Assembly (NCBI GenBank): GCA_017936285.1
Contig: JAGBFU010000064.1
Location: forward strand, 21,830 to 85,829
Reading direction: 5' to 3'
Length of the DNA stretch: 64,000 bases
From: Marinifilaceae bacterium
GTDB lineage: Bacteria; Bacteroidota; Bacteroidia; Bacteroidales; Marinifilaceae
Shown here one piece after another: positions 1 to 64,000 of the stretch (its first letter is position 1; each line of letters opens with the position of its first letter). The position numbers and the translations under genes are program-made. Below the pieces are notes generated by a model. The model had not been told where the DNA came from and did not search any database. It worked only from the letters and a program-made list of their open reading frames with translations.

Positions 1-891
1 AACTACAAACCAATTGCATATCACGTTGATGAGAAGACAGGTTTGGTTGACTATGATGAGATGGAGCGTTTGGCTTTGGAGCATAAACCAAAGATGATTG
101 TATCTGGTGCTTCTGCATATTCACGTGATTGGGATTATAAGAGAATGCGCGAGATTGCCGATAAGGTTGGAGCTTTGTTGATGTACGATATGGCTCACCC
201 TGCAGGTTTGATTGCTGCCGGTCTTTTGAATAACCCATTTGAGTATTGCCATATTGTAACAACTACTACTCACAAGACTCTTCGTGGTCCTCGTGGTGGT
301 ATGATCTTCTTGCCAAAGGATTTCCCAAATCCATGGGGAATTACAACTCCAAAGGGTGAGATTAAGATGATGTCTGCAATTATGAACTCTGCCGTATTCC
401 CTGGCCAGCAGGGTGGACCTCTTGAGCATGTAATTGCATCAAAGGCTGTTGCTTTTGGCGAGGCTTTGACAGATTCATACAAGGAGTATGCTAAGCAGGT
501 ACAGAAGAATGCAGCAGTTATGGCTGCAGAGTTTATCGCTAAGGGTTACTCGGTTGTGTCTGGTGGAACAGACAACCACTGTATGCTTATCGATTTGCGT
601 TCTAAGTTCCCTGAGTTGACAGGTAAGAAGGCTGAGAATACTTTGGTTCTTGCTGATATCACTATCAATAAGAATATGGTTCCATTCGATTCTCGCTCTC
701 CATTCCAAACTTCAGGTATTCGTGTTGGAACTCCAGCAATTACTACCCGTGGTTTGAAGGAGGATGATATGAAGGTTATTGTTGATATGATTGACCGAGT
801 TCTTTCTGATCCTGATAACGAGCAGGTTATTGCTCAGGTTAGAGCAGAGGTTAACGCAATGATGGCTGATAGGCCAATGTTTGCGTGGTAA
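1..891 (+). CDS. glyA: Serine hydroxymethyltransferase, 5'-truncated by window edge
   Basis: Makes glycine and 5,10-methylene-tetrahydrofolate from serine, a PLP enzyme of cytosolic one-carbon metabolism. Frame 1 is open from base 1, so only the C-terminal ~296 residues are visible; the family is usually 415-430 residues, so about 130 N-terminal residues lie outside. The PLP-lysine signature [14 protein letters not shown] is present (Lys in HKT), as is the upstream MYDMAHPAG segment that holds the cofactor-binding Asp and His. The stop codon is followed immediately by a long hairpin repeat, so the nearest conventional terminator is almost 200 nt away. Identification is secure. Confidence 0.97.
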
Positions 892-898
892 CGGCTAC

Positions 899-1062
899 GG
901 AGTATATATTTTTTGAAATGACGCTCACGGCTCAAGTATCTCTACGTCAATTTACCTATAAAACAGAACTCGCTGCTTCGCAGCTCAAACAGCAGTTTTA
1001 TAACGGTAAATTTTCCTTGAATACTAATCGCCTTCCGCTAGTTTTCAAAAAATATATACTCC
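899..1062. repeat. Long hairpin repeat, copy 1 (123-bp core plus paired arms)
   Basis: A core (920-1042) matches 4538-4660 at 121 of 123 positions. It is itself a long imperfect hairpin: AATTTACC and TATAAAAC on the left pair with GTTTTATA and GGTAAATT on the right, and the tip is GCTGC-ttc-GCAGC. Outside the core, 899-918 (GGAGTATATATTTTTTGAAA) is the exact reverse complement of 1043-1062. The outer arm differs from that of copy 2, but each copy is self-complementary. It sits between the glyA stop and the terminator at 1086. A 61-codon ORF across it is not credible as a gene. Confidence 0.9.
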
Positions 1063-1085
1063 TCCGCTAATATAATTTATAGAGA

Positions 1086-1114
1086 GTGTCACAGGTTTCT
1101 GTGGCACTTTTTTT
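1086..1114 (+). terminator. Rho-independent terminator (copy 1 of a duplicated terminator)
   Basis: Stem GTGTCACAG / CTGTGGCAC (one G-U pair), loop GTTT, then seven T. It lies downstream of glyA beyond the hairpin repeat. A 33-nt stretch including it (1083-1115) is repeated exactly at 3126-3158, so the three-gene cassette between them is bracketed by identical terminators. Confidence 0.9.
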
Positions 1115-1152
1115 GATGTTATTATAGTCGATGTCTTGTATTACTGAAATTT

Positions 1153-1755
1153 ATGTCTGAAAATTTTGATAATAATAATAATAATAATAACTTTGCGAAA
1201 ATTGCATGTGTGATGTTAAAGTATTTATATAGAATTTTGTTTGCTTTATCTCTCTTTGTGGGGGTGTTGCTTTTGATTGTAGATTATTTAGATAAACAAG
1301 AGTTAAGAAAGTGTGTTATAGGATGTATTGGACGTCAATTAAATCTTTCAGATTCTTTGGTATTCCTTAATTCATCTGATATCTCTGATATTAGTGACTT
1401 TGATTATAAGATATTTTGTTATATCCCTCCTGGTGAGTGTTTGGGCTGTAAATTGAATATGACAAAATGGAATGATTTTATGAATGAATTTCCAGTAAAT
1501 AATGTTACTTTGGTATTCCTTACGCATTTGGAAAATAAGAATGAAGTTAATAGATATGCTAATCTGCTTTGTTTTAGGTATCCTATAATTGCATATAATG
1601 ATAATAAGATTTATGATAATATAACTTCTATCATGAAGATTGCCAACGGTATAAATGTTTTTCTCTTGAATAAAAATAATTTAGTCGAGTCTATAGGTAA
1701 TCCTTTGTATAACAAAAAGATTAAGGATTTATACATCGACATTATAAAGAATTAA
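1153..1755 (+). CDS. Membrane-anchored thioredoxin-like protein with CxxC, NVEALA cassette
   Basis: 200-residue protein. Residues 7-13 are seven asparagines encoded by an AAT tract (1171-1190). One membrane segment spans about residues 25-44, and the rest is probably periplasmic. A redox-type CLGC motif (C96, C99) follows IPPGE, with predicted alternating strands after it, as in thioredoxin-like folds; overall similarity to TlpA-type proteins is only inferred. Two further cysteines (C54, C58) lie just past the membrane segment. It is the first gene of an AT-rich three-gene unit with an NVEALA peptide and a propeller lipoprotein. A plausible role is disulfide handling of the cysteine-containing peptide, but this is inference. 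Confidence 0.6.
   Translation: MSENFDNNNNNNNFAKIACVMLKYLYRILFALSLFVGVLLLIVDYLDKQELRKCVIGCIGRQLNLSDSLVFLNSSDISDISDFDYKIFCYIPPGECLGCKLNMTKWNDFMNEFPVNNVTLVFLTHLENKNEVNRYANLLCFRYPIIAYNDNKIYDNITSIMKIANGINVFLLNKNNLVESIGNPLYNKKIKDLYIDIIKN
1171..1190 (+). repeat. AAT trinucleotide tract encoding poly-Asn
   Basis: Uninterrupted AAT units at the start of the CxxC protein gene. Length changes by whole units would alter the asparagine run without changing the frame. Confidence 0.9.
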
Positions 1756-1780
1756 TTAACTAAAATTAAAAATAATAACT

Positions 1781-2050
1781 ATGAGCAAGAAGATGAAATT
1801 ATTAGCATTTGTAGTATGTATTGTATTATGTGCTACTATGGTTGTGGCTGTTGTGCTTAAGAGACAACAAGATAGACCATTGTTTGCAGAGAGGAATATC
1901 GAGGCTTTAACCTCTACAGAATCCTACTCAAGTGAGATAAATTCTGATGATTGTTATGTAAAAGATGGTGCTCAATGCTTGGTAATTTATATAACACCTA
2001 ATGGGAATAACGGAGTAATATATTTGAACCAATATCCCAAAGAACCATGA
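1781..2050 (+). CDS. NVEALA-type small exported peptide
   Basis: 89 residues with an N-terminal hydrophobic segment (about residues 6-25), then the family hallmark here in the form NIEALT (residues 39-44, for N-V-E-A-L-A), then a polar tail with two cysteines (C58, C66). NVEALA proteins are small Bacteroidales proteins of unknown function that often sit beside 6-bladed-propeller lipoproteins, as here. The stop overlaps the next start (ATGA at 2047-2050), implying translational coupling to the lipoprotein. The two cysteines and the neighbouring CxxC protein suggest a disulfide-bonded mature peptide. Whether it is a signal, a toxin or structural cannot be told from sequence. Confidence 0.75.
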   Translation: MSKKMKLLAFVVCIVLCATMVVAVVLKRQQDRPLFAERNIEALTSTESYSSEINSDDCYVKDGAQCLVIYITPNGNNGVIYLNQYPKEP

Positions 2051-3093
2051 TCTACCGTAATATGATAAATTGCTTTTTCTTTCTATTGTTGTTATGTGCG
2101 TGTGGTACTGATAATAATGGATTAAGAAATATTGCATTTGAAAATTTGGTTGGAGTACCATCGGGTTGTGACTATATAGTTGACTATCCTCAGGAGATGT
2201 ATGTTATAGACTCATTATTAATATTATGTGATCCTCGCTTAAGTAAAGGTGTGGTAGAAGTGTATGATATTAATACTGGCGATTTTATTCAGGCTCCTCT
2301 TAAAAGAGGACGCGGAGATTTTGAGTTTATGTCGCCATATTTTTTGGGATTCTCTAATAGTTGTGATTCGTTGTATATTTATGATGTAATGCAGAGTAAA
2401 TTGGTAGCTTCAAAAATAATATTAAATAGAGATTCTTTGATTATCAATTCATATAATCAATATGAATCAGATAGGAAGGATATTGTATCTACTAAGTTGG
2501 CTAAGCTTGATAATGGATATATTGTGTCGTTACCATATTTTGCTAAAGATTCAATGTTTGTTCTGTTTGATTCTAGAATGCAGTTTAAGCAGAAATTTGG
2601 TAATTTACCAGTTGAATGGGAAAAAACAGATGAAATTAAATTGTATAACACCTTTGTTGGTGATATAAAAACACATGGCAATAAGGTAATATATGCCTCT
2701 GGAAGATTACCATATGTTGTTTGTTATGATGTTGCGGATGATGGTGCTGTAGTAAAGAGTTGGGAGGTTATTTTGGATGAGTATTCAATATATTTTGAGG
2801 GTGATAAACTAAGATTTTCAAATGATAATCCTCAAACATTTATGTCTGTTCACCCTACTTCTGATAAGATCTTTGTCGTTTACAATGGATATACTACAGA
2901 TGATTGGGCACACGATATTGATAAATCAGTGGAGTATAAGATAATTGCTATTGATTATGAAGGTCAGGTTGTAGGTGCTTATGAGCTTGATTATCCAATC
3001 ATAAAATTATCAGTTTCTCCTAAAGGTAAGGATATGTTTGTTTTTACCACTGTTGATGAGCGAATGGATATCGTAAAATATACAATTAAATAA
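2047..3093 (+). CDS. BF3164-like 6-bladed beta-propeller lipoprotein
   Basis: 348 residues. A lipoprotein signal (hydrophobic LLLLCAC, lipidated Cys at about residue 19) is followed by a long beta-rich domain with repeating blade-like units such as VVEVYDINTG, LYIYDVMQSK, YVVCYDVAD and IIAIDYEGQVVGAYEL. It resembles the TolB-like/BF3164 propeller lipoproteins of Bacteroidales, probably on the outer membrane or periplasm-facing. It overlaps the NVEALA gene by 4 nt and ends 35 bp before an identical copy of the upstream terminator. The ATG at 2047 is chosen for the coupling overlap; the Met at residue 6 is an alternative. The ligand is unknown; binding the NVEALA product is a guess from gene order. 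Confidence 0.7.
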   Translation: MIYRNMINCFFFLLLLCACGTDNNGLRNIAFENLVGVPSGCDYIVDYPQEMYVIDSLLILCDPRLSKGVVEVYDINTGDFIQAPLKRGRGDFEFMSPYFLGFSNSCDSLYIYDVMQSKLVASKIILNRDSLIINSYNQYESDRKDIVSTKLAKLDNGYIVSLPYFAKDSMFVLFDSRMQFKQKFGNLPVEWEKTDEIKLYNTFVGDIKTHGNKVIYASGRLPYVVCYDVADDGAVVKSWEVILDEYSIYFEGDKLRFSNDNPQTFMSVHPTSDKIFVVYNGYTTDDWAHDIDKSVEYKIIAIDYEGQVVGAYELDYPIIKLSVSPKGKDMFVFTTVDERMDIVKYTIK

Positions 3094-3128
3094 GATTTTG
3101 CATTGAACGTTTATAAATAAACCCTAGA

Positions 3129-3157
3129 GTGTCACAGGTTTCTGTGGCACTTTTTTT
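3129..3157 (+). terminator. Rho-independent terminator (copy 2 of the duplicated terminator)
   Basis: Identical stem, loop and T-run to 1086-1114. Here it ends the NVEALA-propeller operon, 35 bp after its last stop codon. Confidence 0.9.
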
Positions 3158-3247
3158 GTGCATTTATATAAATTTAAAATAAACATAAAATATACAAAGT
3201 AAAATCACTATCTTTGTACTGTGAATAATGTATATGCAATAAGCTAT

Positions 3248-3261
3248 AATAATGCATTATT
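3248..3261. promoter_or_regulatory. 14-bp perfect palindrome upstream of DUF4160 promoter
   Basis: AATAATGCATTATT is a perfect palindrome about 25 bp upstream of the -33 element of the next operon. It may be a second regulator site or just AT-rich chance symmetry. Confidence 0.35.
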
Positions 3262-3284
3262 GAAATAAAATAAGTGTCTAACCA

Positions 3285-3315
3285 TTGTAGGTAATTATTT
3301 TATTACCTATTTTTG
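3285..3315 (+). promoter_or_regulatory. Promoter with embedded operator-like palindrome
   Basis: TTG at 3285-3287 and TATTTTTG at 3308-3315 with a 20-nt spacer match the Bacteroidota -33/-7 promoter. An inverted repeat, TAGGTAAT (3288-3295) and ATTACCTA (3302-3309), fills the spacer and overlaps the -7 box. A protein bound there would block polymerase. The second gene of the operon encodes a helix-turn-helix, so autorepression is likely. Confidence 0.7.
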
Positions 3316-3335
3316 CAAAGTGAAAGGGTATTATT

Positions 3336-3575
3336 ATGCCAACAATTTTTATCCTTTTCGGATTTAGATTTTTATTTTACGCCAATGACCATGAACCAAT
3401 CCATGTTCATGTCGTGAAGGGTAAAATTCGTGCCAAGTTTACAATTAGTCCGGTTGAATTAGTTGAAAATGATGGTTTGAAAGCTTCTGAAATTAAGATG
3501 GTAGAGTCGGTAATAGAGGAGAATGTTGAAGTTATTTCGGAGCATTGGAATAAATTTTTTAATAACAATACATAA
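3336..3575 (+). CDS. DUF4160 domain protein (putative toxin-antitoxin partner)
   Basis: 79 residues, the usual length for DUF4160. It starts MPTIFILFGFRFLFYANDHEP and carries the histidine cluster H-E-P-I-H-V-H near residues 19-25 that marks the family. It sits 5 bp before a DUF2442 gene; such pairs recur in bacteria and are often listed as candidate toxin-antitoxin modules, although biochemistry is lacking. Transcription would start from the palindrome-bearing promoter at 3285-3315. The Met at 3336 is the only sensible start. Confidence 0.85.
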   Translation: MPTIFILFGFRFLFYANDHEPIHVHVVKGKIRAKFTISPVELVENDGLKASEIKMVESVIEENVEVISEHWNKFFNNNT

Positions 3576-3580
3576 TATCG

Positions 3581-3982
3581 ATGATAGATATAGATAAGGT
3601 ATGGATTACTGAAACGGCAGTGTATATTAGGACTGTTGATGGCAGGGAAGCGTGTGAAAATTTCATGGATTATCCACGTTTAAAGTATGCTACGCAATCG
3701 CAACGCGAAAATTATACTGTTGATTCATTTGGAATTCATTGGGAAGATATTGATGAGGATTTAAGTTTTGAAGGTTTTTTTAAAACTAAGAACCCTTCTC
3801 AATTATATGAGTTATTTATGTCACATCCCGAGATTAATGCTTCTGCAGTTGCACGCAGAATAGGTATATCACAATCTCTATTGGCTCAATATATAAGTGG
3901 TAGTAAGCGTCCTTCTAAGGAACGTTTAGAATTAATCAAAGATGAGATTAGATTAATAGGTAAAGAGTTGCTTTCGATATAG
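3581..3982 (+). CDS. DUF2442 domain fused to helix-turn-helix, putative antitoxin
   Basis: 133 residues. The N-terminal ~75 residues are DUF2442-like (IDKVWITETAVYIRTVDGRE, then FGIHWEDIDEDLSFEG). Residues ~85-125 form a helix-turn-helix (AVARRIGISQSLLAQYISG-SKRPS) resembling lambda-repressor/XRE types. The fusion makes it the natural DNA-binding partner of a toxin-antitoxin-like pair and the candidate repressor acting on the palindrome at 3288-3309. It ends 15 bp from the convergent NUDIX gene. Confidence 0.8.
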   Translation: MIDIDKVWITETAVYIRTVDGREACENFMDYPRLKYATQSQRENYTVDSFGIHWEDIDEDLSFEGFFKTKNPSQLYELFMSHPEINASAVARRIGISQSLLAQYISGSKRPSKERLELIKDEIRLIGKELLSI

Positions 3983-3997
3983 TTTCTACTTTTTTTA

Positions 3998-4492
3998 TTA
4001 GATTGTTTTTAGGAGGGTAAGGTATTCGTGTTGGAAGTTGGGGGTGAGGGTGTTGGTGCCGATGGCAGCCTCGATTTTCTCTTTGCTCCAGAATTTGCCC
4101 TCGTCAACTTCGTCGTTGTCAATTGTGAATGTGCCGTATTCCCTGCAGATGAATACGTTTATGAATTCGCGTTCAGTTTTTGATTCCCAAAGGTAGGTTG
4201 CAAGCAGTTCTGCCTTGAATTGTGTCAATCCAAGTTCTTCCATTGTTTCGCGATGAAGAGCAGTGAGTGTGTCTTCGCCATAGCTGATGTGGCCTCCTAC
4301 TGCGGTGTCCCAGTATCCCGGTAGCAGTTTTTTGGTCATGCTGCGTTTTTGTAGGAATATTTCGCCTTTGGCGTTTATCAGATGTAGGTGTACGACAGGG
4401 TGGAGTAGTTTGCTTCCGCTGTGGCATTCGCTTCTTGTTGCTTTGCCTATTGTCTCTCCTTTTTCATTTACTATTGGCAAAATCTCTTCCAT
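3998..4492 (-). CDS. NUDIX hydrolase
   Basis: 164 residues. The Nudix box is complete at residues 67-89: G-x5-E-x7-RE then EELG (GGHISYGEDTLTALHRETMEELGL). It hydrolyses a nucleoside-diphosphate-linked substrate that cannot be named; the layout with a short N-terminal strand and HLHLIN before the box resembles YfcD/IPP-isomerase-like proteins. An in-frame extension to 4546 would take the start into the hairpin repeat and adds residues unlike the family, so the ATG at 4490-4492 is preferred. The repeat therefore occupies the region where its promoter should lie. Confidence 0.85.
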   Translation of the reverse strand: MEEILPIVNEKGETIGKATRSECHSGSKLLHPVVHLHLINAKGEIFLQKRSMTKKLLPGYWDTAVGGHISYGEDTLTALHRETMEELGLTQFKAELLATYLWESKTEREFINVFICREYGTFTIDNDEVDEGKFWSKEKIEAAIGTNTLTPNFQHEYLTLLKTI

Positions 4493-4511
4493 TGCTTTTA
4501 TCTCAGTATTG

Positions 4512-4686
4512 GATATGTGTATATGTTTTACGAGACGGACGCTCACGGCTTAAGTATCTCTACGTCAATTTACCTATAAAACAGAACTCGCTGCTTCGCA
4601 GCTCAGACAGCAGTTTTATAACGGTAAATTTTCCTTGAATACTAATCGCCTTCCGCTAGTGTCTCTTTAAAACATATACACATATC
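4512..4686. repeat. Long hairpin repeat, copy 2
   Basis: The core 4538-4660 is 121/123 identical to 920-1042. The outer arms 4512-4529 (GATATGTGTATATGTTTT) and 4669-4686 are exact reverse complements, and GAGAC/GTCTC next to them also pair. The arm sequence differs from copy 1 although both share a GTATAT-rich start, so pairing is kept while sequence drifts. It lies between the NUDIX start and the gapA terminator. Confidence 0.9.
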
Positions 4687-4698
4687 AATCGGGTAAAA

Positions 4699-4727
4699 TG
4701 TATGTTTTAAGAGACGGACGCTTACGG
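4699..4727. repeat. Partial third copy of hairpin repeat left end
   Basis: ATGTATGTTTTAAGAGACGG then ACGCTTACGG resembles the left end of copy 2 (arm plus GACGGACGCTCACGG). The rest of the element is absent, so this is a remnant or a new arm. Confidence 0.65.
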
Positions 4728-4741
4728 TTTTATGTGTGGGG

Positions 4742-4772
4742 TAAAAATAAGGCTGACCGATTGGCCAGCCTT
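4742..4772 (-). terminator. Terminator of gapA
   Basis: Stem AAGGCTGACC / GGCCAGCCTT with loop GATT and one mismatch. On the minus strand it is followed by TTATTTTT. It lies 25 bp past the gapA stop codon. Confidence 0.85.
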
Positions 4773-4797
4773 ATGAGTTTATGACTTAAACGTTAAA

Positions 4798-5814
<1,017 letters not shown>

Positions 5815-5862
5815 TTATCCGTTTAAAAGGTTAATGAATCTATAATCTGTTTTTTTGCAGTC

Positions 5863-5893
5863 CAAAATTATAAAAACTCTTTCTTATCCACAA
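5863..5893 (-). promoter_or_regulatory. gapA promoter
   Basis: On the minus strand TTG (5891-5893) is followed by a 20-nt spacer and TAATTTTG (5863-5870), an exact Bacteroidota -33/-7 arrangement about 55 nt before the gapA start. Confidence 0.75.
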
Positions 5894-5964
5894 TATTAGC
5901 CCCTTTTTTTTTCAAAAAATCAACTCAAACGATTTCAGAAAGTGTAATCATTTGGATAATTCAG

Positions 5965-7407
5965 TTAATTTTTTCGTATCAAGAGAAGTTTATCTCCTGA
6001 TTCAAGTTCAAGACTTCCATTGGGAATCAGGAAATCGTTGCCTCGTTTTACAAGCATTACAAGGGTCCCCTCGGGTAGTTGAATCTCTTTAAGGGTATTG
6101 CCGTTGACGAGCATCTCCTCATTTAATACAATATCTTTAAGGTTTGTGTCAATCTCCTCGGGAAGCTCAACTCCGAAATCATTGCCCTCTTTCTTCTGCT
6201 TGGTTGCCAAACGTAGTTTGCGGGCAACCCAGGGGATTGTAGAACCTTGAATTACAAGCGATAGAATTGTTATGAAGAATACTACATTAAAAATCAGGTT
6301 AGCTCCCTCAATCTTTGCAACTACTGGGTATGTGGCAAAGATAATAGGTACTGCTCCACGTAATCCCACCCACGATACAAAGTGTTTGGAGCGTGCATTC
6401 ATTTTGCGGAATGGCAGCAGGCATAACCATACGGTTACAGGACGTGCCACAAGAATCATAAATATTCCGATTAATGATGCAATAAGTGCAATGCCAAGTA
6501 ATTCACGTGGATTAACCAAAAGTCCCAGGGCAAGGAACATTATAATTTGGAATAGCCATGTCATTCCATCCATGAATGTAGCAATTTCGCGTTTGTTTGT
6601 GATTCTTGCATTGCCAACCATAATACCGGCAATATATACTGCCAGGTAGCCGTTTCCATGAATCATATCGCTTATCGAGAAGATAAAGAATACGAAACTC
6701 AGAAGCATAATGGAGTATAGTGATGGATTTGGCAGGGTAATTTTGTTGATTACTATAACAGCCAATTTACCCAGCAGGAATCCGGCAGCTGCACCGACAA
6801 TGAATTGTACCAGAAACGAACCTATAATCTCGGCAACACCCAATTCGGACGATTGAATGAATTGGATAAGTACAATGGTCAGCATATATGCCATAGGGTC
6901 GTTACTACCGCTCTCTAACTCAAGCATTGGGCGTAGATTGTGCTTCAGGTGCATTTTATGTGAACGTAAAATGTTGAACACCGATGCCGAGTCGGTAGAT
7001 GACATTGTTGCTGCTAATAGCAGTGCGGTAGTGAGCGGAAGAGCAATCCCTGAGTTAGGAATGGTTTTGCCTATCCAGTATATAAACAGACCGGTAAAAA
7101 GTGTTGTGAGTACAACTCCTAATGTGGAGAGGATAATTCCCTGCGACATAACGGGTCTGATCTCGTTGTATTTGGTGTCCATCCCTCCTGAAAATAGGAT
7201 AATTCCCAGGGCAATCATTCCTATAAATTGGGCATCCTCAACGTTGTTGAATTGTAATCCAAAACCGTCGCTTCCAAATATCATTCCTACCACTAAGAAG
7301 ATAAGAAGGGTGGGCATTCCGAATTTATATCCCGTTCTGCTGACTGTTATACTTACGAAAAGAAGTATCGAAAAGATTAAAAGACTATTCTCGGCTGTAA
7401 ATATCAT
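5965..7407 (-). CDS. Potassium/proton antiporter, CPA1 family with TrkA-C domain
   Basis: 480 residues. About twelve hydrophobic segments occupy residues 5-395. The SSTDSASVF segment and LRGAVPI are CPA1 exchanger signatures. The C-terminal ~75 residues form a TrkA-C (RCK_C) domain ending LESGDKLLLIRKN, which usually binds a ligand and gates transport. The architecture matches NhaP2/CvrA-type K+/H+ antiporters of the inner membrane. It is divergent from the CapA-like lipoprotein gene. Ion specificity is inferred from the family. Confidence 0.88.
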   Translation of the reverse strand: MIFTAENSLLIFSILLFVSITVSRTGYKFGMPTLLIFLVVGMIFGSDGFGLQFNNVEDAQFIGMIALGIILFSGGMDTKYNEIRPVMSQGIILSTLGVVLTTLFTGLFIYWIGKTIPNSGIALPLTTALLLAATMSSTDSASVFNILRSHKMHLKHNLRPMLELESGSNDPMAYMLTIVLIQFIQSSELGVAEIIGSFLVQFIVGAAAGFLLGKLAVIVINKITLPNPSLYSIMLLSFVFFIFSISDMIHGNGYLAVYIAGIMVGNARITNKREIATFMDGMTWLFQIIMFLALGLLVNPRELLGIALIASLIGIFMILVARPVTVWLCLLPFRKMNARSKHFVSWVGLRGAVPIIFATYPVVAKIEGANLIFNVVFFITILSLVIQGSTIPWVARKLRLATKQKKEGNDFGVELPEEIDTNLKDIVLNEEMLVNGNTLKEIQLPEGTLVMLVKRGNDFLIPNGSLELESGDKLLLIRKN

Positions 7408-7443
7408 AATATGTTGTTTTTAGGTGTTTGCTTTAATAAGTTG

Positions 7444-7481
7444 CAAAGGTACTGTTTTTTTACGCAAATTTTATAAATTTG
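7444..7481. promoter_or_regulatory. Divergent -7 boxes for antiporter and CapA-like gene
   Basis: The minus strand has TACCTTTG (7444-7451) towards the antiporter, and the plus strand has TAAATTTG (7474-7481) towards the CapA-like gene. Neither has a TTG at the ideal distance, so only the -7 elements are supported. Confidence 0.45.
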
Positions 7482-7554
7482 TACTATTGCTTATGATATT
7501 ATCTAAACAGATTGTAAGCAAATATTTTATACATAATAAACGTATCAAACGGGG

Positions 7555-8664
7555 ATGTCAATGTTGCGATTATTAATATTTTTTAATCTATTAGTTGTAT
7601 GTGGATGCGCTGATTTTCAAATAAATGAGGGTGAGCGTAGAAGAGTCACTTTCCCATCTTCACAGGAGGAGCGGATTTCTGAGATGACAATTGTTTTTGG
7701 GGGCGATTATATGCAGCACTCTCCGCAGTTGAATGGGGCTTTGTTGGCTGCAGGTGGTTATGATTTTACTCCGACTCTCAGATATATGGATTCTTTGTGG
7801 AGTAGTGCCGATTTTGTCGCTTTGAATTTTGAAACAACAGTTGGCGATGCTCTATACACGGGGTATCCGACATTTAAATCTCCAGTAGAGTGTATGTCGG
7901 CTTTGAAAGAGTGTGGTGTGGATATCATATTTACAGCGAATAATCACTGTTGTGACGGAGGGGGACGAGGCCTCGTCCGAACCATAGATTGTGCAGATTC
8001 ATTAGGCTTGCTACATTTGGGAACGTATAAGGATAGTGTCGGGTATGCAAATAACAGAGTTGTGTATATTGAGAAAGATGATATAAGGGTGGCTCTGTTG
8101 AACTATACTTATGGGACTAATGGAATTCCAGTCCCAAGAGGGCGTGTTGTAAATATGATTGATACTATGGTGATAAAGCAGGATCTGGAGCTGGCAAGCG
8201 AGGCTGATGTCAGAGTTGTCTCAATTCACTGGGGAGATGAGTATCAGCGCATGCCGAATAGTAATCAACGCAGGTTGGGGGCGAGGTTGCACGATTGGGG
8301 TGCAGATGTGATTGTCGGAACGCATCCACATGTCGTTCAGCCGGCGGAGATATTCCGGAGTGATGATGGCAATGCGATTGATGGTGTATTATTCTATTCA
8401 TTGGGTAATTTTATCTCAAATCAACGTGATAGGTATCGTGACGGAGGCCTGAATGTAAAGTTATACATAGGTAAAGGGGGAGATGGAGAGATATTTTTAG
8501 GTGTCGAGAGTGTACCGGTGTGGGTATATAAGTATTACGATAGTGGTGCATATAGATATTCGGTTGTGCCATCGTATATGGATGGGCGTGTTGAGATGTC
8601 TCATTGGAATCAAAATATCTATAAATGTAGTTTGAGAGATAACGAATTGCACATTCTTAATTAA
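7555..8664 (+). CDS. CapA-family metallophosphatase-like lipoprotein
   Basis: 369 residues. A signal with a lipobox-like VVCGC (Cys18) precedes a PGA_cap/CapA domain: FGGDYMQHSPQ (~res 49), FVALNFETTVG, IIFTANNHCCDGG, VSIHWGDEYQR, IVGTHPHVVQPAE and FYSLGNFISNQR. These Asp, Asn and His motifs form the metallophosphatase-like site. CapA proteins act in poly-gamma-glutamate export or in cell-surface processes; no capB/capC genes are nearby, so the name indicates fold only. Probably envelope-facing. Confidence 0.85.
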   Translation: MSMLRLLIFFNLLVVCGCADFQINEGERRRVTFPSSQEERISEMTIVFGGDYMQHSPQLNGALLAAGGYDFTPTLRYMDSLWSSADFVALNFETTVGDALYTGYPTFKSPVECMSALKECGVDIIFTANNHCCDGGGRGLVRTIDCADSLGLLHLGTYKDSVGYANNRVVYIEKDDIRVALLNYTYGTNGIPVPRGRVVNMIDTMVIKQDLELASEADVRVVSIHWGDEYQRMPNSNQRRLGARLHDWGADVIVGTHPHVVQPAEIFRSDDGNAIDGVLFYSLGNFISNQRDRYRDGGLNVKLYIGKGGDGEIFLGVESVPVWVYKYYDSGAYRYSVVPSYMDGRVEMSHWNQNIYKCSLRDNELHILN

Positions 8665-8679
8665 TTTGTGTAATTTTTA

Positions 8680-8710
8680 TTGCGAGGTTCTATTTTTTTA
8701 TATATCTTTG
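8680..8710 (+). promoter_or_regulatory. Promoter of acyl-CoA ligase gene
   Basis: TTG (8680-8682), 20-nt spacer, TATCTTTG (8703-8710): exact Bacteroidota promoter spacing, 26 bp before the start codon. Confidence 0.75.
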
Positions 8711-8736
8711 CCACGCGAAAATGAATAATGTAAAAT

Positions 8737-10380
8737 ATGAGTGAAAGTTTTGTAAAACGAGTTGAAGAGGTAATTGTTAAAAGATGGGATTCTGAAGTCC
8801 TTAGTAATTACCGTGGAGTTACATATGCATACCGCGATGTAGCAAGAAAGATTGCAAAGTTGCATATACTATTCGAGGAGAGTGGTATTCAGAAAGGCGA
8901 TAAGGTTGCTCTTTGCGGAAGAAATTCAGCGGAGTGGGGAGTGTTGTTTATGGGAACATTGACCTATGGCGCTGTTGCTGTTCCTATCTTGAACGATTTT
9001 ACTCCTGAGATTGTTCACAATATTGTAAACCACTCTGAGGCTAAGTTGCTTTGTGCCGGTGATGGAACATGGGATCATCTTGATTTTGCTGCAATGCCCA
9101 ATATCATAGGTGCGTTGAGAATTGAGGATTTCTCAATCAGAGAGTCTCGTTCTGAGGCTTTGATAGCAACTCGTGCTACATTGAACGAAAAGTTTGGAAA
9201 ACGTTATCCTGAGAGATTTACTGCTAAGGATGTATGTTACGAGGCTGAGTCATCGGTTGATGCTTTGGCGATGATTAATTATACATCAGGTTCTACCGGT
9301 TTGTCTAAGGGTGTTATGCTTACCTATTCAAGTATGTTGGGTAATCTTGACTTTGCTATTGAGGCGTTGGGCAAGCATCCGGGTAAGACATTGGTATCGA
9401 TGTTGCCAATGGCTCATATGTATGGTTTGGCTTTTGAGTTTATTTACGAGTTTATAACCGGAATTCACATCTATTTTCTGACAAAGGTTCCATCTCCACA
9501 GATTATTGCTGATGCATTGGCGAATGTTAAGCCTGCAATTGTGATTGCAGTACCTTTGATTATCGAGAAGATTGTGCGTAAAAAGGTATTCCCAATGCTT
9601 GAGAAACCTCACATGAAGGTTTTGATGAGCATCCCATTGGTAAATGATAAGATTCGTGAAACAATTCGTGAGAAGTTACTTGCAGCCTTTGGTGGTAATG
9701 TGATAGAGGTCGTTATAGGTGGAGCTGCCTTGAATAAGGATGTAGAGAACTTCCTGAGATCAATTAATTTCCCATATACTGTTGGATACGGAATGACCGA
9801 GTGTGGCCCTATCCTGGCTTACGACTGGTGGGAGACATTCAAGCCGGGCTCTTGTGGTAAGGCGGCTTTGGGTATGACTTTGAAGATTGATTCAGCAGAT
9901 CCCGAGAATATTGTTGGAGAGATTTGTGCGAAGGGACCGAATGTAATGCAGGGATACTTCAAGAATGAGGAGGCTACTGCCGAGGCTATCGATAGTGATG
10001 GCTGGTTGCATACCGGAGATTTGGGAGTTATTGATAAGGATGGTTATCTGTTTATTCGTGGAAGAATCAAGAATATGCTTCTTGGTCCAAGCGGACAGAA
10101 CATCTATCCAGAGGAGATTGAGGATAAGTTGAATAACTTGCTTTACGTTGGAGAGTCAGTAGTTGTTGATCGCGGTGGTCGTTTGGTGGCATTGGTTTAT
10201 CCTGATATGGAGCAGGTCGAGGCAAATCCTGTTGAGGATTTACAAGCAGCGATTACTGCAGATGTAAAAGTGTTGAACAAGGAGTTGCCTGGATATAGCC
10301 AGATTAGTGCCGTTGAGGTTCGTGATACCGAGTTTGAAAAGACACCTAAAAAGAGCATTAAACGCTACTTGTATAAGTAG
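8737..10380 (+). CDS. AMP-binding long-chain fatty acid-CoA ligase
   Basis: 547 residues. It has the adenylation core motif YTSGSTGLSKG (~res 182), GYGMTECGP (~res 348), GWLHTGDLG (~res 424) and the C-terminal catalytic lysine segment EKTPKKSIKRYLYK. It activates fatty or related carboxylic acids to acyl-CoA via acyl-AMP at the cytoplasmic face of the membrane. It is a single-gene unit with its own promoter and a strong terminator. Chain-length preference cannot be read from sequence; the FadD-like label is by family. Confidence 0.9.
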   Translation: MSESFVKRVEEVIVKRWDSEVLSNYRGVTYAYRDVARKIAKLHILFEESGIQKGDKVALCGRNSAEWGVLFMGTLTYGAVAVPILNDFTPEIVHNIVNHSEAKLLCAGDGTWDHLDFAAMPNIIGALRIEDFSIRESRSEALIATRATLNEKFGKRYPERFTAKDVCYEAESSVDALAMINYTSGSTGLSKGVMLTYSSMLGNLDFAIEALGKHPGKTLVSMLPMAHMYGLAFEFIYEFITGIHIYFLTKVPSPQIIADALANVKPAIVIAVPLIIEKIVRKKVFPMLEKPHMKVLMSIPLVNDKIRETIREKLLAAFGGNVIEVVIGGAALNKDVENFLRSINFPYTVGYGMTECGPILAYDWWETFKPGSCGKAALGMTLKIDSADPENIVGEICAKGPNVMQGYFKNEEATAEAIDSDGWLHTGDLGVIDKDGYLFIRGRIKNMLLGPSGQNIYPEEIEDKLNNLLYVGESVVVDRGGRLVALVYPDMEQVEANPVEDLQAAITADVKVLNKELPGYSQISAVEVRDTEFEKTPKKSIKRYLYK

Positions 10381-10412
10381 AAGTTTGATAGTTTGTTTCC
10401 ATATTCTTTGGA

Positions 10413-10442
10413 GAGAGCGGCTTTGTTCGCTCTCTTTTTTTT
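10413..10442 (+). terminator. Terminator of acyl-CoA ligase gene
   Basis: Stem GAGAGCG / CGCTCTC followed by an eight-T run, 32 bp past the stop codon. Confidence 0.9.
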
Positions 10443-10475
10443 AATCTTGTGATTATATTGTGTTGAATATTTTTA

Positions 10476-10483
10476 TAATTTTG
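10476..10483 (+). promoter_or_regulatory. -7 box of alkaline phosphatase gene
   Basis: TAATTTTG about 49 bp before the start codon. A TTG at the ideal distance is missing, so the promoter may be weak or activator dependent. Confidence 0.45.
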
Positions 10484-10531
10484 ACTTTCGGTATTGTAAC
10501 CCCGAAATGAGTTTGTAAAAAAATCACAATA

Positions 10532-11956
10532 ATGAAAAAGACATTTTTATCAATTTTGCTGATGGTCGCCTGTGTGGCTGCTTTCGGTGCAACTCCTAAG
10601 AAGAGTGCAAAGGCAAAAGATGCCAAGTATGTTATCTATTTCATCTGTGATGGAATGGGAATGAACCAGGTGAATGGTGCGGAAATGTATTTGGCTGAGT
10701 TAGAGGGACGTATTGGTATTACTCCTTTGAATTTTACCCTTTTCCCGTCATTTGGTTATGCAACAACTTTCTCTGCTACAAACGGAGTTACCGACTCTGC
10801 TGCGTCGGGTACGGCTCTGGCTACAGGTAAGAAGACCAAAAACAGCCGTTTGGGTGTAAATGTTGATGCGAGCGAGCCATTGTATAGTGTGGCTAAAGAG
10901 GCAAAAGCAAGCGGTAAGAGTGTAGGAATTGCAACAACTGTTAGTGTTGATCATGCAACTCCTGGAGCGTTCTATGCTACACAACCTGATAGAAATATGT
11001 ATTATGAGATTGCTCTTCAGATTCCTGAGTCTCAGTTTGACTTTTTCGGAGGTTCAGGCTTCTTGCAGCCACGTAAACGTGGAGTTGAGAAGAGTATCTA
11101 TGATGTTTTCGCCGAGAGCGGTTATACCGTTGCTTACGGATATGACGAGGCTAAGGCTATGGTTGATGCCAAGACCGATAATTTGATTGTTGTTAGCAAG
11201 AAGGGTAAGGCTCAGGATGCTCTTCCAATGGCTATCGACCGTGCAGAGGATGATTTGAGAATGGATCAGATTACCGATTTGGCTATTGAGTCTTTGAAGG
11301 ATGATAAGGATGGTTTCTTCCTGATGGTTGAGTGCGGAATGATTGACTGGGCAGGACATAGCAATGATGCATCTACATGTTTTAAGGAGGTTATTGACTT
11401 CCAGCGTTCTGTGGATGTTGCCTTGAAGTTCTATGAAGAGCATCCCGATGAGACTTTGATTGTAATCACTGCAGACCACGAGACCGGAGGTTTGGGATTG
11501 GGTGCAGGCCCGTATGAGTTGCAACTTAAGCACCTGGAGCACCAGAAGTGTTCAAAGAATGAGTTGACTGCGAGAATAGCTCAATATACCGAAGGTAAGG
11601 CTAAAGAGGAGATTACATGGGATTATATCAAGCCATTTATCAGCGAGCAGGTTGGATTGTTTACCAAGGTTCCTGTGCCTCCTTACTATGAGCAGGAGTT
11701 GATCAGAACATTTGAGCGCTCTTTCGGCCCAAATGTTGAGAATGTAAAATCTATGTATAGCGCAGCTAACCCATTGGCAAGCAATGCTATTGATATTCTT
11801 AACAGAATTGCTTTGGTCTCTTGGGGTAGTGGAGGTCACTCAGCAGCTTATGTTCCTGTATATGCTATTGGTGCCAACTGTCAGTTATTTGAGGGCAAGA
11901 CCGATAATGCAGAGATTCCCGGTAAGCTGGCTCAGGCTATGGGCGTAGAGTTTTAA
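10532..11956 (+). CDS. Alkaline phosphatase, secreted
   Basis: 474 residues with a clear signal peptide (cut near AAFGA, residues 16-20). Metal-site and nucleophile motifs are intact: CDGMG (Asp40), TDSAASGTAL (Ser89 nucleophile), ITADHETGG and GGHSAAYVP. It releases phosphate from monoesters in the periplasm and belongs to the PhoA superfamily. The 3' end overlaps the convergent tilS gene by 20 nt and no terminator separates them. Confidence 0.93.
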   Translation: MKKTFLSILLMVACVAAFGATPKKSAKAKDAKYVIYFICDGMGMNQVNGAEMYLAELEGRIGITPLNFTLFPSFGYATTFSATNGVTDSAASGTALATGKKTKNSRLGVNVDASEPLYSVAKEAKASGKSVGIATTVSVDHATPGAFYATQPDRNMYYEIALQIPESQFDFFGGSGFLQPRKRGVEKSIYDVFAESGYTVAYGYDEAKAMVDAKTDNLIVVSKKGKAQDALPMAIDRAEDDLRMDQITDLAIESLKDDKDGFFLMVECGMIDWAGHSNDASTCFKEVIDFQRSVDVALKFYEEHPDETLIVITADHETGGLGLGAGPYELQLKHLEHQKCSKNELTARIAQYTEGKAKEEITWDYIKPFISEQVGLFTKVPVPPYYEQELIRTFERSFGPNVENVKSMYSAANPLASNAIDILNRIALVSWGSGGHSAAYVPVYAIGANCQLFEGKTDNAEIPGKLAQAMGVEF

Positions 11957-13304
11957 CGATAAGTACTCTTTGTGTTTGAGTAGTTACTCTTAACTCTTCG
12001 CAAGCTCTTAAACCGATAATCCAAATAATCCCGTTGCTATCGCATAGTAGCGGGATTTTTTCACGCTCATAACTATTGATTTTTGCATCGTTTAGAATGT
12101 CGCTGACAAGTTTTGAGCGTCCCTTCATTCCAAATGGTTTTATTCTATCTCCATTTTGAATGTTTCTGATTTTCAACGGAAATTTTATTTTGTCCAGATC
12201 AAAGTAGGCGTGTGTGGACTCTTTTATAATTTCGTTAGTGGTGATAGAGCCATTGTGAATATGAAACTCCAATGAGCCTACGGCAGTTGTAATGCTATGT
12301 TGCAACTCCTGTTCAGATTCAATGGTGATTTCAGGAACCTCGGTTGGGGTATTCAGGGTGATGTATACTCCGTTTCGTTCAAATAGAATTCTGTATCGGG
12401 ATGCGGTTAGTTGCTTGCCAGGCTTTCTCTCCTTGCATAACTCCATAAAACTGCCAATCTGCTCTTCGTTAAATCCCAATGGTGCAAGAATTTCGTATGC
12501 AATGGTGATGGGCGAGGCCTCGCTCATCAATCTCACGATATCCATTTTAATCTCGGTGCAACTGATTCCCAGTTCGCCTATCGGCGCAGGCAAAATGGCT
12601 TTTATGGCACTTTGAATAGCTCTGCGATATATTGCCTCAATTCCCTGCATTCTGCTTGCATTCCTGCAGAGTGTTTCGGTTACTGCAGGGTTGATTTTTT
12701 TTAAAATGGGAAAAACACTGTTACGAAGAGTGTTGCGTTTAGCTATATTCCGACTGTTTGTACTATCTTCGCAATGTGGAATACTATTTGATTCAAGGTA
12801 TTCAAGTAGCTCTTTATGACTGAATTGAAGAAGAGGACGCAGTATATTGCCACTCTTTTCACGAATACCGCAAAGTCCTAAAATTCCGGTACCTCGGATC
12901 TGGTTTAACAGGATGGTTTCGGCAACATCATCGGCGTTGTGTGCAATTAGCAGTATGCCATTTTCTCCACACTCTTTAGCAAACCAATCGTAGCGTAAAT
13001 CGCGGGCAGCCATCTCAATGCTGACTCCATTTTGAGTGGCGTAGTCAGTGGTGTTGCACTCATGAATGCGGTATGCAATTCCATGCTCTTTGCAGAATGT
13101 CTCGACAAAGTGCTGATCTTCGTTGCTCTCCTCGCCGCGAAGGTGGAAATTTACATGGAGCACAGTGGGGTGGAGTCCCAGATTATACAGCGCGGTGAGT
13201 AGGGCCATGGAGTCGGCACCTCCGCTGACTCCTGCAAAAAGGGGCTTTTCGTTACAATCGTATTTTGTAAGAAACTCTTTGATATGACTCTCGATATGCT
13301 TCAT
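11937..13304 (-). CDS. tilS: tRNA(Ile)-lysidine synthetase
   Basis: 455 residues. The PP-loop ATP motif SGGADS is at residues 27-32, HVNFHLRGEESNEDQ and IAHNADDVAETILLNQIRGTG follow, and the C-terminal TilS domains end in RVLIVKTLRP. It modifies C34 of the AUA-decoding tRNA to lysidine, an essential cytoplasmic reaction. It starts 22 bp after the ABC-F gene and is probably cotranscribed with it. Its last codons overlap the alkaline phosphatase gene tail to tail. Confidence 0.96.
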   Translation of the reverse strand: MKHIESHIKEFLTKYDCNEKPLFAGVSGGADSMALLTALYNLGLHPTVLHVNFHLRGEESNEDQHFVETFCKEHGIAYRIHECNTTDYATQNGVSIEMAARDLRYDWFAKECGENGILLIAHNADDVAETILLNQIRGTGILGLCGIREKSGNILRPLLQFSHKELLEYLESNSIPHCEDSTNSRNIAKRNTLRNSVFPILKKINPAVTETLCRNASRMQGIEAIYRRAIQSAIKAILPAPIGELGISCTEIKMDIVRLMSEASPITIAYEILAPLGFNEEQIGSFMELCKERKPGKQLTASRYRILFERNGVYITLNTPTEVPEITIESEQELQHSITTAVGSLEFHIHNGSITTNEIIKESTHAYFDLDKIKFPLKIRNIQNGDRIKPFGMKGRSKLVSDILNDAKINSYEREKIPLLCDSNGIIWIIGLRACEELRVTTQTQRVLIVKTLRP

Positions 13305-13326
13305 TACGCTCTATTTTCCTGTTGTT

Positions 13327-15234
13327 TTAAATTTCACTTAGTTCAAGCCAGCGCATCTCTTTCTCATCAAGAATCTCTTTTAATGCACTGTATCGGCCTG
13401 ATAGTTCAACAATCGACTCTGCGCTTTCGGAGCCCGATGAGAGACGTGCCTCAATATCTGCTTTTTCAGTATTCAGTTGCTCCATATCCTTTTCAAGTTG
13501 CTCCATTTCACGCTTCTCCGAGTAGCTCAATTTGCGTTTTCTGTTGCTGTTTCTCTCATCATTTTGAGGCGAGGTCTCCTGTTTTTGTTCTCCTCGCTTT
13601 GCAGCAATGCGAGCAGCTTCTGCAGCCTGGGCAGCCTTTAACTCCTCCTGCTCCTCTATGTAGTTGCGATATTGTGTGTAGTTGCCGGGGAAGTCCCTCA
13701 CTGAACCCTCGCCCTCAAAAGCAAATACGCGGTCGCATACCTTGTCGGTGAAGTAACGATCATGCGATACTACAATCAGACAGCCTCGGAATAACTTCAG
13801 ATACTCTTCAAGTACGTTTAATGTTATGATGTCCAAATCGTTGGTTGGCTCATCGAGGATAAGAAAGTTTGGGTTTTTGATGAGGACTGTCAGCAGATAC
13901 AGACGTCTGCGTTCACCTCCGCTAAGTTTTTCAACCAGAGAGTATTGCTGTTTGGTCGGGAACAGAAAGTACTCCAAAAACTGTGATGCAGAAAGAACTC
14001 TGCCATTGCCCATATCTATTCGTTCAGCCAACTTTTTTACTATGTCTATCACCCGCTCTTGCGGATTGAAGGTTATTCCCTCCTGACGGTAGTAACCAAA
14101 TACTACTGTCTCTCCAACCTCAACACTTCCTGTTTCCGGGGCGAGGGCTCCGGTGATGATGTTCAGAAAAGTTGATTTACCCGCACCGTTTTTGCCAACA
14201 ATTCCCACTTTATCCCCTTTGGCGAATTTGTATGTGAAATCTTTCAGGTAGTACTCTCCCTCCCATGTAAAGCTTACATTCTCAAGTTCAAGTATCTTTT
14301 TTCCTAAGCGATGTCCCTGAATATCAAGATCCAGTTTTCTATTGTCGATGGTTTGTGAAACAGTCTCCTGTAGCTTGTGGAAGTTGTCTATCCTGTATTG
14401 AGCCTTGTGGCTTCGTGCCTGTGGCATACGACGCATCCACTCCTGCTCCGTACGGAACAGATTGCGAGCTTTGTCGAGTGCGCCACTCTTTGCTGCCATA
14501 CGCTCCTCACGTTTCTCAAGGTAGTATGAGTAGTTGCCATCGTAACTGAACAGCTCATTGTTATCGATTTCAAGAATTCTGTTACATACGCGGTCTAGGA
14601 AGTATCGGTCGTGGGTAACCATCAACAGGGTGGCTTTGCTGCTACTCAGATAATTTTCAAGCCATTCAGTCATCTCGGTATCGAGGTGGTTGGTTGGCTC
14701 GTCAAGCAGAAGAAAGTCGGGTTCATTGATAAGTACCTTTGCCAGACCTACGCGTTTGCGTTGGCCTCCGGATAGCTCCGATATCTTTTTGTCAAAATCA
14801 TTGAGGTTTAACTTTGATAAAATCTGTTTAGCGGTTGCCTCGAATCCCCATCCGTTAATCTCATCCATTACAGGAATGAGTGCTTCAATCTCCTTTTCAT
14901 CGTTGTTTTTTAAGGCAAGTTCATATCTTTCTATAGTTTTTAACAACTTGGAATCGGAACGAAAAATCTCTTCAATAAGACGATTTTCCGGGTCCAATTC
15001 GGGCTCCTGCTCCAGATAACCGATCTTTAAATCGTTTCTGAAGATTACACTTCCCTCCTGGGCAGAATCGCGTGATGCAATGATTTTCAGCAATGTAGAT
15101 TTTCCAACTCCATTTTTTGCAATCAGTGCGGTTTTGTCTCCCCTTGCAATTCCAAACGAAATATTTTCGAATAATAAATTCTCTCCAAAGCGTTTAGAAA
15201 GATTTTCAACTTGTAAATAACTAACTTGTGCCAT
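13327..15234 (-). CDS. ABC-F family ATPase, Uup-like
   Basis: 635 residues, two ABC domains and no membrane segments. Walker A motifs are AKNGVGKST (~res 40) and GKNGAGKST (~res 345); signature motifs are LSGGQRKR (~res 155) and LSGGERRR (~res 435); each is followed by LLDEPTNHLD or ILDEPTNDLD. The C-terminus (~550-630) is a charged coiled coil, as in Uup. ABC-F proteins act on the ribosome or on nucleic acid. It is divergent from parA and upstream of tilS. A ribosome-protection resistance role is not supported by this architecture. Confidence 0.9.
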   Translation of the reverse strand: MAQVSYLQVENLSKRFGENLLFENISFGIARGDKTALIAKNGVGKSTLLKIIASRDSAQEGSVIFRNDLKIGYLEQEPELDPENRLIEEIFRSDSKLLKTIERYELALKNNDEKEIEALIPVMDEINGWGFEATAKQILSKLNLNDFDKKISELSGGQRKRVGLAKVLINEPDFLLLDEPTNHLDTEMTEWLENYLSSSKATLLMVTHDRYFLDRVCNRILEIDNNELFSYDGNYSYYLEKREERMAAKSGALDKARNLFRTEQEWMRRMPQARSHKAQYRIDNFHKLQETVSQTIDNRKLDLDIQGHRLGKKILELENVSFTWEGEYYLKDFTYKFAKGDKVGIVGKNGAGKSTFLNIITGALAPETGSVEVGETVVFGYYRQEGITFNPQERVIDIVKKLAERIDMGNGRVLSASQFLEYFLFPTKQQYSLVEKLSGGERRRLYLLTVLIKNPNFLILDEPTNDLDIITLNVLEEYLKLFRGCLIVVSHDRYFTDKVCDRVFAFEGEGSVRDFPGNYTQYRNYIEEQEELKAAQAAEAARIAAKRGEQKQETSPQNDERNSNRKRKLSYSEKREMEQLEKDMEQLNTEKADIEARLSSGSESAESIVELSGRYSALKEILDEKEMRWLELSEI

Positions 15235-15306
15235 ATTCCTGAAATAATGCCGTAAAGATAGTGTTTTTTTTAGTACCTTTACAGCCTGAAATTAGAGAGA
15301 TATTTT

Positions 15307-16074
15307 ATGGCAAAAGTAATAGCAGTTGCAAATCAAAAAGGAGGAGTAGGAAAAACCACATCATCGGTGAATTTAGCTGCAAGTCTGGCTGTGTTGGAGA
15401 AGCAGGTTTTGCTTATTGATGCCGATCCGCAGGGTAATGCAACCTCGGGATTAGGCTTTAATTTAAGCGAATTGCAGGGAAGAACAATTTATGAGTGTCT
15501 TGCAGGTGAGAAGTCGATCAAGGAGGTAATGCTTCCAACCGAGATAGCAGGATTGTCTTTGTGTCCGTCGGATATAAATCTTGTCGGAGCGGAGGTTGAG
15601 CTTATTGAGATGGATAATCGTGAGATGGTGTTGTCAAAATTGATAAACGAAGTTCGTGATATGTTTGATTATATTATCATTGACTGTTCACCCTCTTTAG
15701 GTTTGATTACTGTAAACTCTTTAACTGCGGCAGATTCTGTTATAATTCCTGTACAGTGTCAGTATTATGCGCTGGAGGGATTGGGTAAGTTGTTGGCTAC
15801 AATTAAGTTGATACAGCGAAGATTGAATACCGCTCTTCAGATTGAGGGCTTTTTGCTGACAATGTTCGATTCGCGTGTCTCTTTGTCTCATCAGGTAGAG
15901 GAGGAGGTGCGTGGCCGTTTCCAGGATATGGTATTTTCAACGGTAGTGAATCAGAATATTCGTTTGGCCGAGGCTCCAAGTTATGGTAAACCGGCTATCT
16001 TGTATGATGCTTCATGTAAGGGAGCTTCTGATTATATGGCTGTAGCCGGTGAAATAGTTAATAGAAATAGATAG
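15307..16074 (+). CDS. parA: ParA/Soj chromosome partitioning ATPase
   Basis: 255 residues. It has the deviant Walker A KGGVGKTTS (residues 11-19), LIDADPQGNATSGLG and IIDCSPSLGLIT. It works with ParB-parS in origin segregation. parB follows 6 bp after the stop, and the cell-wall enzyme series behind it is in the same direction, a usual Bacteroidales arrangement. No N-terminal HTH is present, so it is the chromosomal (type Ib-like) form. Confidence 0.95.
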   Translation: MAKVIAVANQKGGVGKTTSSVNLAASLAVLEKQVLLIDADPQGNATSGLGFNLSELQGRTIYECLAGEKSIKEVMLPTEIAGLSLCPSDINLVGAEVELIEMDNREMVLSKLINEVRDMFDYIIIDCSPSLGLITVNSLTAADSVIIPVQCQYYALEGLGKLLATIKLIQRRLNTALQIEGFLLTMFDSRVSLSHQVEEEVRGRFQDMVFSTVVNQNIRLAEAPSYGKPAILYDASCKGASDYMAVAGEIVNRNR

Positions 16075-16080
16075 TTTTTT

Positions 16081-16971
16081 ATGGCAAAAAAGGTTTTGGG
16101 TAAAGGTTTGGGAGCCCTTATTGGTTCCGATGCGGTGGAGATGGAGCGTACTGTATCCTCTTCAATTCAGGAGTTGGAGCTTGATATGATTGTTCCAAAT
16201 CCCAATCAGCCCAGAAAATTGTTTGATGATGAGGCCTTGAGTGAATTGGCCGAGTCAATAAAGTCGATAGGTTTGGTTCAGCCAATAACCGTACGCTCTA
16301 TTGCAGATGGCAAGTATGAGATTATTGCCGGAGAGCGCAGATACAGGGCGGCAAGAATAGCCGGTCTGGAGACTATCCCTGCATACATTCGCGCAACCGA
16401 TAATGATGAGGTGTTAGCCCTCGCCCTTATCGAGAATATACAGCGTGAAGATTTGAATGCTATGGAGGTGGCTTTCAGTTACCATCGTTTAATGGAGGAG
16501 TGTAATCTGACACAGGAGTCATTGAGCGATATGGTAGGTAAAAAGCGGGCTACTGTAGCAAACTATTTGCGTTTGTTGAATTTGCCGGCTGAGATTCAGA
16601 AGGCTGTTCGTGAGAAGGAGTTGAGTATGGGACATGCTCGTGCGTTGCTTGGCCTTAATGATGTTGAGAGCCAGCTGGAGATTTTCGAGCAGATAAAGAG
16701 TTATGACCTTTCAGTCCGTAAGGTTGAGGCTCTTGTTCAGGATTTGCTGGATGGGGTTCCTGTTGAGACACCCGTAGGTGAGGTTGTAAATGCCAAACCT
16801 CAGCGTAAAAAGGTTGAGTTGGGCGTTTACTCAGCTCTTCAGGATAGATTGCGAGGCTATTTTAATCAGAAGGTAACGCTGGTACGTAACGAGAATGGCA
16901 GGGGCAAGATTGTTCTTCCGTTCAAGTCTGATGAAGAGCTTGAGAGAATTGTGGCACTTTTGGATAAATAG
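16081..16971 (+). CDS. parB: ParB/Spo0J partition protein
   Basis: 296 residues. The CTP-binding box GERRYRA is at residues 84-90, ENIQREDLNAMEVA at ~120, a helix-turn-helix lies at about 135-165, and a C-terminal dimerisation region ends DEELERIVALLDK. It binds parS sites and spreads as a clamp. It is coupled to parA (6 bp gap), and the next gene starts 6 bp after its stop. I did not see a canonical parS palindrome in the window. Confidence 0.95.
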   Translation: MAKKVLGKGLGALIGSDAVEMERTVSSSIQELELDMIVPNPNQPRKLFDDEALSELAESIKSIGLVQPITVRSIADGKYEIIAGERRYRAARIAGLETIPAYIRATDNDEVLALALIENIQREDLNAMEVAFSYHRLMEECNLTQESLSDMVGKKRATVANYLRLLNLPAEIQKAVREKELSMGHARALLGLNDVESQLEIFEQIKSYDLSVRKVEALVQDLLDGVPVETPVGEVVNAKPQRKKVELGVYSALQDRLRGYFNQKVTLVRNENGRGKIVLPFKSDEELERIVALLDK

Positions 16972-16977
16972 AGAGTT

Positions 16978-17727
16978 TTGAACAGAGTACTACTGATATT
17001 ATTGATGGTGTTATGCTCACTAAATCTTGTTGCACAAGAGGATGGAGAGCGTTTGGCCGACACGTTGCGTAAAGATGCTCCGGTTGCAACCTATGCAACC
17101 CCAAATTCCCTTGATGATGGAGTCTCAATGGAGAGTGAGTTATCGCGCAAAGAGAAGCGAGAACTGAAGAGGAGTGTAGAGTTTGGTACACACTCTCCTC
17201 ATAAGGCAACAATCTATGCTATGGTATGTCCCGGTTTAGGACAGATTTACAATAAGCAATATTGGAAGTTGCCTATTCTGTATGGAGGTATAGGTTTGGC
17301 AATATATGGTGTTACCTGGAACAATAAAGCCTATATAAAGTACAGGGATGCCTACTATGATTTGTCAAACTATATCGACTCATTGAGTGTTGATCCGTCA
17401 TATCCCTATCCAGAGGATCCGGCTTGGGAGAAGATTAAGATAAGGGGAACAGATTGGCAGACCCTCTTTGAGCAGCGCCCGTCAAGTATGACCCGATACC
17501 AGTCCATTATGTACAATAAGCGTAGAAGTTTCAAGCGTAATCGTGATTTGTGCTACCTGGCCTTGGCGGGAGTTTATGTGTTGAATATATTGGATGCTTG
17601 TGTCTTTGCACACTTCTATGAGTTTTCGATAAACGAGGATTTAACTCTTAAGTGGCAACCGAATGTCTCGTTTAACCAAAAGACTGGAAAGGGTAGATAT
17701 GGGGCCTCGGTCTCGTTTAATTTTTAG
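16978..17727 (+). CDS. DUF5683 domain envelope protein
   Basis: 249 residues with a signal peptide (VLLILLMVLCSLNLVAQ). The DUF5683 core follows: HKATIYAMVCPGLGQIYNKQYWKLPILYGGIGLAIY, with membrane-like segments. The function is unknown; it is a common Bacteroidales neighbour of parB and lytic transglycosylase genes. The start is the TTG at 16978, preceded by AGAG; the internal ATG at 17005 would cut the signal peptide too short. The C-terminus (LTLKWQPNVSFNQKTGKGRYGASVSFNF) looks like a membrane strand. Confidence 0.85.
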   Translation: MNRVLLILLMVLCSLNLVAQEDGERLADTLRKDAPVATYATPNSLDDGVSMESELSRKEKRELKRSVEFGTHSPHKATIYAMVCPGLGQIYNKQYWKLPILYGGIGLAIYGVTWNNKAYIKYRDAYYDLSNYIDSLSVDPSYPYPEDPAWEKIKIRGTDWQTLFEQRPSSMTRYQSIMYNKRRSFKRNRDLCYLALAGVYVLNILDACVFAHFYEFSINEDLTLKWQPNVSFNQKTGKGRYGASVSFNF

Positions 17728-17758
17728 CAATTTTGATTTGATTTAAACAGATTCTTGT

Positions 17759-19318
17759 ATGAAGAAGTTATTGTGTGCCATTTTCATGGCAACGTTTTTT
17801 TCTGCGAATATCTTTGGAGCGATCTCTACTTCAACACTCCAGGATAGTATTAATGGAACAATCCCTCCTGAGGAGGAGATTCCGGTAGAGCTTTTGGCAA
17901 GACTTGATTATCTCTATACCAATTGGTTGAATGAGATGGACGAGAAACCGGATTTTGTTGATAGCAGTTATATACGAAATATTGATCCTGCTATTTTGAA
18001 TATGAGTGACTCAATGTATATTGAGCGTCTTGATGCTTTGCGTTCTGCTGTGCCTCTGTCGTTCAATGATATTGTAAAGTCGCATATCAAATTGTATGTG
18101 GAGAAGCGCCGTTTGCAGGTGGCAAATATGCTTGGACTGGCTGAGTACTACTTCCCAATGATTGAGCAGGAGCTCGAGGCTTTGTGTCTGCCTCACGAGT
18201 TGAAGTATATGACCATTATTGAGAGTGCTTTGAATCCACGTGCCTATTCACGTGCAGGCGCATCCGGTTTATGGCAGTTTATCCTTTCAACCGGAAAGAA
18301 CTATAAGTTGCAGATTGATTCATATATCGATGAGCGCAGAGATCCGGCAAAAGCATCAAAGGCTGCAGCTAAGTTTCTGAGTGATCTATATGCCATTTAT
18401 GAGGATTGGACTCTTGTTATTGCTGCATATAACTGTGGACCTGGTAATGTAAACAAGGCTATCAGACGTGCAGGTGGAGTAAAGGATTACTGGGATATAT
18501 ACTACTATCTGCCAAAGGAGACTCGTGGATATGTGCCTGCATTTATCGCTGCAACATATGTCTTTAACTACTATGAGGATTATGGTATCAAGCCTATCGA
18601 GAGTAATATGCCCAGAATGTGCGATACTCTTATGATTAATGATTTGTTAAGTCTGAAGCAGGTGGCTGCTATAATGGATATCTCAGAGGAGCAGTTACGT
18701 GATTTGAATCCGCAGTATAAGGTGGATGTGATTCCTGCCGGAGCAGGAAAGGGTTATGCTTTGAGATTGCCATACTCTAAGGTGGGCGATTTTATAGATA
18801 ATCAAGATACCATTTTTGCACATGAACGTTCCAAGTATTTCAATGACTCATATAAGTCGGCCAATCCATATAGCAGAATTAAGGTTTCTGGAGGCCCGGG
18901 AAATACTGCAGGAAAGACAAAGCTGATATACACCGTAAAATCGGGAGATGTGCCTGGGGCTATTGCCCGCCGTTACGGAGTTACAACTGCTGATTTGAGG
19001 TATTGGAACAATTTGAACAGAAGATTGACTATTCGTGTCGGTCAGAAACTTTCAATCTATGTACCATCGTCCAAGGCTGCCCAATATTCAGGCTCCGCCA
19101 AAGTTGTTGGTTCTGTGAGTAACAATGTAGAGGCGCCGCAGGTCTCTGATGTGGATGCTTCAGGTTTTGCAACATATACAGTCAGACGTGGAGATAATCT
19201 ATGGGATATTGCACGTAAATTCCCGGGAGTTACCGTGTCGGATATTCAGAAGTGGAATAATCTGAAGAGTTCGTCAAAATTGGCCATTGGACAGAAGTTG
19301 AAGATAAAACTCAAATAA
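17759..19318 (+). CDS. Membrane-bound lytic murein transglycosylase with two LysM domains
   Basis: 519 residues. The signal peptide (residues 1-20) is followed by an SLT domain: IIESALNPRAYSRAGASGLWQF with the catalytic Glu in ESAL, and IAAYNCGPGNVNKAIRRAGG. Two LysM peptidoglycan-binding modules lie at the C-terminus (LIYTVKSGDVPGAIARRYG and ATYTVRRGDNLWDIARKFP). The layout is MltD-like. It cleaves glycan strands to 1,6-anhydro muropeptides in the periplasm. It follows DUF5683 by 31 bp and is probably in the parAB transcription unit. Confidence 0.92.
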   Translation: MKKLLCAIFMATFFSANIFGAISTSTLQDSINGTIPPEEEIPVELLARLDYLYTNWLNEMDEKPDFVDSSYIRNIDPAILNMSDSMYIERLDALRSAVPLSFNDIVKSHIKLYVEKRRLQVANMLGLAEYYFPMIEQELEALCLPHELKYMTIIESALNPRAYSRAGASGLWQFILSTGKNYKLQIDSYIDERRDPAKASKAAAKFLSDLYAIYEDWTLVIAAYNCGPGNVNKAIRRAGGVKDYWDIYYYLPKETRGYVPAFIAATYVFNYYEDYGIKPIESNMPRMCDTLMINDLLSLKQVAAIMDISEEQLRDLNPQYKVDVIPAGAGKGYALRLPYSKVGDFIDNQDTIFAHERSKYFNDSYKSANPYSRIKVSGGPGNTAGKTKLIYTVKSGDVPGAIARRYGVTTADLRYWNNLNRRLTIRVGQKLSIYVPSSKAAQYSGSAKVVGSVSNNVEAPQVSDVDASGFATYTVRRGDNLWDIARKFPGVTVSDIQKWNNLKSSSKLAIGQKLKIKLK

Positions 19319-19345
19319 AAGTTCCAAGCGATAAAATATATAATT

Positions 19346-21010
19346 ATGGAGTGGTTTCATGATTTGCTTTTTAAAGAGGGTGTTGCACATGCTATTGCAA
19401 TTTTAGGATTGACGATTGCAGTGGGCAAGGTGCTTGGAAGGGTTAAGATTGCAGGGATCTCTTTTGGTGTGACATGGATCCTTTTTATAGGTTTGCTGCT
19501 TAGCCATTTCGGATTGAGAATAGAGACATCTACATTGAAGTTTATGCAGGAGTTCGGTTTGATACTCTTTATCTTCTCAATCGGTTTACAGGTTGGACCG
19601 GGTTTCTTCTCATCATTTAAGAAGGGTGGTGTAACATTGAATATGCTGGCCTCGCTCGTGGTATTGCTGGGCGTGGCAATAACTGTGATACTCTATTTTA
19701 CCACAGGTTTGCCTATTACAACCATGGTGGGTATTTTGTCAGGTGCTGTAACCAATACACCGGGAATGGGTGCTGCACAGCAGGCATATTCGGATATGAC
19801 AGGTGCCTCTGCCCCCGATATTGCAATGGGTTATGCCGTTGCATATCCTTTAGGTGTTGTAGGAATTATTCTATCTATAATCCTGGTTAGAGCTATTTTC
19901 AGAATCTCATTGAGCGAGGAGCGCGAGGATCAGAGAAATAAGAACCGCGATAAGGAGAGCGAGGCTGTTTCTGTTGCTCTTGTAGTTAAGAATCCGGGTG
20001 TTTTTGGTAAGGATATCAGGAGTGTAGAGAGTTATGTAGGCAAGAATTTTGTTATATCAAGGGTTTTCCACGAGGATCATGTGACTATGGCAAATTCCAA
20101 AACCGTCCTTGAAGAGGGGGATAGATTGCTGGTAGTGGCCTCGCCCAAGGATATCGATGCTATCAGAGCCTTTATTGGCGAAGAGGTGCAGATGCGACGT
20201 GACGACTGGAATGACAGCAATGTAAAACTTGTTGCCAAGAAGATTATTGTTACCAAGTCATCGTTGAACGGTAAGACGCTTGCTCATCTGAATCTTCGTG
20301 CAAGTTGCGGAGTTACAGTTACCAGAGTGGAGCGTGCCGGTTTGGAACTTGTTGCTCACCCCAGTTTGTCGCTGCAGGTTGGTGACCGTGTATTGGTTGT
20401 AGGAACTGCCACAAGTGTCGAGAATGCCACAAAGTTGATTGGTAACTCTATGACTCAACTACGTGAACCTCATTTGAGCCCGATATTCTTTGGAATCTTC
20501 TTTGGAATTCTTTTGGGATCTATTCCGTTCCATTTCCCCGGAATTCCGCAGCCGGTTAAATTGGGACTGGCAGGCGGACCTTTGATTATCGCTATTCTGC
20601 TTGGACGTTTTGGTCACCATTTAAAGATGGTTACATATACGACTGTCAGTGCCAATCTGATGTTGCGTGAGATGGGAATATCTATATTCCTTGCGTGTGT
20701 AGGTATTGGGGCCGGTGACGGATTTGTCGACACTATTGCCAATGGTGGATATCTGTGGATTGGTTATGGTGTTTTGATAACAGTATTGCCACTATTGATT
20801 GTTGGTTTTATTGGCAGAGTATTCTTTAAAATAAACTATTTCACCTTAATGGGACTAATGTCCGGAAGTATGACAGATCCCCCTGCACTTGCATATTCCA
20901 ATTCAATTGCAGGAAATGATTTGCCGGCAGTGAGCTATGCAACCGTATATCCATTGACTATGTTTTTGCGTGTTGTATCGGCCCAGCTTCTGGTTCTGTT
21001 TCTGATGTAA
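19346..21010 (+). CDS. AspT/YidE-type transporter with two TrkA-C domains
   Basis: 554 residues. There are two membrane halves of five to six segments each, separated by two TrkA-C (RCK_C) domains at about residues 210-365 (KNPGVFGKDIRSVES and KIIVTKSSLNGKTLAHLNLR). Each half carries an AspT-type signature: GAVTNTPGMGAAQQ and GSMTDPPALAYSN. The substrate is unknown; family members exchange amino acids or dicarboxylates. The gene lies 27 bp after the transglycosylase and is nearly continuous with the NlpC/P60-like gene. Confidence 0.87.
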   Translation: MEWFHDLLFKEGVAHAIAILGLTIAVGKVLGRVKIAGISFGVTWILFIGLLLSHFGLRIETSTLKFMQEFGLILFIFSIGLQVGPGFFSSFKKGGVTLNMLASLVVLLGVAITVILYFTTGLPITTMVGILSGAVTNTPGMGAAQQAYSDMTGASAPDIAMGYAVAYPLGVVGIILSIILVRAIFRISLSEEREDQRNKNRDKESEAVSVALVVKNPGVFGKDIRSVESYVGKNFVISRVFHEDHVTMANSKTVLEEGDRLLVVASPKDIDAIRAFIGEEVQMRRDDWNDSNVKLVAKKIIVTKSSLNGKTLAHLNLRASCGVTVTRVERAGLELVAHPSLSLQVGDRVLVVGTATSVENATKLIGNSMTQLREPHLSPIFFGIFFGILLGSIPFHFPGIPQPVKLGLAGGPLIIAILLGRFGHHLKMVTYTTVSANLMLREMGISIFLACVGIGAGDGFVDTIANGGYLWIGYGVLITVLPLLIVGFIGRVFFKINYFTLMGLMSGSMTDPPALAYSNSIAGNDLPAVSYATVYPLTMFLRVVSAQLLVLFLM

Positions 21011-21023
21011 ATTGAGCAAAACG

Positions 21024-21812
21024 ATGGCACACTACATTGTTAATTCCGATTCTCTTCCCGTAAGAGCAAACCGTGCTTTAAAGAGCAGACGGTTATATGA
21101 GTATCTTTTTGGCGAGGTTGTCAATGTGACTGAAGTTATTGATGATTGGGCAAAAGTGGAGTTAAACAATGGCGAGGTGTGTGGTTGGGTTCCGATTGAT
21201 TCGGTTGCAGAACTAAACGAGCAGCAATATGCGGAGTATATGGGAATGGTTCAGATGAAAGTAGAGGGGACAGGTCTGCTTGTTAAGGCGCTTGATAGTT
21301 ATGATACACTTCTTTTACCACCATGTTCCGTATTGCCGATGTATAATTTTATGACCGAAACATTTGTTTTGGGAAATGTTGAGTACCAGATTCTATCGCC
21401 GATGTACTGGAATATGAATCTTGTCAGTAAGCGTGAAAGAATTTATCGCACGGCAATGTGCTATCTGAATGCTCCTTTTATACGTAATGGAAGAACCAAT
21501 GGTGGAATAGATGATATTAATCTTGTATGCAATGCTCTTGGGGTTGTATTTAATTCAATTCCGCATACCATTGACGAAATAACAAAGTTTGGTTACAGGT
21601 TGTCCTTTATTGAGGAGGCAACATTAGGAGATATACTTCTCTTTTCTGATGCTTCGGGCGAAGTTTCCCATTGCGGCATTTATATGGGTAATGGACGAGT
21701 GTTGCACGCTTCTGGCAAGGTGAAGATTGATAAGGTGGACCATCAGGGAATATATAATCCAACACTGCGAAGATATTCGTTTCAGTTGGCAGGAATCATT
21801 GCCATAGAGTAG
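21024..21812 (+). CDS. SH3-NlpC/P60 (C40) family protein lacking the catalytic cysteine
   Basis: 262 residues. N-terminal SH3-like region (LPVRANRALKSRRLYEYL, then AKVELNNGEVCGWVPID) and a C-terminal NlpC/P60 fold with LGDILLFSD and SHCGIYMGNGRVLHASG, including the catalytic His. Where active enzymes have the D-C-S-G motif with the nucleophile, this protein reads GGIDDINLVC, so Asp replaces Cys. It is therefore probably an inactive peptidoglycan-binding pseudoenzyme, although a cysteine five residues later remains. Sequence and length are otherwise well kept, which argues against simple decay. ATG at 21024 is preferred over TTG at 21012. Confidence 0.85.
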   Translation: MAHYIVNSDSLPVRANRALKSRRLYEYLFGEVVNVTEVIDDWAKVELNNGEVCGWVPIDSVAELNEQQYAEYMGMVQMKVEGTGLLVKALDSYDTLLLPPCSVLPMYNFMTETFVLGNVEYQILSPMYWNMNLVSKRERIYRTAMCYLNAPFIRNGRTNGGIDDINLVCNALGVVFNSIPHTIDEITKFGYRLSFIEEATLGDILLFSDASGEVSHCGIYMGNGRVLHASGKVKIDKVDHQGIYNPTLRRYSFQLAGIIAIE

Positions 21813-21822
21813 GAGATAAAAC

Positions 21823-21857
21823 AAGGGGGTGCCTAACAATGTTGGACGCCCCCTTTT
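21823..21857. terminator. Bidirectional terminator between NlpC/P60-like gene and tpiA
   Basis: Stem AAGGGGGTG / CGCCCCCTT followed by T-rich sequence on both strands. It serves two convergent genes. Confidence 0.85.
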
Positions 21858-21898
21858 ACATCTATAATGATTACTCTTAAACCATTATCCAATTCGGA

Positions 21899-22660
21899 TT
21901 AGTGGTTGTTGCGAGCTGTGATGATAGTCATGAAGTCATCAGCCTTCAATGAAGCTCCACCAATCAAACCTCCGTCAACGTTAGGCATTGAGAACAACTC
22001 GTCAGCGTTCTTAGCGTTGCAGCTACCACCATAAAGGATAGTTGTGTCGTCAGCTACCTGCTCGCCATACTTCTCAGCAACTACGCTACGGATGAACTTG
22101 TGCATCTCCTCAGCCTGCTCAGATGTAGCAGTCTTACCTGTACCGATAGCCCATACCGGCTCATAAGCCAAAACGATGTGTCCGAACTGCTCAGCTGTAA
22201 GGTTGAACAATCCCTCAACAATATCTTTCTTAACAACGTCGAAGTGCTTTCCTGCCTCGCGCTCCTCTAAAACCTCGCCAATACAGAAGATTACATCCAA
22301 CTCGTTCTCAAGAGCCAAAGCTACCTTCTTAACAAGAATCTCGTTGGTCTCGCCATAGTATGCACGACGCTCAGAGTGTCCCAAAATAACATATTTACAA
22401 CCGGTTGATTTAACCATTGCGGCTGATACCTCTCCAGTGTATGCACCCTTAGCCTCTGCAGCGCAGTTCTCAGCAGCAACCTCAATGTCGGTAGCCAATC
22501 TGTTAACATCTGCAAGGTGGATGAATGGAGTTCCTACAATTACCTTAACTCCGGCTGGAGCAGCAGCCTTTACCTTCTCGTTTACCTCCTTAGCCAACTC
22601 GATACCCTCTGCCAAGGTTGTGTTCATTTTCCAGTTTCCTGCAACAATTTTCTTTCTCAT
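21899..22660 (-). CDS. tpiA: Triosephosphate isomerase
   Basis: 253 residues. It has AGNWKMN at the N-terminus, ILGHSERR (catalytic His), [15 protein letters not shown] (catalytic Glu) and the phosphate-binding LYGGSC and GLIGGASL. It interconverts dihydroxyacetone phosphate and glyceraldehyde 3-phosphate. It is the last gene of a DUF1599-BT_3928-tpiA unit, and its codon bias resembles that of gapA, consistent with high expression. Confidence 0.98.
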
Positions 22661-22688
22661 GTTGTATTTAAATTAAAGTTAATAAAAT

Positions 22689-23687
22689 CTATCCTCTTTT
22701 TGCCACAGCTGTACCGAGTAGTAGTACAAGCAAGGCAACTGTGACGATCAATGTGTAGTTTTTTGCTTTACTCTGTTGTATAGCGCACTCAACAACTCCT
22801 TTTTCTTTTAGTTTTTCGAGCGAGGGCATACTATTGTAACTCCACTTTCCGATTATCACACCATCGGTAATTGCAACCAATCCCGCCTTTGGGCGCATCA
22901 AATTTTTTAGCCCCATCTCGTCGGCAAGGTTGAATTCGTATGGCATATTGCCACTGCGCATATACTCAATTTGACTCTGCAGGTTGCTTGACGTGTATGC
23001 GTAAAACTCCAAACCTCGCTCGTTGCAATACATAAAGAGTTTGTTGAACTCGTTCTGTATTTCGGGAGTCACTTTGTCCAAATTTGGAATAACCTGAATA
23101 AGGGCAGTGCCGGTCATCTCCTTGTGGAGAATTGGCTCTATTTTTGCACCCTTGGCATATTGGGACATCTCAATAAGTGGTTGGTTTTCATAGCAATCCA
23201 TTCCTACTTTGCACCCAAGAATAATGAGGAACATAAATACCACATCGCGTTTAAATGACTCCTTTGTTGCTTTTAAACGCTCGCGAATAAGAAACAAATA
23301 GGTGGCAGGAATCATAAGAATGATGTTCTTAAAGAATGTCTGCCAGTTTGTCAATGTTATTGCTGAACCAAAACAGCCACAATCTTCTACCTTGTCTGTA
23401 ACTGCAATAGCAAATGTCAAGCCTGTAAAGAGGAACATAATTGCGAATGCAAGAGTTGCTCCACGTTTGGCTTTGTAATTCAGCCATAGCGATAATCCTG
23501 TGGTAAGTTCCAGCAGAATAACCAATGCGGTGGCGTATATAGCAAGATTGGCCCATGAGTCCAATCCAAATGCGTACAGGTATTCTGATATACTATAGGC
23601 AAAGCCTTGGGGATCTACACATTTGGTAAAACCCGAAAATAGGAATGTTGCTCCTAAAATAAATCTTGAAATACCTGCCAACAACAT
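22689..23687 (-). CDS. BT_3928-family membrane protein (DoxX/MauE-like)
   Basis: 332 residues. The N-terminal ~150 residues form four membrane segments like DoxX/MauE proteins (FILGATFLFSGFTKCVDPQG, and a VEDCGCFG motif between segments 3 and 4). A soluble periplasmic-looking domain with little sequence recognition follows, and a final hydrophobic helix is at ~310-328. MauE-type proteins are tied to redox or disulfide chemistry; the function here is unknown. It directly abuts the DUF1599 gene (stop/start adjacent) and precedes tpiA, a gene order common in Bacteroidales. Confidence 0.82.
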   Translation of the reverse strand: MLLAGISRFILGATFLFSGFTKCVDPQGFAYSISEYLYAFGLDSWANLAIYATALVILLELTTGLSLWLNYKAKRGATLAFAIMFLFTGLTFAIAVTDKVEDCGCFGSAITLTNWQTFFKNIILMIPATYLFLIRERLKATKESFKRDVVFMFLIILGCKVGMDCYENQPLIEMSQYAKGAKIEPILHKEMTGTALIQVIPNLDKVTPEIQNEFNKLFMYCNERGLEFYAYTSSNLQSQIEYMRSGNMPYEFNLADEMGLKNLMRPKAGLVAITDGVIIGKWSYNSMPSLEKLKEKGVVECAIQQSKAKNYTLIVTVALLVLLLGTAVAKRG

Positions 23688-24236
23688 TTATGTCTCAATA
23701 ACTAATCTGATTAGGGCAAAAACAGAGTAGTTGATCATATCGAAGTAGTTTGCATCAATCCCCTCGGAAATAAGTGTTGCTCCGTTATGATCCTCGATCT
23801 CCTTTGTTCTATTTATCTTCATAAGAATCAGGTCTGTATATGAGCTTACACGCATACTGCGCCATGCCTCGTCGTAGTCATGATTCTTGTCAAGCATTAA
23901 CTTTTTGGCAAGATTGAAGTAGTGCAGGTATCGCTCCCGTACCAGTGCTCGGTTTTCATTGGCATTCTCGGTATTTGCAACTCCCAATTCAAGCTGAATC
24001 AACCCCATTATGGCATAATTGATGATACCTATAAACTCGGGAACAACTCCCTCATTAACCTTTGATACACCTTTACACTCAATGCTTCTGATGCGGTTTG
24101 CCTTAATGAAGATCTGGTCAGTAATCGATGTTGTTCGCATAATTCTCCATGCTGTGCCGTAATCCTCCATCTTCTTCAGGAAAATTTCGCTACACAATGT
24201 GATAACCTGATCGAATTGTTGAGCTGTATCTGCCAT
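23688..24236 (-). CDS. DUF1599 protein with internal duplication
   Basis: 182 residues from the ATG at 24236; an in-frame extension to 24296 runs into the promoter and folP leader and is rejected. Two tandem copies of one ~85-residue unit are visible: DYGTAWRIMRTTSITDQIFIK and DYDEAWRSMRVSSYTDLILMK, each followed by K-x-N-R-x-x-x-I-E and then an IINY or MINY helix. The fold is probably all-helical. Function is unknown; the position between folP and tpiA is conserved in Bacteroidales. Confidence 0.85.
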   Translation of the reverse strand: MADTAQQFDQVITLCSEIFLKKMEDYGTAWRIMRTTSITDQIFIKANRIRSIECKGVSKVNEGVVPEFIGIINYAIMGLIQLELGVANTENANENRALVRERYLHYFNLAKKLMLDKNHDYDEAWRSMRVSSYTDLILMKINRTKEIEDHNGATLISEGIDANYFDMINYSVFALIRLVIET

Positions 24237-24295
24237 ATTTTTTCTATTTTTGCGATGTAATCTGCAATAATTTCGGTTTAATCCGTTTTGCGCCA

Positions 24296-24303
24296 CAAAA
24301 TTA
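24296..24303 (-). promoter_or_regulatory. -7 box for DUF1599-BT_3928-tpiA operon
   Basis: Minus-strand TAATTTTG 60 bp before the DUF1599 start. No TTG at the ideal distance is seen. Confidence 0.4.
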
Positions 24304-24323
24304 CAAAAAAATGGTTTAAAATT

Positions 24324-25163
24324 ATGGTTAATTGTATTGAAATAGACGGCAAAAAGATTGATTTTTCCAATAAAGTTGTAATGGGGATATTAAATGTCAC
24401 CCCCGACTCCTTTTTCGATGGAGGATGTTACAGTTCTGAAGTTGCGTTGCGCAATAGAATTGATCAGATTTTGGGCGAGGGTGCAGATATTATTGATTTA
24501 GGTGCTTACTCAACACGTCCCGGAGCACCGGATGTCTCGGTCGATGAGGAGTTGAAACGATTGGATGTTGCCATGGAACTTATTCGCCGATACCATCCTG
24601 ATGCAATTGTCTCGATTGATACATTTCGGTCGTCAGTTGCAAGTGCAATTAATCGTTGTTTTGGTCCGGTTATAGTAAATGATATATCGGGAGGAACAAT
24701 GGATCCGGATATGTTTGATTTTGTTGCAGAGAGTGGGTTACCATACATTATGATGCATATTCAGGGAACTCCTGAAACAATGCAGGATAATCCTGAATAT
24801 GACGATGTTACGTTGCAGGTTAAGGCGTTCTTTCAACAAAGAGTATCAATGCTTGCTGAACGAGGTTTCTCGAATTTGATTCTTGACCCGGGATTTGGGT
24901 TCGGTAAGAGAATTGAACACAATTATAAACTTCTGAACGAGATGGATTCATTGATTGATCTGGGATTCCCAATTTTAGTTGGAGTGTCAAGAAAATCAAT
25001 GATTTATAAGGTTATTGGTGGTGCTCCTGCTGATGCTTTAAATGGTACGACTGTTTTGAATACCATTGCTTTGCTCCGTGGTGCTTCAATTTTGAGAGTG
25101 CATGATGTCAGACAGGCTGTTGAGACGGTGAGGTTGGTTAAGGAATTAGTAATTAGGAATTAG
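24324..25163 (+). CDS. folP: Dihydropteroate synthase
   Basis: 279 residues from the ATG at 24324. It has MGILNVTPDSFFDGG, GADIIDLGAYSTRPGA, VNDISGG, LDPGFGFGKRIEHN and GVSRKSMI, so all pterin and pABA binding motifs are intact. It makes dihydropteroate in folate synthesis. The last codons (VIRN and the TAG stop) are written by an 8-bp tandem repeat (TAGGAATT) that continues downstream, so a repeat insertion has replaced the original 3' end. Confidence 0.96.
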   Translation: MVNCIEIDGKKIDFSNKVVMGILNVTPDSFFDGGCYSSEVALRNRIDQILGEGADIIDLGAYSTRPGAPDVSVDEELKRLDVAMELIRRYHPDAIVSIDTFRSSVASAINRCFGPVIVNDISGGTMDPDMFDFVAESGLPYIMMHIQGTPETMQDNPEYDDVTLQVKAFFQQRVSMLAERGFSNLILDPGFGFGKRIEHNYKLLNEMDSLIDLGFPILVGVSRKSMIYKVIGGAPADALNGTTVLNTIALLRGASILRVHDVRQAVETVRLVKELVIRN

Positions 25164-25530
25164 GAATTAGGAAAAATCGTTCAAGGTGAGTGCAGAAGCC
25201 AAGTTTACTTGGATTATGCCGCACCGCAGCCGATTTTGCGGAAACACTTTGTGTTTGCGAATTAGGAAAAATCGTGCAAGGTGAGTGCAGAAGCCAAATT
25301 TATTTGGATTATGCCGAACCGCAGCCGATTTTGCGTCATTGCGCAGCAATGGCGAACATTAGTGCAAGCCGAACGCAGAAGGCAAACTTGTTTGCATTAT
25401 GCCGAACCGACGCTGCGGAGCGAATGCAGAAACCAAGTTTACTTGGGTTATGCTGAGCCGCGAGGAGTAGAAGCACACGAAGTGTGGTTAACCACAGCCG
25501 ATTTTGCGGAAACACTTTGTGTTTGCGGAG
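25149..25530. repeat. Mosaic hairpin repeat block A
   Basis: This fills the folP-nitroreductase gap. It begins with TAGGAATT tandem units (25149-25172), then carries short hairpins in a recurring frame GCAGAR-[stem-tt-stem]-TTATG: CCAAGT/ACTTGG (25199-25212), CCAAAT/ATTTGG (25294-25307), GCAAAC/GTTTGC (25382-25395) and CCAAGT/ACTTGG (25433-25446). Other hairpins are AAACAC/GTGTTT (25242-25256, 25510-25524), CATTGC/GCAATG (25337-25351) and CACAC/GTGTG (25474-25486). Positions 25396-25493 match 44311-44408 at 97 of 98 bases. No credible gene lies here. Confidence 0.88.
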
Positions 25531-25604
25531 TCTCTTGTGCTGAGATGGGGTTACATATTGGCGAGTGTAGTGAGTAACAAATTATAAATAAAACGAATAA
25601 AATT

Positions 25605-26213
25605 ATGAGACAGGTATTTACAGGTTTTGTGACTGTGGTGATTCTTGTTGCTGCGGTTGCATGTAGTGGAAATGGAGTATCAAAGAGTGTTAAGGTGAAC
25701 GAAGCGTATGATAATATCATGACGCGTACAAGTATTCGAAGTTACACCTCGCAAACAATCTCAAAAGATACAATTACGCTGTTACTGAAAGCAGGAATGG
25801 CCTCGCCTACTGCAGTAAACAAGCAACCATGGAAATTTGTGGCAATAACCGATAGAGTTATGTTGGATTCTATAGCCAAAGCGTTCCCCTATGCCAGATT
25901 TGCTAAGCAAGCTCCATTGATTATCGTACCTTGTGGTGATAATATGAACATGCTTCCAGGTGATATGGCACAACTTTGGATTCAGGATTTGTCGGCTGCT
26001 ACCGAAAATATTCTATTGGCTGCTAACTCTTTGGGTTTGGGTGCAGTTTGGTGTATGTGTTATCCTAATTATCAGTTGATTAATTCTCTACGAGATATAG
26101 CTCAACTACCGTCATCATTAACACCATTATGTTTGGTTGTCATCGGTCACCCGGCTCAAAATCCGGATCCTAAAAACAAATGGAAAGAGGAGAATGTCCT
26201 TTGGCGTGAGTAA
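25605..26213 (+). CDS. Nitroreductase-family lipoprotein
   Basis: 202 residues. A lipoprotein signal (VAAVACSG, Cys at ~22) is followed by a nitroreductase fold: RTSIRSYTSQTISKD with the FMN-binding Arg and Ser, MASPTAVNKQPWKFV, DLSAATENILLAANSLGLGAVWCM and CLVVIGHPAQNP. It reduces nitro compounds, flavins or quinones with NAD(P)H; the substrate is unknown, and a lipidated nitroreductase would face the periplasm. The last codons (CCTTTGGCGTGAGTAA) recur 1.7 kb downstream, marking an insertion point. Confidence 0.88.
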   Translation: MRQVFTGFVTVVILVAAVACSGNGVSKSVKVNEAYDNIMTRTSIRSYTSQTISKDTITLLLKAGMASPTAVNKQPWKFVAITDRVMLDSIAKAFPYARFAKQAPLIIVPCGDNMNMLPGDMAQLWIQDLSAATENILLAANSLGLGAVWCMCYPNYQLINSLRDIAQLPSSLTPLCLVVIGHPAQNPDPKNKWKEENVLWRE

Positions 26214-26216
26214 TGG
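26197..26216 (+). repeat. Left direct repeat of a 1.7 kb insertion
   Basis: TCCTTTGGCGTGAGTAATGG, covering the end and stop codon of the nitroreductase gene, occurs again at 27930-27949. After one mismatch GAA also matches. It is att-like, but no integrase is nearby. Confidence 0.85.
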
Positions 26217-26234
26217 AGAATCAGGGCGATTTGA

Positions 26235-26690
26235 AGTACTTCTGGAAATGCTTGGCTAAAAATATATCTTGGAACAAATGGTCCGCGAATATCTGCAAAT
26301 ACATCCTATATAAGATTCTACGATACAGATACCGATATATATCATACTTTATATGTATCAGCAGTTTATGAAACTTCTGATATGAATTTAAAGACGAATA
26401 TCACAAACTTACAATCGCCATTGAATAAAACATTACAATTACGACCTGTGAAGTATTCATTAACCAATTCATATCCAGAAAAAACAAATCAGGATATTGG
26501 CTTTATTGCCCAGGAATTAGAATAGATTATTCCAGAAGCTGTATCAAATGATGATAGCGGAAACAAACTGATTAATTATAGGGCAGTTATACCTGTGCTT
26601 GTTGGAGCGATTCAAGAAATATCTGCTAAAATAGAAGAATTGAATCTATTAGTTGAGAATTTACAAGATCAGGTTGAAAATAACAAATAA
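26235..26690 (+). pseudogene. Peptidase S74 (intramolecular chaperone) domain fragment with in-frame TAG
   Basis: One reading frame is open from 26235 to the TAA at 26688 except for a TAG at 26523. It reads LGTNGPRISANTSYIRFYD early, then LRPVKYSLTNSYPEK, DIGFIAQELE-stop-IIPEAVSND, INYRAVIPVLVGAIQEI and a C-terminal coiled coil. This is the self-cleaving chaperone tail of endosialidase/tail-fibre-type proteins. The 5' part and any start are missing. Homologues often have E or Q where the stop lies. It is a decayed fragment inside the AT-rich insertion; code reassignment in a phage ancestor is possible but unproven. Confidence 0.75.
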
Positions 26691-26701
26691 ACTTTATCAT
26701 T

Positions 26702-27205
26702 ATGAAATTTACAATTGCCAATATAATAATAGGCGCATATTCAATAGGGATGTTGGCATGTACGCCAAACGAAAATTCTGAACCGATATTGGGAAACTCT
26801 CCTAATGAACAATATCCTCAGAATATTTTATTTTCGGAATACCTTTTAGATGAAACTAATTGTAGATGGAATGTTTCATCGTATGATAGTGAAATATTAT
26901 GTATTAATGATAATAAAGAATTTATTAAATATATTTTATGCGAGGATACATGTAATTGTCCTGATATAGATTTTGAAAATAACACATTAATAATTATACA
27001 TGGCGGATGTCCGAATGCAATTCGCCACATCAGAATGGGTAATTTCTTGTTAATGTCTGATGGGAATGATTATAAATTTAATGTAGAATTAATACTGGAT
27101 AAGGTTGATTTTCCAGAATATTGGATAAAGGCAATTGTAACGGAAAAACTAAGAACAATTGATAAGATTGAATTAGAGGTAAATACAAGTTTTTATACGA
27201 TGTGA
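26702..27205 (+). CDS. Hypothetical lipoprotein
   Basis: 167 residues. A lipoprotein signal (SIGMLAC, Cys at ~20) is followed by a compact domain with CRWNVSSYDSE, NDNKEFIKYIL, then CPDIDFENNTLIIIHGGCPN. The pattern resembles small Bacteroidales lipoproteins of unknown function. Five cysteines lie in the mature part. It is AT-rich compared with core genes and sits in the insertion bounded by the 20-bp direct repeats, 11 bp after the S74 fragment. Confidence 0.65.
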   Translation: MKFTIANIIIGAYSIGMLACTPNENSEPILGNSPNEQYPQNILFSEYLLDETNCRWNVSSYDSEILCINDNKEFIKYILCEDTCNCPDIDFENNTLIIIHGGCPNAIRHIRMGNFLLMSDGNDYKFNVELILDKVDFPEYWIKAIVTEKLRTIDKIELEVNTSFYTM

Positions 27206-27227
27206 TAATCTTATTCTAAATTGGAAC

Positions 27228-27923
27228 ATGAAACGAAAAATACGTATGAAGATAATATTGATTCTGATTGTATCATGTGTGTTTTTTTCTGCATGTAATG
27301 ATATTGACAATACTTTGTCATTAGATACAATCTTTGATGAGACAATTTATATTGAAAGTGATGGAACTGAATATGTGGCTACACCAGACTTAACGCGTGT
27401 TTATATAGTATATCGCGAAAGTATGACAGATGAGATTAATAGTATTGTTAATACTAATATGTACGAAACAGATGATATTATTCATGACATAGAGTTCTTT
27501 ACCGGTTACTATGGGGAAGGTGTACCTGAGGCATTACAAAATTGTCGTTGCATTTTAATAAAAGGTGATGATCTCGCCCCTATTTGTAACGTCGCTCATA
27601 AATTTGTTTATTGTGCCCCCGATTATAATATAAAAGGATTGCCTTTACCATATTACGGAGCATCCAATTTTGTTGAGTTCACAATTAAGGGAATGAATAC
27701 TGCCCATACAAGAGAATCAATAAACACATTCTGTAAGGAAAATTCGGCAATATTTATTGGTATGTGTAAAATTGAGGGATATTCATACAGAGGATTAATT
27801 GCATGTACAAATAAAACACAAATGAGTGCTATGCAATTGGCATATCAGCTTAATAAAAGTAATTTAGTCAAACACGCAATGTGTTATTCGTTTTTTCCAG
27901 AACAGCCTGCAGCAATTGAATAG
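27228..27923 (+). CDS. Hypothetical lipoprotein
   Basis: 231 residues. A lipoprotein signal (VFFSAC, Cys at ~22-23) leads into a domain I do not recognise: TRVYIVYRESMTDEIN, HDIEFFTGYYGEG, CRCILIKGDDL and a C-terminal MSAMQLAYQLNKSNLVKHA. The C-terminal phrase resembles the end of small Bacteroidales surface lipoproteins sometimes found beside proteases. It is AT-rich, lies in the same insertion as the previous gene 22 bp downstream, and ends just before the right direct repeat. Confidence 0.65.
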   Translation: MKRKIRMKIILILIVSCVFFSACNDIDNTLSLDTIFDETIYIESDGTEYVATPDLTRVYIVYRESMTDEINSIVNTNMYETDDIIHDIEFFTGYYGEGVPEALQNCRCILIKGDDLAPICNVAHKFVYCAPDYNIKGLPLPYYGASNFVEFTIKGMNTAHTRESINTFCKENSAIFIGMCKIEGYSYRGLIACTNKTQMSAMQLAYQLNKSNLVKHAMCYSFFPEQPAAIE

Positions 27924-27929
27924 CTAATC

Positions 27930-27949
27930 TCCTTTGGCGTGAGTAATGG
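27930..27949 (+). repeat. Right direct repeat of the 1.7 kb insertion
   Basis: Exact 20-bp copy of 26197-26216, here not part of a gene. The ancestral nitroreductase 3' flank probably continues from here. Confidence 0.85.
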
Positions 27950-27951
27950 TG

Positions 27952-28075
27952 AAGAAGCTGTCTAACAAGGCTACTTTGTCGTTTTACTCGCCCGAACAAT
28001 GCTCATTTACCTTATGTAAACTGCGCTTTTTCGGGCTTCGTAGGCCTAAAATTAGCACTTGTTATACAACTTCTT
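27952..28075. repeat. MITE-like structured element
   Basis: The 18-bp ends AAGAAGCTGTCTAACAAG (27952-27969) and CTTGTTATACAACTTCTT (28058-28075) are inverted repeats at 16 of 18 positions. Inside, CCCGAA and TTCGGG (about 27991-28036) form a second stem. No ORF is present. The left end also pairs with the right arm of the next hairpin. It could be a non-autonomous element or a structured RNA. Confidence 0.55.
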
Positions 28076-28082
28076 AAAGCGA

Positions 28083-28114
28083 GGGGCTGTCAAACAAACT
28101 TGTTAGACAGCCCC
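28083..28114. terminator. Strong hairpin after the TrmH-family gene
   Basis: Arms GGGGCTGTCAAACAA and TTGTTAGACAGCCCC pair at 14 of 15 positions. It begins 4 bp past the stop codon of the methyltransferase gene. T-runs are weak, so its terminator role is likely but not certain. Confidence 0.55.
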
Positions 28115-28118
28115 TTTA

Positions 28119-28663
28119 TTATCTTAGAGTTGGAAGGAGTGGTTTGATGGTTTGCCATAGAACCATTCCAACGGTGACAGAAACATTGAATGAGTGCTTT
28201 GTTCCGAATTGCGGAATTTCCAGAGTTGCATGCGAAAGGTCAATAACCTCTTGTTGAACACCTTTAACTTCGTTGCCAAATATTAAGGCATATTTTTTAC
28301 CATTTTCCGGCTCAAAATTTTCAAGTGAAATGCTCTTTTCGGTCTGCTCTACAGATAGTAGGGTGTAGCCCTCAGTACGTAGTTTCTCACACAAAGCAAT
28401 ACTATCCTTTACATACTCCCAGTCAACTGCATCCTCGGCTCCGAGGGCGGTTTTGTGAACCTCGCGGTTTTCTGGGGTAGGGCAAATTCCGCACAACCAA
28501 ATCTTTCAATACGAAAGGCATCGGCAGTTCTGAATACCGAACCTACATTATTCTGGCTGCGAACATTGTCTAAAACAATTACAATGGGCACCTTTGCAGC
28601 CTCTTTAAACTCTTCTGTAGATATTCTGTTTAGCTCTTCGCTCTCTAATTTTCTGTGTTCCAT
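28119..28663 (-). pseudogene. SpoU/TrmH-family RNA 2'-O-methyltransferase, frameshifted
   Basis: Two overlapping frames together make a full small SpouT methyltransferase. Frame 1 from 28663 encodes VPIVIVLDNVRSQNNVGSVFRTADAF...RFG; frame 2 continues LCGICPTPENREVHKTALGAED to IFGNEVKGVQQEVIDLSHATLEIPQ and SFNVSVTVGMVLW. They join if one base is added near 28495, where homologues read RFGLCGICPTP. The total length (545 nt) is one short of whole codons. Either a recent null mutation or an assembly error. It lies 10 bp after miaB. Confidence 0.85.
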
Positions 28664-28673
28664 GAAATAAATT

Positions 28674-30002
28674 TTAAACAGCTACTAACTCTCCGATTAA
28701 GGTGGCAGATGTACAACTGTTAACCTTTACATTTACCAATGTTCCAATCCGGATGCCCTCGGCTGGGAATACTACAACCTTGTTTTGGCTTGTTCTACCG
28801 AACATCTCTTTGTTGCTCTTCTTCGATACTCCCTCGACAAGAACCTCAAAAGTTTTGCCTAAGTCACGTTGATTGCTCTCTTCCGACCACTTTGTCTGTA
28901 ACTCTATAAGTTCAGCCAAACGGCGTCCCTTTGTCTCCTCGTCCACATTGTCTGGAAGGTTTTTGCTTGCCATTGTACCTGGACGTTCTGAGTATTTGAA
29001 CATAAATGCCAAATCAAATCCAACCTCTTTCATTAGTGAGAGAGTTTGCTGGTAATCCTCCTCGCTCTCGTTGTGGAAGCCAACAAAAACATCGGTCGAG
29101 ATTCCGCACTCCGGAATAATTCTGCGAATAGCGGCAATTCGATCCAGATACCACTCTCTGGTATATTTGCGGTTCATATTCTTTAGAACCGAGTTGCTGC
29201 CCGATTGTACCGGAAGGTGAATGCTTTTGCAGATGTTATGATGCTTTGCTATTACGCATAGTGTCTCGTCGCTCATATCTTTCGGATGGCTTGTAGAGAA
29301 TCGGATTCGCATATCCGGAGCGGTTGTCGCAACCAACTCCAGCAGGGCAGGGAAGTCGGTAATAGTCTCTCCCTCTATATGCTTGTATGAGTTTACATTC
29401 TGTCCCAATAGGGTAACCTCTTTATATCCTTTGCTTTGCAGATCAAGAAGTTCTGTTATGATACTTTTGGGAGAGCGGCTACGCTCGCGTCCGCGTGTAT
29501 ATGGAACTATACAATATGTGCAGAAGTTATTGCATCCTCGCATTATTGAGATAAAGCCTGAGATAGCAGTTGAATCCAGACGGGTTGGACAGACATTTTT
29601 GTATGTCTCATTCTCGGACAAATCAATATTTATGGCTTTCTCTCCCTTTTCTGCCAACTTTATCAAGCGTGGCAGATCAAGGTATGCATCAGGCCCTACA
29701 ACTATATTGAGCTGTTTCTCCTCTTCAAACAGACGATCCCCTAAGCGTTCTGCCATACAACCCATAATACCGATGAGTAAATCCGGGTTTTGTTTTCTAA
29801 CCTCGGCAAAGCCACGAATACGTCCCCTGACACGTTGTTCTGCATTTTCACGGACAGAACATGTGTTTACCAAAATTATGTCAGATGAAAATCTATCTTC
29901 AGTTCTCTCATATCCCTCTTGCTCCAGAATTGAAGCAACCACCTCACTGTCTGCCACATTCATCTGGCAGCCGTATGTCTCAATATAAAACTTTTTTATC
30001 AT
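28674..30002 (-). CDS. miaB: tRNA-2-methylthio-N6-isopentenyladenosine synthase
   Basis: 442 residues. The UPF0004 domain has YGCQMNVAD, NTCSVRENAE and IMGCMAERLG; the radical-SAM motif is GCNNFCTYCIVPYTRGRERSR; a C-terminal TRAM domain follows. It adds methylthio to i6A37 of tRNA using two Fe-S clusters. It probably shares a unit with the upstream OmpP1-like gene (36 bp) and the downstream methyltransferase (10 bp). Confidence 0.97.
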   Translation of the reverse strand: MIKKFYIETYGCQMNVADSEVVASILEQEGYERTEDRFSSDIILVNTCSVRENAEQRVRGRIRGFAEVRKQNPDLLIGIMGCMAERLGDRLFEEEKQLNIVVGPDAYLDLPRLIKLAEKGEKAINIDLSENETYKNVCPTRLDSTAISGFISIMRGCNNFCTYCIVPYTRGRERSRSPKSIITELLDLQSKGYKEVTLLGQNVNSYKHIEGETITDFPALLELVATTAPDMRIRFSTSHPKDMSDETLCVIAKHHNICKSIHLPVQSGSNSVLKNMNRKYTREWYLDRIAAIRRIIPECGISTDVFVGFHNESEEDYQQTLSLMKEVGFDLAFMFKYSERPGTMASKNLPDNVDEETKGRRLAELIELQTKWSEESNQRDLGKTFEVLVEGVSKKSNKEMFGRTSQNKVVVFPAEGIRIGTLVNVKVNSCTSATLIGELVAV

Positions 30003-30038
30003 AGGAATAACTCCTTCTCTTCGCTATTGTGTTTGTTC

Positions 30039-31583
30039 TTAAAATTTGGCACCCAACGTTAGCTTCATAATGTGACGTTGATACTCATTCGTTACTGGAA
30101 TTGATGCATACTCGCCCCAATTGTAAAATTGAGTTGTGTTGTTATATTTGCAGTTTGAGTAACTGAAATCAATCATTGCCCACTCCTTTGACCAGCCAAT
30201 TCCGCAGTTGTGTTGTTTTAAATCACTCTCCTCGGCATTTCGATATGGGGTTGCATTCAGGTTGTAACCATATCTTAAACTGAAGTTTCGGGTCAATTTA
30301 AATTCTGCTCCAACGGCATAGTTCCATTTGCTTGCATAGGTTGAACGAATTGAACTATTCAACTCTCCGTAAAGCGGCTCAAAGTTATAAAAATCATCGC
30401 CAGATTCCGAATATTTTGCCTTGCTATATGCGATATATTCAGCATCTGCGCTTATAATCAAACGCTTACCGATAACTACGGCAGCTCCCAAATCAGCTCT
30501 CCATGCTGTACGCATACTGTAGTGATATGAGGTTAATGGGCTTGTATCTGAGAACCAATCACCATCTCTTCCAATTGTTTCGTCGCGCTCATTATTGTAA
30601 AATGCATCAATGTATGCGTCTGCGTCGTAATTAACCTCCCACCATGTTGGGGTGTGTATAGAGGCTCCCAGGCGTATGGCGTTGGTTGGTCTGTAAATAA
30701 GACCGAAACTGAATTGTGCTCCTACAGCGTCGTTGTGTTCCCAGGTATGGTAGTCATAATAATCCAGACCGCTTGGTGCATTCAATGCTGCTGCCTCACG
30801 GTATAGTGATGTATGACGATATGATAGTTGTTGTGCGCTGATACCCAATCCAACATACCACTTGTCACTGATGTTAGCACCTAATGATACTGTGTAACTG
30901 CCTTGATATCCTTTCTCCCTGACTTTTTCGTTTTGTGATACCGCGTCGGTTACAGGGGTGCCATCGACACTATTATCAAGTACAGAGAAGTAACCACCGT
31001 CACCATTTGGGTTGATTAGGTATGTGTTGTATGCCAACTGTCCGCCCAGTGAGTTCAGATAGTCTGGTTCGATTCCCGCCGATTGTTCTGCCCACACATG
31101 TGTCATTGATGTAGGCGATGTCGGAACAAGACGATTTGTCTCAAGGTTGAAGTTATTTGTGTTGGTATATGCAATTCCTACGTTGAAGTAGCGCAGTGGT
31201 GCATCATCGCTAATCTTAAATGCGAGTACAAGCCCTAAATTATCCATCTGGAACGAGGTTCTTGAGGCTTTGCTTGTTGTAGAATTAGGGAAGCCATTTT
31301 CAATGAAGTTTGCATATGAACTACTCTTTGAGACTGTGGGATTCAAAGTGAGGGTGATTTCGGTATTTCGAAATACTCCCACTCCGGCGGGGTTTTTTGT
31401 AATACCGCTAACCTCGCCTCCAAGAGCTGTGAATGCTCCTCCCATAGCAGTTGCACGGGCACTTCCCATGTTGGTTTGACGTGAATATCTGCCTGCCTCC
31501 AGGATTGTTTGTGCTTCCACTCTGTTTATGCCAATACTTAGGCATATAGCGCAAAAAAGTGATATAGTATAAATTTTTTTCAT
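30039..31583 (-). CDS. OmpP1/FadL-family outer-membrane protein
   Basis: 514 residues. The signal peptide is cut near VEAQT (~residue 25). The N-terminal hatch region has the FadL-type GSARATAMGGAFTALGGEVSGITKNPAGVGVF, and the rest alternates in beta-strand fashion with a terminal HIMKLTLGAKF strand. Such proteins pass hydrophobic molecules across the outer membrane. The ligand is unknown; some Bacteroidales relatives are labelled hemin receptors without proof. Confidence 0.87.
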   Translation of the reverse strand: MKKIYTISLFCAICLSIGINRVEAQTILEAGRYSRQTNMGSARATAMGGAFTALGGEVSGITKNPAGVGVFRNTEITLTLNPTVSKSSSYANFIENGFPNSTTSKASRTSFQMDNLGLVLAFKISDDAPLRYFNVGIAYTNTNNFNLETNRLVPTSPTSMTHVWAEQSAGIEPDYLNSLGGQLAYNTYLINPNGDGGYFSVLDNSVDGTPVTDAVSQNEKVREKGYQGSYTVSLGANISDKWYVGLGISAQQLSYRHTSLYREAAALNAPSGLDYYDYHTWEHNDAVGAQFSFGLIYRPTNAIRLGASIHTPTWWEVNYDADAYIDAFYNNERDETIGRDGDWFSDTSPLTSYHYSMRTAWRADLGAAVVIGKRLIISADAEYIAYSKAKYSESGDDFYNFEPLYGELNSSIRSTYASKWNYAVGAEFKLTRNFSLRYGYNLNATPYRNAEESDLKQHNCGIGWSKEWAMIDFSYSNCKYNNTTQFYNWGEYASIPVTNEYQRHIMKLTLGAKF

Positions 31584-31628
31584 CTTACTTATTTTTCAAA
31601 TAACAAGTTTCAAATACCTACATTTATG

Positions 31629-33014
31629 TTATCTTGTACGGCTTATTCTACCTCCGCCACCGCCAACATTGCGGCTTGCTCCTCCACCTGTAGGACGGCT
31701 GATTGAACTTCCGCCGGAGCGAGTTGGTGTACCGCTTCTATACGAACCGCTGTTACTTGGTCTTGTAACGCGACTGCTGCCACTATTCGTCGGACGAGTT
31801 ACCCGACTACTACTACTGTTGTTGCTTGGACGAGTCACCCGACTGGTGCTACTGTTGCCGGTAGGTCTTGCTACCTTATTACTATTACTTTTACCGGGTC
31901 TTGTAACGGTTGTGGTGCCACTGCCATTTTGTGTCGGTCTGCTACTTTCAACTCTTGAGTTACCATTATTCTGTGTCGGTCTGTTGTTATCAACTCTTGT
32001 ACCATTCGGTCTTCCGTTTGTTGTTCCCGGTCTTACAATCTGATCCTTTTTATTGTCAGGAGCGCCATTGCCGCCAACAACTCCACCGCCAACTCCAGGT
32101 CTCTGGGTTGTTCCCGGGGTGATGGTTTGGCCACCTCCCGGAGTTGTTGTAGGCCTCCATTTGCCTTGATTCGGACGGTGTCCTGGTTCCGGTTTCGGTG
32201 AGTGTCCGGGTTTGTTCGGCCCGGTCGGATTGTGAGGTCGGGTGTGTTCAGGTCTGTGTGGCCTGTAGCCCGGACCAGGGTAATATCCCGGATGGTGTGG
32301 TTTGTGGTGCGGGCCCGGATAATATCCCGGATAGTGATGTCCGTAGTAAGGATCATAGTAGTGATGATGGTGGTGATACCATGGGTCGTAGCACCATGGA
32401 TCGTAATGATGAGGGCCATAGTACCATGGATCGTAATACCATGGATCGTAGTACCATGGGTTGTAATACCATGGAGTTGCTACACTATAACTTATACCAA
32501 CTCCAATACCGATTGATGTTCCGAACCTGACTCCTGCTCTCCATCGGTATGGAGAGTAGTCAAAGAATACAATATCGGCAGAGGGGTATGGGCCAAACAG
32601 AAAGTCTGTGTAGATTGCGTAGTTGAGAGAGGTAGGAAACCACCAATATCTCCCATTTGATACAAAGACATTCCAGTCGCTGCTGAAGGCCATGCTTTCG
32701 GCAATTGAAGCCTCGTTCGATACCATGTATCCAAATCCGTTAGGGTAGTTGCCGATAATGTCGTATGCTCTTCTCAGGTCAGCTTCACTGCCATCCCAGC
32801 CACCTAACCAATAACCCTCGATTTTTGGGGTATAATAAACAGGTTCCGGTGCCGGGGTTGAATTTACCACTACCACACTCTTTGTGGCTTTTTGGGGTGC
32901 ATAGTATATACCGTCACTATAATAACCGCTCTCAGTCCCTGTTGAATACAGGGAGATACATGATACGCATAACCACGCACATAAACTTGCAAAAATAGGT
33001 GTTACTCTTTTCAT
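31629..33014 (-). CDS. His/Tyr/Trp-rich low-complexity lipoprotein
   Basis: 461 residues. The lipoprotein signal ends at Cys19 (LCVSC). Residues ~60-180 form a folded-looking aromatic domain. Residues 181-258 are repeats of D-P-W-Y-Y and P-G-Y-Y-P-G with many His, including five in a row. Residues ~260-460 are basic, Gly/Ser/Pro/Asn-rich, with repeated S-R-V-T-R-P units, ending GGGGGRISRTR. The His/Tyr block could bind metal or stick to surfaces; no domain is recognised there. Antisense ORFs across it are by-products of the composition. Confidence 0.75.
   Translation of the reverse strand: MKRVTPIFASLCAWLCVSCISLYSTGTESGYYSDGIYYAPQKATKSVVVVNSTPAPEPVYYTPKIEGYWLGGWDGSEADLRRAYDIIGNYPNGFGYMVSNEASIAESMAFSSDWNVFVSNGRYWWFPTSLNYAIYTDFLFGPYPSADIVFFDYSPYRWRAGVRFGTSIGIGVGISYSVATPWYYNPWYYDPWYYDPWYYGPHHYDPWCYDPWYHHHHHYYDPYYGHHYPGYYPGPHHKPHHPGYYPGPGYRPHRPEHTRPHNPTGPNKPGHSPKPEPGHRPNQGKWRPTTTPGGGQTITPGTTQRPGVGGGVVGGNGAPDNKKDQIVRPGTTNGRPNGTRVDNNRPTQNNGNSRVESSRPTQNGSGTTTVTRPGKSNSNKVARPTGNSSTSRVTRPSNNSSSSRVTRPTNSGSSRVTRPSNSGSYRSGTPTRSGGSSISRPTGGGASRNVGGGGGRISRTR
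32376..32476 (-). repeat. 15-bp tandem repeats encoding D-P-W-Y-Y
   Basis: TACCATGGATCGTAA-type units in tandem, with drift, encode the aromatic repeats of the lipoprotein. They are in frame, so copy-number change would shorten or lengthen the protein without a frameshift. Confidence 0.7.
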
Positions 33015-33081
33015 ATGCGTTACTTTTTAATATTTGACGTAAAAATAGTGCTTTATATTTAAATATTCCTTAAAAAATCCC

Positions 33082-33089
33082 TAATTTTG
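33082..33089 (+). promoter_or_regulatory. -7 box of proS
   Basis: TAATTTTG 25 bp before the proS start codon. The upstream TTG is not at the usual spacing. Confidence 0.5.
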
Positions 33090-33114
33090 CCTTGTTTTAT
33101 ATAAATTAAAGAAA

Positions 33115-34590
33115 ATGGGTAAATTTTTAACATCTCGAAGTGAAGATTATTCGCAGTGGTACAATGAGTTAGTGGTAAAGGCCGGATTGGCTGAGCAGTC
33201 TGCTGTGCGTGGTTGTATGGTGATTAAACCATACGGATATGCTATATGGGAGAAGATGCAGCGTCAGTTGGATAATATGTTTAAGGAGACCGGACACTAC
33301 AATGCATATTTTCCTCTGTTGATTCCGAAGTCTTTCTTCTCAAGAGAGGCTGATCACGTTGAAGGTTTTGCCAAGGAGTGTGCTGTTGTTACTCACTATC
33401 GTTTGAAAAATGATCCGAATGGTGCCGGTGTTGTTGTTGATCCGGCTGCAAAATTGGAGGAGGAGTATATTATCCGTCCAACATCAGAGACAATTATCTG
33501 GAATACATATAAGAACTGGATTCAATCTTATCGCGACCTGCCTATTTTGTGCAATCAGTGGGCTAATGTGATGCGTTGGGAGATGCGCACAAGAATCTTC
33601 CTGCGTACTGCCGAGTTCTTGTGGCAGGAGGGCCACACTGCTCATGCTACAAAAGAGGAGGCTATCGAGGAGACAATGAAGATGATTCATGTGTATGAGC
33701 AGTTTGCTCGTGAGTGGATGGCAATGCCTGTGATTATGGGTCATAAGAGTGATAATGAGCGCTTTGCCGGTGCTTTGGATACTTGTACAATTGAGGCTTT
33801 GATGCAGGATGGTAAGGCATTGCAGGCTGGAACATCGCACTTCCTGGGACAGAATTTTGCCAAGGCGTTTGATGTGCAGTTTACTGATAAGAGTGGTAAA
33901 CTGGAGTACGTTTGGGCAACCTCATGGGGTGTATCTACACGTTTGATGGGTGCTTTGATTATGGCTCACTCTGATGACAATGGTTTGGTATTGCCTCCGA
34001 AATTGGCTCCTATTCAGGTTGTAATCGTTCCTATCTTCAAGAAGTCTGAGGGATTGCAGAAGATATCAGAGAGAGTTGATCCTCTTATTGCAAAGTTGAA
34101 GGCGATGGGAGTGTCGGTTAAGTTTGATGATGACGATACACAGAAACCGGGATGGAAGTTTGCAGAGTATGAGTTGAAGGGAGTGCCTGTACGTCTGGCT
34201 ATCGGTGAGCGCGATTTGGAGAATGGAACCATCGAGGTTGCACGAAGAGATACCTTGACCAAGGAGACCTTGCCTATCGAGGGCGTTGAGGAGAAGATTG
34301 TTACATTGTTGGATGAGATTCAACAGAATATCTACAAGAAGGCGTATGACTTCCGTGAGTCAATGATTACTAAAGTCGATGATTACGAGGAGTTTAAGAA
34401 GTTGATTGAGACTAAAGGCGGATTCTTCCTTTGCCACTGGGATGGAACAACCGAGACCGAGGAGCAGATTAAGGCTGATACCAAGGCAACTATTCGTTGT
34501 ATTCCTTTCGACGGTGAAGAGGAGGAGGGTAAGTGTATGGTTACCGGAAAGCCTTCTCATAGAAGAGTTTTGATTGCAAAAGCTTATTAA
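33115..34590 (+). CDS. proS: Prolyl-tRNA synthetase, archaeal/eukaryotic-like type
   Basis: 491 residues. Class II motifs include [24 protein letters not shown] and [24 protein letters not shown], then [13 protein letters not shown], the anticodon-binding domain and the C-terminal domain ending [10 protein letters not shown]. The editing insertion of bacterial-type ProRS is missing, which is usual for Bacteroidales. It charges tRNA(Pro). pepT starts 8 bp after it. Confidence 0.97.
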
Positions 34591-34597
34591 TAGAGAT

Positions 34598-35818
34598 ATG
34601 ACACAGGTTTTAGAGCGTTTTTTGAAGTATGTGCAGTGTGCAACACAATCAGATCCGCACACCCATACAACACCAAGTACTCCTGAGCAGACAGTATTTG
34701 CTCACCAGTTGGCCGATGAGATGCGTGAAATAGGAATGAGCGATGTATCGGTTGATGAGAATAGTTATGTGATGGGTTTTTTGCCTTCAAATATTGAGAA
34801 GGAGGTGCCGGTATTGGGCTTTATTGCACATATGGACACAAGTCCCGATTTCTCGGGTAAGGATGTGAAGCCTCGCCTTGTAGAGTATAAGGGGGGGGAC
34901 ATTCTGTTGAACGAGGAACTGGATATTGCAATAACGCTCGAAAGCTCTCCGGAGTTGAAGAATTTTATTGGCGATACCCTGGTTGTTACTGATGGTACAA
35001 CCCTTCTTGGTGCAGATGATAAGGCGGGAATAGCAGAGATTATGACTGCTATGGAGTACCTTATTCAACATCCAGAGATCAAGCATGGTAAGATTGCAGT
35101 TTGTATAACTCCAGATGAGGAGATAGGCGAGGGCGCAGATCATTTTGATTTAGAGAAGTTTGGTGCCAAGTATGCCTATACCATGGATGGAGGAGAGAAG
35201 GGATGTCTTGAGTATGAGAACTTTAATGCAGCGTACGCAAAGATAACATTTACCGGAAAGAATTATCATCCGGGTTATGCCAAGAATCGTATGGTAAACT
35301 CTATTGCATTGAGTCAGTATTTCTTAGCTAATATGCCTAAACGTGAGGTACCTGAGGCTACAGAGGGATATGAGGGATTCTTCCATGTTTATACAATAAA
35401 AGGTGGCGTTGAGAGTACCGAGATAGAGATGATTATCCGTGATTTTGACTTTGACAGTTTCAGCCGCAGAAAGAAACTTATTGAGAATCTTGTTACAGAT
35501 ATGGTTAAAAAGTTCGGTGATGTTGTCAAACTTGAACTTCGTGACCAGTATGCAAATATGCTTGAGAAGATTGAGCCGGTTCGTTTCGTGGTTGATATTG
35601 CGCGTCAGGCTATGATGGATTGTGATGTTAAGCCTGCAATTCAGCCTATTCGTGGCGGTACTGACGGAGTGAGATTGTCGTACATGGGAATGCCTACTCC
35701 TAACCTCTTTTCCGGAGCAATGAATATGCACGGAAAGTATGAGTATGTGTCGGTTGATACTCTTGAGAGTGCAGTTAAGGTAATTGTGCGAATATCAGAG
35801 TTGTACGTCAATTTGTAA
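34598..35818 (+). CDS. pepT: Peptidase T (tripeptidase)
   Basis: 406 residues from the ATG at 34598; an earlier in-frame start lies within the proS end and is rejected. M20 metal-site motifs are intact: IAHMDTSPDFSG, LLGADDKAGIAEIM, ITPDEEIGEGADHFD and RGGTDGVRLSYMGMPTPN. It removes the N-terminal residue from tripeptides in the cytoplasm using two zinc ions. It is in a unit with proS and the BASS transporter, which starts 2 bp after its stop. Confidence 0.96.
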   Translation: MTQVLERFLKYVQCATQSDPHTHTTPSTPEQTVFAHQLADEMREIGMSDVSVDENSYVMGFLPSNIEKEVPVLGFIAHMDTSPDFSGKDVKPRLVEYKGGDILLNEELDIAITLESSPELKNFIGDTLVVTDGTTLLGADDKAGIAEIMTAMEYLIQHPEIKHGKIAVCITPDEEIGEGADHFDLEKFGAKYAYTMDGGEKGCLEYENFNAAYAKITFTGKNYHPGYAKNRMVNSIALSQYFLANMPKREVPEATEGYEGFFHVYTIKGGVESTEIEMIIRDFDFDSFSRRKKLIENLVTDMVKKFGDVVKLELRDQYANMLEKIEPVRFVVDIARQAMMDCDVKPAIQPIRGGTDGVRLSYMGMPTPNLFSGAMNMHGKYEYVSVDTLESAVKVIVRISELYVNL

Positions 35819-35820
35819 TT

Positions 35821-36720
35821 ATGTCTCAACAGATAAAATCACTATTCCTGCTGGCCGCAATGGCAGCAGGAATTTTTGGATATAGATGGTTGGCCGAATT
35901 ATCATTCCTGTCGCCATATCTTATATCTTCAATGTTACTCTTTACCTATTGTAAGGTGTCATTAAAGGATTTGCACTTTACTCCTCTTCATTGGTGGCTT
36001 TTAGGATTTCAACTGTTAGTGTCGCTGTTGTGCTACGTAGTATTGTCGCCGATAAATGCAATATTGGCTCAGGGAGTAATGATATGTATCTTCATCCCGA
36101 CAGCCAATGCCTCGCCCGTAATTGCCGGTATGCTTGGAGGAAATGTAGCTGTTCTGGCAACCTACCTTTTGTTGTGTAATGTTTGTGCAGCCCTTATGGC
36201 TCCCATCTATTTCAGTTTTATGGGCGAGAGTGCGGAGTACTCGTTCTGGGGAACAGTTTTGTATATATGCAAAAGAGTTATCCCATTGATTATAGGGCCG
36301 TTACTTGTTGCACAAATTATTGAGAGAGTATCAAAAAGAGTTCATGATAAGATGAAGAAGTTGCAGAAGGTTACATTCTATCTGTGGAACATAACATTGA
36401 TGTTTGTGATGGCAGGAGCGACAAAGTTTATTATCAAAGAACTTGAGAGCGGGGTGTTGAGAGTTGGGGAGTTTATCCTGTATCTGGCAGCAGCATTGGT
36501 TGTGTGTCTGCTCCAGTTCTGGCTGGGTCGCAGAATAGGTCATAAGTATGGCGATGCAGTTGTCGGGGGACAGGGGTTGGGACAGAAGAATACCATTCTT
36601 GCAATATGGATGACTCAGACCTATTTGAATCCTGTGGCTTGTATTGTGCCTACAGCATATATCGTGTGGCAGAATATTGTGAATTCTGTTCAGATATGGC
36701 AACATAAATCTGATAAATAA
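35821..36720 (+). CDS. Bile acid:sodium symporter (BASS) family transporter
   Basis: 299 residues, about nine to ten hydrophobic helices. It has FIPTANASPVIAGMLGGNVAVLATYLLL, the BASS-type helix-break segment, and a late GLGQKNTILAIWMTQTYLNP equivalent to the second crossing motif. The substrate is unknown; bile salts, organic anions and pantothenate are known for relatives. It is tightly coupled to pepT by a 2-bp gap, so a peptide- or amino-acid-derived ligand is possible. Confidence 0.82.
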   Translation: MSQQIKSLFLLAAMAAGIFGYRWLAELSFLSPYLISSMLLFTYCKVSLKDLHFTPLHWWLLGFQLLVSLLCYVVLSPINAILAQGVMICIFIPTANASPVIAGMLGGNVAVLATYLLLCNVCAALMAPIYFSFMGESAEYSFWGTVLYICKRVIPLIIGPLLVAQIIERVSKRVHDKMKKLQKVTFYLWNITLMFVMAGATKFIIKELESGVLRVGEFILYLAAALVVCLLQFWLGRRIGHKYGDAVVGGQGLGQKNTILAIWMTQTYLNPVACIVPTAYIVWQNIVNSVQIWQHKSDK

Positions 36721-36735
36721 AGGCTCATTGCCCTA

Positions 36736-36769
36736 TTGCAAATGTTTTTTGAAAGTTGTACATTTGCAA
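36736..36769 (+). promoter_or_regulatory. guaB promoter inside an inverted repeat
   Basis: TTG (36736-36738), 20-nt spacer and TACATTTG (36759-36766) form a canonical promoter. TTGCAAATGT (36736-36745) and ACATTTGCAA (36760-36769) are exact inverted repeats covering both boxes. This could be an operator or a chance symmetry of the consensus. Confidence 0.65.
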
Positions 36770-36802
36770 ATTAAGAAATTAATTAAAATTAAAATATAGA
36801 AT

Positions 36803-38299
36803 ATGGCTCAGATTATCGAGAAGGTTTCCCGTACATTCGGTGAGTATTTGCTAATTCCGGGACTGACAACTAAGGAGTGTACACCTGCTAATGTGTGCTT
36901 AAAGACCCCATTGGTAAAGTATAAAAAGGGTGAAAAGCCTGCTATTACATTGAACATTCCGTTTGTATCTGCTATTATGCAGTCGGTTTCAGACGATGGA
37001 TTGGCAATTGAGTTGGCACGTAACGGTGGATTGTCGTTTATCTTTGGTTCACAACCTATTGAGAGTCAGGCAGAGATGGTTCGTAAGGTTAAGAAGTTTA
37101 AGGCTGGATTTGTTCCAAGTGACTCAAACGTACGTCCTGATGCAACTCTTGCAGATGTTGAGAAGATTATTGAGTATACAGGTCACACCACAATGGGTGT
37201 TACAGATGATGGTACTGCAAATGGTAAGCTTCTTGGTATCCTGACAAGCAGAGATTACCGTTTGGATCATGACGGACGCGACTCTTTGGTTAAGAATTTC
37301 ATGACTCCATTTGATAAATTGACAGTAGGAAAACTTGGTATTACCCTTTCAGAGGCAAACCAGATTATCTGGGATAATAAGTTGAATACATTGCCTATCA
37401 TTGATGATGAGCAGCATTTGGTATATTTCGTGTTCCGTAAGGATTACGATTCTCATCGTGAGCATCCTAATGAGTTGCTTGATCCTGAGACAAAGTGTCT
37501 GCTTGTAGGTGCTGGAATTAATAGCCGTGACTATGCAGAGCGTGTTCCTGCATTGGTTGAAGCAGGTGTTGATGTTTTGTGTATTGATTCCTCTGATGGA
37601 TTCTCAGAGTGGCAGCAAGAGACAATTGCCTGGATCAAGGAGAAGTACAATGGCAAGGTATTGGTTGGAGCCGGTAATGTTGTTGACAAAGAGGGCTTTG
37701 ACTATCTTGTAGAGGCTGGTGCTGACTTTATTAAGGTTGGAATCGGAGGAGGTTCTATCTGTATTACCCGTGAGCAGAAGGGAATTGGTCGTGGACAGGC
37801 TACTGCAATCCTTGATGTTGCAGCGGCTCGTGATGAGTATTTCCAGAAGACAGGTATCTATATTCCAATCTGTAGTGATGGAGGTTTGGTTCACGATTAT
37901 CACATGTCATTGGCTTTGGCTATGGGTGCTGATTTCTTGATGATGGGTCGTTACTTTGCTCGTTTCGATGAGTCACCAACCAAGAAGTTGTACCTGAACG
38001 GAAACTATGTTAAGGAGTATTGGGGCGAGGGATCAAGTCGTGCTCGTAACTGGCAACGTTATGATATGGGTGGCAAAGGTGGTGCCATGAAGTTTGAAGA
38101 GGGAGTTGACAGCTATGTTCCATATGCAGGAAAGATGAAGGATAATCTTGAGGTAACTCTTGGAAAAATTATCTCTACAATGTGTAGTTGTGGATCAATT
38201 ACAATTCCTGATTTCCAACGAGATGCAAAGATAACTTTGGTTTCATCTACCTCTATTGTTGAGGGTGGAGCACACGATGTTATCGTTAAGGATAAATAA
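36803..38299 (+). CDS. guaB: IMP dehydrogenase
   Basis: 498 residues. The barrel start has [25 protein letters not shown]; a two-CBS insert lies at about residues 105-220; the catalytic loop is [23 protein letters not shown], with the active Cys in SIC. CSDGG and [10 protein letters not shown] complete the flap. It catalyses NAD-dependent oxidation of IMP to XMP, the first committed step to GMP. The G-R-G-Q-A-T-A variant of the loop is the usual form in Bacteroidales. A small exported protein gene follows at 11 bp. Confidence 0.95.
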
Positions 38300-38310
38300 T
38301 TATCTTCGTA

Positions 38311-39120
38311 ATGAAGAGTAAGAAGGGATATGTTTTTGCGGGAGGAGTAGGTTTACTACTCCTCTTTGCTCTTATGGCAATTCATAGCTGGCTTGCTTAT
38401 GGTGAGGGCGTGGTGTCTTCTGAACATAAATCCGGTGCTGATGATAAATATATTAGCTATAATATGGAGAGTGTTAATGGAGATAACTATCTGGTAATCA
38501 AAGGCACAAACGTAATCCCTGAGTTCGTTGATTCTGTGGCGCCCAATATATCAGACAGTGATATTGTATTAGCAGTAGCAGCTGCATTTACGGGTGAGCG
38601 TCTGGACTACTATAAGCCATTTAATATTGGCGGTAATTATGTGGTTAAAGGCATTGCCAAGAAAGGCTTTTCATCAAAGTATTGTACCGGTTATTTTGCT
38701 GCATTCGGAGATGGTTTCCATATTGGTTCTAATATGGATGAGATTAACGGTAAAGGTAAGGCCATTCTGTATCATAAACAGAAGGCAATTGATAGTAAAT
38801 CGAGCTATTTTCAACAGTTGCTTCTGGTGCATAATGGAATGATTACCGACTATATTCCCTTTACAAAGGAGAATCAATACAGAGCATTATGTGAAAAGGA
38901 TGGTGAGTTGTTGATAGTACAATCTCTGGATAAGGTTACATGTCGTGATTTTTCAGAGGCACTTGTTGTTTTAGGTGTGAACAATGCTCTCTATCTGGAT
39001 ATGGGAAGTTGGGCGTGGGGATGGTTCCGAGAGAATAATGGCAGTCTGTATGAGTTGAGTTACCGTTTTCCGGAAACCCGATATCAGACCAATTGGATTG
39101 TCTTCAGGAAAAGAAAGTAG
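38311..39120 (+). CDS. Exported protein, phosphodiester-glycosidase-like
   Basis: 269 residues with an N-terminal membrane anchor (residues 9-29). The order of segments (DIVLAVAAAFTG, then YFAAFGDGFHIG, then ALVVLGVNNALYLDMGSWAWGWFRENNG) resembles phosphodiester glycosidase (NAGPA/DUF2233) domains, where active proteins have FNGGYF and LDGGSS. Here both motifs are degraded (TGYFAAFG, LDMGSWAW), so activity is doubtful. It lies 11 bp after guaB and before a strong terminator, so it is cotranscribed with guaB. Confidence 0.5.
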   Translation: MKSKKGYVFAGGVGLLLLFALMAIHSWLAYGEGVVSSEHKSGADDKYISYNMESVNGDNYLVIKGTNVIPEFVDSVAPNISDSDIVLAVAAAFTGERLDYYKPFNIGGNYVVKGIAKKGFSSKYCTGYFAAFGDGFHIGSNMDEINGKGKAILYHKQKAIDSKSSYFQQLLLVHNGMITDYIPFTKENQYRALCEKDGELLIVQSLDKVTCRDFSEALVVLGVNNALYLDMGSWAWGWFRENNGSLYELSYRFPETRYQTNWIVFRKRK

Positions 39121-39121
39121 A

Positions 39122-39171
39122 ATGATGATAAAAAAAAACAGCCGTCACAACGGCTGTTTTTTTATCATCAT
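39122..39171. terminator. Bidirectional terminator
   Basis: CAGCCGT / ACGGCTG with CACA loop, flanked by nine A and seven T and then by ATGATGAT / ATCATCAT, a near-perfect extended hairpin serving the guaB unit and the convergent DUF3332 gene. Confidence 0.92.
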
Positions 39172-39185
39172 GTTTGCTCAGTTGA

Positions 39186-39662
39186 TTATGAAAGGTGCTT
39201 CATTGCACGGTTACCCTTAATGTTAACTGTCTCTACCTTTACATCGCCATCCATCAAATACCACTCTTCCTCCTCAGGGAAATAACGGAATGATGCGCTC
39301 TCTGGTCCATTGATAGCCTCTACAGCAACGTTGTTGCGAGTCTTGATAACTCTGTAGTCATTACCTTTGTACTTAACATTGCTCTCCTCAACCTGACCCT
39401 CTTCCATTGCTACAGGGTTTGTTCCTCCCCAGAACTCAATTGAGTTCAGTACAATAGCATCGGCCAAAGCACAAATCTCATAAGCAGGAACGATACAGAA
39501 GGCAATAAATACTAACTCATTTATTCCCTTTTTGTTGGATACTTGTCCATTCCATCCATGAAGTTTTGATGTAAGTGCGAATGAGCCGTAACAACCTGTT
39601 GACATAGCGCCAACACATGCAAGCATAACTGCAATCATTGTGTTTCTGAAAAACTTCTTCAT
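39186..39662 (-). CDS. DUF3332 lipoprotein
   Basis: 158 residues. Lipoprotein signal with Cys at about 24 (MSTGCYGSFALTSKLHGWN). The family hallmark GCYGSF-LT-KLHGWN is present, followed by a hydrophobic stretch (NELVFIAFCIVPAYEICALADAIVLNSIEFW) and a C-terminal beta-rich part. Function is unknown; it is likely in the envelope. It is monocistronic with a shared terminator. Confidence 0.85.
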   Translation of the reverse strand: MKKFFRNTMIAVMLACVGAMSTGCYGSFALTSKLHGWNGQVSNKKGINELVFIAFCIVPAYEICALADAIVLNSIEFWGGTNPVAMEEGQVEESNVKYKGNDYRVIKTRNNVAVEAINGPESASFRYFPEEEEWYLMDGDVKVETVNIKGNRAMKHLS

Positions 39663-39857
39663 AACGTTGACTTTTAATTGTTAATTACTATATTTAACTC
39701 TGATTTTCATTTCATATAATCCATATAAAAGAGTATATGTTTATTTCGTCTGTAAAAATAGTTAAGAAATTGTAATTATCCAATATATAAGTGTTTTTTT
39801 TAATCTCTTTATGTAGATGTTTTTTAATGCTTTGTTACGCGCAGATAAAGAATTTTG

Positions 39858-39865
39858 TAATTTTG
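39858..39865 (+). promoter_or_regulatory. -7 box of M1 aminopeptidase gene
   Basis: TAATTTTG 41 bp before the start, with TTTG 23 bp further upstream (39831-39834), slightly wide spacing. The rest of the 39663-39906 gap is AT-rich without other visible features. Confidence 0.5.
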
Positions 39866-39906
39866 CCTCTATAAGTTACTATTACAAATTTATTTTTTAA
39901 CATATT

Positions 39907-42420
39907 ATGTGGCGTAGTTTGAGGGTATCGCTCTTTGCTATCATGATTGCCTCTGTTTTAATTGAGGCATGTAGCAGTGATACACAGTTGGAGAGTGGTG
40001 TGAGTTATGAGTTGGCGAAGTGGCGTTCTGAGGCAATCTCGGATCTGCACTACGACATGGAGTTTTATATCCCCTCATCATTGAGTGACAATGTCGTTGG
40101 TAGAGCAACTCTCAGTTTTGACTATTGCGGTAATGAGGATTTGCCGGTCGATTTCAAAGCCGATAGCGTTAATCAGATATTAGAGGTTAGTATTGAAGGT
40201 AAACCTATCGAGTGGAGCTATGCTGATGAGCATATTATTCTCCCTGTAAAGTACCTTGATAAGAGGTGCGAAATTTCAATTGATTTTATAGCAGGAAACC
40301 GCTCTTTAAACAGGAGCGAGGAGTATCTCTATACTTTGGCAGTGCCGGATAGAGCTCGTACTATATACCCCTGTTTTGATCAGCCGGATATCAAGAGCAG
40401 GTATACATTAAAACTCTACTTGCCTGAGAGTTGGGTTGCGATAAGCGGAAGCAGACAGATAGGCGAGGCGTTGTCTATGAATGGGGCAAAGTGTTGTAAA
40501 TTTGAGACCTCGCTCCCTATGAGTACATATCACTTTGCCTTTGTTGCAGGTAAGTTTGAATGTTATAGTGAGGTTCGCGGAGCAGATACTGTAAATTTCT
40601 ATTATCGTGAAACCGATCCATATAAGGTGGGCCAGGTTAAGGATGTGGTTGATTTGACCTATAATTCAGTGGCGTGGCTGGAGGATTATACAGGTATTCC
40701 AATGCCCTATACAAAGAATGATTTGGTGGCAATTCCGGGATTTCAGTTTGGAGGAATGGAGCATCCCGGTGCGATTTTTTATGCCGATTATGTACTCTTT
40801 AAGGAGAAGAATGCAACGCCTGAGGATTACTTCCAGCGTGCATCAACAATTGCTCATGAAAATACGCATTTGTGGTTTGGAGATTTGGTAACCATGAAGT
40901 GGTTTAACGATGTATGGACGAAAGAGGTCTTTGCAAACTATATATCTGCCAAGATTATTGAGCCCGAGTTTCCTGAATTGGATCACAATCTGAATTTCAT
41001 GACCTCGTATATCGAGCCGGCTATGGCAGAGGATAGAACCTCAGGAACGAATGCTATTCAGCAGCAGCTTGATAATATGCAGAGAGCAAGTTTGCTGTAT
41101 GGCAATATTATCTACGATAAGGCCCCGGTGATGATGAGAAATCTAGAGCATTTGATGGGAAGTGAGCGGTTTCGTGCGGCTATTCAGGAGTATTTGAAAA
41201 GTTTTTACCATGCTAATGCTACATGGGATGATTTGATTGCAATAATGGCGGCCCATGCTCCGGAGATTGATATAGAGAGGTTTAGTCAGGTGTGGGTAAA
41301 AGAGAAGGGGATGCCGCATATTATCTTTACCCTTGATGGTAACTCTTTGAGAGTTGAACAGTCAGATCCCTATAACAGAGGATTGGTTTGGCCACAGACA
41401 ATAAAGGTAGCTTTGGTTGATTCGTGCGGAAAACGTGATGAGTTGAGTGTGGCAATAGAGTCACAGAGTTTTACTATTCCTTTATCAGAACACTATGTTG
41501 CGATTGTTCCCAATATTGATGGTATGGGGTATGGCAGAATCACTGCAAATATCGATTATCTGTTGGATAATTGGGAAGCCTCGCCTACAAAACTTGAGAA
41601 ACAGGCTGTGTTGATTCAACTATATGAGGCATATCTGAATGGCGAGTTAAACGGATATGATTACTATAAATCTCTATTGACCGGAGTTAAGGGGATTGAG
41701 GATGTTCAGGTCTCTTATTCTATTGTTAACCAGTTGTTTACTTTGTTGGCAGATGCCTCGGAAGAGATGCGCGAGGAGATGGAGGATGAGTTGTTTGCCC
41801 TTGTTTCGTCGCACAGAAACGGTGTGATTCGGGGTGTTATTTACAGAGGTTTGGCTACGGCTTGTGGAAGTGATAAGTATATTGCTCACTACTATAAGGT
41901 GTGGAGCGAGGGTAATGATAGTCAGCTTACCGAGAATAATTACATCAATCTGGCTCTGTCGTTAGCGATAAAGATGCCTGAAGAAGCCTCGTCGATAATT
42001 GATACTCAACGGGCCAGAATAAAAAATGGCGATGTGTTGCGCAGGTATGATTTTGTATCTCCTGCATGTAGCTCAGATACAGTTGTTATGGATTCTGTAT
42101 TTAATGCTCTTCTTGTTGCCGAGAACAGAGCGGTAGAACCATGGGTACAGAGTGCATTATCGTATCTGAATAGCCGGTATCGCGAACCATACTCAAATAA
42201 GTATCTATTACCGGCCCTTATGGAGCTTCAGGAGGTTCAACGAACAGGAGATATATTCTTCCCTAAAGGGTGGTGCGGCTCGCTCTTATCGGGACACAGA
42301 AGCGAGGAGGCGTTGCAGATAGTTCACGATTTCCTGAGTGATAATCCGGACTATCCGCAACTATTAAAGACTAAGCTTTTGCAGTCCGTTTACAATCTTG
42401 AGAGAATTGTGCGTCGATAG
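39907..42420 (+). CDS. M1 family aminopeptidase lipoprotein
   Basis: 837 residues. Lipoprotein signal with Cys at ~22 (LIEACSSD). N-terminal beta domain, then the exopeptidase motif [10 protein letters not shown] (equivalent of GAMEN, with His in place of Asn) and the zinc site [10 protein letters not shown] with the third ligand Glu after 18 residues (TKEVFANY). A long helical C-terminal domain follows. It removes N-terminal residues from peptides, probably at the outer membrane or periplasm. The last 50 nt overlap the convergent catalase gene. Confidence 0.92.
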
Positions 42421-43891
42421 CTCTCTGGCGTGCAACCTCCTGCTCAATAATCTTGATGTCAAGGTGCATAGCATTTGCAAGTTGTGTACCACAATCTTTG
42501 TCCGCCTGATAGAAACGGGCGATGGCTCGTATTTTGATTGCAGTAGGTACACCCTCCATTGACTCTGTAACATTACATATAAGGCGTCTCTTCTCCTCTT
42601 CCGGGAGTAATCTGTAAAGAGCTCCTGGTTGAGAGTAGTAGTCGCAGTCGCTACGATGGTCGTAGGCATAAATATCTCCCTGAACCTTTATCGGACTCTC
42701 TTTATATAGAGAATCGTCGTCGTATGGTTCGAAGCTGTTTGGATGGTAGTTGATTTCGCTCCCTCCGTTGCCTGTGCTCATAGCTCCATCCTTCATATAG
42801 TTATGAATTGGACATCTTGGAGCATTGACAGGTATCTGTGCAAAGTTGGCTCCGAGACGGTGGCGGTTGGCATCGCCGTATGCAAACAGACGTCCTTGTA
42901 ACATTTTATCGGGTGAGAATCCGATTCCCGGAACGATATTTGCTGGATTGAAGGCTGCCTGTTCAATCTGTTCAAAGTAGTTTTCAGGATTTTTGTTTAA
43001 CTCCATAACACCCACTTCAATGAGTGGATAATCTTTGTGTGGCCACACCTTGGTTAAGTCAAACGGGTTGATTCTGTAATTCTCAGCCTCCTGCTCTGTC
43101 ATTATCTGAACATATAATTTCCACTTGGGGTATTCGTGATTCTCAATATGTTCGTAGAGATCTTGTTGCGAATACTCACGGTTTTTGGCAACAATGGCCT
43201 CGGCTTCACGATTTGTGAAGTTGGCAATTCCTTGCTGGGTTTTAAAGTGGAATTTTACGTAGAACCGTTCGTAACCGGCATTTATGAAACTATAGGTATG
43301 GCTACCGAATCCGTGCATTTGCCGATAGTTTTGTGGGATGCCTCGATCGCTCATAAGTATCATTACCTGATGAAGGCTCTCGGGCGACAGAGACCAGAAG
43401 TCCCATGCCGCGGTTGCACTTCTAAGGTTGGTTCTTGGGTTACGTTTTTGAGTGTGAATGAAGTCGGGGAACTTGATAGGGTCACGAATAAAAAATACCG
43501 GAGTATTGTTACCGACCAGATCCCAGTTGCCCTCGTCTGTATAAAATTTTATGGCAAAACCACGTACATCTCGCTCGGTATCGGCTGCTCCACGTTCCCC
43601 GGCTACTGTTGAGAATCTTATTAAGAGTGGGGTCTGTTTGCCCACTTTTGCAAAGATTGAGGCTTTAGTGTAGCGTGTGATGTCGTTTGTTACGGTAAAG
43701 GTTCCGAAGGCTCCCGATCCTTTTGCGTGTACAACTCTCTCTGGAATTCTTTCACGGTTGAAGTGGCCGAGTTTCTCCATATACCAAACATTCTGCATAA
43801 GCATCGGACCACGTGGCCCTGCTGTCTGTACATTCCTGTTGTCACCTACTATAGCTCCACTATTGTTGGTGAGTTGCTCTTTTTTATTCAT
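42371..43891 (-). CDS. Monofunctional haem catalase
   Basis: 506 residues. It has [20 protein letters not shown] (catalytic His), [26 protein letters not shown], the distal Asn region [11 protein letters not shown] and the haem-ligand segment [17 protein letters not shown] with its Tyr. It is a clade-3-type small-subunit catalase that disproportionates hydrogen peroxide in the cytoplasm, important for aerotolerance. Its 3' end overlaps the M1 peptidase gene tail to tail by 50 nt, so both transcripts are mutually antisense there. Confidence 0.97.
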
Positions 43892-43950
43892 TTCGTTAAT
43901 TTTAAGGATAATTCTTAAACGAAGTGAAAAAGGGAAAGGTTACAGATAGT

Positions 43951-44408
43951 TAGGAGTGAATAGTTAGGAATGAGGAATGAGGAAAATCGAGCAAGCCGAA
44001 CGCAGAGGGCAAATTTATTTGCATTATGCTGAGGCGCCGCCGATTTTGCGGAAACGCGAAGCGTTTGCGAATTAGGAATGAGGAATTAGGAATGAGGAAT
44101 AGTGAGGAGTTACAAATTGCTTGCAATTTGCTAAGCCCCCTGTCTTGTCCTAAAATAGGTTTACATATAATACGTTAAATTTGTAAACATTATTTAGGGT
44201 GATTCAATTAGGAATTAGGAATAAACGTGCAAGTGACTAGTTAGGAGTGAACAGTTAGGAGTTACAAATTGCTTGCGTGCAAGGTGAGTGCAGAAGGCAA
44301 GCTTGTTTGCATTATGCTGAACCGACGCTGCGGAGCGAATGCAGAAACCAAGTTTACTTGGGTTATGCTGAGCCGCGAGGAGTAGAAGCACACGAAGTGT
44401 GGTTAACC
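43951..44408. repeat. Mosaic hairpin repeat block B
   Basis: Fills most of the 533-bp gap upstream of the catalase gene. It has TAGGAATT/GAGGAAT tandem tracts (43951-43984, 44071-44100, 44207-44220) and hairpins GCAAAT/ATTTGC (44009-44022), AAACGC/GCGTTT (44052-44066), CAAATTGC/GCAATTTG (44113-44130), GCAAGC/GTTTGC (44297-44310), CCAAGT/ACTTGG (44348-44361) and CACAC/GTGTG (44389-44401). Positions 44311-44408 repeat block A 25396-25493 with one change. The loops stay the same while stems vary but still pair. Confidence 0.88.
44153..44200. other. Imperfect palindrome, possible insertion-element remnant
   Basis: CCTAAAATAGGTTTACA and TGTAAACATTATTTAGG are imperfect inverted repeats around TATAATACGTTAAATT, unlike the surrounding hairpin modules. 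It could be an end of a lost insertion sequence. No transposase coding is present. Confidence 0.35.
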
Positions 44409-44424
44409 GCCGCCGATTTTTATT

Positions 44425-45267
44425 TTATAGAGCAATAATTATTGCGGTTATTGCTATTGCGATACCAATGTACTGAAGGGTGGTCAACCGCTCTTTGAAA
44501 ATGAGGCGGCCGGCAATAATTCCGGTCACTACAATGGAGATATTGTAAATAGGGTATAGAAGTGCAGTTGAAAAGAGGGTAAGTGCCTTCAAGAGAAAGA
44601 AAGTGCATCCTATATTTGTTACTCCTAAAATTACTCCTGCAAGCAGATTTTTCCATTTAAAATTGGCGAGGTTGCCCTTTTGTAAACGTAAGAATATTAT
44701 TGCAATTATAAGAGCTGAGGTAAATGTGATTGTTGTAAGTGCCAATAACTCGCTATTGGTGTCGAGTTGAGCCTGACAATATTTCAACAGAAAGTTAGCT
44801 GCTCCATAACAGAGAAATACAAGCAGAGGGTTGTACCACTTATTAAGTGTGAGTCCTCGCCTATTTGTAAAAAATATCATAAACAGCGAGATGATAACCA
44901 TAAGCGAGGTGGTGGGTTCCAAACCTTTTTCACCAAGGAAGAGGTATGCGCATATTGTAGGTATGATGAATGATACTCTGGTGGCGATTGTTGCAATGGC
45001 CACGCCGTGACTTTTTGTTGCGTTGCTCATGGCTATAAAACCTCCAACCATAAATAGACCCGTCAATATTGCAGGGAGCAGTGGAACTGCCGATAGAGCG
45101 GAGAATGCCACCTCGCCCCTTATGATGTTGGTTAAAGGGCCAATTGCAATTGCCGTAATATAGTTGAAGATGATAGCTTGAAGGGCATCAACTCCATGCT
45201 TTGCAAATAGTTTGAAGAGTATTGCAAAGAGTGATCCGAATAGTATGGCAACAATCAGGTAAATCAT
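44425..45267 (-). CDS. EamA/DMT-family transporter
   Basis: 280 residues with ten predicted membrane helices in two five-helix halves, typical of drug/metabolite transporters (for example SLFAILFKLFAKHGVDALQAIIFNY in the first helices, and PIYNISIVVTGIIAGRLIFKE near the end). The substrate cannot be told. It overlaps the end of queH by 4 nt, so it is translationally coupled to queH. Confidence 0.83.
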   Translation of the reverse strand: MIYLIVAILFGSLFAILFKLFAKHGVDALQAIIFNYITAIAIGPLTNIIRGEVAFSALSAVPLLPAILTGLFMVGGFIAMSNATKSHGVAIATIATRVSFIIPTICAYLFLGEKGLEPTTSLMVIISLFMIFFTNRRGLTLNKWYNPLLVFLCYGAANFLLKYCQAQLDTNSELLALTTITFTSALIIAIIFLRLQKGNLANFKWKNLLAGVILGVTNIGCTFFLLKALTLFSTALLYPIYNISIVVTGIIAGRLIFKERLTTLQYIGIAIAITAIIIAL

Positions 45268-45806
45268 GGTTTTTTCATACTATATTCGCATCCGCAGTAT
45301 GTTTGGTTATAGAAACCTAACTCTTTTATTAGTTGTGAGCGACGTTCTGACAGACCACCTTTGCGCCAGTTTTTATTCCAATATCTGGAGCCGGGGTGGT
45401 TTTGCTCTGCCTGAAGACCTGCTTCATCAATCTGGCTTTGCAGTTTCCAGCGTGATGAGGCGAGGGTTGTGGTAAAGGTCTCATAGCCGTTACGCACAGC
45501 CCATTCCGCAGTGCGGTTCAGTCGGTATTTGAAACACTCTAAGCAACGCTTCCCTCGTTCCGGTTCACACTCCAGGCCTTTGACAGCATTTTGCCACTCT
45601 TCGTGGTTGTAGTCATCGTCGATAATGGTTAAACCAAGTTGTTCTGCATGGCGGGTAATTTCTCCTTTGCGCTTCTCATACTCATCGATCGGGTATATGT
45701 TGGGATTGCAATAGTAGATTATCGGCTCAATTTGTTGGTTGAGCAGATACTCTATTATTGCCGATGCGCATGGAGCGCAGCATGTATGCAGAACAATCTT
45801 CTCCAT
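45264..45806 (-). CDS. queH: Epoxyqueuosine reductase QueH
   Basis: 180 residues. It has HTCCAPC at residues 7-12, GKRCLECFKYRL (~85), TTTLASSRWK and the C-terminal YCGCEYS, giving the cysteine set that binds the Fe-S cluster and a second metal in QueH (DUF208). It reduces epoxyqueuosine to queuosine in tRNA. It overlaps the DMT transporter gene by 4 nt (ATGA); a transporter coupled to queH might import a queuosine precursor, which is inference. Confidence 0.9.
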   Translation of the reverse strand: MEKIVLHTCCAPCASAIIEYLLNQQIEPIIYYCNPNIYPIDEYEKRKGEITRHAEQLGLTIIDDDYNHEEWQNAVKGLECEPERGKRCLECFKYRLNRTAEWAVRNGYETFTTTLASSRWKLQSQIDEAGLQAEQNHPGSRYWNKNWRKGGLSERRSQLIKELGFYNQTYCGCEYSMKKP

Positions 45807-45840
45807 TCGGGATTACTTTTATGCACCACAAAAGTAGTAA

Positions 45841-45866
45841 TAAAAAGCGGACGCTTGTGCGTCCGC
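45841..45866 (-). terminator. Terminator of esterase gene
   Basis: Perfect stem GCGGACGC / GCGTCCGC with TTGT loop; the minus-strand T-run is 45842-45846. It lies 18 bp after the esterase stop. Confidence 0.88.
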
Positions 45867-45884
45867 AATTCAATATAACGAAAT

Positions 45885-46748
45885 TTATTTTCCGAATGTT
45901 CTGCTCATAAAGGGGAATAGGTTGTAGAGCGAGTTGCGCCAATACTCCCACACGTGACCTCCGTCGCGTACACGCAATTGGCAAGGTATTTTAGCGTCGC
46001 GCATAGCTTGGTAGAACTCAATATTGTAGTCAAACAAAAAGTCGTCGTCGCCACAATCAACATACCACGCAATTGAACGAAGCTCCTTTTTACGAGCATC
46101 ATCGGCCTCGCGAACGTGTGCCACGCAGTCGTTCTCAATAACCGAGCGCATAACCTTTGAGTATTTGTTATCGGGGTCAGAATCGAATTGACGACCATCA
46201 GGCAGACGCATCAATGCGCTCATTGCATATACTGCGCGGAATAGCTCTGGGTGTTTTTGTGCGTATCTGGTGCAACCTCCGCCTCCCATAGAGAGACCTG
46301 CAATAGCACGGTGTTGTTTGTCGCCAATTACTCTATACTCTTTCTCAATGTATGGCATAAACTCAGTAAAGAAGAACTTTTCGTACTCCCATCCCGGCAT
46401 ATTGAAGTAACCATTTTGGTAGATTTGTGGATCACCGCCTCCTGCATCGGGAGTAACAACAATCATCTCAGTTGACTCGCCATTAGGAACCAAGAGGTTT
46501 AAAATCTCTGATGATTTTCCCCAGTTTACCCATACCCAGTGGCGGTCGCCCATACCATGTAGCAGATATAAAATAGGGTAGTGTTTCTCTGGATTGGTTT
46601 TGTAACTTGCCGGCAGTACAATAGTGTAGCCTCGCTCAGCCTTAAGTACTTTACTGTACATAGTGTCGTTTACAACTGTTGTCCACTGTGCATTTGCGAA
46701 GAGTGAACAACAGATGAATGTCGCAATTAAAAGAAGTGACTTTTTCAT
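45885..46748 (-). CDS. Secreted esterase, alpha/beta-hydrolase (esterase D-like)
   Basis: 287 residues. Signal peptide (LLLIATFICCSLFANAQ). It has YPILYLLHGMGDRHWVWVNWG, the nucleophile GLSMGGGG, the acid in YVDCGDDDFLF and the His in DGGHVWEYWRNS. It resembles feruloyl-esterase/antigen-85-like esterases of Bacteroidales that remove acyl groups from glycans. Natural substrate unknown. Single gene with its own terminator. Confidence 0.88.
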   Translation of the reverse strand: MKKSLLLIATFICCSLFANAQWTTVVNDTMYSKVLKAERGYTIVLPASYKTNPEKHYPILYLLHGMGDRHWVWVNWGKSSEILNLLVPNGESTEMIVVTPDAGGGDPQIYQNGYFNMPGWEYEKFFFTEFMPYIEKEYRVIGDKQHRAIAGLSMGGGGCTRYAQKHPELFRAVYAMSALMRLPDGRQFDSDPDNKYSKVMRSVIENDCVAHVREADDARKKELRSIAWYVDCGDDDFLFDYNIEFYQAMRDAKIPCQLRVRDGGHVWEYWRNSLYNLFPFMSRTFGK

Positions 46749-46824
46749 GGTCTTGTTGTTTTATAGTGTTTTGTGTTAGTGTGTTATTGCTTTAATTATG
46801 GGACTAATTTAATGAATTTTTCCT

Positions 46825-46832
46825 TAATTTTG
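46825..46832 (+). promoter_or_regulatory. -7 box of cinA
   Basis: TAATTTTG 42 bp before the chosen start at 46875, which supports that start over the upstream in-frame ATG at 46773. No TTG stands at the usual distance. Confidence 0.5.
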
Positions 46833-46874
46833 CAAGAATTTCAAACTGTGTTGAGTTTTTTAATTAATGAGATT

Positions 46875-48095
46875 ATGGATGCAATAATAGTTACAATAGG
46901 CGATGAGATTCTGATGGGACAAATTTTGGATACCAATTCAAAGTTTATAGCATCGAAGTTGACAGATTCAGGTTTCGAGGTTGTAGAGATGATGTCTGTT
47001 AAGGACGAGGCCTTGGCCATAAAGGATGCCGTTGAACGTTCAATGAGTCGTGCCGATGTGGTAATATTTACAGGAGGGTTAGGCCCTACTCGCGATGATA
47101 AAACCAAGCAGGTTCTGGCTGACTACTTCGGAACTCGTTTAGTGCATTCTCCTGAGGCGTATGAGTGGTTGCTTGAAATTCTTGCAAAGAAATCATTGCA
47201 AATGAATAAGTTGAACGAGGGACAGGCTGTGCAACCTGAGAATTGTAGATTACTTAAAAATGATGTAGGTACAGCTTGCGGAATGTGCTTTGAGCGCGAT
47301 GGTAAGTTACTCTTCTCGTTACCCGGTGTTCCTATGGAGATGGTATTCTTGATGGATAATAGAGTGATGCCTGTTATTGTCGAACACTATCCGTTTTTAA
47401 AACTCGATTTCACAGTTTACAAGGTATATGGAATCACTGAGAGTGATTTGGCTATCCGTTTGGAGAGTTTTGAGGATTCACTGCCCAGTGGAATAGGGTT
47501 GGCGTACCTGCCTGAGTATGGGGTGATAAAGTTGCGTTTGACGGCTCATGGTCATGCAGTAGAGTTTTTGGATGAGTATGCCCACAAGTTGGAGTTAGCA
47601 TTGGATGGATTGAAGATTCAACATGGAGCTGATAAGAGTTTGCCAATTGAGGTGGCTGAGATGATGAAGAGCAGTGGCAGAACAATATCTTGTGCCGAGA
47701 GTTGTACAGGAGGAAATATTGCACATGAGTTGACGCTGCTTCCCGGTGCATCAGAGTGGTTTGTAGGTGGGGTTGTAAGTTACGCAACCGAATTAAAGAG
47801 TTCAATTCTTGGTGTCCCTTCAGAACTGGTAGGGCAGTGTGGTGTTGTTAGTGGCGAGGTTGCCCGTGCAATGGCCGAGGGAGTTCGCCGAGTTACCGGC
47901 AGTTATTATGGCGTTGCAACAACAGGGGTGGCGGGCCCAACCGGAGGTGATGAGGTTAATCCTGTTGGTACAGTATGGATAGCAGTGGCCTCGCCAAATG
48001 AGACTATTGCAAAATGTTTCCATTTTTCAACCAATCGCGAACGCAACATCAGTAAAGCCACCAATGCTGCATTGATGATGGTGTTAGAGAGGTGA
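46875..48095 (+). CDS. cinA: CinA-family nicotinamide mononucleotide deamidase
   Basis: 406 residues from the ATG at 46875 (MDAIIVTIGDEIL). The first domain has GDEILMGQILDTNS and FTGGLGPTRDD, the COG1058 part; the second has SCAESCTGGNIAHELTLLPGASEWF and GVATTGVAGPTGGDEVNPVGTVWIA, the amidase (PncC) part. It converts NMN to nicotinic acid mononucleotide in NAD salvage; full two-domain form. Ends just before a bidirectional terminator. Confidence 0.95.
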   Translation: MDAIIVTIGDEILMGQILDTNSKFIASKLTDSGFEVVEMMSVKDEALAIKDAVERSMSRADVVIFTGGLGPTRDDKTKQVLADYFGTRLVHSPEAYEWLLEILAKKSLQMNKLNEGQAVQPENCRLLKNDVGTACGMCFERDGKLLFSLPGVPMEMVFLMDNRVMPVIVEHYPFLKLDFTVYKVYGITESDLAIRLESFEDSLPSGIGLAYLPEYGVIKLRLTAHGHAVEFLDEYAHKLELALDGLKIQHGADKSLPIEVAEMMKSSGRTISCAESCTGGNIAHELTLLPGASEWFVGGVVSYATELKSSILGVPSELVGQCGVVSGEVARAMAEGVRRVTGSYYGVATTGVAGPTGGDEVNPVGTVWIAVASPNETIAKCFHFSTNRERNISKATNAALMMVLER

Positions 48096-48102
48096 AAGGT
48101 GA

Positions 48103-48144
48103 AAAAATAGGATTGAATTTGCCAGCAAATTCAATCCTATTTTT
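48103..48144. terminator. Bidirectional terminator with a 20-bp perfect stem
   Basis: AAAAATAGGATTGAATTTGC (48103-48122) is the exact reverse complement of 48125-48144. A T-run lies on each side, serving cinA and the convergent POT transporter gene. Confidence 0.9.
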
Positions 48145-48178
48145 AATTCCTAATTCCTAATTCCTAATTGCTAATTGA
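48145..48178. repeat. AATTCCTA tandem tract
   Basis: Three to four AATTCCTA units (the reverse complement of the TAGGAATT tracts of blocks A and B) ending one base before the transporter stop codon. This is another site where this repeat abuts a gene 3' end. Confidence 0.8.
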
Positions 48179-49606
48179 CTATCCCTTCTTCTCCAGCTTA
48201 GTCAAGTAGATGTTGTAGATGAATAGAGCTACTGTAGCTGCCAAACCGATTGCCATAATAACCATCCACATATTTGACGGATGATATGTGTCCCACAAAT
48301 ATTGTGTTAGTTGATTTGGTGTCAGGCCGGATTGTGCAGCAACTTCGGTGAAATACTCAGACTGGCTAAGACCCTCTGGAATTTGCAAACCCTTCTCTGC
48401 TGCATAGCGCTGTACAATAGTTACCTTATCTGCAATGTTCTGGAATACAGGACCGGAAATAACTCCAGCCAGTATGTTTCCAAGGAATACAGGGATAAAT
48501 GAGTAACCCATGTAAAGAGCCTTTTTATCTGCAGGAGCAATACGTCCAATATACTCTGTAATCTTTGGCGAACCAGCCATCTCTCCAATACCGAATACCC
48601 AAATAGCAACCATAGTAAATACAACATTCTGGAAGAACATTGTCATCGCCATACCGATTGTACATACCAAGAATCCGCTTACCATTGAGCTAAGAGGTTT
48701 CATCTTCATTACCAAGCTTGATACAATCAATTGGAACGCAATAATGTATAGTGCGTCTAAGTTACATACGAACTCTGCATCCATAACGCCTGGAGCTTTG
48801 CTATAGTTCTCTGCGAAGAATGGAATAAACTTCTCGAAGAAGTTATACATAGCCGATGTATCAACCCATTGATCAATGAATACAGGTAGTGTGAAGAACA
48901 ACTGATTGTACATTGTCCAGAAACCTGCAATGATTACCAGGAATACAACAAACTTCAAATCCTGGAAGATAAATACCATATTCTTGAAGATGTCTGCAAT
49001 ACTCTTCTTCTCTTTTAGCTCCTCTTCGCTCTTTGCAGGCTCTTTGTAGAAGAACAACAATAGGAAGTTAAGAGCAATGATTCCTGCTGATACGTAGAAA
49101 ATCATGGTTGGGTCGCCCTTCTTGAATAGAAGACTTACCAATGGACCAAAGAATGCTCCGATGTTTACCATCATATAGAAGATACCGAATCCGATAGATG
49201 CATTGCTATCGTTGGTAGTCTTTGCAATAGTTGCCGATGGGATCGGTTTGAATAGGGCAGCACCCAAGGCCAATAGCAAGTAAGCTGCAAAGAAACTTGG
49301 ATATGTGGTACACATTGGCATGATTAAGAATGCCGATACATACACTACGAATGCGGTAAAGAATACCTTTTTGTAGCCCCAGCGGTCAGCCAATGCTCCT
49401 GTAAGAATAGGCAAGAAGTACAAGATACCTGTACCTACTCCCATAAGAGTACCCTTTTGTGCCTGTGTAAATTCCAAACAGCCCTGCTCGGCAGAACCTG
49501 TCAAGTAGTTTGGTAACAATAGAAAGAAGCCATACCAAGCCCATCTTTCAACAAGCTCGATAAGGTTTGCAACCCAGAATGTTGTTGGGAATTTTTTTGA
49601 ACTCAT
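48179..49606 (-). CDS. MFS transporter of POT/peptide type
   Basis: 475 residues with 12 or more membrane helices. The first helix has ELVERWAWYGFFLLLPNYL (ExxER-like, as in proton-coupled peptide transporters), then GALADRWGYKKVFFTAF and ALGAALFKPIPSATIAKTT. It is probably a proton-driven peptide uptake system of the inner membrane. It lies 31 bp after an S9 peptidase gene, so extracellular peptide cleavage and uptake may be linked. Confidence 0.82.
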   Translation of the reverse strand: MSSKKFPTTFWVANLIELVERWAWYGFFLLLPNYLTGSAEQGCLEFTQAQKGTLMGVGTGILYFLPILTGALADRWGYKKVFFTAFVVYVSAFLIMPMCTTYPSFFAAYLLLALGAALFKPIPSATIAKTTNDSNASIGFGIFYMMVNIGAFFGPLVSLLFKKGDPTMIFYVSAGIIALNFLLLFFYKEPAKSEEELKEKKSIADIFKNMVFIFQDLKFVVFLVIIAGFWTMYNQLFFTLPVFIDQWVDTSAMYNFFEKFIPFFAENYSKAPGVMDAEFVCNLDALYIIAFQLIVSSLVMKMKPLSSMVSGFLVCTIGMAMTMFFQNVVFTMVAIWVFGIGEMAGSPKITEYIGRIAPADKKALYMGYSFIPVFLGNILAGVISGPVFQNIADKVTIVQRYAAEKGLQIPEGLSQSEYFTEVAAQSGLTPNQLTQYLWDTYHPSNMWMVIMAIGLAATVALFIYNIYLTKLEKKG

Positions 49607-49637
49607 GATTTGTTTGTGTTAGTTGTTATTTCTGATT

Positions 49638-51728
49638 TTAGTTTTGTTTCAACCATCTGTCAAGCCAGTTGCGGAATGTACGTTGCCATAGAATTCTGTT
49701 CTGGCACTTCAATACCCAGTGGTTCTCGTCCGGCATATACAGGAACTGTGCAGGAATCTTTCTCATACGTGCAGTGTTGAACGCAGAGATACCATGTGCA
49801 ACATCAACACGGAAATCCTGCTGGCCATGGATAACCAAAATAGGAGTATCCCAGTTACCTACAAATTTGCTTGGAGAGTTGGCAAATGTGCGTTGTGCAA
49901 TCTTGTTATTCTTCTCCCATGGAGCACCACCCATATCCCAGTTTGCAAACCACATCTCCTCGGTTGTGTAGTAACTCATCTCCAGATTGAATAGTCCGCA
50001 GTGTGCAATAAAGGCTTTGAAGCGATTCTCGTGGCATCCTGCAAGGAAATATACAGAATAACCTCCGTATGAGGCGCCTACGCAACCTAGATTGTCCTTA
50101 TCAACGAATGGTTTTGTTGTAGCATAGTCAATGGCTGCCAAATAATCCTTGATATTCAATCCGCTGTAGTCGCCACTAATCTGCTCAAGCCACTCCTGTC
50201 CAAATCCAGGTAATCCGCGACGGTTTGGAGCAACAATAATATAGTCGCCGGCAGCCATCATCTGCATATTCCAACGGAAACTCCAGAACTGACTTACGGT
50301 GCTTTGTGGTCCACCCTCGCAATAAAGAATAGTAGGATACTTCTTTGATGGGTCGAAGTGAGGAGGGTAGATGAACCATACCAGCATCTCTTTGTTGTCA
50401 ACGGTTTTAACCCAATGGCTCTCAACTTTACCCATTGTCAACTGATCCAACAGCTGTTTGTTGATATAACTGATCTCTTTTGCAGAACCATCCTCGATAT
50501 TTACATTGTACAACTCACTTGGTTTGCTCATTGATTGACGAGTTGCCAATAGAGTTCCATTTGCTGTTGGAATAACCTGCTGGTAGTTGTGAACTCCATC
50601 GGTAATCTTCTCAATCTTTCCGCTTGCCATATTTACGTTGTAAATCTGGTCAGTAGCGTGTCTGTCCGATACAAACCAGATTGACTTACCGTCGATCGCC
50701 CAAGCAAAGTTATCAGCATTCTGATCCAGATCAATTGTATAGTCACGCTTCTCGCCGTTGGCCAGGTTCATAACCATAAGGCGGTTCTTATCTGCCTCGT
50801 AGCCATCACGCTCCATACTTTGCCATGCCATAAATTGACCGTCAGGTGAGAATTGTGGGTTCATATCGTAACCCATCATGCCATCGGTAAGATTTTTGGT
50901 CTGGCCACTCTCAATGTCATATAGATAGATGTCAGAGTTTGTTGACTCCATATAGTCAATGCCTGTCTTTTTGCGGCTTACGTATGCAATACCCTTGCTG
51001 TCATTTGTCCAGGTCAACTGCTCCATACCTCCGTGTGGACGAACAGGAGACTCCCAATGCTCGTCCTCCATAATATCCTTTCCGGCTTTTGTCTCTACGT
51101 TCACGTTGAACGCAGTTACGAATGGATGAGTATAGGTTGTAATCCAGCTATCCCAGTGGCGATATACCTGATCCTCAAACAACATTCCTGTTGCTTTAGG
51201 TAAATCGGGGTGCATATCGTGAACATCCTGCTCCAACTTTACCTGTTGGATGTAAAGAAGTTTTGTCCCATCGGGCGAGATTTTGTAGCCCTCAATACCT
51301 CCTGCAATATCAGAGATTTTTTTGGGAGATGTTCCGTCGGGTTTGATAATCCACAACTGCCCTCCGCTCATATATGTGATATACTCTCCATCAGGAGTCC
51401 ATGCAGGCTCTGATTTTCGTGCAGAAGAGTTTGTCAATCTCTTGGCTTCGGCAGAACCATCGGTTGGAACAATGTATAGGTCGCTATATGAGCAATCCTC
51501 TGCTTTGTCGAAGTATGTTACAGGATATACTGCATATTTACCATCGGGCGAGATAGCAATGCTTCCCATGCGTCCAAAGGTCCATAGCACTTCTGGAGTC
51601 ATTACATCAGACTCCAATGTGATATTTGGAATAGGGTAGCCAGTTCCGTCGTTTGCTACATTGTAACTATTTCCCTCACATGCAGTCAGTGCCATTGCTA
51701 TAATTGTAATTAGTGCAAATCTTTTCAT
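49638..51728 (-). CDS. S9 family dipeptidyl-peptidase-like lipoprotein
   Basis: 696 residues. Lipoprotein signal (MALTACEG, Cys at ~17). An N-terminal beta-propeller (~60-430) has TolB/WD-like blades such as AWTPDGEYITYMSGG and QFSPDGQFMAWQS. A C-terminal alpha/beta-hydrolase has the nucleophile GASYGGYSVYFLAG, the acid in IHGQQDFRVDVAHG and the His in DENHWVLK. It cleaves dipeptides or acylated residues from peptide N-termini. It starts 2 bp after the recA stop and is followed by the POT transporter. Confidence 0.9.
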   Translation of the reverse strand: MKRFALITIIAMALTACEGNSYNVANDGTGYPIPNITLESDVMTPEVLWTFGRMGSIAISPDGKYAVYPVTYFDKAEDCSYSDLYIVPTDGSAEAKRLTNSSARKSEPAWTPDGEYITYMSGGQLWIIKPDGTSPKKISDIAGGIEGYKISPDGTKLLYIQQVKLEQDVHDMHPDLPKATGMLFEDQVYRHWDSWITTYTHPFVTAFNVNVETKAGKDIMEDEHWESPVRPHGGMEQLTWTNDSKGIAYVSRKKTGIDYMESTNSDIYLYDIESGQTKNLTDGMMGYDMNPQFSPDGQFMAWQSMERDGYEADKNRLMVMNLANGEKRDYTIDLDQNADNFAWAIDGKSIWFVSDRHATDQIYNVNMASGKIEKITDGVHNYQQVIPTANGTLLATRQSMSKPSELYNVNIEDGSAKEISYINKQLLDQLTMGKVESHWVKTVDNKEMLVWFIYPPHFDPSKKYPTILYCEGGPQSTVSQFWSFRWNMQMMAAGDYIIVAPNRRGLPGFGQEWLEQISGDYSGLNIKDYLAAIDYATTKPFVDKDNLGCVGASYGGYSVYFLAGCHENRFKAFIAHCGLFNLEMSYYTTEEMWFANWDMGGAPWEKNNKIAQRTFANSPSKFVGNWDTPILVIHGQQDFRVDVAHGISAFNTARMRKIPAQFLYMPDENHWVLKCQNRILWQRTFRNWLDRWLKQN

Positions 51729-51730
51729 AG

Positions 51731-52774
51731 TTAATCCTCGTTTTCCGGTGTTAAATCGGTTGGAAGTTCAATTCCGTTAAGAGCAGTTTCAATCTTTGTC
51801 TTCAACTCCTCTGCAAGTTCAGGGTTATCCATAATCAACTGCTTTACAGACTCACGTCCCTGACCAAGTTTACTATCGCCGTATGAGAACCAACTGCCGC
51901 TCTTCTTAATGATTCCGGCCTCGACTCCCATATCTACAATCTCGCCTGAAATAGAGATTCCCTCGCCATACATAATGTCGAACTCTGCCTTTTTGAATGG
52001 AGGTGCAACCTTGTTTTTGACAACTTTAACGCGGGTATGGTTACCAAGAATATCCTCGCCATCCTTAATTGGACCAACCTTTCTGATATCCAGACGAACA
52101 GAAGCGTAGAATTTAAGAGCATTACCTCCGGTAGTAGTCTCCGGATTACCGAACATAACTCCAATCTTCTCGCGAAGCTGGTTGATAAATATACAGCAGG
52201 TGTTTGTCTTGCTGATGGTTCCGGTAAGTTTTCTCAATGCCTGAGACATAAGTCTTGCCTGCAATCCCATGACGCTGCCTCCCATATCTCCCTCAATCTC
52301 TGCCTTAGGTGTCAATGCAGCAACAGAATCAATAACAATAATATCAATAGCAGATGAACGAATCAACTGATCTGCAATCTCAAGAGCCTGCTCTCCATTA
52401 TCGGGTTGAGCAATAAAAAGGTTCTCTACATCCACTCCCAGTTTCTCTGCATATGTACGGTCAAAAGCGTGCTCGGCATCAATAATTGCTGCAATACCTC
52501 CCTGCTTTTGAGCCTCTGCAATTGCGTGAATTGCCAATGTGGTTTTTCCTGAAGACTCCGGACCATAAATCTCAATAACTCTTCCGCGTGGATAACCTCC
52601 AACACCCAGAGCTTTGTTTAGTGCAATTGAGCCTGACGAGATTACCGGTATATTCTCAACCTGATTGTCGCCAAGTTTCATGATGCTCCCCTTTCCAAAA
52701 TCCTTCTCAATTTTGTTAAGGGTCATTTGAAGCGCTTTCAGCTTCTCTGCATTAACCTCTTTCTTGTTTGTCAT
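51731..52774 (-). CDS. recA: Recombinase RecA
   Basis: 347 residues. Walker [51 protein letters not shown] and a short acidic tail ([10 protein letters not shown]). It coats ssDNA and performs homologous pairing. The stop is only 2 bp before the S9 peptidase start, suggesting one mRNA. Its own promoter is at 52859-52888. No LexA-type box was recognised, as expected for Bacteroidota. Confidence 0.98.
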
Positions 52775-52858
52775 ATAGTTTTGTATATTTATTATTTGTT
52801 TTTATTATCTCTGGTTATTAACACTTTTTTGTCAAAATTTTCAAAACCCTACGAATGA

Positions 52859-52888
52859 CAAATATAGTGAAAGAGGAACTAAGAACAA
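52859..52888 (-). promoter_or_regulatory. recA promoter
   Basis: Minus-strand TTG (52886-52888), 19-nt spacer, TATATTTG (52859-52866), about 85 nt upstream of the start codon. The rest of the 357-bp gap is AT-rich; besides the fprA terminator nothing clear was seen. Confidence 0.7.
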
Positions 52889-53072
52889 AATAAATAAAAC
52901 GAATGTTTGGATTTTTTTTAGATTAAGAATATTAAAATAATTTATTAAATCCGAACTTTCATTAAACTTAGATAAAATGTAAAAAAGCACAACATGTTAC
53001 ATAAACTTATGTATTTTGTTTATGCCGTTGTCATATAGTATTTCAGATGGAATTATTAGATATAAGCCATTG

Positions 53073-53109
53073 AAAAATCGAAGGGGTGATTCTAATAAGA
53101 ACCACCCCT
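53073..53109 (-). terminator. Terminator of fprA
   Basis: AGGGGTGATTC / GAACCACCCCT stem with one mismatch; the minus-strand tail is TTCGATTTTTC. It lies 23 bp after the fprA stop. Confidence 0.75.
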
Positions 53110-53131
53110 AAATATATCCCTTAACGAGCTA

Positions 53132-54304
53132 TTAATCCTTCATTAAATTCTGTGCCAACTCTTGAAGTGCAGGAATGTCAGCCTGCTTCATGCGGGCTTT
53201 GATTGTAACGATAGGTTGTACAATCTCAATATCCTTCATCTGCTCCAACATAGATGTCATAACCTTGCCTGCGCATGGTGCCCATGAGCCATTCTCAATA
53301 ACTGCAACTCTGCGGTTTCGGTAACCCTTCATCTGTAAATGGTGCAGGAAGTCGTGCATAGGAGGGAATACGTGGCCATCATAACTAGCTGCTGCAACAA
53401 CCATTCTGCTCATACGGAAGGCATCCTCGACTGCCTCGGCCATATCATTGCGACTTAAGTCAGCAACTGATACCTTTGGCGCTCCAAGCTCCTCCAGATA
53501 CTCAGCAACCTTTTTAGCAACTGCCGCAGTTCCTCCGTGGATGGATGCGTATGCAACAAAAACTCCGTCGGTTTCAACCTCATATTTGCTCCATATGTCA
53601 TACAGACCAATGTAGTAGCCAAGATTCTCTTTCAAGATAGGTCCATGCAAAGGACAGATGCACTCAATGTCAAGTTGCGCTGCCTTTTTTAAAAGAGCTT
53701 GAACCTGTGCTCCATACTTTCCGCAAATGTTGAAATAGTATCTCCTTGCCTCGCAAGCCCACTCCTCTTCATGGGCGAGGGCTCCGAATTTACCAAATCC
53801 ATCGGCAGAGAAGAGTACCTTTTCGCTCTGCTCATACGATACCATCACCTCGGGCCAGTGAACCATTGGGGCCATATAGAACTGTAGTGTGTGCTTTCCA
53901 AGTGAAAGGGTGTCGCCCTCCTTTACCGCGATGGTTTTGTCTGTAAAATCTACATGCTCAAAGAATAGTGGCAGCATCTGAATTGCCTTTGCCGATGCCA
54001 CAATCTTGATGTTCGGGTACAACTCCAAAATGTGTGTGATACAGCCGGCATGGTCGGGTTCCATGTGGTGAACAACAAGATAGTCGGGAGTTCTTTCTCC
54101 TAACGCCTCTTTAATGTTGTTTAACCACTCATCGCACTTCCTGCCATCTGCAGTGTCCATAATGGCAATCTTTTCATCCTCAATGAGGAATGAGTTGTAT
54201 GATATGCCGTTTGGTACAATATATTGACTCTCAAACAGGTCAATGTCTGTATCATCGACACCAATGTATTTGATTGAATCAGTTATTTTTATCTCCATAT
54301 CCAA
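53132..54304 (-). CDS. fprA: FprA-type flavodiiron protein
   Basis: 390 residues. The N-terminal metallo-beta-lactamase-like domain has HHMEPDHAG (diiron ligands H-x-E-x-D-H), HWPEVMVSYE and CPLHGPIL. The C-terminal flavodoxin domain (~245-390) has YASIHGGTAAVAKKVAEYLEE for FMN. It reduces oxygen or NO to protect anaerobes. It is a single-gene unit with its own terminator. Complete and without rubredoxin fusion. Confidence 0.94.
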   Translation of the reverse strand: MDMEIKITDSIKYIGVDDTDIDLFESQYIVPNGISYNSFLIEDEKIAIMDTADGRKCDEWLNNIKEALGERTPDYLVVHHMEPDHAGCITHILELYPNIKIVASAKAIQMLPLFFEHVDFTDKTIAVKEGDTLSLGKHTLQFYMAPMVHWPEVMVSYEQSEKVLFSADGFGKFGALAHEEEWACEARRYYFNICGKYGAQVQALLKKAAQLDIECICPLHGPILKENLGYYIGLYDIWSKYEVETDGVFVAYASIHGGTAAVAKKVAEYLEELGAPKVSVADLSRNDMAEAVEDAFRMSRMVVAAASYDGHVFPPMHDFLHHLQMKGYRNRRVAVIENGSWAPCAGKVMTSMLEQMKDIEIVQPIVTIKARMKQADIPALQELAQNLMKD

Positions 54305-54358
54305 TAGTCATTGATTTTTACGTGTTCGATTGAATTTAAGTTTTAATCGGTAACAATA

Positions 54359-54386
54359 AATGAGCCAGATTTTCATCCGGCTCATT
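54359..54386 (-). terminator. Hairpin after fumarase gene
   Basis: Stem AATGAGCC / GGCTCATT followed on the minus strand by TTTATTG; a weak T-run but well placed, 9 bp after the stop. Confidence 0.65.
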
Positions 54387-54395
54387 AGGTATTAT

Positions 54396-56015
54396 TTACA
54401 ATCCAAGTTTCTTGAAGAAATCATTACCCTTGTCATCAACCAAGATGAATGCAGGGAAGTTCTCAACCTCAATCTTCCAGATTGCCTCCATTCCTAACTC
54501 AGGATACTCTACGCACTCAATGCTCTTAATGTTGTTTTGAGCAAGGATTGCTGCCGGACCTCCAATTGAACCAAGATAGAATCCGCCATATTTCTGGCAA
54601 GCATCGGTTACCTGTTGGCTTCTGTTACCCTTAGCAAGCATAATCATGCTACCTCCGTGGCTCTGGAACAGGTCAACATACGAGTCCATACGTCCTGCGG
54701 TGGTTGGTCCCATAGATCCACATGGCATACCTGCAGGAGTTTTGGCTGGGCCTGCGTAGTAGATAGGGTGATCCTTTAGGTATTGTGGCATCTCCTCGCC
54801 TCTGTCAAGACGCTCTTTGATCTTTGCGTGAGCAATATCACGACCTACGATAATTGTACCGTTAAGGCTTAGACGTGTAGAAACAGGGTATTTTGTAAGC
54901 TCCTTAAGAATATCAGCCATTGGCTGGTTCAAATTAATCTTAACAGCCTCGCCCTCGCCAGCCTGACGCAACTCCTCAGGAATCAAACGTGCCGGATTGT
55001 CATCAAGTTTCTCAATCCAGATACCATCTTTATTGATCTTAGCTTTGATGTTTCTATCTGCAGAGCAGCTAACTCCAAGTCCAACAGGGCAACTTGCTCC
55101 GTGGCGTGGAAGACGAATGATGCGTACATCGTGAGCAAAATACTTACCTCCGAACTGGGCTCCAAGACCTATCTTGTGAGCCTCCTCAAGAACTAACTTC
55201 TCAAGCTCGATATCGCGGAATGCACGGCCGGTTTCGTCGCCAGTGGTAGGAAGCTCATCATAGAACTTGGTTGAGGCCAATTTTACAGTAAGAAGGTTCT
55301 TCTCTGCCGATGTTCCACCAATAACAAATGCAATGTGGTATGGAGGACAAGCAGCTGTTCCAAGAGTCTTCATCTTTGCAACCAGGAATGGAACAAGGGT
55401 CTGTGGATTAAGAATAGCCTTGGTCTCCTGGTATAGATATGTCTTGTTGGCAGAACCTCCACCCTTGGTTACACAAAGGAAGTGGTACTCAGCACCGTGA
55501 GTAGCCTCGATATCAATTTGTGCAGGAAGGTTACACTTTGTGTTTACCTCATCGTACATTGTTAGAGGAGCGTTCTGTGAGTAACGAAGGTTCTCCTCGG
55601 TATATGTTTTATAGACTCCAAGTGAAAGAGCCTCCTCGTCGCAATATCCTGTCCAAACCTGTTGTCCCTTCTCTCCGTGAATGATAGCAGTACCTGTATC
55701 CTGACAGAAAGGAAGTTTTCCCTTGCAAGCAACCTCTGCATTGCGAAGGAATGTAAGAGCAACATACTTGTCGTTCTCTGATGCCTCCGGATCGTTAAGA
55801 ATCTTAGCAACCATCTCATTGTGCTCCGGACGAAGCATAAATGATACATCGCGGAATGCGGTGTTTGCCATTACAGTAAGACCCTCTTTAGCAATTTTAA
55901 GAATCTCATGTCCCTCAAACTCGCCTGTGCTCACATATTGCTCTGAGCCAGGAATCTTGTAGTATTCAGTCTTGTCTTCTCCAAGCTGAAACATTGGTGC
56001 GTACTTAAATTCCAT
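54396..56015 (-). CDS. Fumarate hydratase, class I (Fe-S)
   Basis: 539 residues from the ATG at 56015; the in-frame extension to 56174 overlaps the divergent thioesterase gene and has no family match. It has [21 protein letters not shown] (cluster Cys), [31 protein letters not shown] and [20 protein letters not shown]. It interconverts fumarate and malate with a labile [4Fe-4S] cluster, part of the fumarate-reducing branch typical of Bacteroidales. Divergent from a thioesterase gene with a 106-bp gap. Confidence 0.95.
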
Positions 56016-56121
56016 ATTATTTATTGTAGTTGTATATTTTAGTCGCAAGTTATTCAAAAAATCGGCAATTCGCAAGAAAGAAAGCAAAAACATTCTTACC
56101 TTAGCATTCGGAATAAGATTA

Positions 56122-56559
56122 ATGAAGTTTTTTATGAACGAGGAGAAGAAAAAAGCACTCTTGGAGTGGTACAATAAGTTTACAAAAGATTGTTACTTAG
56201 AGAATAACGGAATAGTATTTACCGATTTTGGCGAGGGCTGGGCTGAAGGAACCATGCCATTGGATCGTAGAACCTGTCGCCATGATGGAGCTATGCACGG
56301 GGGTGCTAATGTGGCTTTTGCCGAGACTTTGGCGGGATGGTTGGGTATTTTGGCCTTGCCTACCGATAAGAACAGAGATCTGTTTGGAGTTTCAATTACA
56401 GCAAACCATATTCATCAGGCAAAGGGTAACTTGATTACAGGGCGTGCGGAGTTTGTTCACAAGGGGCACTCAACCCAAGTCATCAAGGTTGAACTTCGCG
56501 ACGCAACCGGGACCCTTGTTACCGTTTGTACCGTAACAAATTTGATAAAGAGCAGATAG
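56122..56559 (+). CDS. PaaI-family hotdog thioesterase
   Basis: 145 residues. Hotdog fold with [20 protein letters not shown], in which HGG and the following Glu are the PaaI/YbgC active-site region, and [28 protein letters not shown]. It hydrolyses acyl-CoA thioesters, substrate unknown. serB starts 2 bp after its stop, so the two are cotranscribed. ATG at 56134 is a possible alternative start. Confidence 0.87.
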
Positions 56560-56561
56560 TT

Positions 56562-57791
56562 ATGAAAAGTGATAAGATTGAAATTATTCAGATTAATATT
56601 TCGGGCGAGGATAAACCAGGATTAACATCATCGCTTACAGGCATTCTTGCTCATCATGATGCCTTTATTCTTGATATCGGACAGTCCAATATACATCAGT
56701 CGTTGACTCTGGGCATACTTTTTATGACTACTCCAGAGCGTTCGGGACAGATAATGAAGGAGTTGCTTTTTAAAGCATCGGAGATGAATATAACCATACG
56801 CTTTGAGCCGGTTACAGAGGAGCAATATCGTCATTGGGTAACAGGACAAGGCAAGCATCGCTATATTGTCACTTTGGTTGGACGTCGCATAACTGCTGAA
56901 CATATATCACGTGTAACCAAGCTGATATCGGACGAGGATCTTAACATCGATGCCATGAATCGTTTGACAGGTCGTATGCCATTGGACGAGGATGAACGAG
57001 CACCCAAGACCAGTATTGAGTTCTCGGTGCGTGGAAATTTATCAGATAAGGCTCGTTTTCAGAATGAGTTGATGAAGATTGCCAATAGTTCCGAGATAGA
57101 TATTTCATTCCAGAGAGATGGTATTTTCCGCCGTTCACGTCGTTTAATCTGTTTTGATATGGATTCAACCCTCATAACAACCGAGGTTATTGATGAGCTT
57201 GCCGAGCGTGCAGGTGTTGGCAATGAGGTTAAACAGATTACAGAGCGTGCAATGCGTGGGGAGATTGATTTCCGTGAGAGTTTTACGGAACGTGTAGCTC
57301 TGCTTAAAGGGTTGGATGTAAGCGTGATGGAGGAGATCGCTGAGAATCTTCCTATAACCGAAGGTGTTGATAGAATGATGACAATTCTTAAGCGCGTAGG
57401 TTACAAAACTGCAATTCTTTCGGGAGGATTTACCTATTTTGGGAACTATCTTAAAAGACGTTTTGGTTTTGATTATGTGTATGCCAATGAGCTTGAAGTT
57501 GAGGATGGCAAACTTACCGGTCGATATGTCGGACAGGTAGTGGATGGGCCTCGAAAAGCGGAGTTATTACGTCTGTTATGTCAATTCGAGAATATCGATA
57601 TACAGCAGTCTGTTGCTGTGGGCGATGGTGCGAATGATTTGCCAATGCTTAATATTGCAGGGCTTGGTATTGCTTTTCATGCAAAACCAAAGGTACGAGC
57701 CAATGCAAGTCAGGCAATATCGACCGTAGGCCTTGATGGTATACTTTACTTCTTAGGTCTTAAGGATTCCTGGGTCGAAGCGAAGAGATAA
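56562..57791 (+). CDS. serB: Phosphoserine phosphatase with N-terminal ACT domains
   Basis: 409 residues from the ATG at 56562. Two ACT-like domains (~5-85 and ~95-180) precede the HAD domain: CFDMDSTLITTEVIDELAERAGVG (nucleophile Asp), AILSGGFTYFG and VAVGDGANDLPML. It makes serine from phosphoserine, the last step of the phosphorylated pathway; ACT domains suggest serine feedback. It is cotranscribed with the thioesterase and ends at a clear terminator. Confidence 0.95.
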   Translation: MKSDKIEIIQINISGEDKPGLTSSLTGILAHHDAFILDIGQSNIHQSLTLGILFMTTPERSGQIMKELLFKASEMNITIRFEPVTEEQYRHWVTGQGKHRYIVTLVGRRITAEHISRVTKLISDEDLNIDAMNRLTGRMPLDEDERAPKTSIEFSVRGNLSDKARFQNELMKIANSSEIDISFQRDGIFRRSRRLICFDMDSTLITTEVIDELAERAGVGNEVKQITERAMRGEIDFRESFTERVALLKGLDVSVMEEIAENLPITEGVDRMMTILKRVGYKTAILSGGFTYFGNYLKRRFGFDYVYANELEVEDGKLTGRYVGQVVDGPRKAELLRLLCQFENIDIQQSVAVGDGANDLPMLNIAGLGIAFHAKPKVRANASQAISTVGLDGILYFLGLKDSWVEAKR

Positions 57792-57795
57792 AAAT

Positions 57796-57825
57796 GAGGG
57801 CAACTTTGAAGTTGCCCCCATTTTA
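57796..57825. terminator. Terminator between serB and the porin gene
   Basis: GGGCAACTT / AAGTTGCCC hairpin with ATTTTATG after it on the plus strand. It also lies 16 bp past the convergent porin gene. Confidence 0.8.
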
Positions 57826-57841
57826 TGTGTATTGTGCTTTA

Positions 57842-58879
57842 TTAGAACTTAAAGAAGCACTGGGCTGCAATGTTATTTACAGTGTGCTTGCTTGGATCTC
57901 CGAATGTTTTGCATGTATAATTAACCTGAAGGCCTACGAATTTTGCAGGAACATAGTTAATACCTACACTATAATCAAATTCTGAGTTGTTGTGCAAATC
58001 CAAATCGTGGTCAATGTAGTCGAAACGGAATGCAGGATAAACCTTGCTTTTAATGTTGTATGCAACCTGAGCATAGCATGACTGTCCCTTGATTCCCTGG
58101 AAATCTACATGGTAGTACTCTGAACGAATGTTGAACTTGTCGCCATTGTACCAGGCTCCGGCTCCGTGCATACTCTTGTGGTTGTTGGCATCGTGGTGAA
58201 TCTCTCCCATTTTACCCTCGTACAATGAGTACTGTAACATAAGGTTTTTGCAGATGTTGAACTTCAAGTTTCCTGAGAAATCTTTAGCAGTGTTATCATC
58301 CTTTTTGTTAATCTCGTTACCATTCATAACTGCAACGGTATATTCAATAAGGTCCTTTCCGCTCTTCTCTTGTGGGAAGAAACCTCCGCTTACCTGCAAT
58401 CCTATGTCACGACCTCCGGTTGGAAGGTATGCGCCAATGAATTTGGCGTTATCGATAAACTCCAATGAGGTTGGTGAAAGTGGGTTCTCGATAGAGAATG
58501 GAATCTTCATCTGTCCAACCTGAACATTGAACATTGGGTCAATCTTGAATTTTGCGTATGCATCCATAATCTTTGGAGAGCTTGCAAATTCCAACTGAAT
58601 CTTATACTCGAACCACTTTGCAGGCTTTCCGCTCAAAGACAAACGAGCACGTCTGATATCGAATGTGTTTGTCTGAGAAGCTGCGTCGTTGTACTGATAT
58701 CGAATAAATGTGTAACCTGAAATGGTTGGCAATTTCTCTACAATTTTGCTCCATTTAGAGTTTGACTCTTCCAACTTGGCAATTCTCTCTTCAAGAACTC
58801 CGGTTTGTGTTGTTTGTGCGAATGTAGTGCTTGTTGCAAACATCGCAAACAAGGCGATAATTAATCCTTTTGTTTTCAT
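57842..58879 (-). CDS. Phosphate-selective porin (OprO/P-like)
   Basis: 345 residues. Signal peptide (MFATSTTFAQ), then a short coiled coil with LEERIAKLEESNSKWSKIVEKL, then about 16 beta-strands such as IRYQYND, FEYKIQLEFASSP and FNVQVGQMKIPFSIEN, ending in AAQCFFKF (terminal Phe). It is an outer-membrane channel of the OprO/P family. It is next to the sulfation operon but separated by a terminator and its own promoter region, so it may export or admit anions including sulfate; this is inference. Confidence 0.85.
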   Translation of the reverse strand: MKTKGLIIALFAMFATSTTFAQTTQTGVLEERIAKLEESNSKWSKIVEKLPTISGYTFIRYQYNDAASQTNTFDIRRARLSLSGKPAKWFEYKIQLEFASSPKIMDAYAKFKIDPMFNVQVGQMKIPFSIENPLSPTSLEFIDNAKFIGAYLPTGGRDIGLQVSGGFFPQEKSGKDLIEYTVAVMNGNEINKKDDNTAKDFSGNLKFNICKNLMLQYSLYEGKMGEIHHDANNHKSMHGAGAWYNGDKFNIRSEYYHVDFQGIKGQSCYAQVAYNIKSKVYPAFRFDYIDHDLDLHNNSEFDYSVGINYVPAKFVGLQVNYTCKTFGDPSKHTVNNIAAQCFFKF

Positions 58880-58899
58880 CTTGAATATTAATGTTTATT

Positions 58900-58928
58900 A
58901 GAAACTGTTTAAATTTTAAACAGTTTCT
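58900..58928. promoter_or_regulatory. Perfect 14-bp palindrome in porin 5' leader
   Basis: AGAAACTGTTTAAA and its reverse complement are separated by one base. It lies 21-49 bp before the porin start, between the -7 box (58953-58960) and the ATG, so it would be in the mRNA leader or act as an operator. Confidence 0.65.
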
Positions 58929-58952
58929 TATTGTTTTCAAATTTTAACGTTG

Positions 58953-58960
58953 CAAATGTA
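58953..58960 (-). promoter_or_regulatory. -7 box of porin gene
   Basis: Minus-strand TACATTTG 73 bp before the start codon. The matching TTG is not evident. Confidence 0.5.
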
Positions 58961-59033
58961 GTGTAAATGCACCCTATAAAAATAGGTTTTTATACTTATT
59001 TTACGATAATTTATATCTTAGGTTGCAATACAA

Positions 59034-59070
59034 AGAAAAAGAGCTGAAATTATTTGAATCTCAGCTCTTT
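59034..59070 (-). terminator. Terminator of the sulfation operon
   Basis: AAAGAGCTGA / TCAGCTCTTT with a T-rich minus-strand tail, 5 bp after the sulfotransferase stop. Confidence 0.88.
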
Positions 59071-59075
59071 AATGA

Positions 59076-60188
59076 TTATTTCTCTATTTCGTAGCCCCAC
59101 TGTTTCAATGCTTTGCTCCAGTGTTTTTCAACCAGTTCAATGGTGCGAGGTTTGTATGCATATTTGTTCTTTTTATAACCCTTCTTGCCGTCGGTATAGG
59201 CTTTAATTGTCTCTTTAGCCTCGTCCCATCCGGGAAGGTTCAGGGTTTTGTATATCTTCTCGGTCATGCCGTATGCATCCTTTTCGTAATCCTCAAATTT
59301 AACCTCAATAAGGTTGCCTTCCGGAATAAGGTGCTTATCTGCTTCGTACTTGTCATATACCTCATTATATACCTTCAGGATATTCTCCTCCATCTGCTCT
59401 ATGGTAAAGTTCTGTAACTTCAATGGCTGAATAGTATTGTGGAAGAAACTTCTTGTAGATTCAAATACTGTATATGGATTACGAATCAAATAGATGAACT
59501 TTGCATTTGGGTACATCTCCAACAACTCCTTTACACGTGCTGTGTGTGGAGGGTTCTTTGACAGGAACTGAGTTCCGTTTGTATTGTGAAGCGAGGTCTT
59601 GACAATTCTGTGCATACTCTCTTTAAAGCCCTGTAACTCTTCGGCTGTTGCAGTTTTAAATGTCAGGTATTTGTCACAATACTCCATCATATCCTGCGGG
59701 AAGTACCAGAAGTTGTAGTAGTTGTATGGGGTGTCATTTGACAATGCAAACTCCTCCTCTTGTGGCAAATCAACTCCCAATTCCATATTGTCTGTAGGGC
59801 GTTTGTCCGGCATCAACCATGACATGGTTGGCTTGAACATTCCCTGGCCGAACAGCATCAGGTTTGGAAATACAGTCTGGTATGTTGTTGTGTAACCAAA
59901 GTGCTTATCCATTGACATTACATTGTGTACAAATGTTGTACCGCTTCTCCAATGGCCAAGAATAAACACAGGCTCCATATTTACCTCTTTATCCTGGAGC
60001 AGTTTCTTATATTTTTTATCCTCGAAGTAGCACAAGGTACTTAGAATTGCGCATATACCCTTAGTAAGGTAGTATTTGCCCTTCCAGCCTTTCTCAACCT
60101 TGCGTCCCTCGACAATCTTTTTAAATGTCTTCCAGCGTGCACCAACCAATGGGTTAACAGGAAGATCGCTAAATTTTAATAATCCCAT
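59076..60188 (-). CDS. PAPS-dependent sulfotransferase
   Basis: 370 residues. The 5'-phosphosulfate loop is GHWRSGTTFVHNVM (~res 78-91); the 3'-phosphate binding region is IYLIRNPYTVFESTRSFF (~res 230). It transfers the sulfonyl group from PAPS to an acceptor alcohol. It is the last gene of cysQ-cysC-cysD-cysN-ST, 11 bp after cysN. A homologous cluster in Bacteroides thetaiotaomicron (around BT_0416) is linked to sulfonation of cholesterol and steroids; acceptor identity here is inferred from gene order only. Confidence 0.88.
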   Translation of the reverse strand: MGLLKFSDLPVNPLVGARWKTFKKIVEGRKVEKGWKGKYYLTKGICAILSTLCYFEDKKYKKLLQDKEVNMEPVFILGHWRSGTTFVHNVMSMDKHFGYTTTYQTVFPNLMLFGQGMFKPTMSWLMPDKRPTDNMELGVDLPQEEEFALSNDTPYNYYNFWYFPQDMMEYCDKYLTFKTATAEELQGFKESMHRIVKTSLHNTNGTQFLSKNPPHTARVKELLEMYPNAKFIYLIRNPYTVFESTRSFFHNTIQPLKLQNFTIEQMEENILKVYNEVYDKYEADKHLIPEGNLIEVKFEDYEKDAYGMTEKIYKTLNLPGWDEAKETIKAYTDGKKGYKKNKYAYKPRTIELVEKHWSKALKQWGYEIEK

Positions 60189-60199
60189 ACTCGCTCTTC

Positions 60200-61627
60200 T
60201 TAATCCTCAATCTTAATTTCGATACCCTGTTTGCTCATTGCCTTTTGAAGGGTTTCGATTGCCGAGCGATGCTCTGTGCCGATACCCAACTTGCTTAAGC
60301 TGAATGTAGGAGTCTCCTCAACGGAGCCACACTCGTCTCTACGCTCCAATATCATTCCCACTGCACTTGTATTGTGAGTTACGGGATCGATAAGGATAAA
60401 GGCTCCGGTGTGTTTGTTCTTCTGATATGGATCGAAGAATAGAGGTTTGCTACTTGTAATGTCAATCTTACCAATCTCGTTCAACTCAAAGTGGTCGATC
60501 TTTGATTTTTCCATGGTGTTTACATCCACCTTGTACTCAATCTCCTCCAATTTGATACGTGAAATATTGCTGGTCTGCTTGATAAAGTACTTCTTGTCTA
60601 TATCCATTGGGGCCTCGTCCATCCAAACAAGCATGGCAGAGAAGCTTCGGCCTATAAGTGGCATATTGTCGGCTTTGACAAGCATCTCGCCTCGTGAAAT
60701 GTCAATCTCATCCTCAAGGGTGATGGTTATTGCCTGTGGAGGAAATGCATACTCCAACTCTCCATCGTAGGTAACAATTGATTTTACTTTTGAACGCTTA
60801 CCCGATGGAAGTGCAACAATCTCGTCGCCTTTACGGATAATTCCGCTTGCAACTGTTCCTGAGAAACCTCGGAAGTTCAGGTTTGGACGAAGCACATACT
60901 GAACAGGGAAACGGAAGTCGTTGAAATTGTGGTCGCTTGATACTTGGATGGTCTCAAGGTGCTCCAGCAGACTGATTCCTTTGTACCATGGGGTGTTGTC
61001 TGATGTCTCTACTACGTTATCTCCGTTAAGTGCAGAGATAGGGAAGCAGGTAATGTCGGGAATTCCCAATGGCTCTGCAAATTTCTTGTACTCAGCAACA
61101 ATTGAGTCGAATACCTTCTGGTCGTAATCAACCAGGTCCATCTTGTTTACTGCAAGAACTACATGCTTTATTCCAAGCAGTGATACAAGGAATGTGTGGC
61201 GACGTGTTTGTGTAATAACTCCTGTTCTGGCATCAACAAGTATGATGGCAAGGTTCGCAGTTGAACCTCCTGTAATCATGTTTCTTGTATATTGCTCGTG
61301 TCCCGGAGTATCTGCAATGATGAATTTACGTTTGTTGGTTGAGAAGTAGCGATATGCTACATCGATAGTGATTCCCTCCTCGCGCTCGGCCTTTAATCCG
61401 TCAAGAAGCAGGGCGTAGTCAATCTGACCGGCTCCTGCATTACCTACGCGTTTACTGTCGCGCTCAAGTGCGTCAAGCTGATCTTCGTATAGTTTTTTAC
61501 TGTCAAATAGCAAACGTCCGATAAGGGTTGATTTTCCATCATCTACCGAACCTGCTGTCAATAGGCGCAATAGATCCTTCTTTTCGTCTTGATCCAAAAA
61601 CGCCTTAATATCTATCTTGTTTTCCAT
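60200..61627 (-). CDS. cysN: Sulfate adenylyltransferase subunit 1 (GTPase)
   Basis: 475 residues. EF-Tu-like GTPase: [15 protein letters not shown] (P-loop), [25 protein letters not shown]. It drives adenosine phosphosulfate synthesis by CysD with GTP hydrolysis. It has no fused CysC domain; cysC is separate in the same operon. It lies 19 bp after cysD and 11 bp before the sulfotransferase. Confidence 0.96.
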
Positions 61628-61646
61628 CTCTATACAGCTTCAAAAA

Positions 61647-62558
61647 TTAGAAATATCCCTCGCGTTTCTTCTGCTCCATACTTGCCTCCTGGTCGAAGTC
61701 GATTACACGGGTTGTGCGCTCGCTCTTGGTGGTTGTCATCATCTCCTCGACAATCTCCTCGATAGTTGCAGCGCTTGACTCAACTGCACCTGTTAATGGC
61801 CAGCAGCCAAGTGTACGGAAACGAACCATCTTCATCTCAATCTGGTCACGATACTGTTCCGGAAGACGCTCATCATCGGCCATGATCAGGTTGCCATCCA
61901 TGTTGATAACAGGGCGCTCCTTTGCGTAGTACAATGGAACGATTGGAATATTCTCCATTCTGATATATTGCCAAATGTCAAGCTCGGTCCAGTTTGAAAG
62001 TGGGAATACTCGGATTGATTCTCCTTTGTGAACCTTTGCGTTGTATATATCCCACAATTCAGGACGCTGATTCTTTGGGTCCCATTGGTGGAATTGGTCA
62101 CGGAATGAGAAGATACGCTCTTTAGCTCTTGATTTCTCCTCGTCACGACGTGCACCTCCGAATGCTGCATCGAATTTATGTTTGTCCAATGCTGCAAGCA
62201 GTGCCTGTGTCTTCATTAGGTCGGTGTGTACCTTACTTCCGTGTGTAAATGGACCTACTCCCTCCTCAAATGCCTTTTCGTTACTCTCAACAATCAAATC
62301 CCAATTGTGCTCTTTGGCATATTTGTCGCGGAACTCAATCATCTCTTTGAACTTCCAGCGTGAGTCAATATGCATAAGTGGGAAAGGAACCTTTCCTGGA
62401 TAAAATGCCTTCTCTGCAAGGCGTACCATAACCGATGAATCCTTTCCGATAGAGTATAGCATAACAGGGTTCTCGAACTCTGCAGCCACCTCACGTATGA
62501 TATGAATTGATTCAGCCTCAAGAGCCTTTAAGTGGCTCAAATCGTACTTCTCTTCCAT
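61647..62558 (-). CDS. cysD: Sulfate adenylyltransferase subunit 2
   Basis: 303 residues. The PP-loop-type ATP site is [17 protein letters not shown], with [30 protein letters not shown] and the C-terminal REGYF. It forms APS from sulfate and ATP together with CysN. Second in the operon order after cysC (17-bp gap). No assimilatory reduction gene (cysH) is beside it. Confidence 0.96.
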
Positions 62559-62575
62559 CTCTGTTGTTATATTTA

Positions 62576-63181
62576 TTACTTGTTTTCTATCTGTGGTAAA
62601 ATGGTATCCAATAGTTGTTTAACCGACTCTTCAATTGGCAATACCGATGTGTCCAGACTCAAAGCGGGGTTCTCGGGAGCCTCGAATGGTGAAGAGATTC
62701 CTGTGAAGTTTGCAATCTCGCCTTTGCGAGCCTTTGCATACAACCCCTTAACATCGCGGCGCTCGCACTCCTCGATAGGTGTACTCACGTAGATCTCCAT
62801 AAAGTCATCCTCGCCTATAATCTGCTTTGCCATATTGCGAATAGCGGTTGTTGGGCTGATGAATGCAGCAATGGTAACAACTCCGCAGTTTACAAAGAGT
62901 TTTGATACCTCGGCAATTCGGCGAATGTTTTCGATTCTGTCTGCCTCGGAGAAGCCCAGGTTGTTATTGATTCCGGTACGGATATTGTCGCCGTCAAGAA
63001 TCTGACACAACACTCCTCGCTCGTAAAGTTCACGCTCCAAAGCAATTGCCAATGTGCTTTTGCCTGAGCCTGAAAGACCTGTAAACCAGATCATCTTGCC
63101 CCTCTGCTTCAACAACTTTTCACGGTCTGAACGTTGAAGAGTTTTATCAAATATCGGATATATATTATTCTCGTTGCTCAT
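62576..63181 (-). CDS. cysC: Adenylylsulfate kinase
   Basis: 201 residues. P-loop [11 protein letters not shown], the APS site [24 protein letters not shown] and the C-terminal LDTS segment. It phosphorylates APS to PAPS, the sulfonyl donor. It starts 3 bp after cysQ. In Bacteroidales operons of this type the PAPS made is used for sulfation rather than sulfide. Confidence 0.96.
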
Positions 63182-63184
63182 ATC

Positions 63185-63985
63185 TTATTTAACAATGAAC
63201 CATGGATTTAATAGGTTCTCTTTATTGTATGTAAGCGGTGTTTTCTCGTCGCGTTGGTATACCTCTTTGCCGGCAGCCTTGACGATTGCGTGTCCTGCTG
63301 CGGTGTCCCACTCCATTGTCGGTGCGAAGCGTGGGTAGATGTCTGCTGACCCCTCGCCTACCAAACAAATCTTGATTGAACTTCCAACCGAGGTCATGCC
63401 GATAGCAGGGTACATTCTACGAAGTTGGTCGATATACTCAGCTGTCTCTGGACTCATGTGCGAGCGCGATGCTACAATTACAAATGGCAGCTCCTCTTTC
63501 TGTACCGGAAGTTTTGTTGCTTTTTCGAGCGAGGTTTGAAGATCGGTGTAGTTCTCGATGTTTACTCTTTGCAATTTATATGCACCATAACCGACAGCTC
63601 CCCAATAGAGGGTTTCAAGCACCGGAACATATATCACTCCGGCGATAGGGGTGTTGTTCTCGACAAGTGCAATGTTTACGGTAAACTCTCCATTCTTTTT
63701 GATAAACTCTTTAGTGCCGTCGAGCGGATCTACTATCCACAATTTGCACCAACCTTTACGCTCGGAGTAAGGTATTTTTGCTCCCTCCTCGCTAAGAATC
63801 GGAATGTTGGTTGGGTTAAGAGCCTCCATGATTATTTTGTGCGAGGCCTTGTCCGCCTTTGTTAGTGGCGAGTTGTCGGATTTGCGCTCGATACCAAAAT
63901 CCTCGGTAGGGTTGTTATAGATTTTAAGTATCTCTTCTCCTGCTGATAATGCTGCCTTTACTGCTATTTCTAAAATGTTATTCAT
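63185..63985 (-). CDS. cysQ: 3'(2'),5'-bisphosphate nucleotidase
   Basis: 266 residues from ATG at 63985; a GTG three codons before the window's last base is an alternative and the frame remains open to the edge. It has inositol-phosphatase-fold motifs SDNSPLTKADKASH, LSEEGAK, IVDPLDGTKEFIKKNGEFTVNIAL and MEWDTAAGHAIVKAAGG-like MEWDTAAGHAI. It removes PAP, the inhibitory product of sulfotransferases, and so supports the sulfonation role of the operon. First visible gene of the unit. Confidence 0.93.
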   Translation of the reverse strand: MNNILEIAVKAALSAGEEILKIYNNPTEDFGIERKSDNSPLTKADKASHKIIMEALNPTNIPILSEEGAKIPYSERKGWCKLWIVDPLDGTKEFIKKNGEFTVNIALVENNTPIAGVIYVPVLETLYWGAVGYGAYKLQRVNIENYTDLQTSLEKATKLPVQKEELPFVIVASRSHMSPETAEYIDQLRRMYPAIGMTSVGSSIKICLVGEGSADIYPRFAPTMEWDTAAGHAIVKAAGKEVYQRDEKTPLTYNKENLLNPWFIVK

Positions 63986-64000
63986 TTTAAATTCCACATA

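What the first reader, a model, noticed from the sequence alone, without database searches (positions are those of the whole stretch)
1083..3158. NVEALA peptide cassette bracketed by identical terminators
A CxxC membrane protein, an NVEALA-type small peptide with two cysteines, and a propeller lipoprotein (coupled by an ATGA overlap) form an AT-rich unit. The 33-nt terminator on its left (1083-1115) is repeated exactly on its right (3126-3158), unlike any other terminator pair here. This suggests that the cassette arrived or was duplicated as a block by recombination between terminator copies. Inference: the three proteins make and sense or bind a disulfide-bonded exported peptide, a system whose function is not established.
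Basis: partly seen in the sequence, partly recalled or inferred. Interest (0 to 1): 0.72.

Follow-up and report, generated by a model that had tools for sequence, protein, structure and literature searches.

The report
Matched peptide–propeller pairs in Bacteroidales
The three-gene set encodes a small cysteine-containing peptide that is likely exported and disulfide-bonded with help from its thioredoxin-like neighbour and would be recognised by its own propeller lipoprotein; in related bacteria the variable tails of such peptides are similar in step with the propeller encoded next to them, which points to a likely undescribed peptide-recognition system.

Summary
A thioredoxin-like CxxC membrane protein (C), an NVEALA peptide (N) and a propeller lipoprotein (P, ATGA overlap) lie between two identical 33-nt terminators, the only two in the assembly. 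The terminator story is local: the left copy is glyA's own; the sister species has one copy, with P in the same slot behind a different gene and another terminator after it. P is mosaic. The co-occurrence generalises: of 71 N ORFs collected in the order, 54 are followed directly by P and 31 have a C relative within four genes. The 6 C genes found in the two genus genomes all lie with a peptide and P. CxxC is kept in 26 of 26 aligned C proteins. Tail cysteine counts are even in 51 of 61 N. Tail similarity follows the adjacent propeller (r 0.495 between genomes; within-genome shuffles mean 0.136, p 0.0002); leader similarity does not (p 0.40). I read this as a secreted peptide system with cognate propeller partners. 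Export, disulfide state and binding are inferred. My searches of the held library found no paper on it.

The parts
1083..1115 (+). Left terminator, glyA's own (exact twin of 3126-3158)
   Evidence: conserved with its upstream flank after glyA in the sister species at L007:452-487, loop variant
1165..1195 (+). Predicted Bacteroidetes-type promoter, TTTG - 19 nt (TAA)n spacer - TAACTTTG
   Evidence: consensus recalled, function not tested
1213..1755 (+). C: membrane-anchored thioredoxin-fold protein with CxxC (listed ORF 1153-1755)
   Evidence: CxxC kept in 26 of 26; predicted fold; start at 1213 inferred from the promoter
1781..2050 (+). N: NVEALA peptide precursor, 89 aa, two cysteines in the tail
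   Evidence: PF14055 29.7 bits, cut-off 27
2047..3093 (+). P: beta-propeller lipoprotein, 348 aa, ATGA overlap with N
   Evidence: the sister-species protein P0003 passes TolB_like
2092..2235 (+). 144-nt block of P identical to the sister species inside an otherwise diverged gene
3126..3158 (+). Right terminator, exact 33-nt copy, closes the C-N-P unit
   Evidence: absent after P in the sister species

Best explanation
The unit is one of three C, N and P sets in this genome assembly and likely makes an exported disulfide-bonded peptide (N) whose variable tail would be recognised by the propeller lipoprotein (P) encoded next to it. Steps: N is made with a hydrophobic leader ending in N-x-E-A-x-A (A-L-T in the window); this looks like a signal-peptidase I site, so cleavage there is predicted. 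C, anchored in the membrane, is predicted to form or reshuffle the disulfide of the tail. P, predicted to be translated in step with N through the ATGA overlap, is predicted to bind its own tail as receptor or immunity partner. Shown: gene association, conserved CxxC, mostly even cysteine counts, constraint on one orthologous tail, and tail-to-own-propeller co-variation. Not shown: secretion, cleavage, disulfides, binding, and what the peptide does to a cell. I lean to cell-cell recognition or competition. The twin terminator most likely reflects a local exchange at the right edge that also brought in the DUF4160/DUF2442 pair.
For: Of 71 N ORFs, the next downstream gene is P in 54, P is within two genes in 64 and within four same-strand genes on either side in 68; C is within four in 31 (ORFs under 60 aa skipped). 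P makes up 106 of the 651 ORFs called there. C relatives of 50 bits or more occur in 20 of 26 genomes with a Pfam NVEALA match and in 10 of the other 367 (Fisher p 3e-21). Opening those 10 found N-like ORFs by my HMM in 4 and peptide-like ORFs by eye in 2 more. In the two genus genomes 6 of 6 C copies lie with a peptide ORF and P. Tail cysteines are even in 51 of 61 (p 1e-7 treating homologs as independent). A-x-A occurs in 52 of 69 and a looser site in 65 of 69. Tail-P correlation is 0.495 between genomes against 0.136 mean in within-genome shuffles, p 0.0002, while the leader gives p 0.40; it stays positive with Cys masked or similar propellers removed. The orthologous peptide L134/L168 has a tail 90% and a leader 52% identical in amino acids, with 34 synonymous-only against 8 nonsynonymous codons in the tail. 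Several loci add an S26 signal peptidase (PF10502; S47 and K121 invariant in 4 of 4 aligned, catalytic role recalled). Precedent: bacteroidetocin loci carry a thiol oxidoreductase, and the authors write that Bacteroides lack the general machinery for disulfide formation so that it likely forms the peptide's disulfides (PMC6671954, passages).
Against: C is not within four genes of 40 of 71 N (some lie at contig ends), so it is not obligatory. No peptide was seen beside C in 4 of the 10 genomes opened (G114, G259, G277, G343), and C of G114 reads CASN instead of CxxC. The alignment used to find C came from NVEALA loci, which inflates the genome association. Several peptides beside C rest on my own HMM or on eye: of 10 scanned with Pfam none reached the NVEALA cut-off, 4 gave a weaker match (24.5, 17.1, 13.5 and 12.2 bits against 27) and 6 none. 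10 of 61 tails have odd cysteine counts. The window's N ends its motif in A-L-T, its P is below the Pfam propeller cut-offs and its C lacks the lipobox of its relatives. The window tail has no close relative in the co-variation set. C and N are not kept in the sister species' slot.
Confidence: 0.58

Rival explanations
1. Toxin and immunity: the mature peptide would kill or inhibit neighbours and the propeller lipoprotein would protect the producer (a specific form of the main reading).
For: Variable tails behind a shared leader, P next to N in 54 of 71, arrays of paralogs, a leader kept with a changed tail, tail-P matching.
Against: No killing data; some arrays hold more P than N (L070: seven P, two N); for the described Bacteroidales peptide toxins the authors found no obvious immunity protein (PMC6671954, passages).
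Confidence: 0.3
2. Peptide signalling: the peptide is a pheromone sensed through its propeller lipoprotein.
For: Same matching evidence; G001 C41 has a response-regulator-like gene (named by eye) after the cluster (L169_7).
Against: None of the six neighbour clusters that recur in two or more stretches looked like a regulator or kinase (two of the six not identified).
Confidence: 0.22
3. Cell-envelope assembly: the peptide is a small structural or glycosylated surface part and P a scaffold.
For: Wzy_C/O-antigen-ligase-like ORFs in 14 and 650-aa-type lipoproteins with a conserved Cys and His in 17 of 70 stretches scanned, some overlapping.
Against: Does not by itself predict that tails track their own propeller while leaders do not.
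Confidence: 0.15
4. One reading: a block inserted or duplicated through recombination between terminator copies.
For: Exact 33-nt direct repeat at both edges, only two copies in the assembly, low GC.
Against: P sits in the same slot of the sister species with one terminator copy and other DNA on both sides; no general terminator bracketing in other NVEALA stretches; 33 nt is short for homologous recombination (recalled).
Confidence: 0.15

Closest known systems
Bacteroidetocins (anti-Bacteroidales peptide toxins; PMC6671954, passages seen)
   Same: Small cysteine-bearing peptide with a leader and a co-encoded thiol oxidoreductase in Bacteroidales.
   Different: Those have a leader cut after a double glycine, a peptidase/transporter gene and no obvious immunity protein; here the leader is a membrane anchor ending in N-x-E-A-x-A, the C-N-P unit holds no transporter, and a propeller lipoprotein is co-encoded.
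Pfam PF14055 NVEALA protein family
   Same: The window peptide passes the family cut-off.
   Different: The library entry names no function; the pairing with own propellers and CxxC proteins is what is added here.
Polymorphic toxin systems (PMC3482391, search listing and start of abstract only)
   Same: Shared front part, variable end, recombination with cassettes; partner encoded next door (the last point recalled).
   Different: Those are proteins with C-terminal toxin domains; here a short cysteine-bearing tail varies with a propeller lipoprotein.
TlpA/ResA-like thiol-disulfide oxidoreductases
   Same: Predicted thioredoxin fold with CxxC; Foldseek hits include FetE, ResA and two Bacteroides oxidoreductases.
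   Different: Below the Pfam AhpC-TSA cut-off (17.7 against 26); tied to peptide loci, and two relatives scanned carry a DUF1573 domain behind it.

Membership tests
NVEALA peptides (PF14055) | Score over the curated cut-off | tested here: met
   29.7 bits against 27
NVEALA peptides (PF14055) | N-x-E-A-x-A motif after a hydrophobic leader | tested here: inconclusive
   The window reads NIEALT: N, E and A at -3 are met, the last A is T, as in 3 of 69 aligned
TolB-like / 6-bladed propeller lipoproteins (PF15869, PF17170) | Score over the curated cut-off | tested here: not met
   Window P has no such hit; P0003, 71-72% identical, passes PF15869 with 35.2 against 29.2
TolB-like / 6-bladed propeller lipoproteins (PF15869, PF17170) | Beta-propeller fold | tested here: met
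   By prediction only: model pLDDT 78, pTM 0.77; Foldseek hits NHL propellers, BF0058 and DUF4221; the profile hits NHL domains. Blade number not settled.
TlpA/ResA-like thioredoxin-fold oxidoreductases | CxxC active site in a thioredoxin fold | tested here: met
   C96/C99 invariant in 26 of 26; by prediction, model pLDDT 88, fold hits
TlpA/ResA-like thioredoxin-fold oxidoreductases | Redox activity on a peptide | not testable with these tools
   Needs protein
Bacteroidetocins | Leader ending in double glycine | tested here: not met
   The translated N has no GG
Bacteroidetocins | Peptidase/transporter gene in the operon | tested here: not met
   The unit between the terminators holds only C, N and P

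The most novel reading that the evidence does not exclude
Bacteroidales carry an undescribed, order-wide recognition system in which a shared membrane leader launches a variable disulfide-bonded peptide tail, each tail matched to its own propeller lipoprotein, matured by a dedicated thiol oxidoreductase and, in fuller loci, by a signal peptidase, a Cys-His lipoprotein and an O-antigen-ligase-like enzyme, with tails and propellers exchanged by recombination at the conserved leader and at the conserved 5' end of the propeller gene.
Probability: 0.4. Interest if true: 0.85.

Novelty: new variant of a known kind. Interest (0 to 1): 0.64.

Why it matters
It would give a testable job to families that the libraries list without a function (NVEALA peptides, the TolB_like/DUF5128 propeller lipoproteins, DUF1573-linked thioredoxin-like lipoproteins). 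The tail-to-propeller matching predicts which peptide binds which partner, so one binding assay with own and foreign pairs could decide whether these bacteria use a peptide recognition or competition system.

Tried and rejected
Terminator stem as a mobile or repeated element: 2 copies in G000, 1 in G001, none in the other 50 of 52 family genomes searched; no exact match in viral contigs. Cassette on plasmids or viruses: no match of the segment in the plasmid collection, no propeller relative confirmed in viral contigs. RNA families in 1-6000 at gathering score: none. More copies by name: the one genome-contig scan returned only SUWY01000020.1 (38,625 bases, the contig length of G001 C4). P0002's genomic context could not be reached, so an assembly chimera cannot be excluded for it. 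Sequence search of P alone in the PDB gave two weak hits to ribosomal proteins, E 0.23 and 0.32. Papers: NVEALA 0; PF14055 five Plasmodium-type papers (listing); DUF4934/BF3164/DUF5128 one paper on Bacteroidetes signatures (listing); other combinations nothing on the system in the listings. The RiPP-mining paper PMC10352776 holds none of 'propeller', 'thioredoxin', 'signal peptidase' (find).

Rows dropped: three Pfam NVEALA places were not fetched (G108 C30, G129 C16, G129 C99). In three fetched NVEALA stretches my calls gave no N (L083, L087, L089). 26 of 28 C ORFs were aligned (one fragment and one identical copy left out). Tail cysteine counts used 61 of 71 N ORFs (motif found and at least 62 aa), the motif count 69 of 71, the correlation tests 50 N-P pairs from 19 genomes. 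each report 393 genomes; I take them as the same draw. Genes were called by a simple script of my own, so starts are rough; in L134 it chose a wrong frame for the peptide, which I read by eye.

Full report
What is there. Between glyA and a NUDIX gene with gapA behind it (both named by eye) lie C (thioredoxin-like, CxxC), N (89-aa NVEALA peptide) and P (propeller lipoprotein), with ATGA joining N and P. N passes PF14055. The 33-nt terminators at both edges are exact twins and the only two places of that pattern in the 1.98-Mb, 86-contig, 82%-complete assembly. The segment is more AT-rich than any of 124 sampled 2-kb windows. The start of C should probably move to 1213: the 5' poly-Asn codons are the (TAA)n spacer of a promoter of the Bacteroidetes type (consensus recalled; 21 such motif pairs on the + strand of the window, so the match alone is weak). 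A pure triplet spacer could vary in length, but I had no second strain to test that.

The sister species. G001 is the only other genome of the genus held; its contig length equals that of SUWY01000020.1, a 'Bacteroidales bacterium' MAG. It has the same slot. glyA and its terminator are conserved (glyA end 96% over 427 nt; terminator with its upstream flank 96.9% over 65 columns), then a CarbopepD_reg protein stands where C and N are in the window, then P at 71% identity, then a different terminator, then NUDIX; the DUF4160 and DUF2442-HTH genes are missing. So the left terminator belongs to glyA and the right copy is extra, without the left copy's upstream flank. Both sides of P differ between the species, so the bracketed block is not one moving unit relative to G001. 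The extra copy and the DUF4160/DUF2442 pair are absent together, which suggests, without proof, one event at the right edge.

Mosaic genes. P of the two species shares a 144-nt identical block (2092-2235); the 50-column steps after it are 56-88% identical and the first step, in the signal peptide, 32%. A third protein, P0002 (18 member sequences, 2 contigs), is window-like in columns 67-232 (98.8-100%) and G001-like in columns 1-22 (95.5%) and 237-351 (99.1%). In another cluster a peptide leader with 80 nt upstream is 93% identical over 220 nt between G000 C67 and G001 C41, and no similarity was found in the tail (the G000 copy looks frameshifted). In a third, orthologous peptide (L134/L168) the tail is 90% and the leader 52% identical, with 34 synonymous-only and 8 nonsynonymous codon differences in the tail, so the tail appears to be the constrained product.

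Census. PF14055 was found in 26 of 393 order genomes at E 0.001, over the cut-off in 22. I fetched stretches for all but three places, called genes and built iterated HMMs for N, P and C. Of 71 N ORFs, P follows directly in 54, within two genes in 64, and lies within four same-strand genes in 68; C lies within four in 31, and each of those 31 also has P. C relatives keep CxxC in 26 of 26 aligned. Searching 393 order genomes with the C alignment gave 37 genomes at E 0.001; at 50 bits or more, 20 of the 26 NVEALA genomes and 10 of the other 367 (Fisher p 3e-21; the alignment came from NVEALA loci, so this is inflated). Opening the 10: N by my HMM in 4 (G068, G110, G117, G197), peptide-like ORFs by eye in 2 (G180, G221), none seen in 4 (G114, G259, G277, G343). 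In the two genus genomes the 6 C copies found each have a peptide ORF and P beside them: window, L134, L135, L168, L169, L170. Of the peptides there, the window's passes PF14055, that of L169 is below its cut-off, those of L135, L168 and L170 have no NVEALA match and rest on my HMM (E 4e-6 to 6e-5 in small sets), and that of L134 was read by eye. Further ORF types recur in the 70 stretches scanned, some of which overlap: S26 signal peptidase in 16, a 650-aa-type lipoprotein with conserved Cys and His in 17, Wzy_C proteins in 14; the G000 S26 gene (C43) is not beside such a unit.

The peptide. Leaders end in N-x-E-A-x-A: N 66, E 66, A at -3 61, A at -1 60 of 69; A-x-A in 52, a looser signal-peptidase I pattern (recalled) in 65. 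Tail cysteines: 2 in 20, 3 in 4, 4 in 24, 5 in 6, 6 in 7 of 61, even in 51 (p 1e-7 treating homologs as independent).

Matching test. For 50 N-P pairs from 19 genomes, similarity of tails correlates with similarity of the adjacent propellers (r 0.54; partial on leader 0.52; p 0.0002). Between genomes only 0.495, with Cys masked 0.37, without propeller pairs of similarity 0.30 or more 0.29, by ranks 0.27, each at p 0.0003, the floor of 3000 permutations. When N-P assignments are shuffled within each genome (43 of 50 pairs can move) the mean is 0.136, the maximum 0.405 and p 0.0002; the leader gives 0.121 against 0.114, p 0.40. Shuffling within genomes controls for species descent, but not for inheritance of whole N-P pairs as units, which alone would also give a correlation. 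The result therefore shows that tail and propeller travel and diverge together while the leader does not; binding is the inference I draw.

Structures. C: AlphaFold2 model pLDDT 88 with a long N-terminal helix and a thioredoxin fold; PDB neighbours Bcp1, FetE, ResA and two Bacteroides oxidoreductases. P: pLDDT 78, a beta-propeller; neighbours NHL domains, BF0058 (4raa) and DUF4221 (3s9j).

Known kinds. Bacteroidetocins are the nearest described system: they too come with a thiol oxidoreductase gene; the passages say that deleting any of three genes of the region weakens activity (I take the oxidoreductase to be one of them) and that Bacteroides lack the general machinery for disulfide formation (PMC6671954, passages). 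They differ in leader, transporter and absence of an obvious immunity partner. I found no paper on NVEALA peptides or their propellers in the held library. A table of an iron-response study lists a B. thetaiotaomicron O-antigen ligase (BT0662) and 6-bladed propeller (BT0664) near each other (PMC10434189, passages), a lead only.

Verdict. The best reading is a secreted peptide with a cognate propeller partner and an associated oxidoreductase.

Noticed in passing
window 909-1052 and 4538-4660: A 123-nt repeat (three copies in the assembly) contains a long hairpin (by eye); at 909-1052 it is absent from G001, where a palindrome GGAGTATATACTCC stands instead. By eye each of the three copies has its own place-specific inverted arms. 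G001 has tandem copies (178-nt period) beside the NUDIX gene. It looks like a small mobile or expanding palindromic element.
   Followed up: partly
window 1165-1195: The predicted promoter of the unit has a pure (TAA)n spacer of 19 nt, a candidate for expression change by repeat slippage.
   Followed up: partly
window 3336-3982: DUF4160 gene followed by a DUF2442-HTH gene, a toxin-antitoxin-like pair (weak NCBIfam DhiT match, 33.8 bits against cut-off 100), missing in the G001 slot.
   Followed up: no
L070 (G000 C67:22000-33784): Array of seven propeller genes with two NVEALA peptides; the first peptide gene looks frameshifted, a cysteine-rich stretch continuing in another frame.
   Followed up: partly
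L169 (G001 C41): N-P-P-C cluster continues with a MauE/DoxX-like membrane protein and a response-regulator-like gene (both named by eye) and a 652-aa Cys-His-type lipoprotein; a second N-P pair lies on the other strand.
   Followed up: no
L079 (G439 C19): A block with C and N is repeated about 6 kb apart; the first 195 residues shown of the two C proteins are identical.
   Followed up: no
L063 (G308 C108): Successive N-P-C units share a 41-nt identical terminator-like hairpin and similar C gene ends, a sign of unit duplication or conversion.
   Followed up: no
L146 (G221 C144): Two 62-63-aa signal-peptide-like ORFs, each with one close pair of cysteines in the tail and no NVEALA motif, lie near a P-C pair, perhaps an NVEALA-free version.
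   Followed up: no
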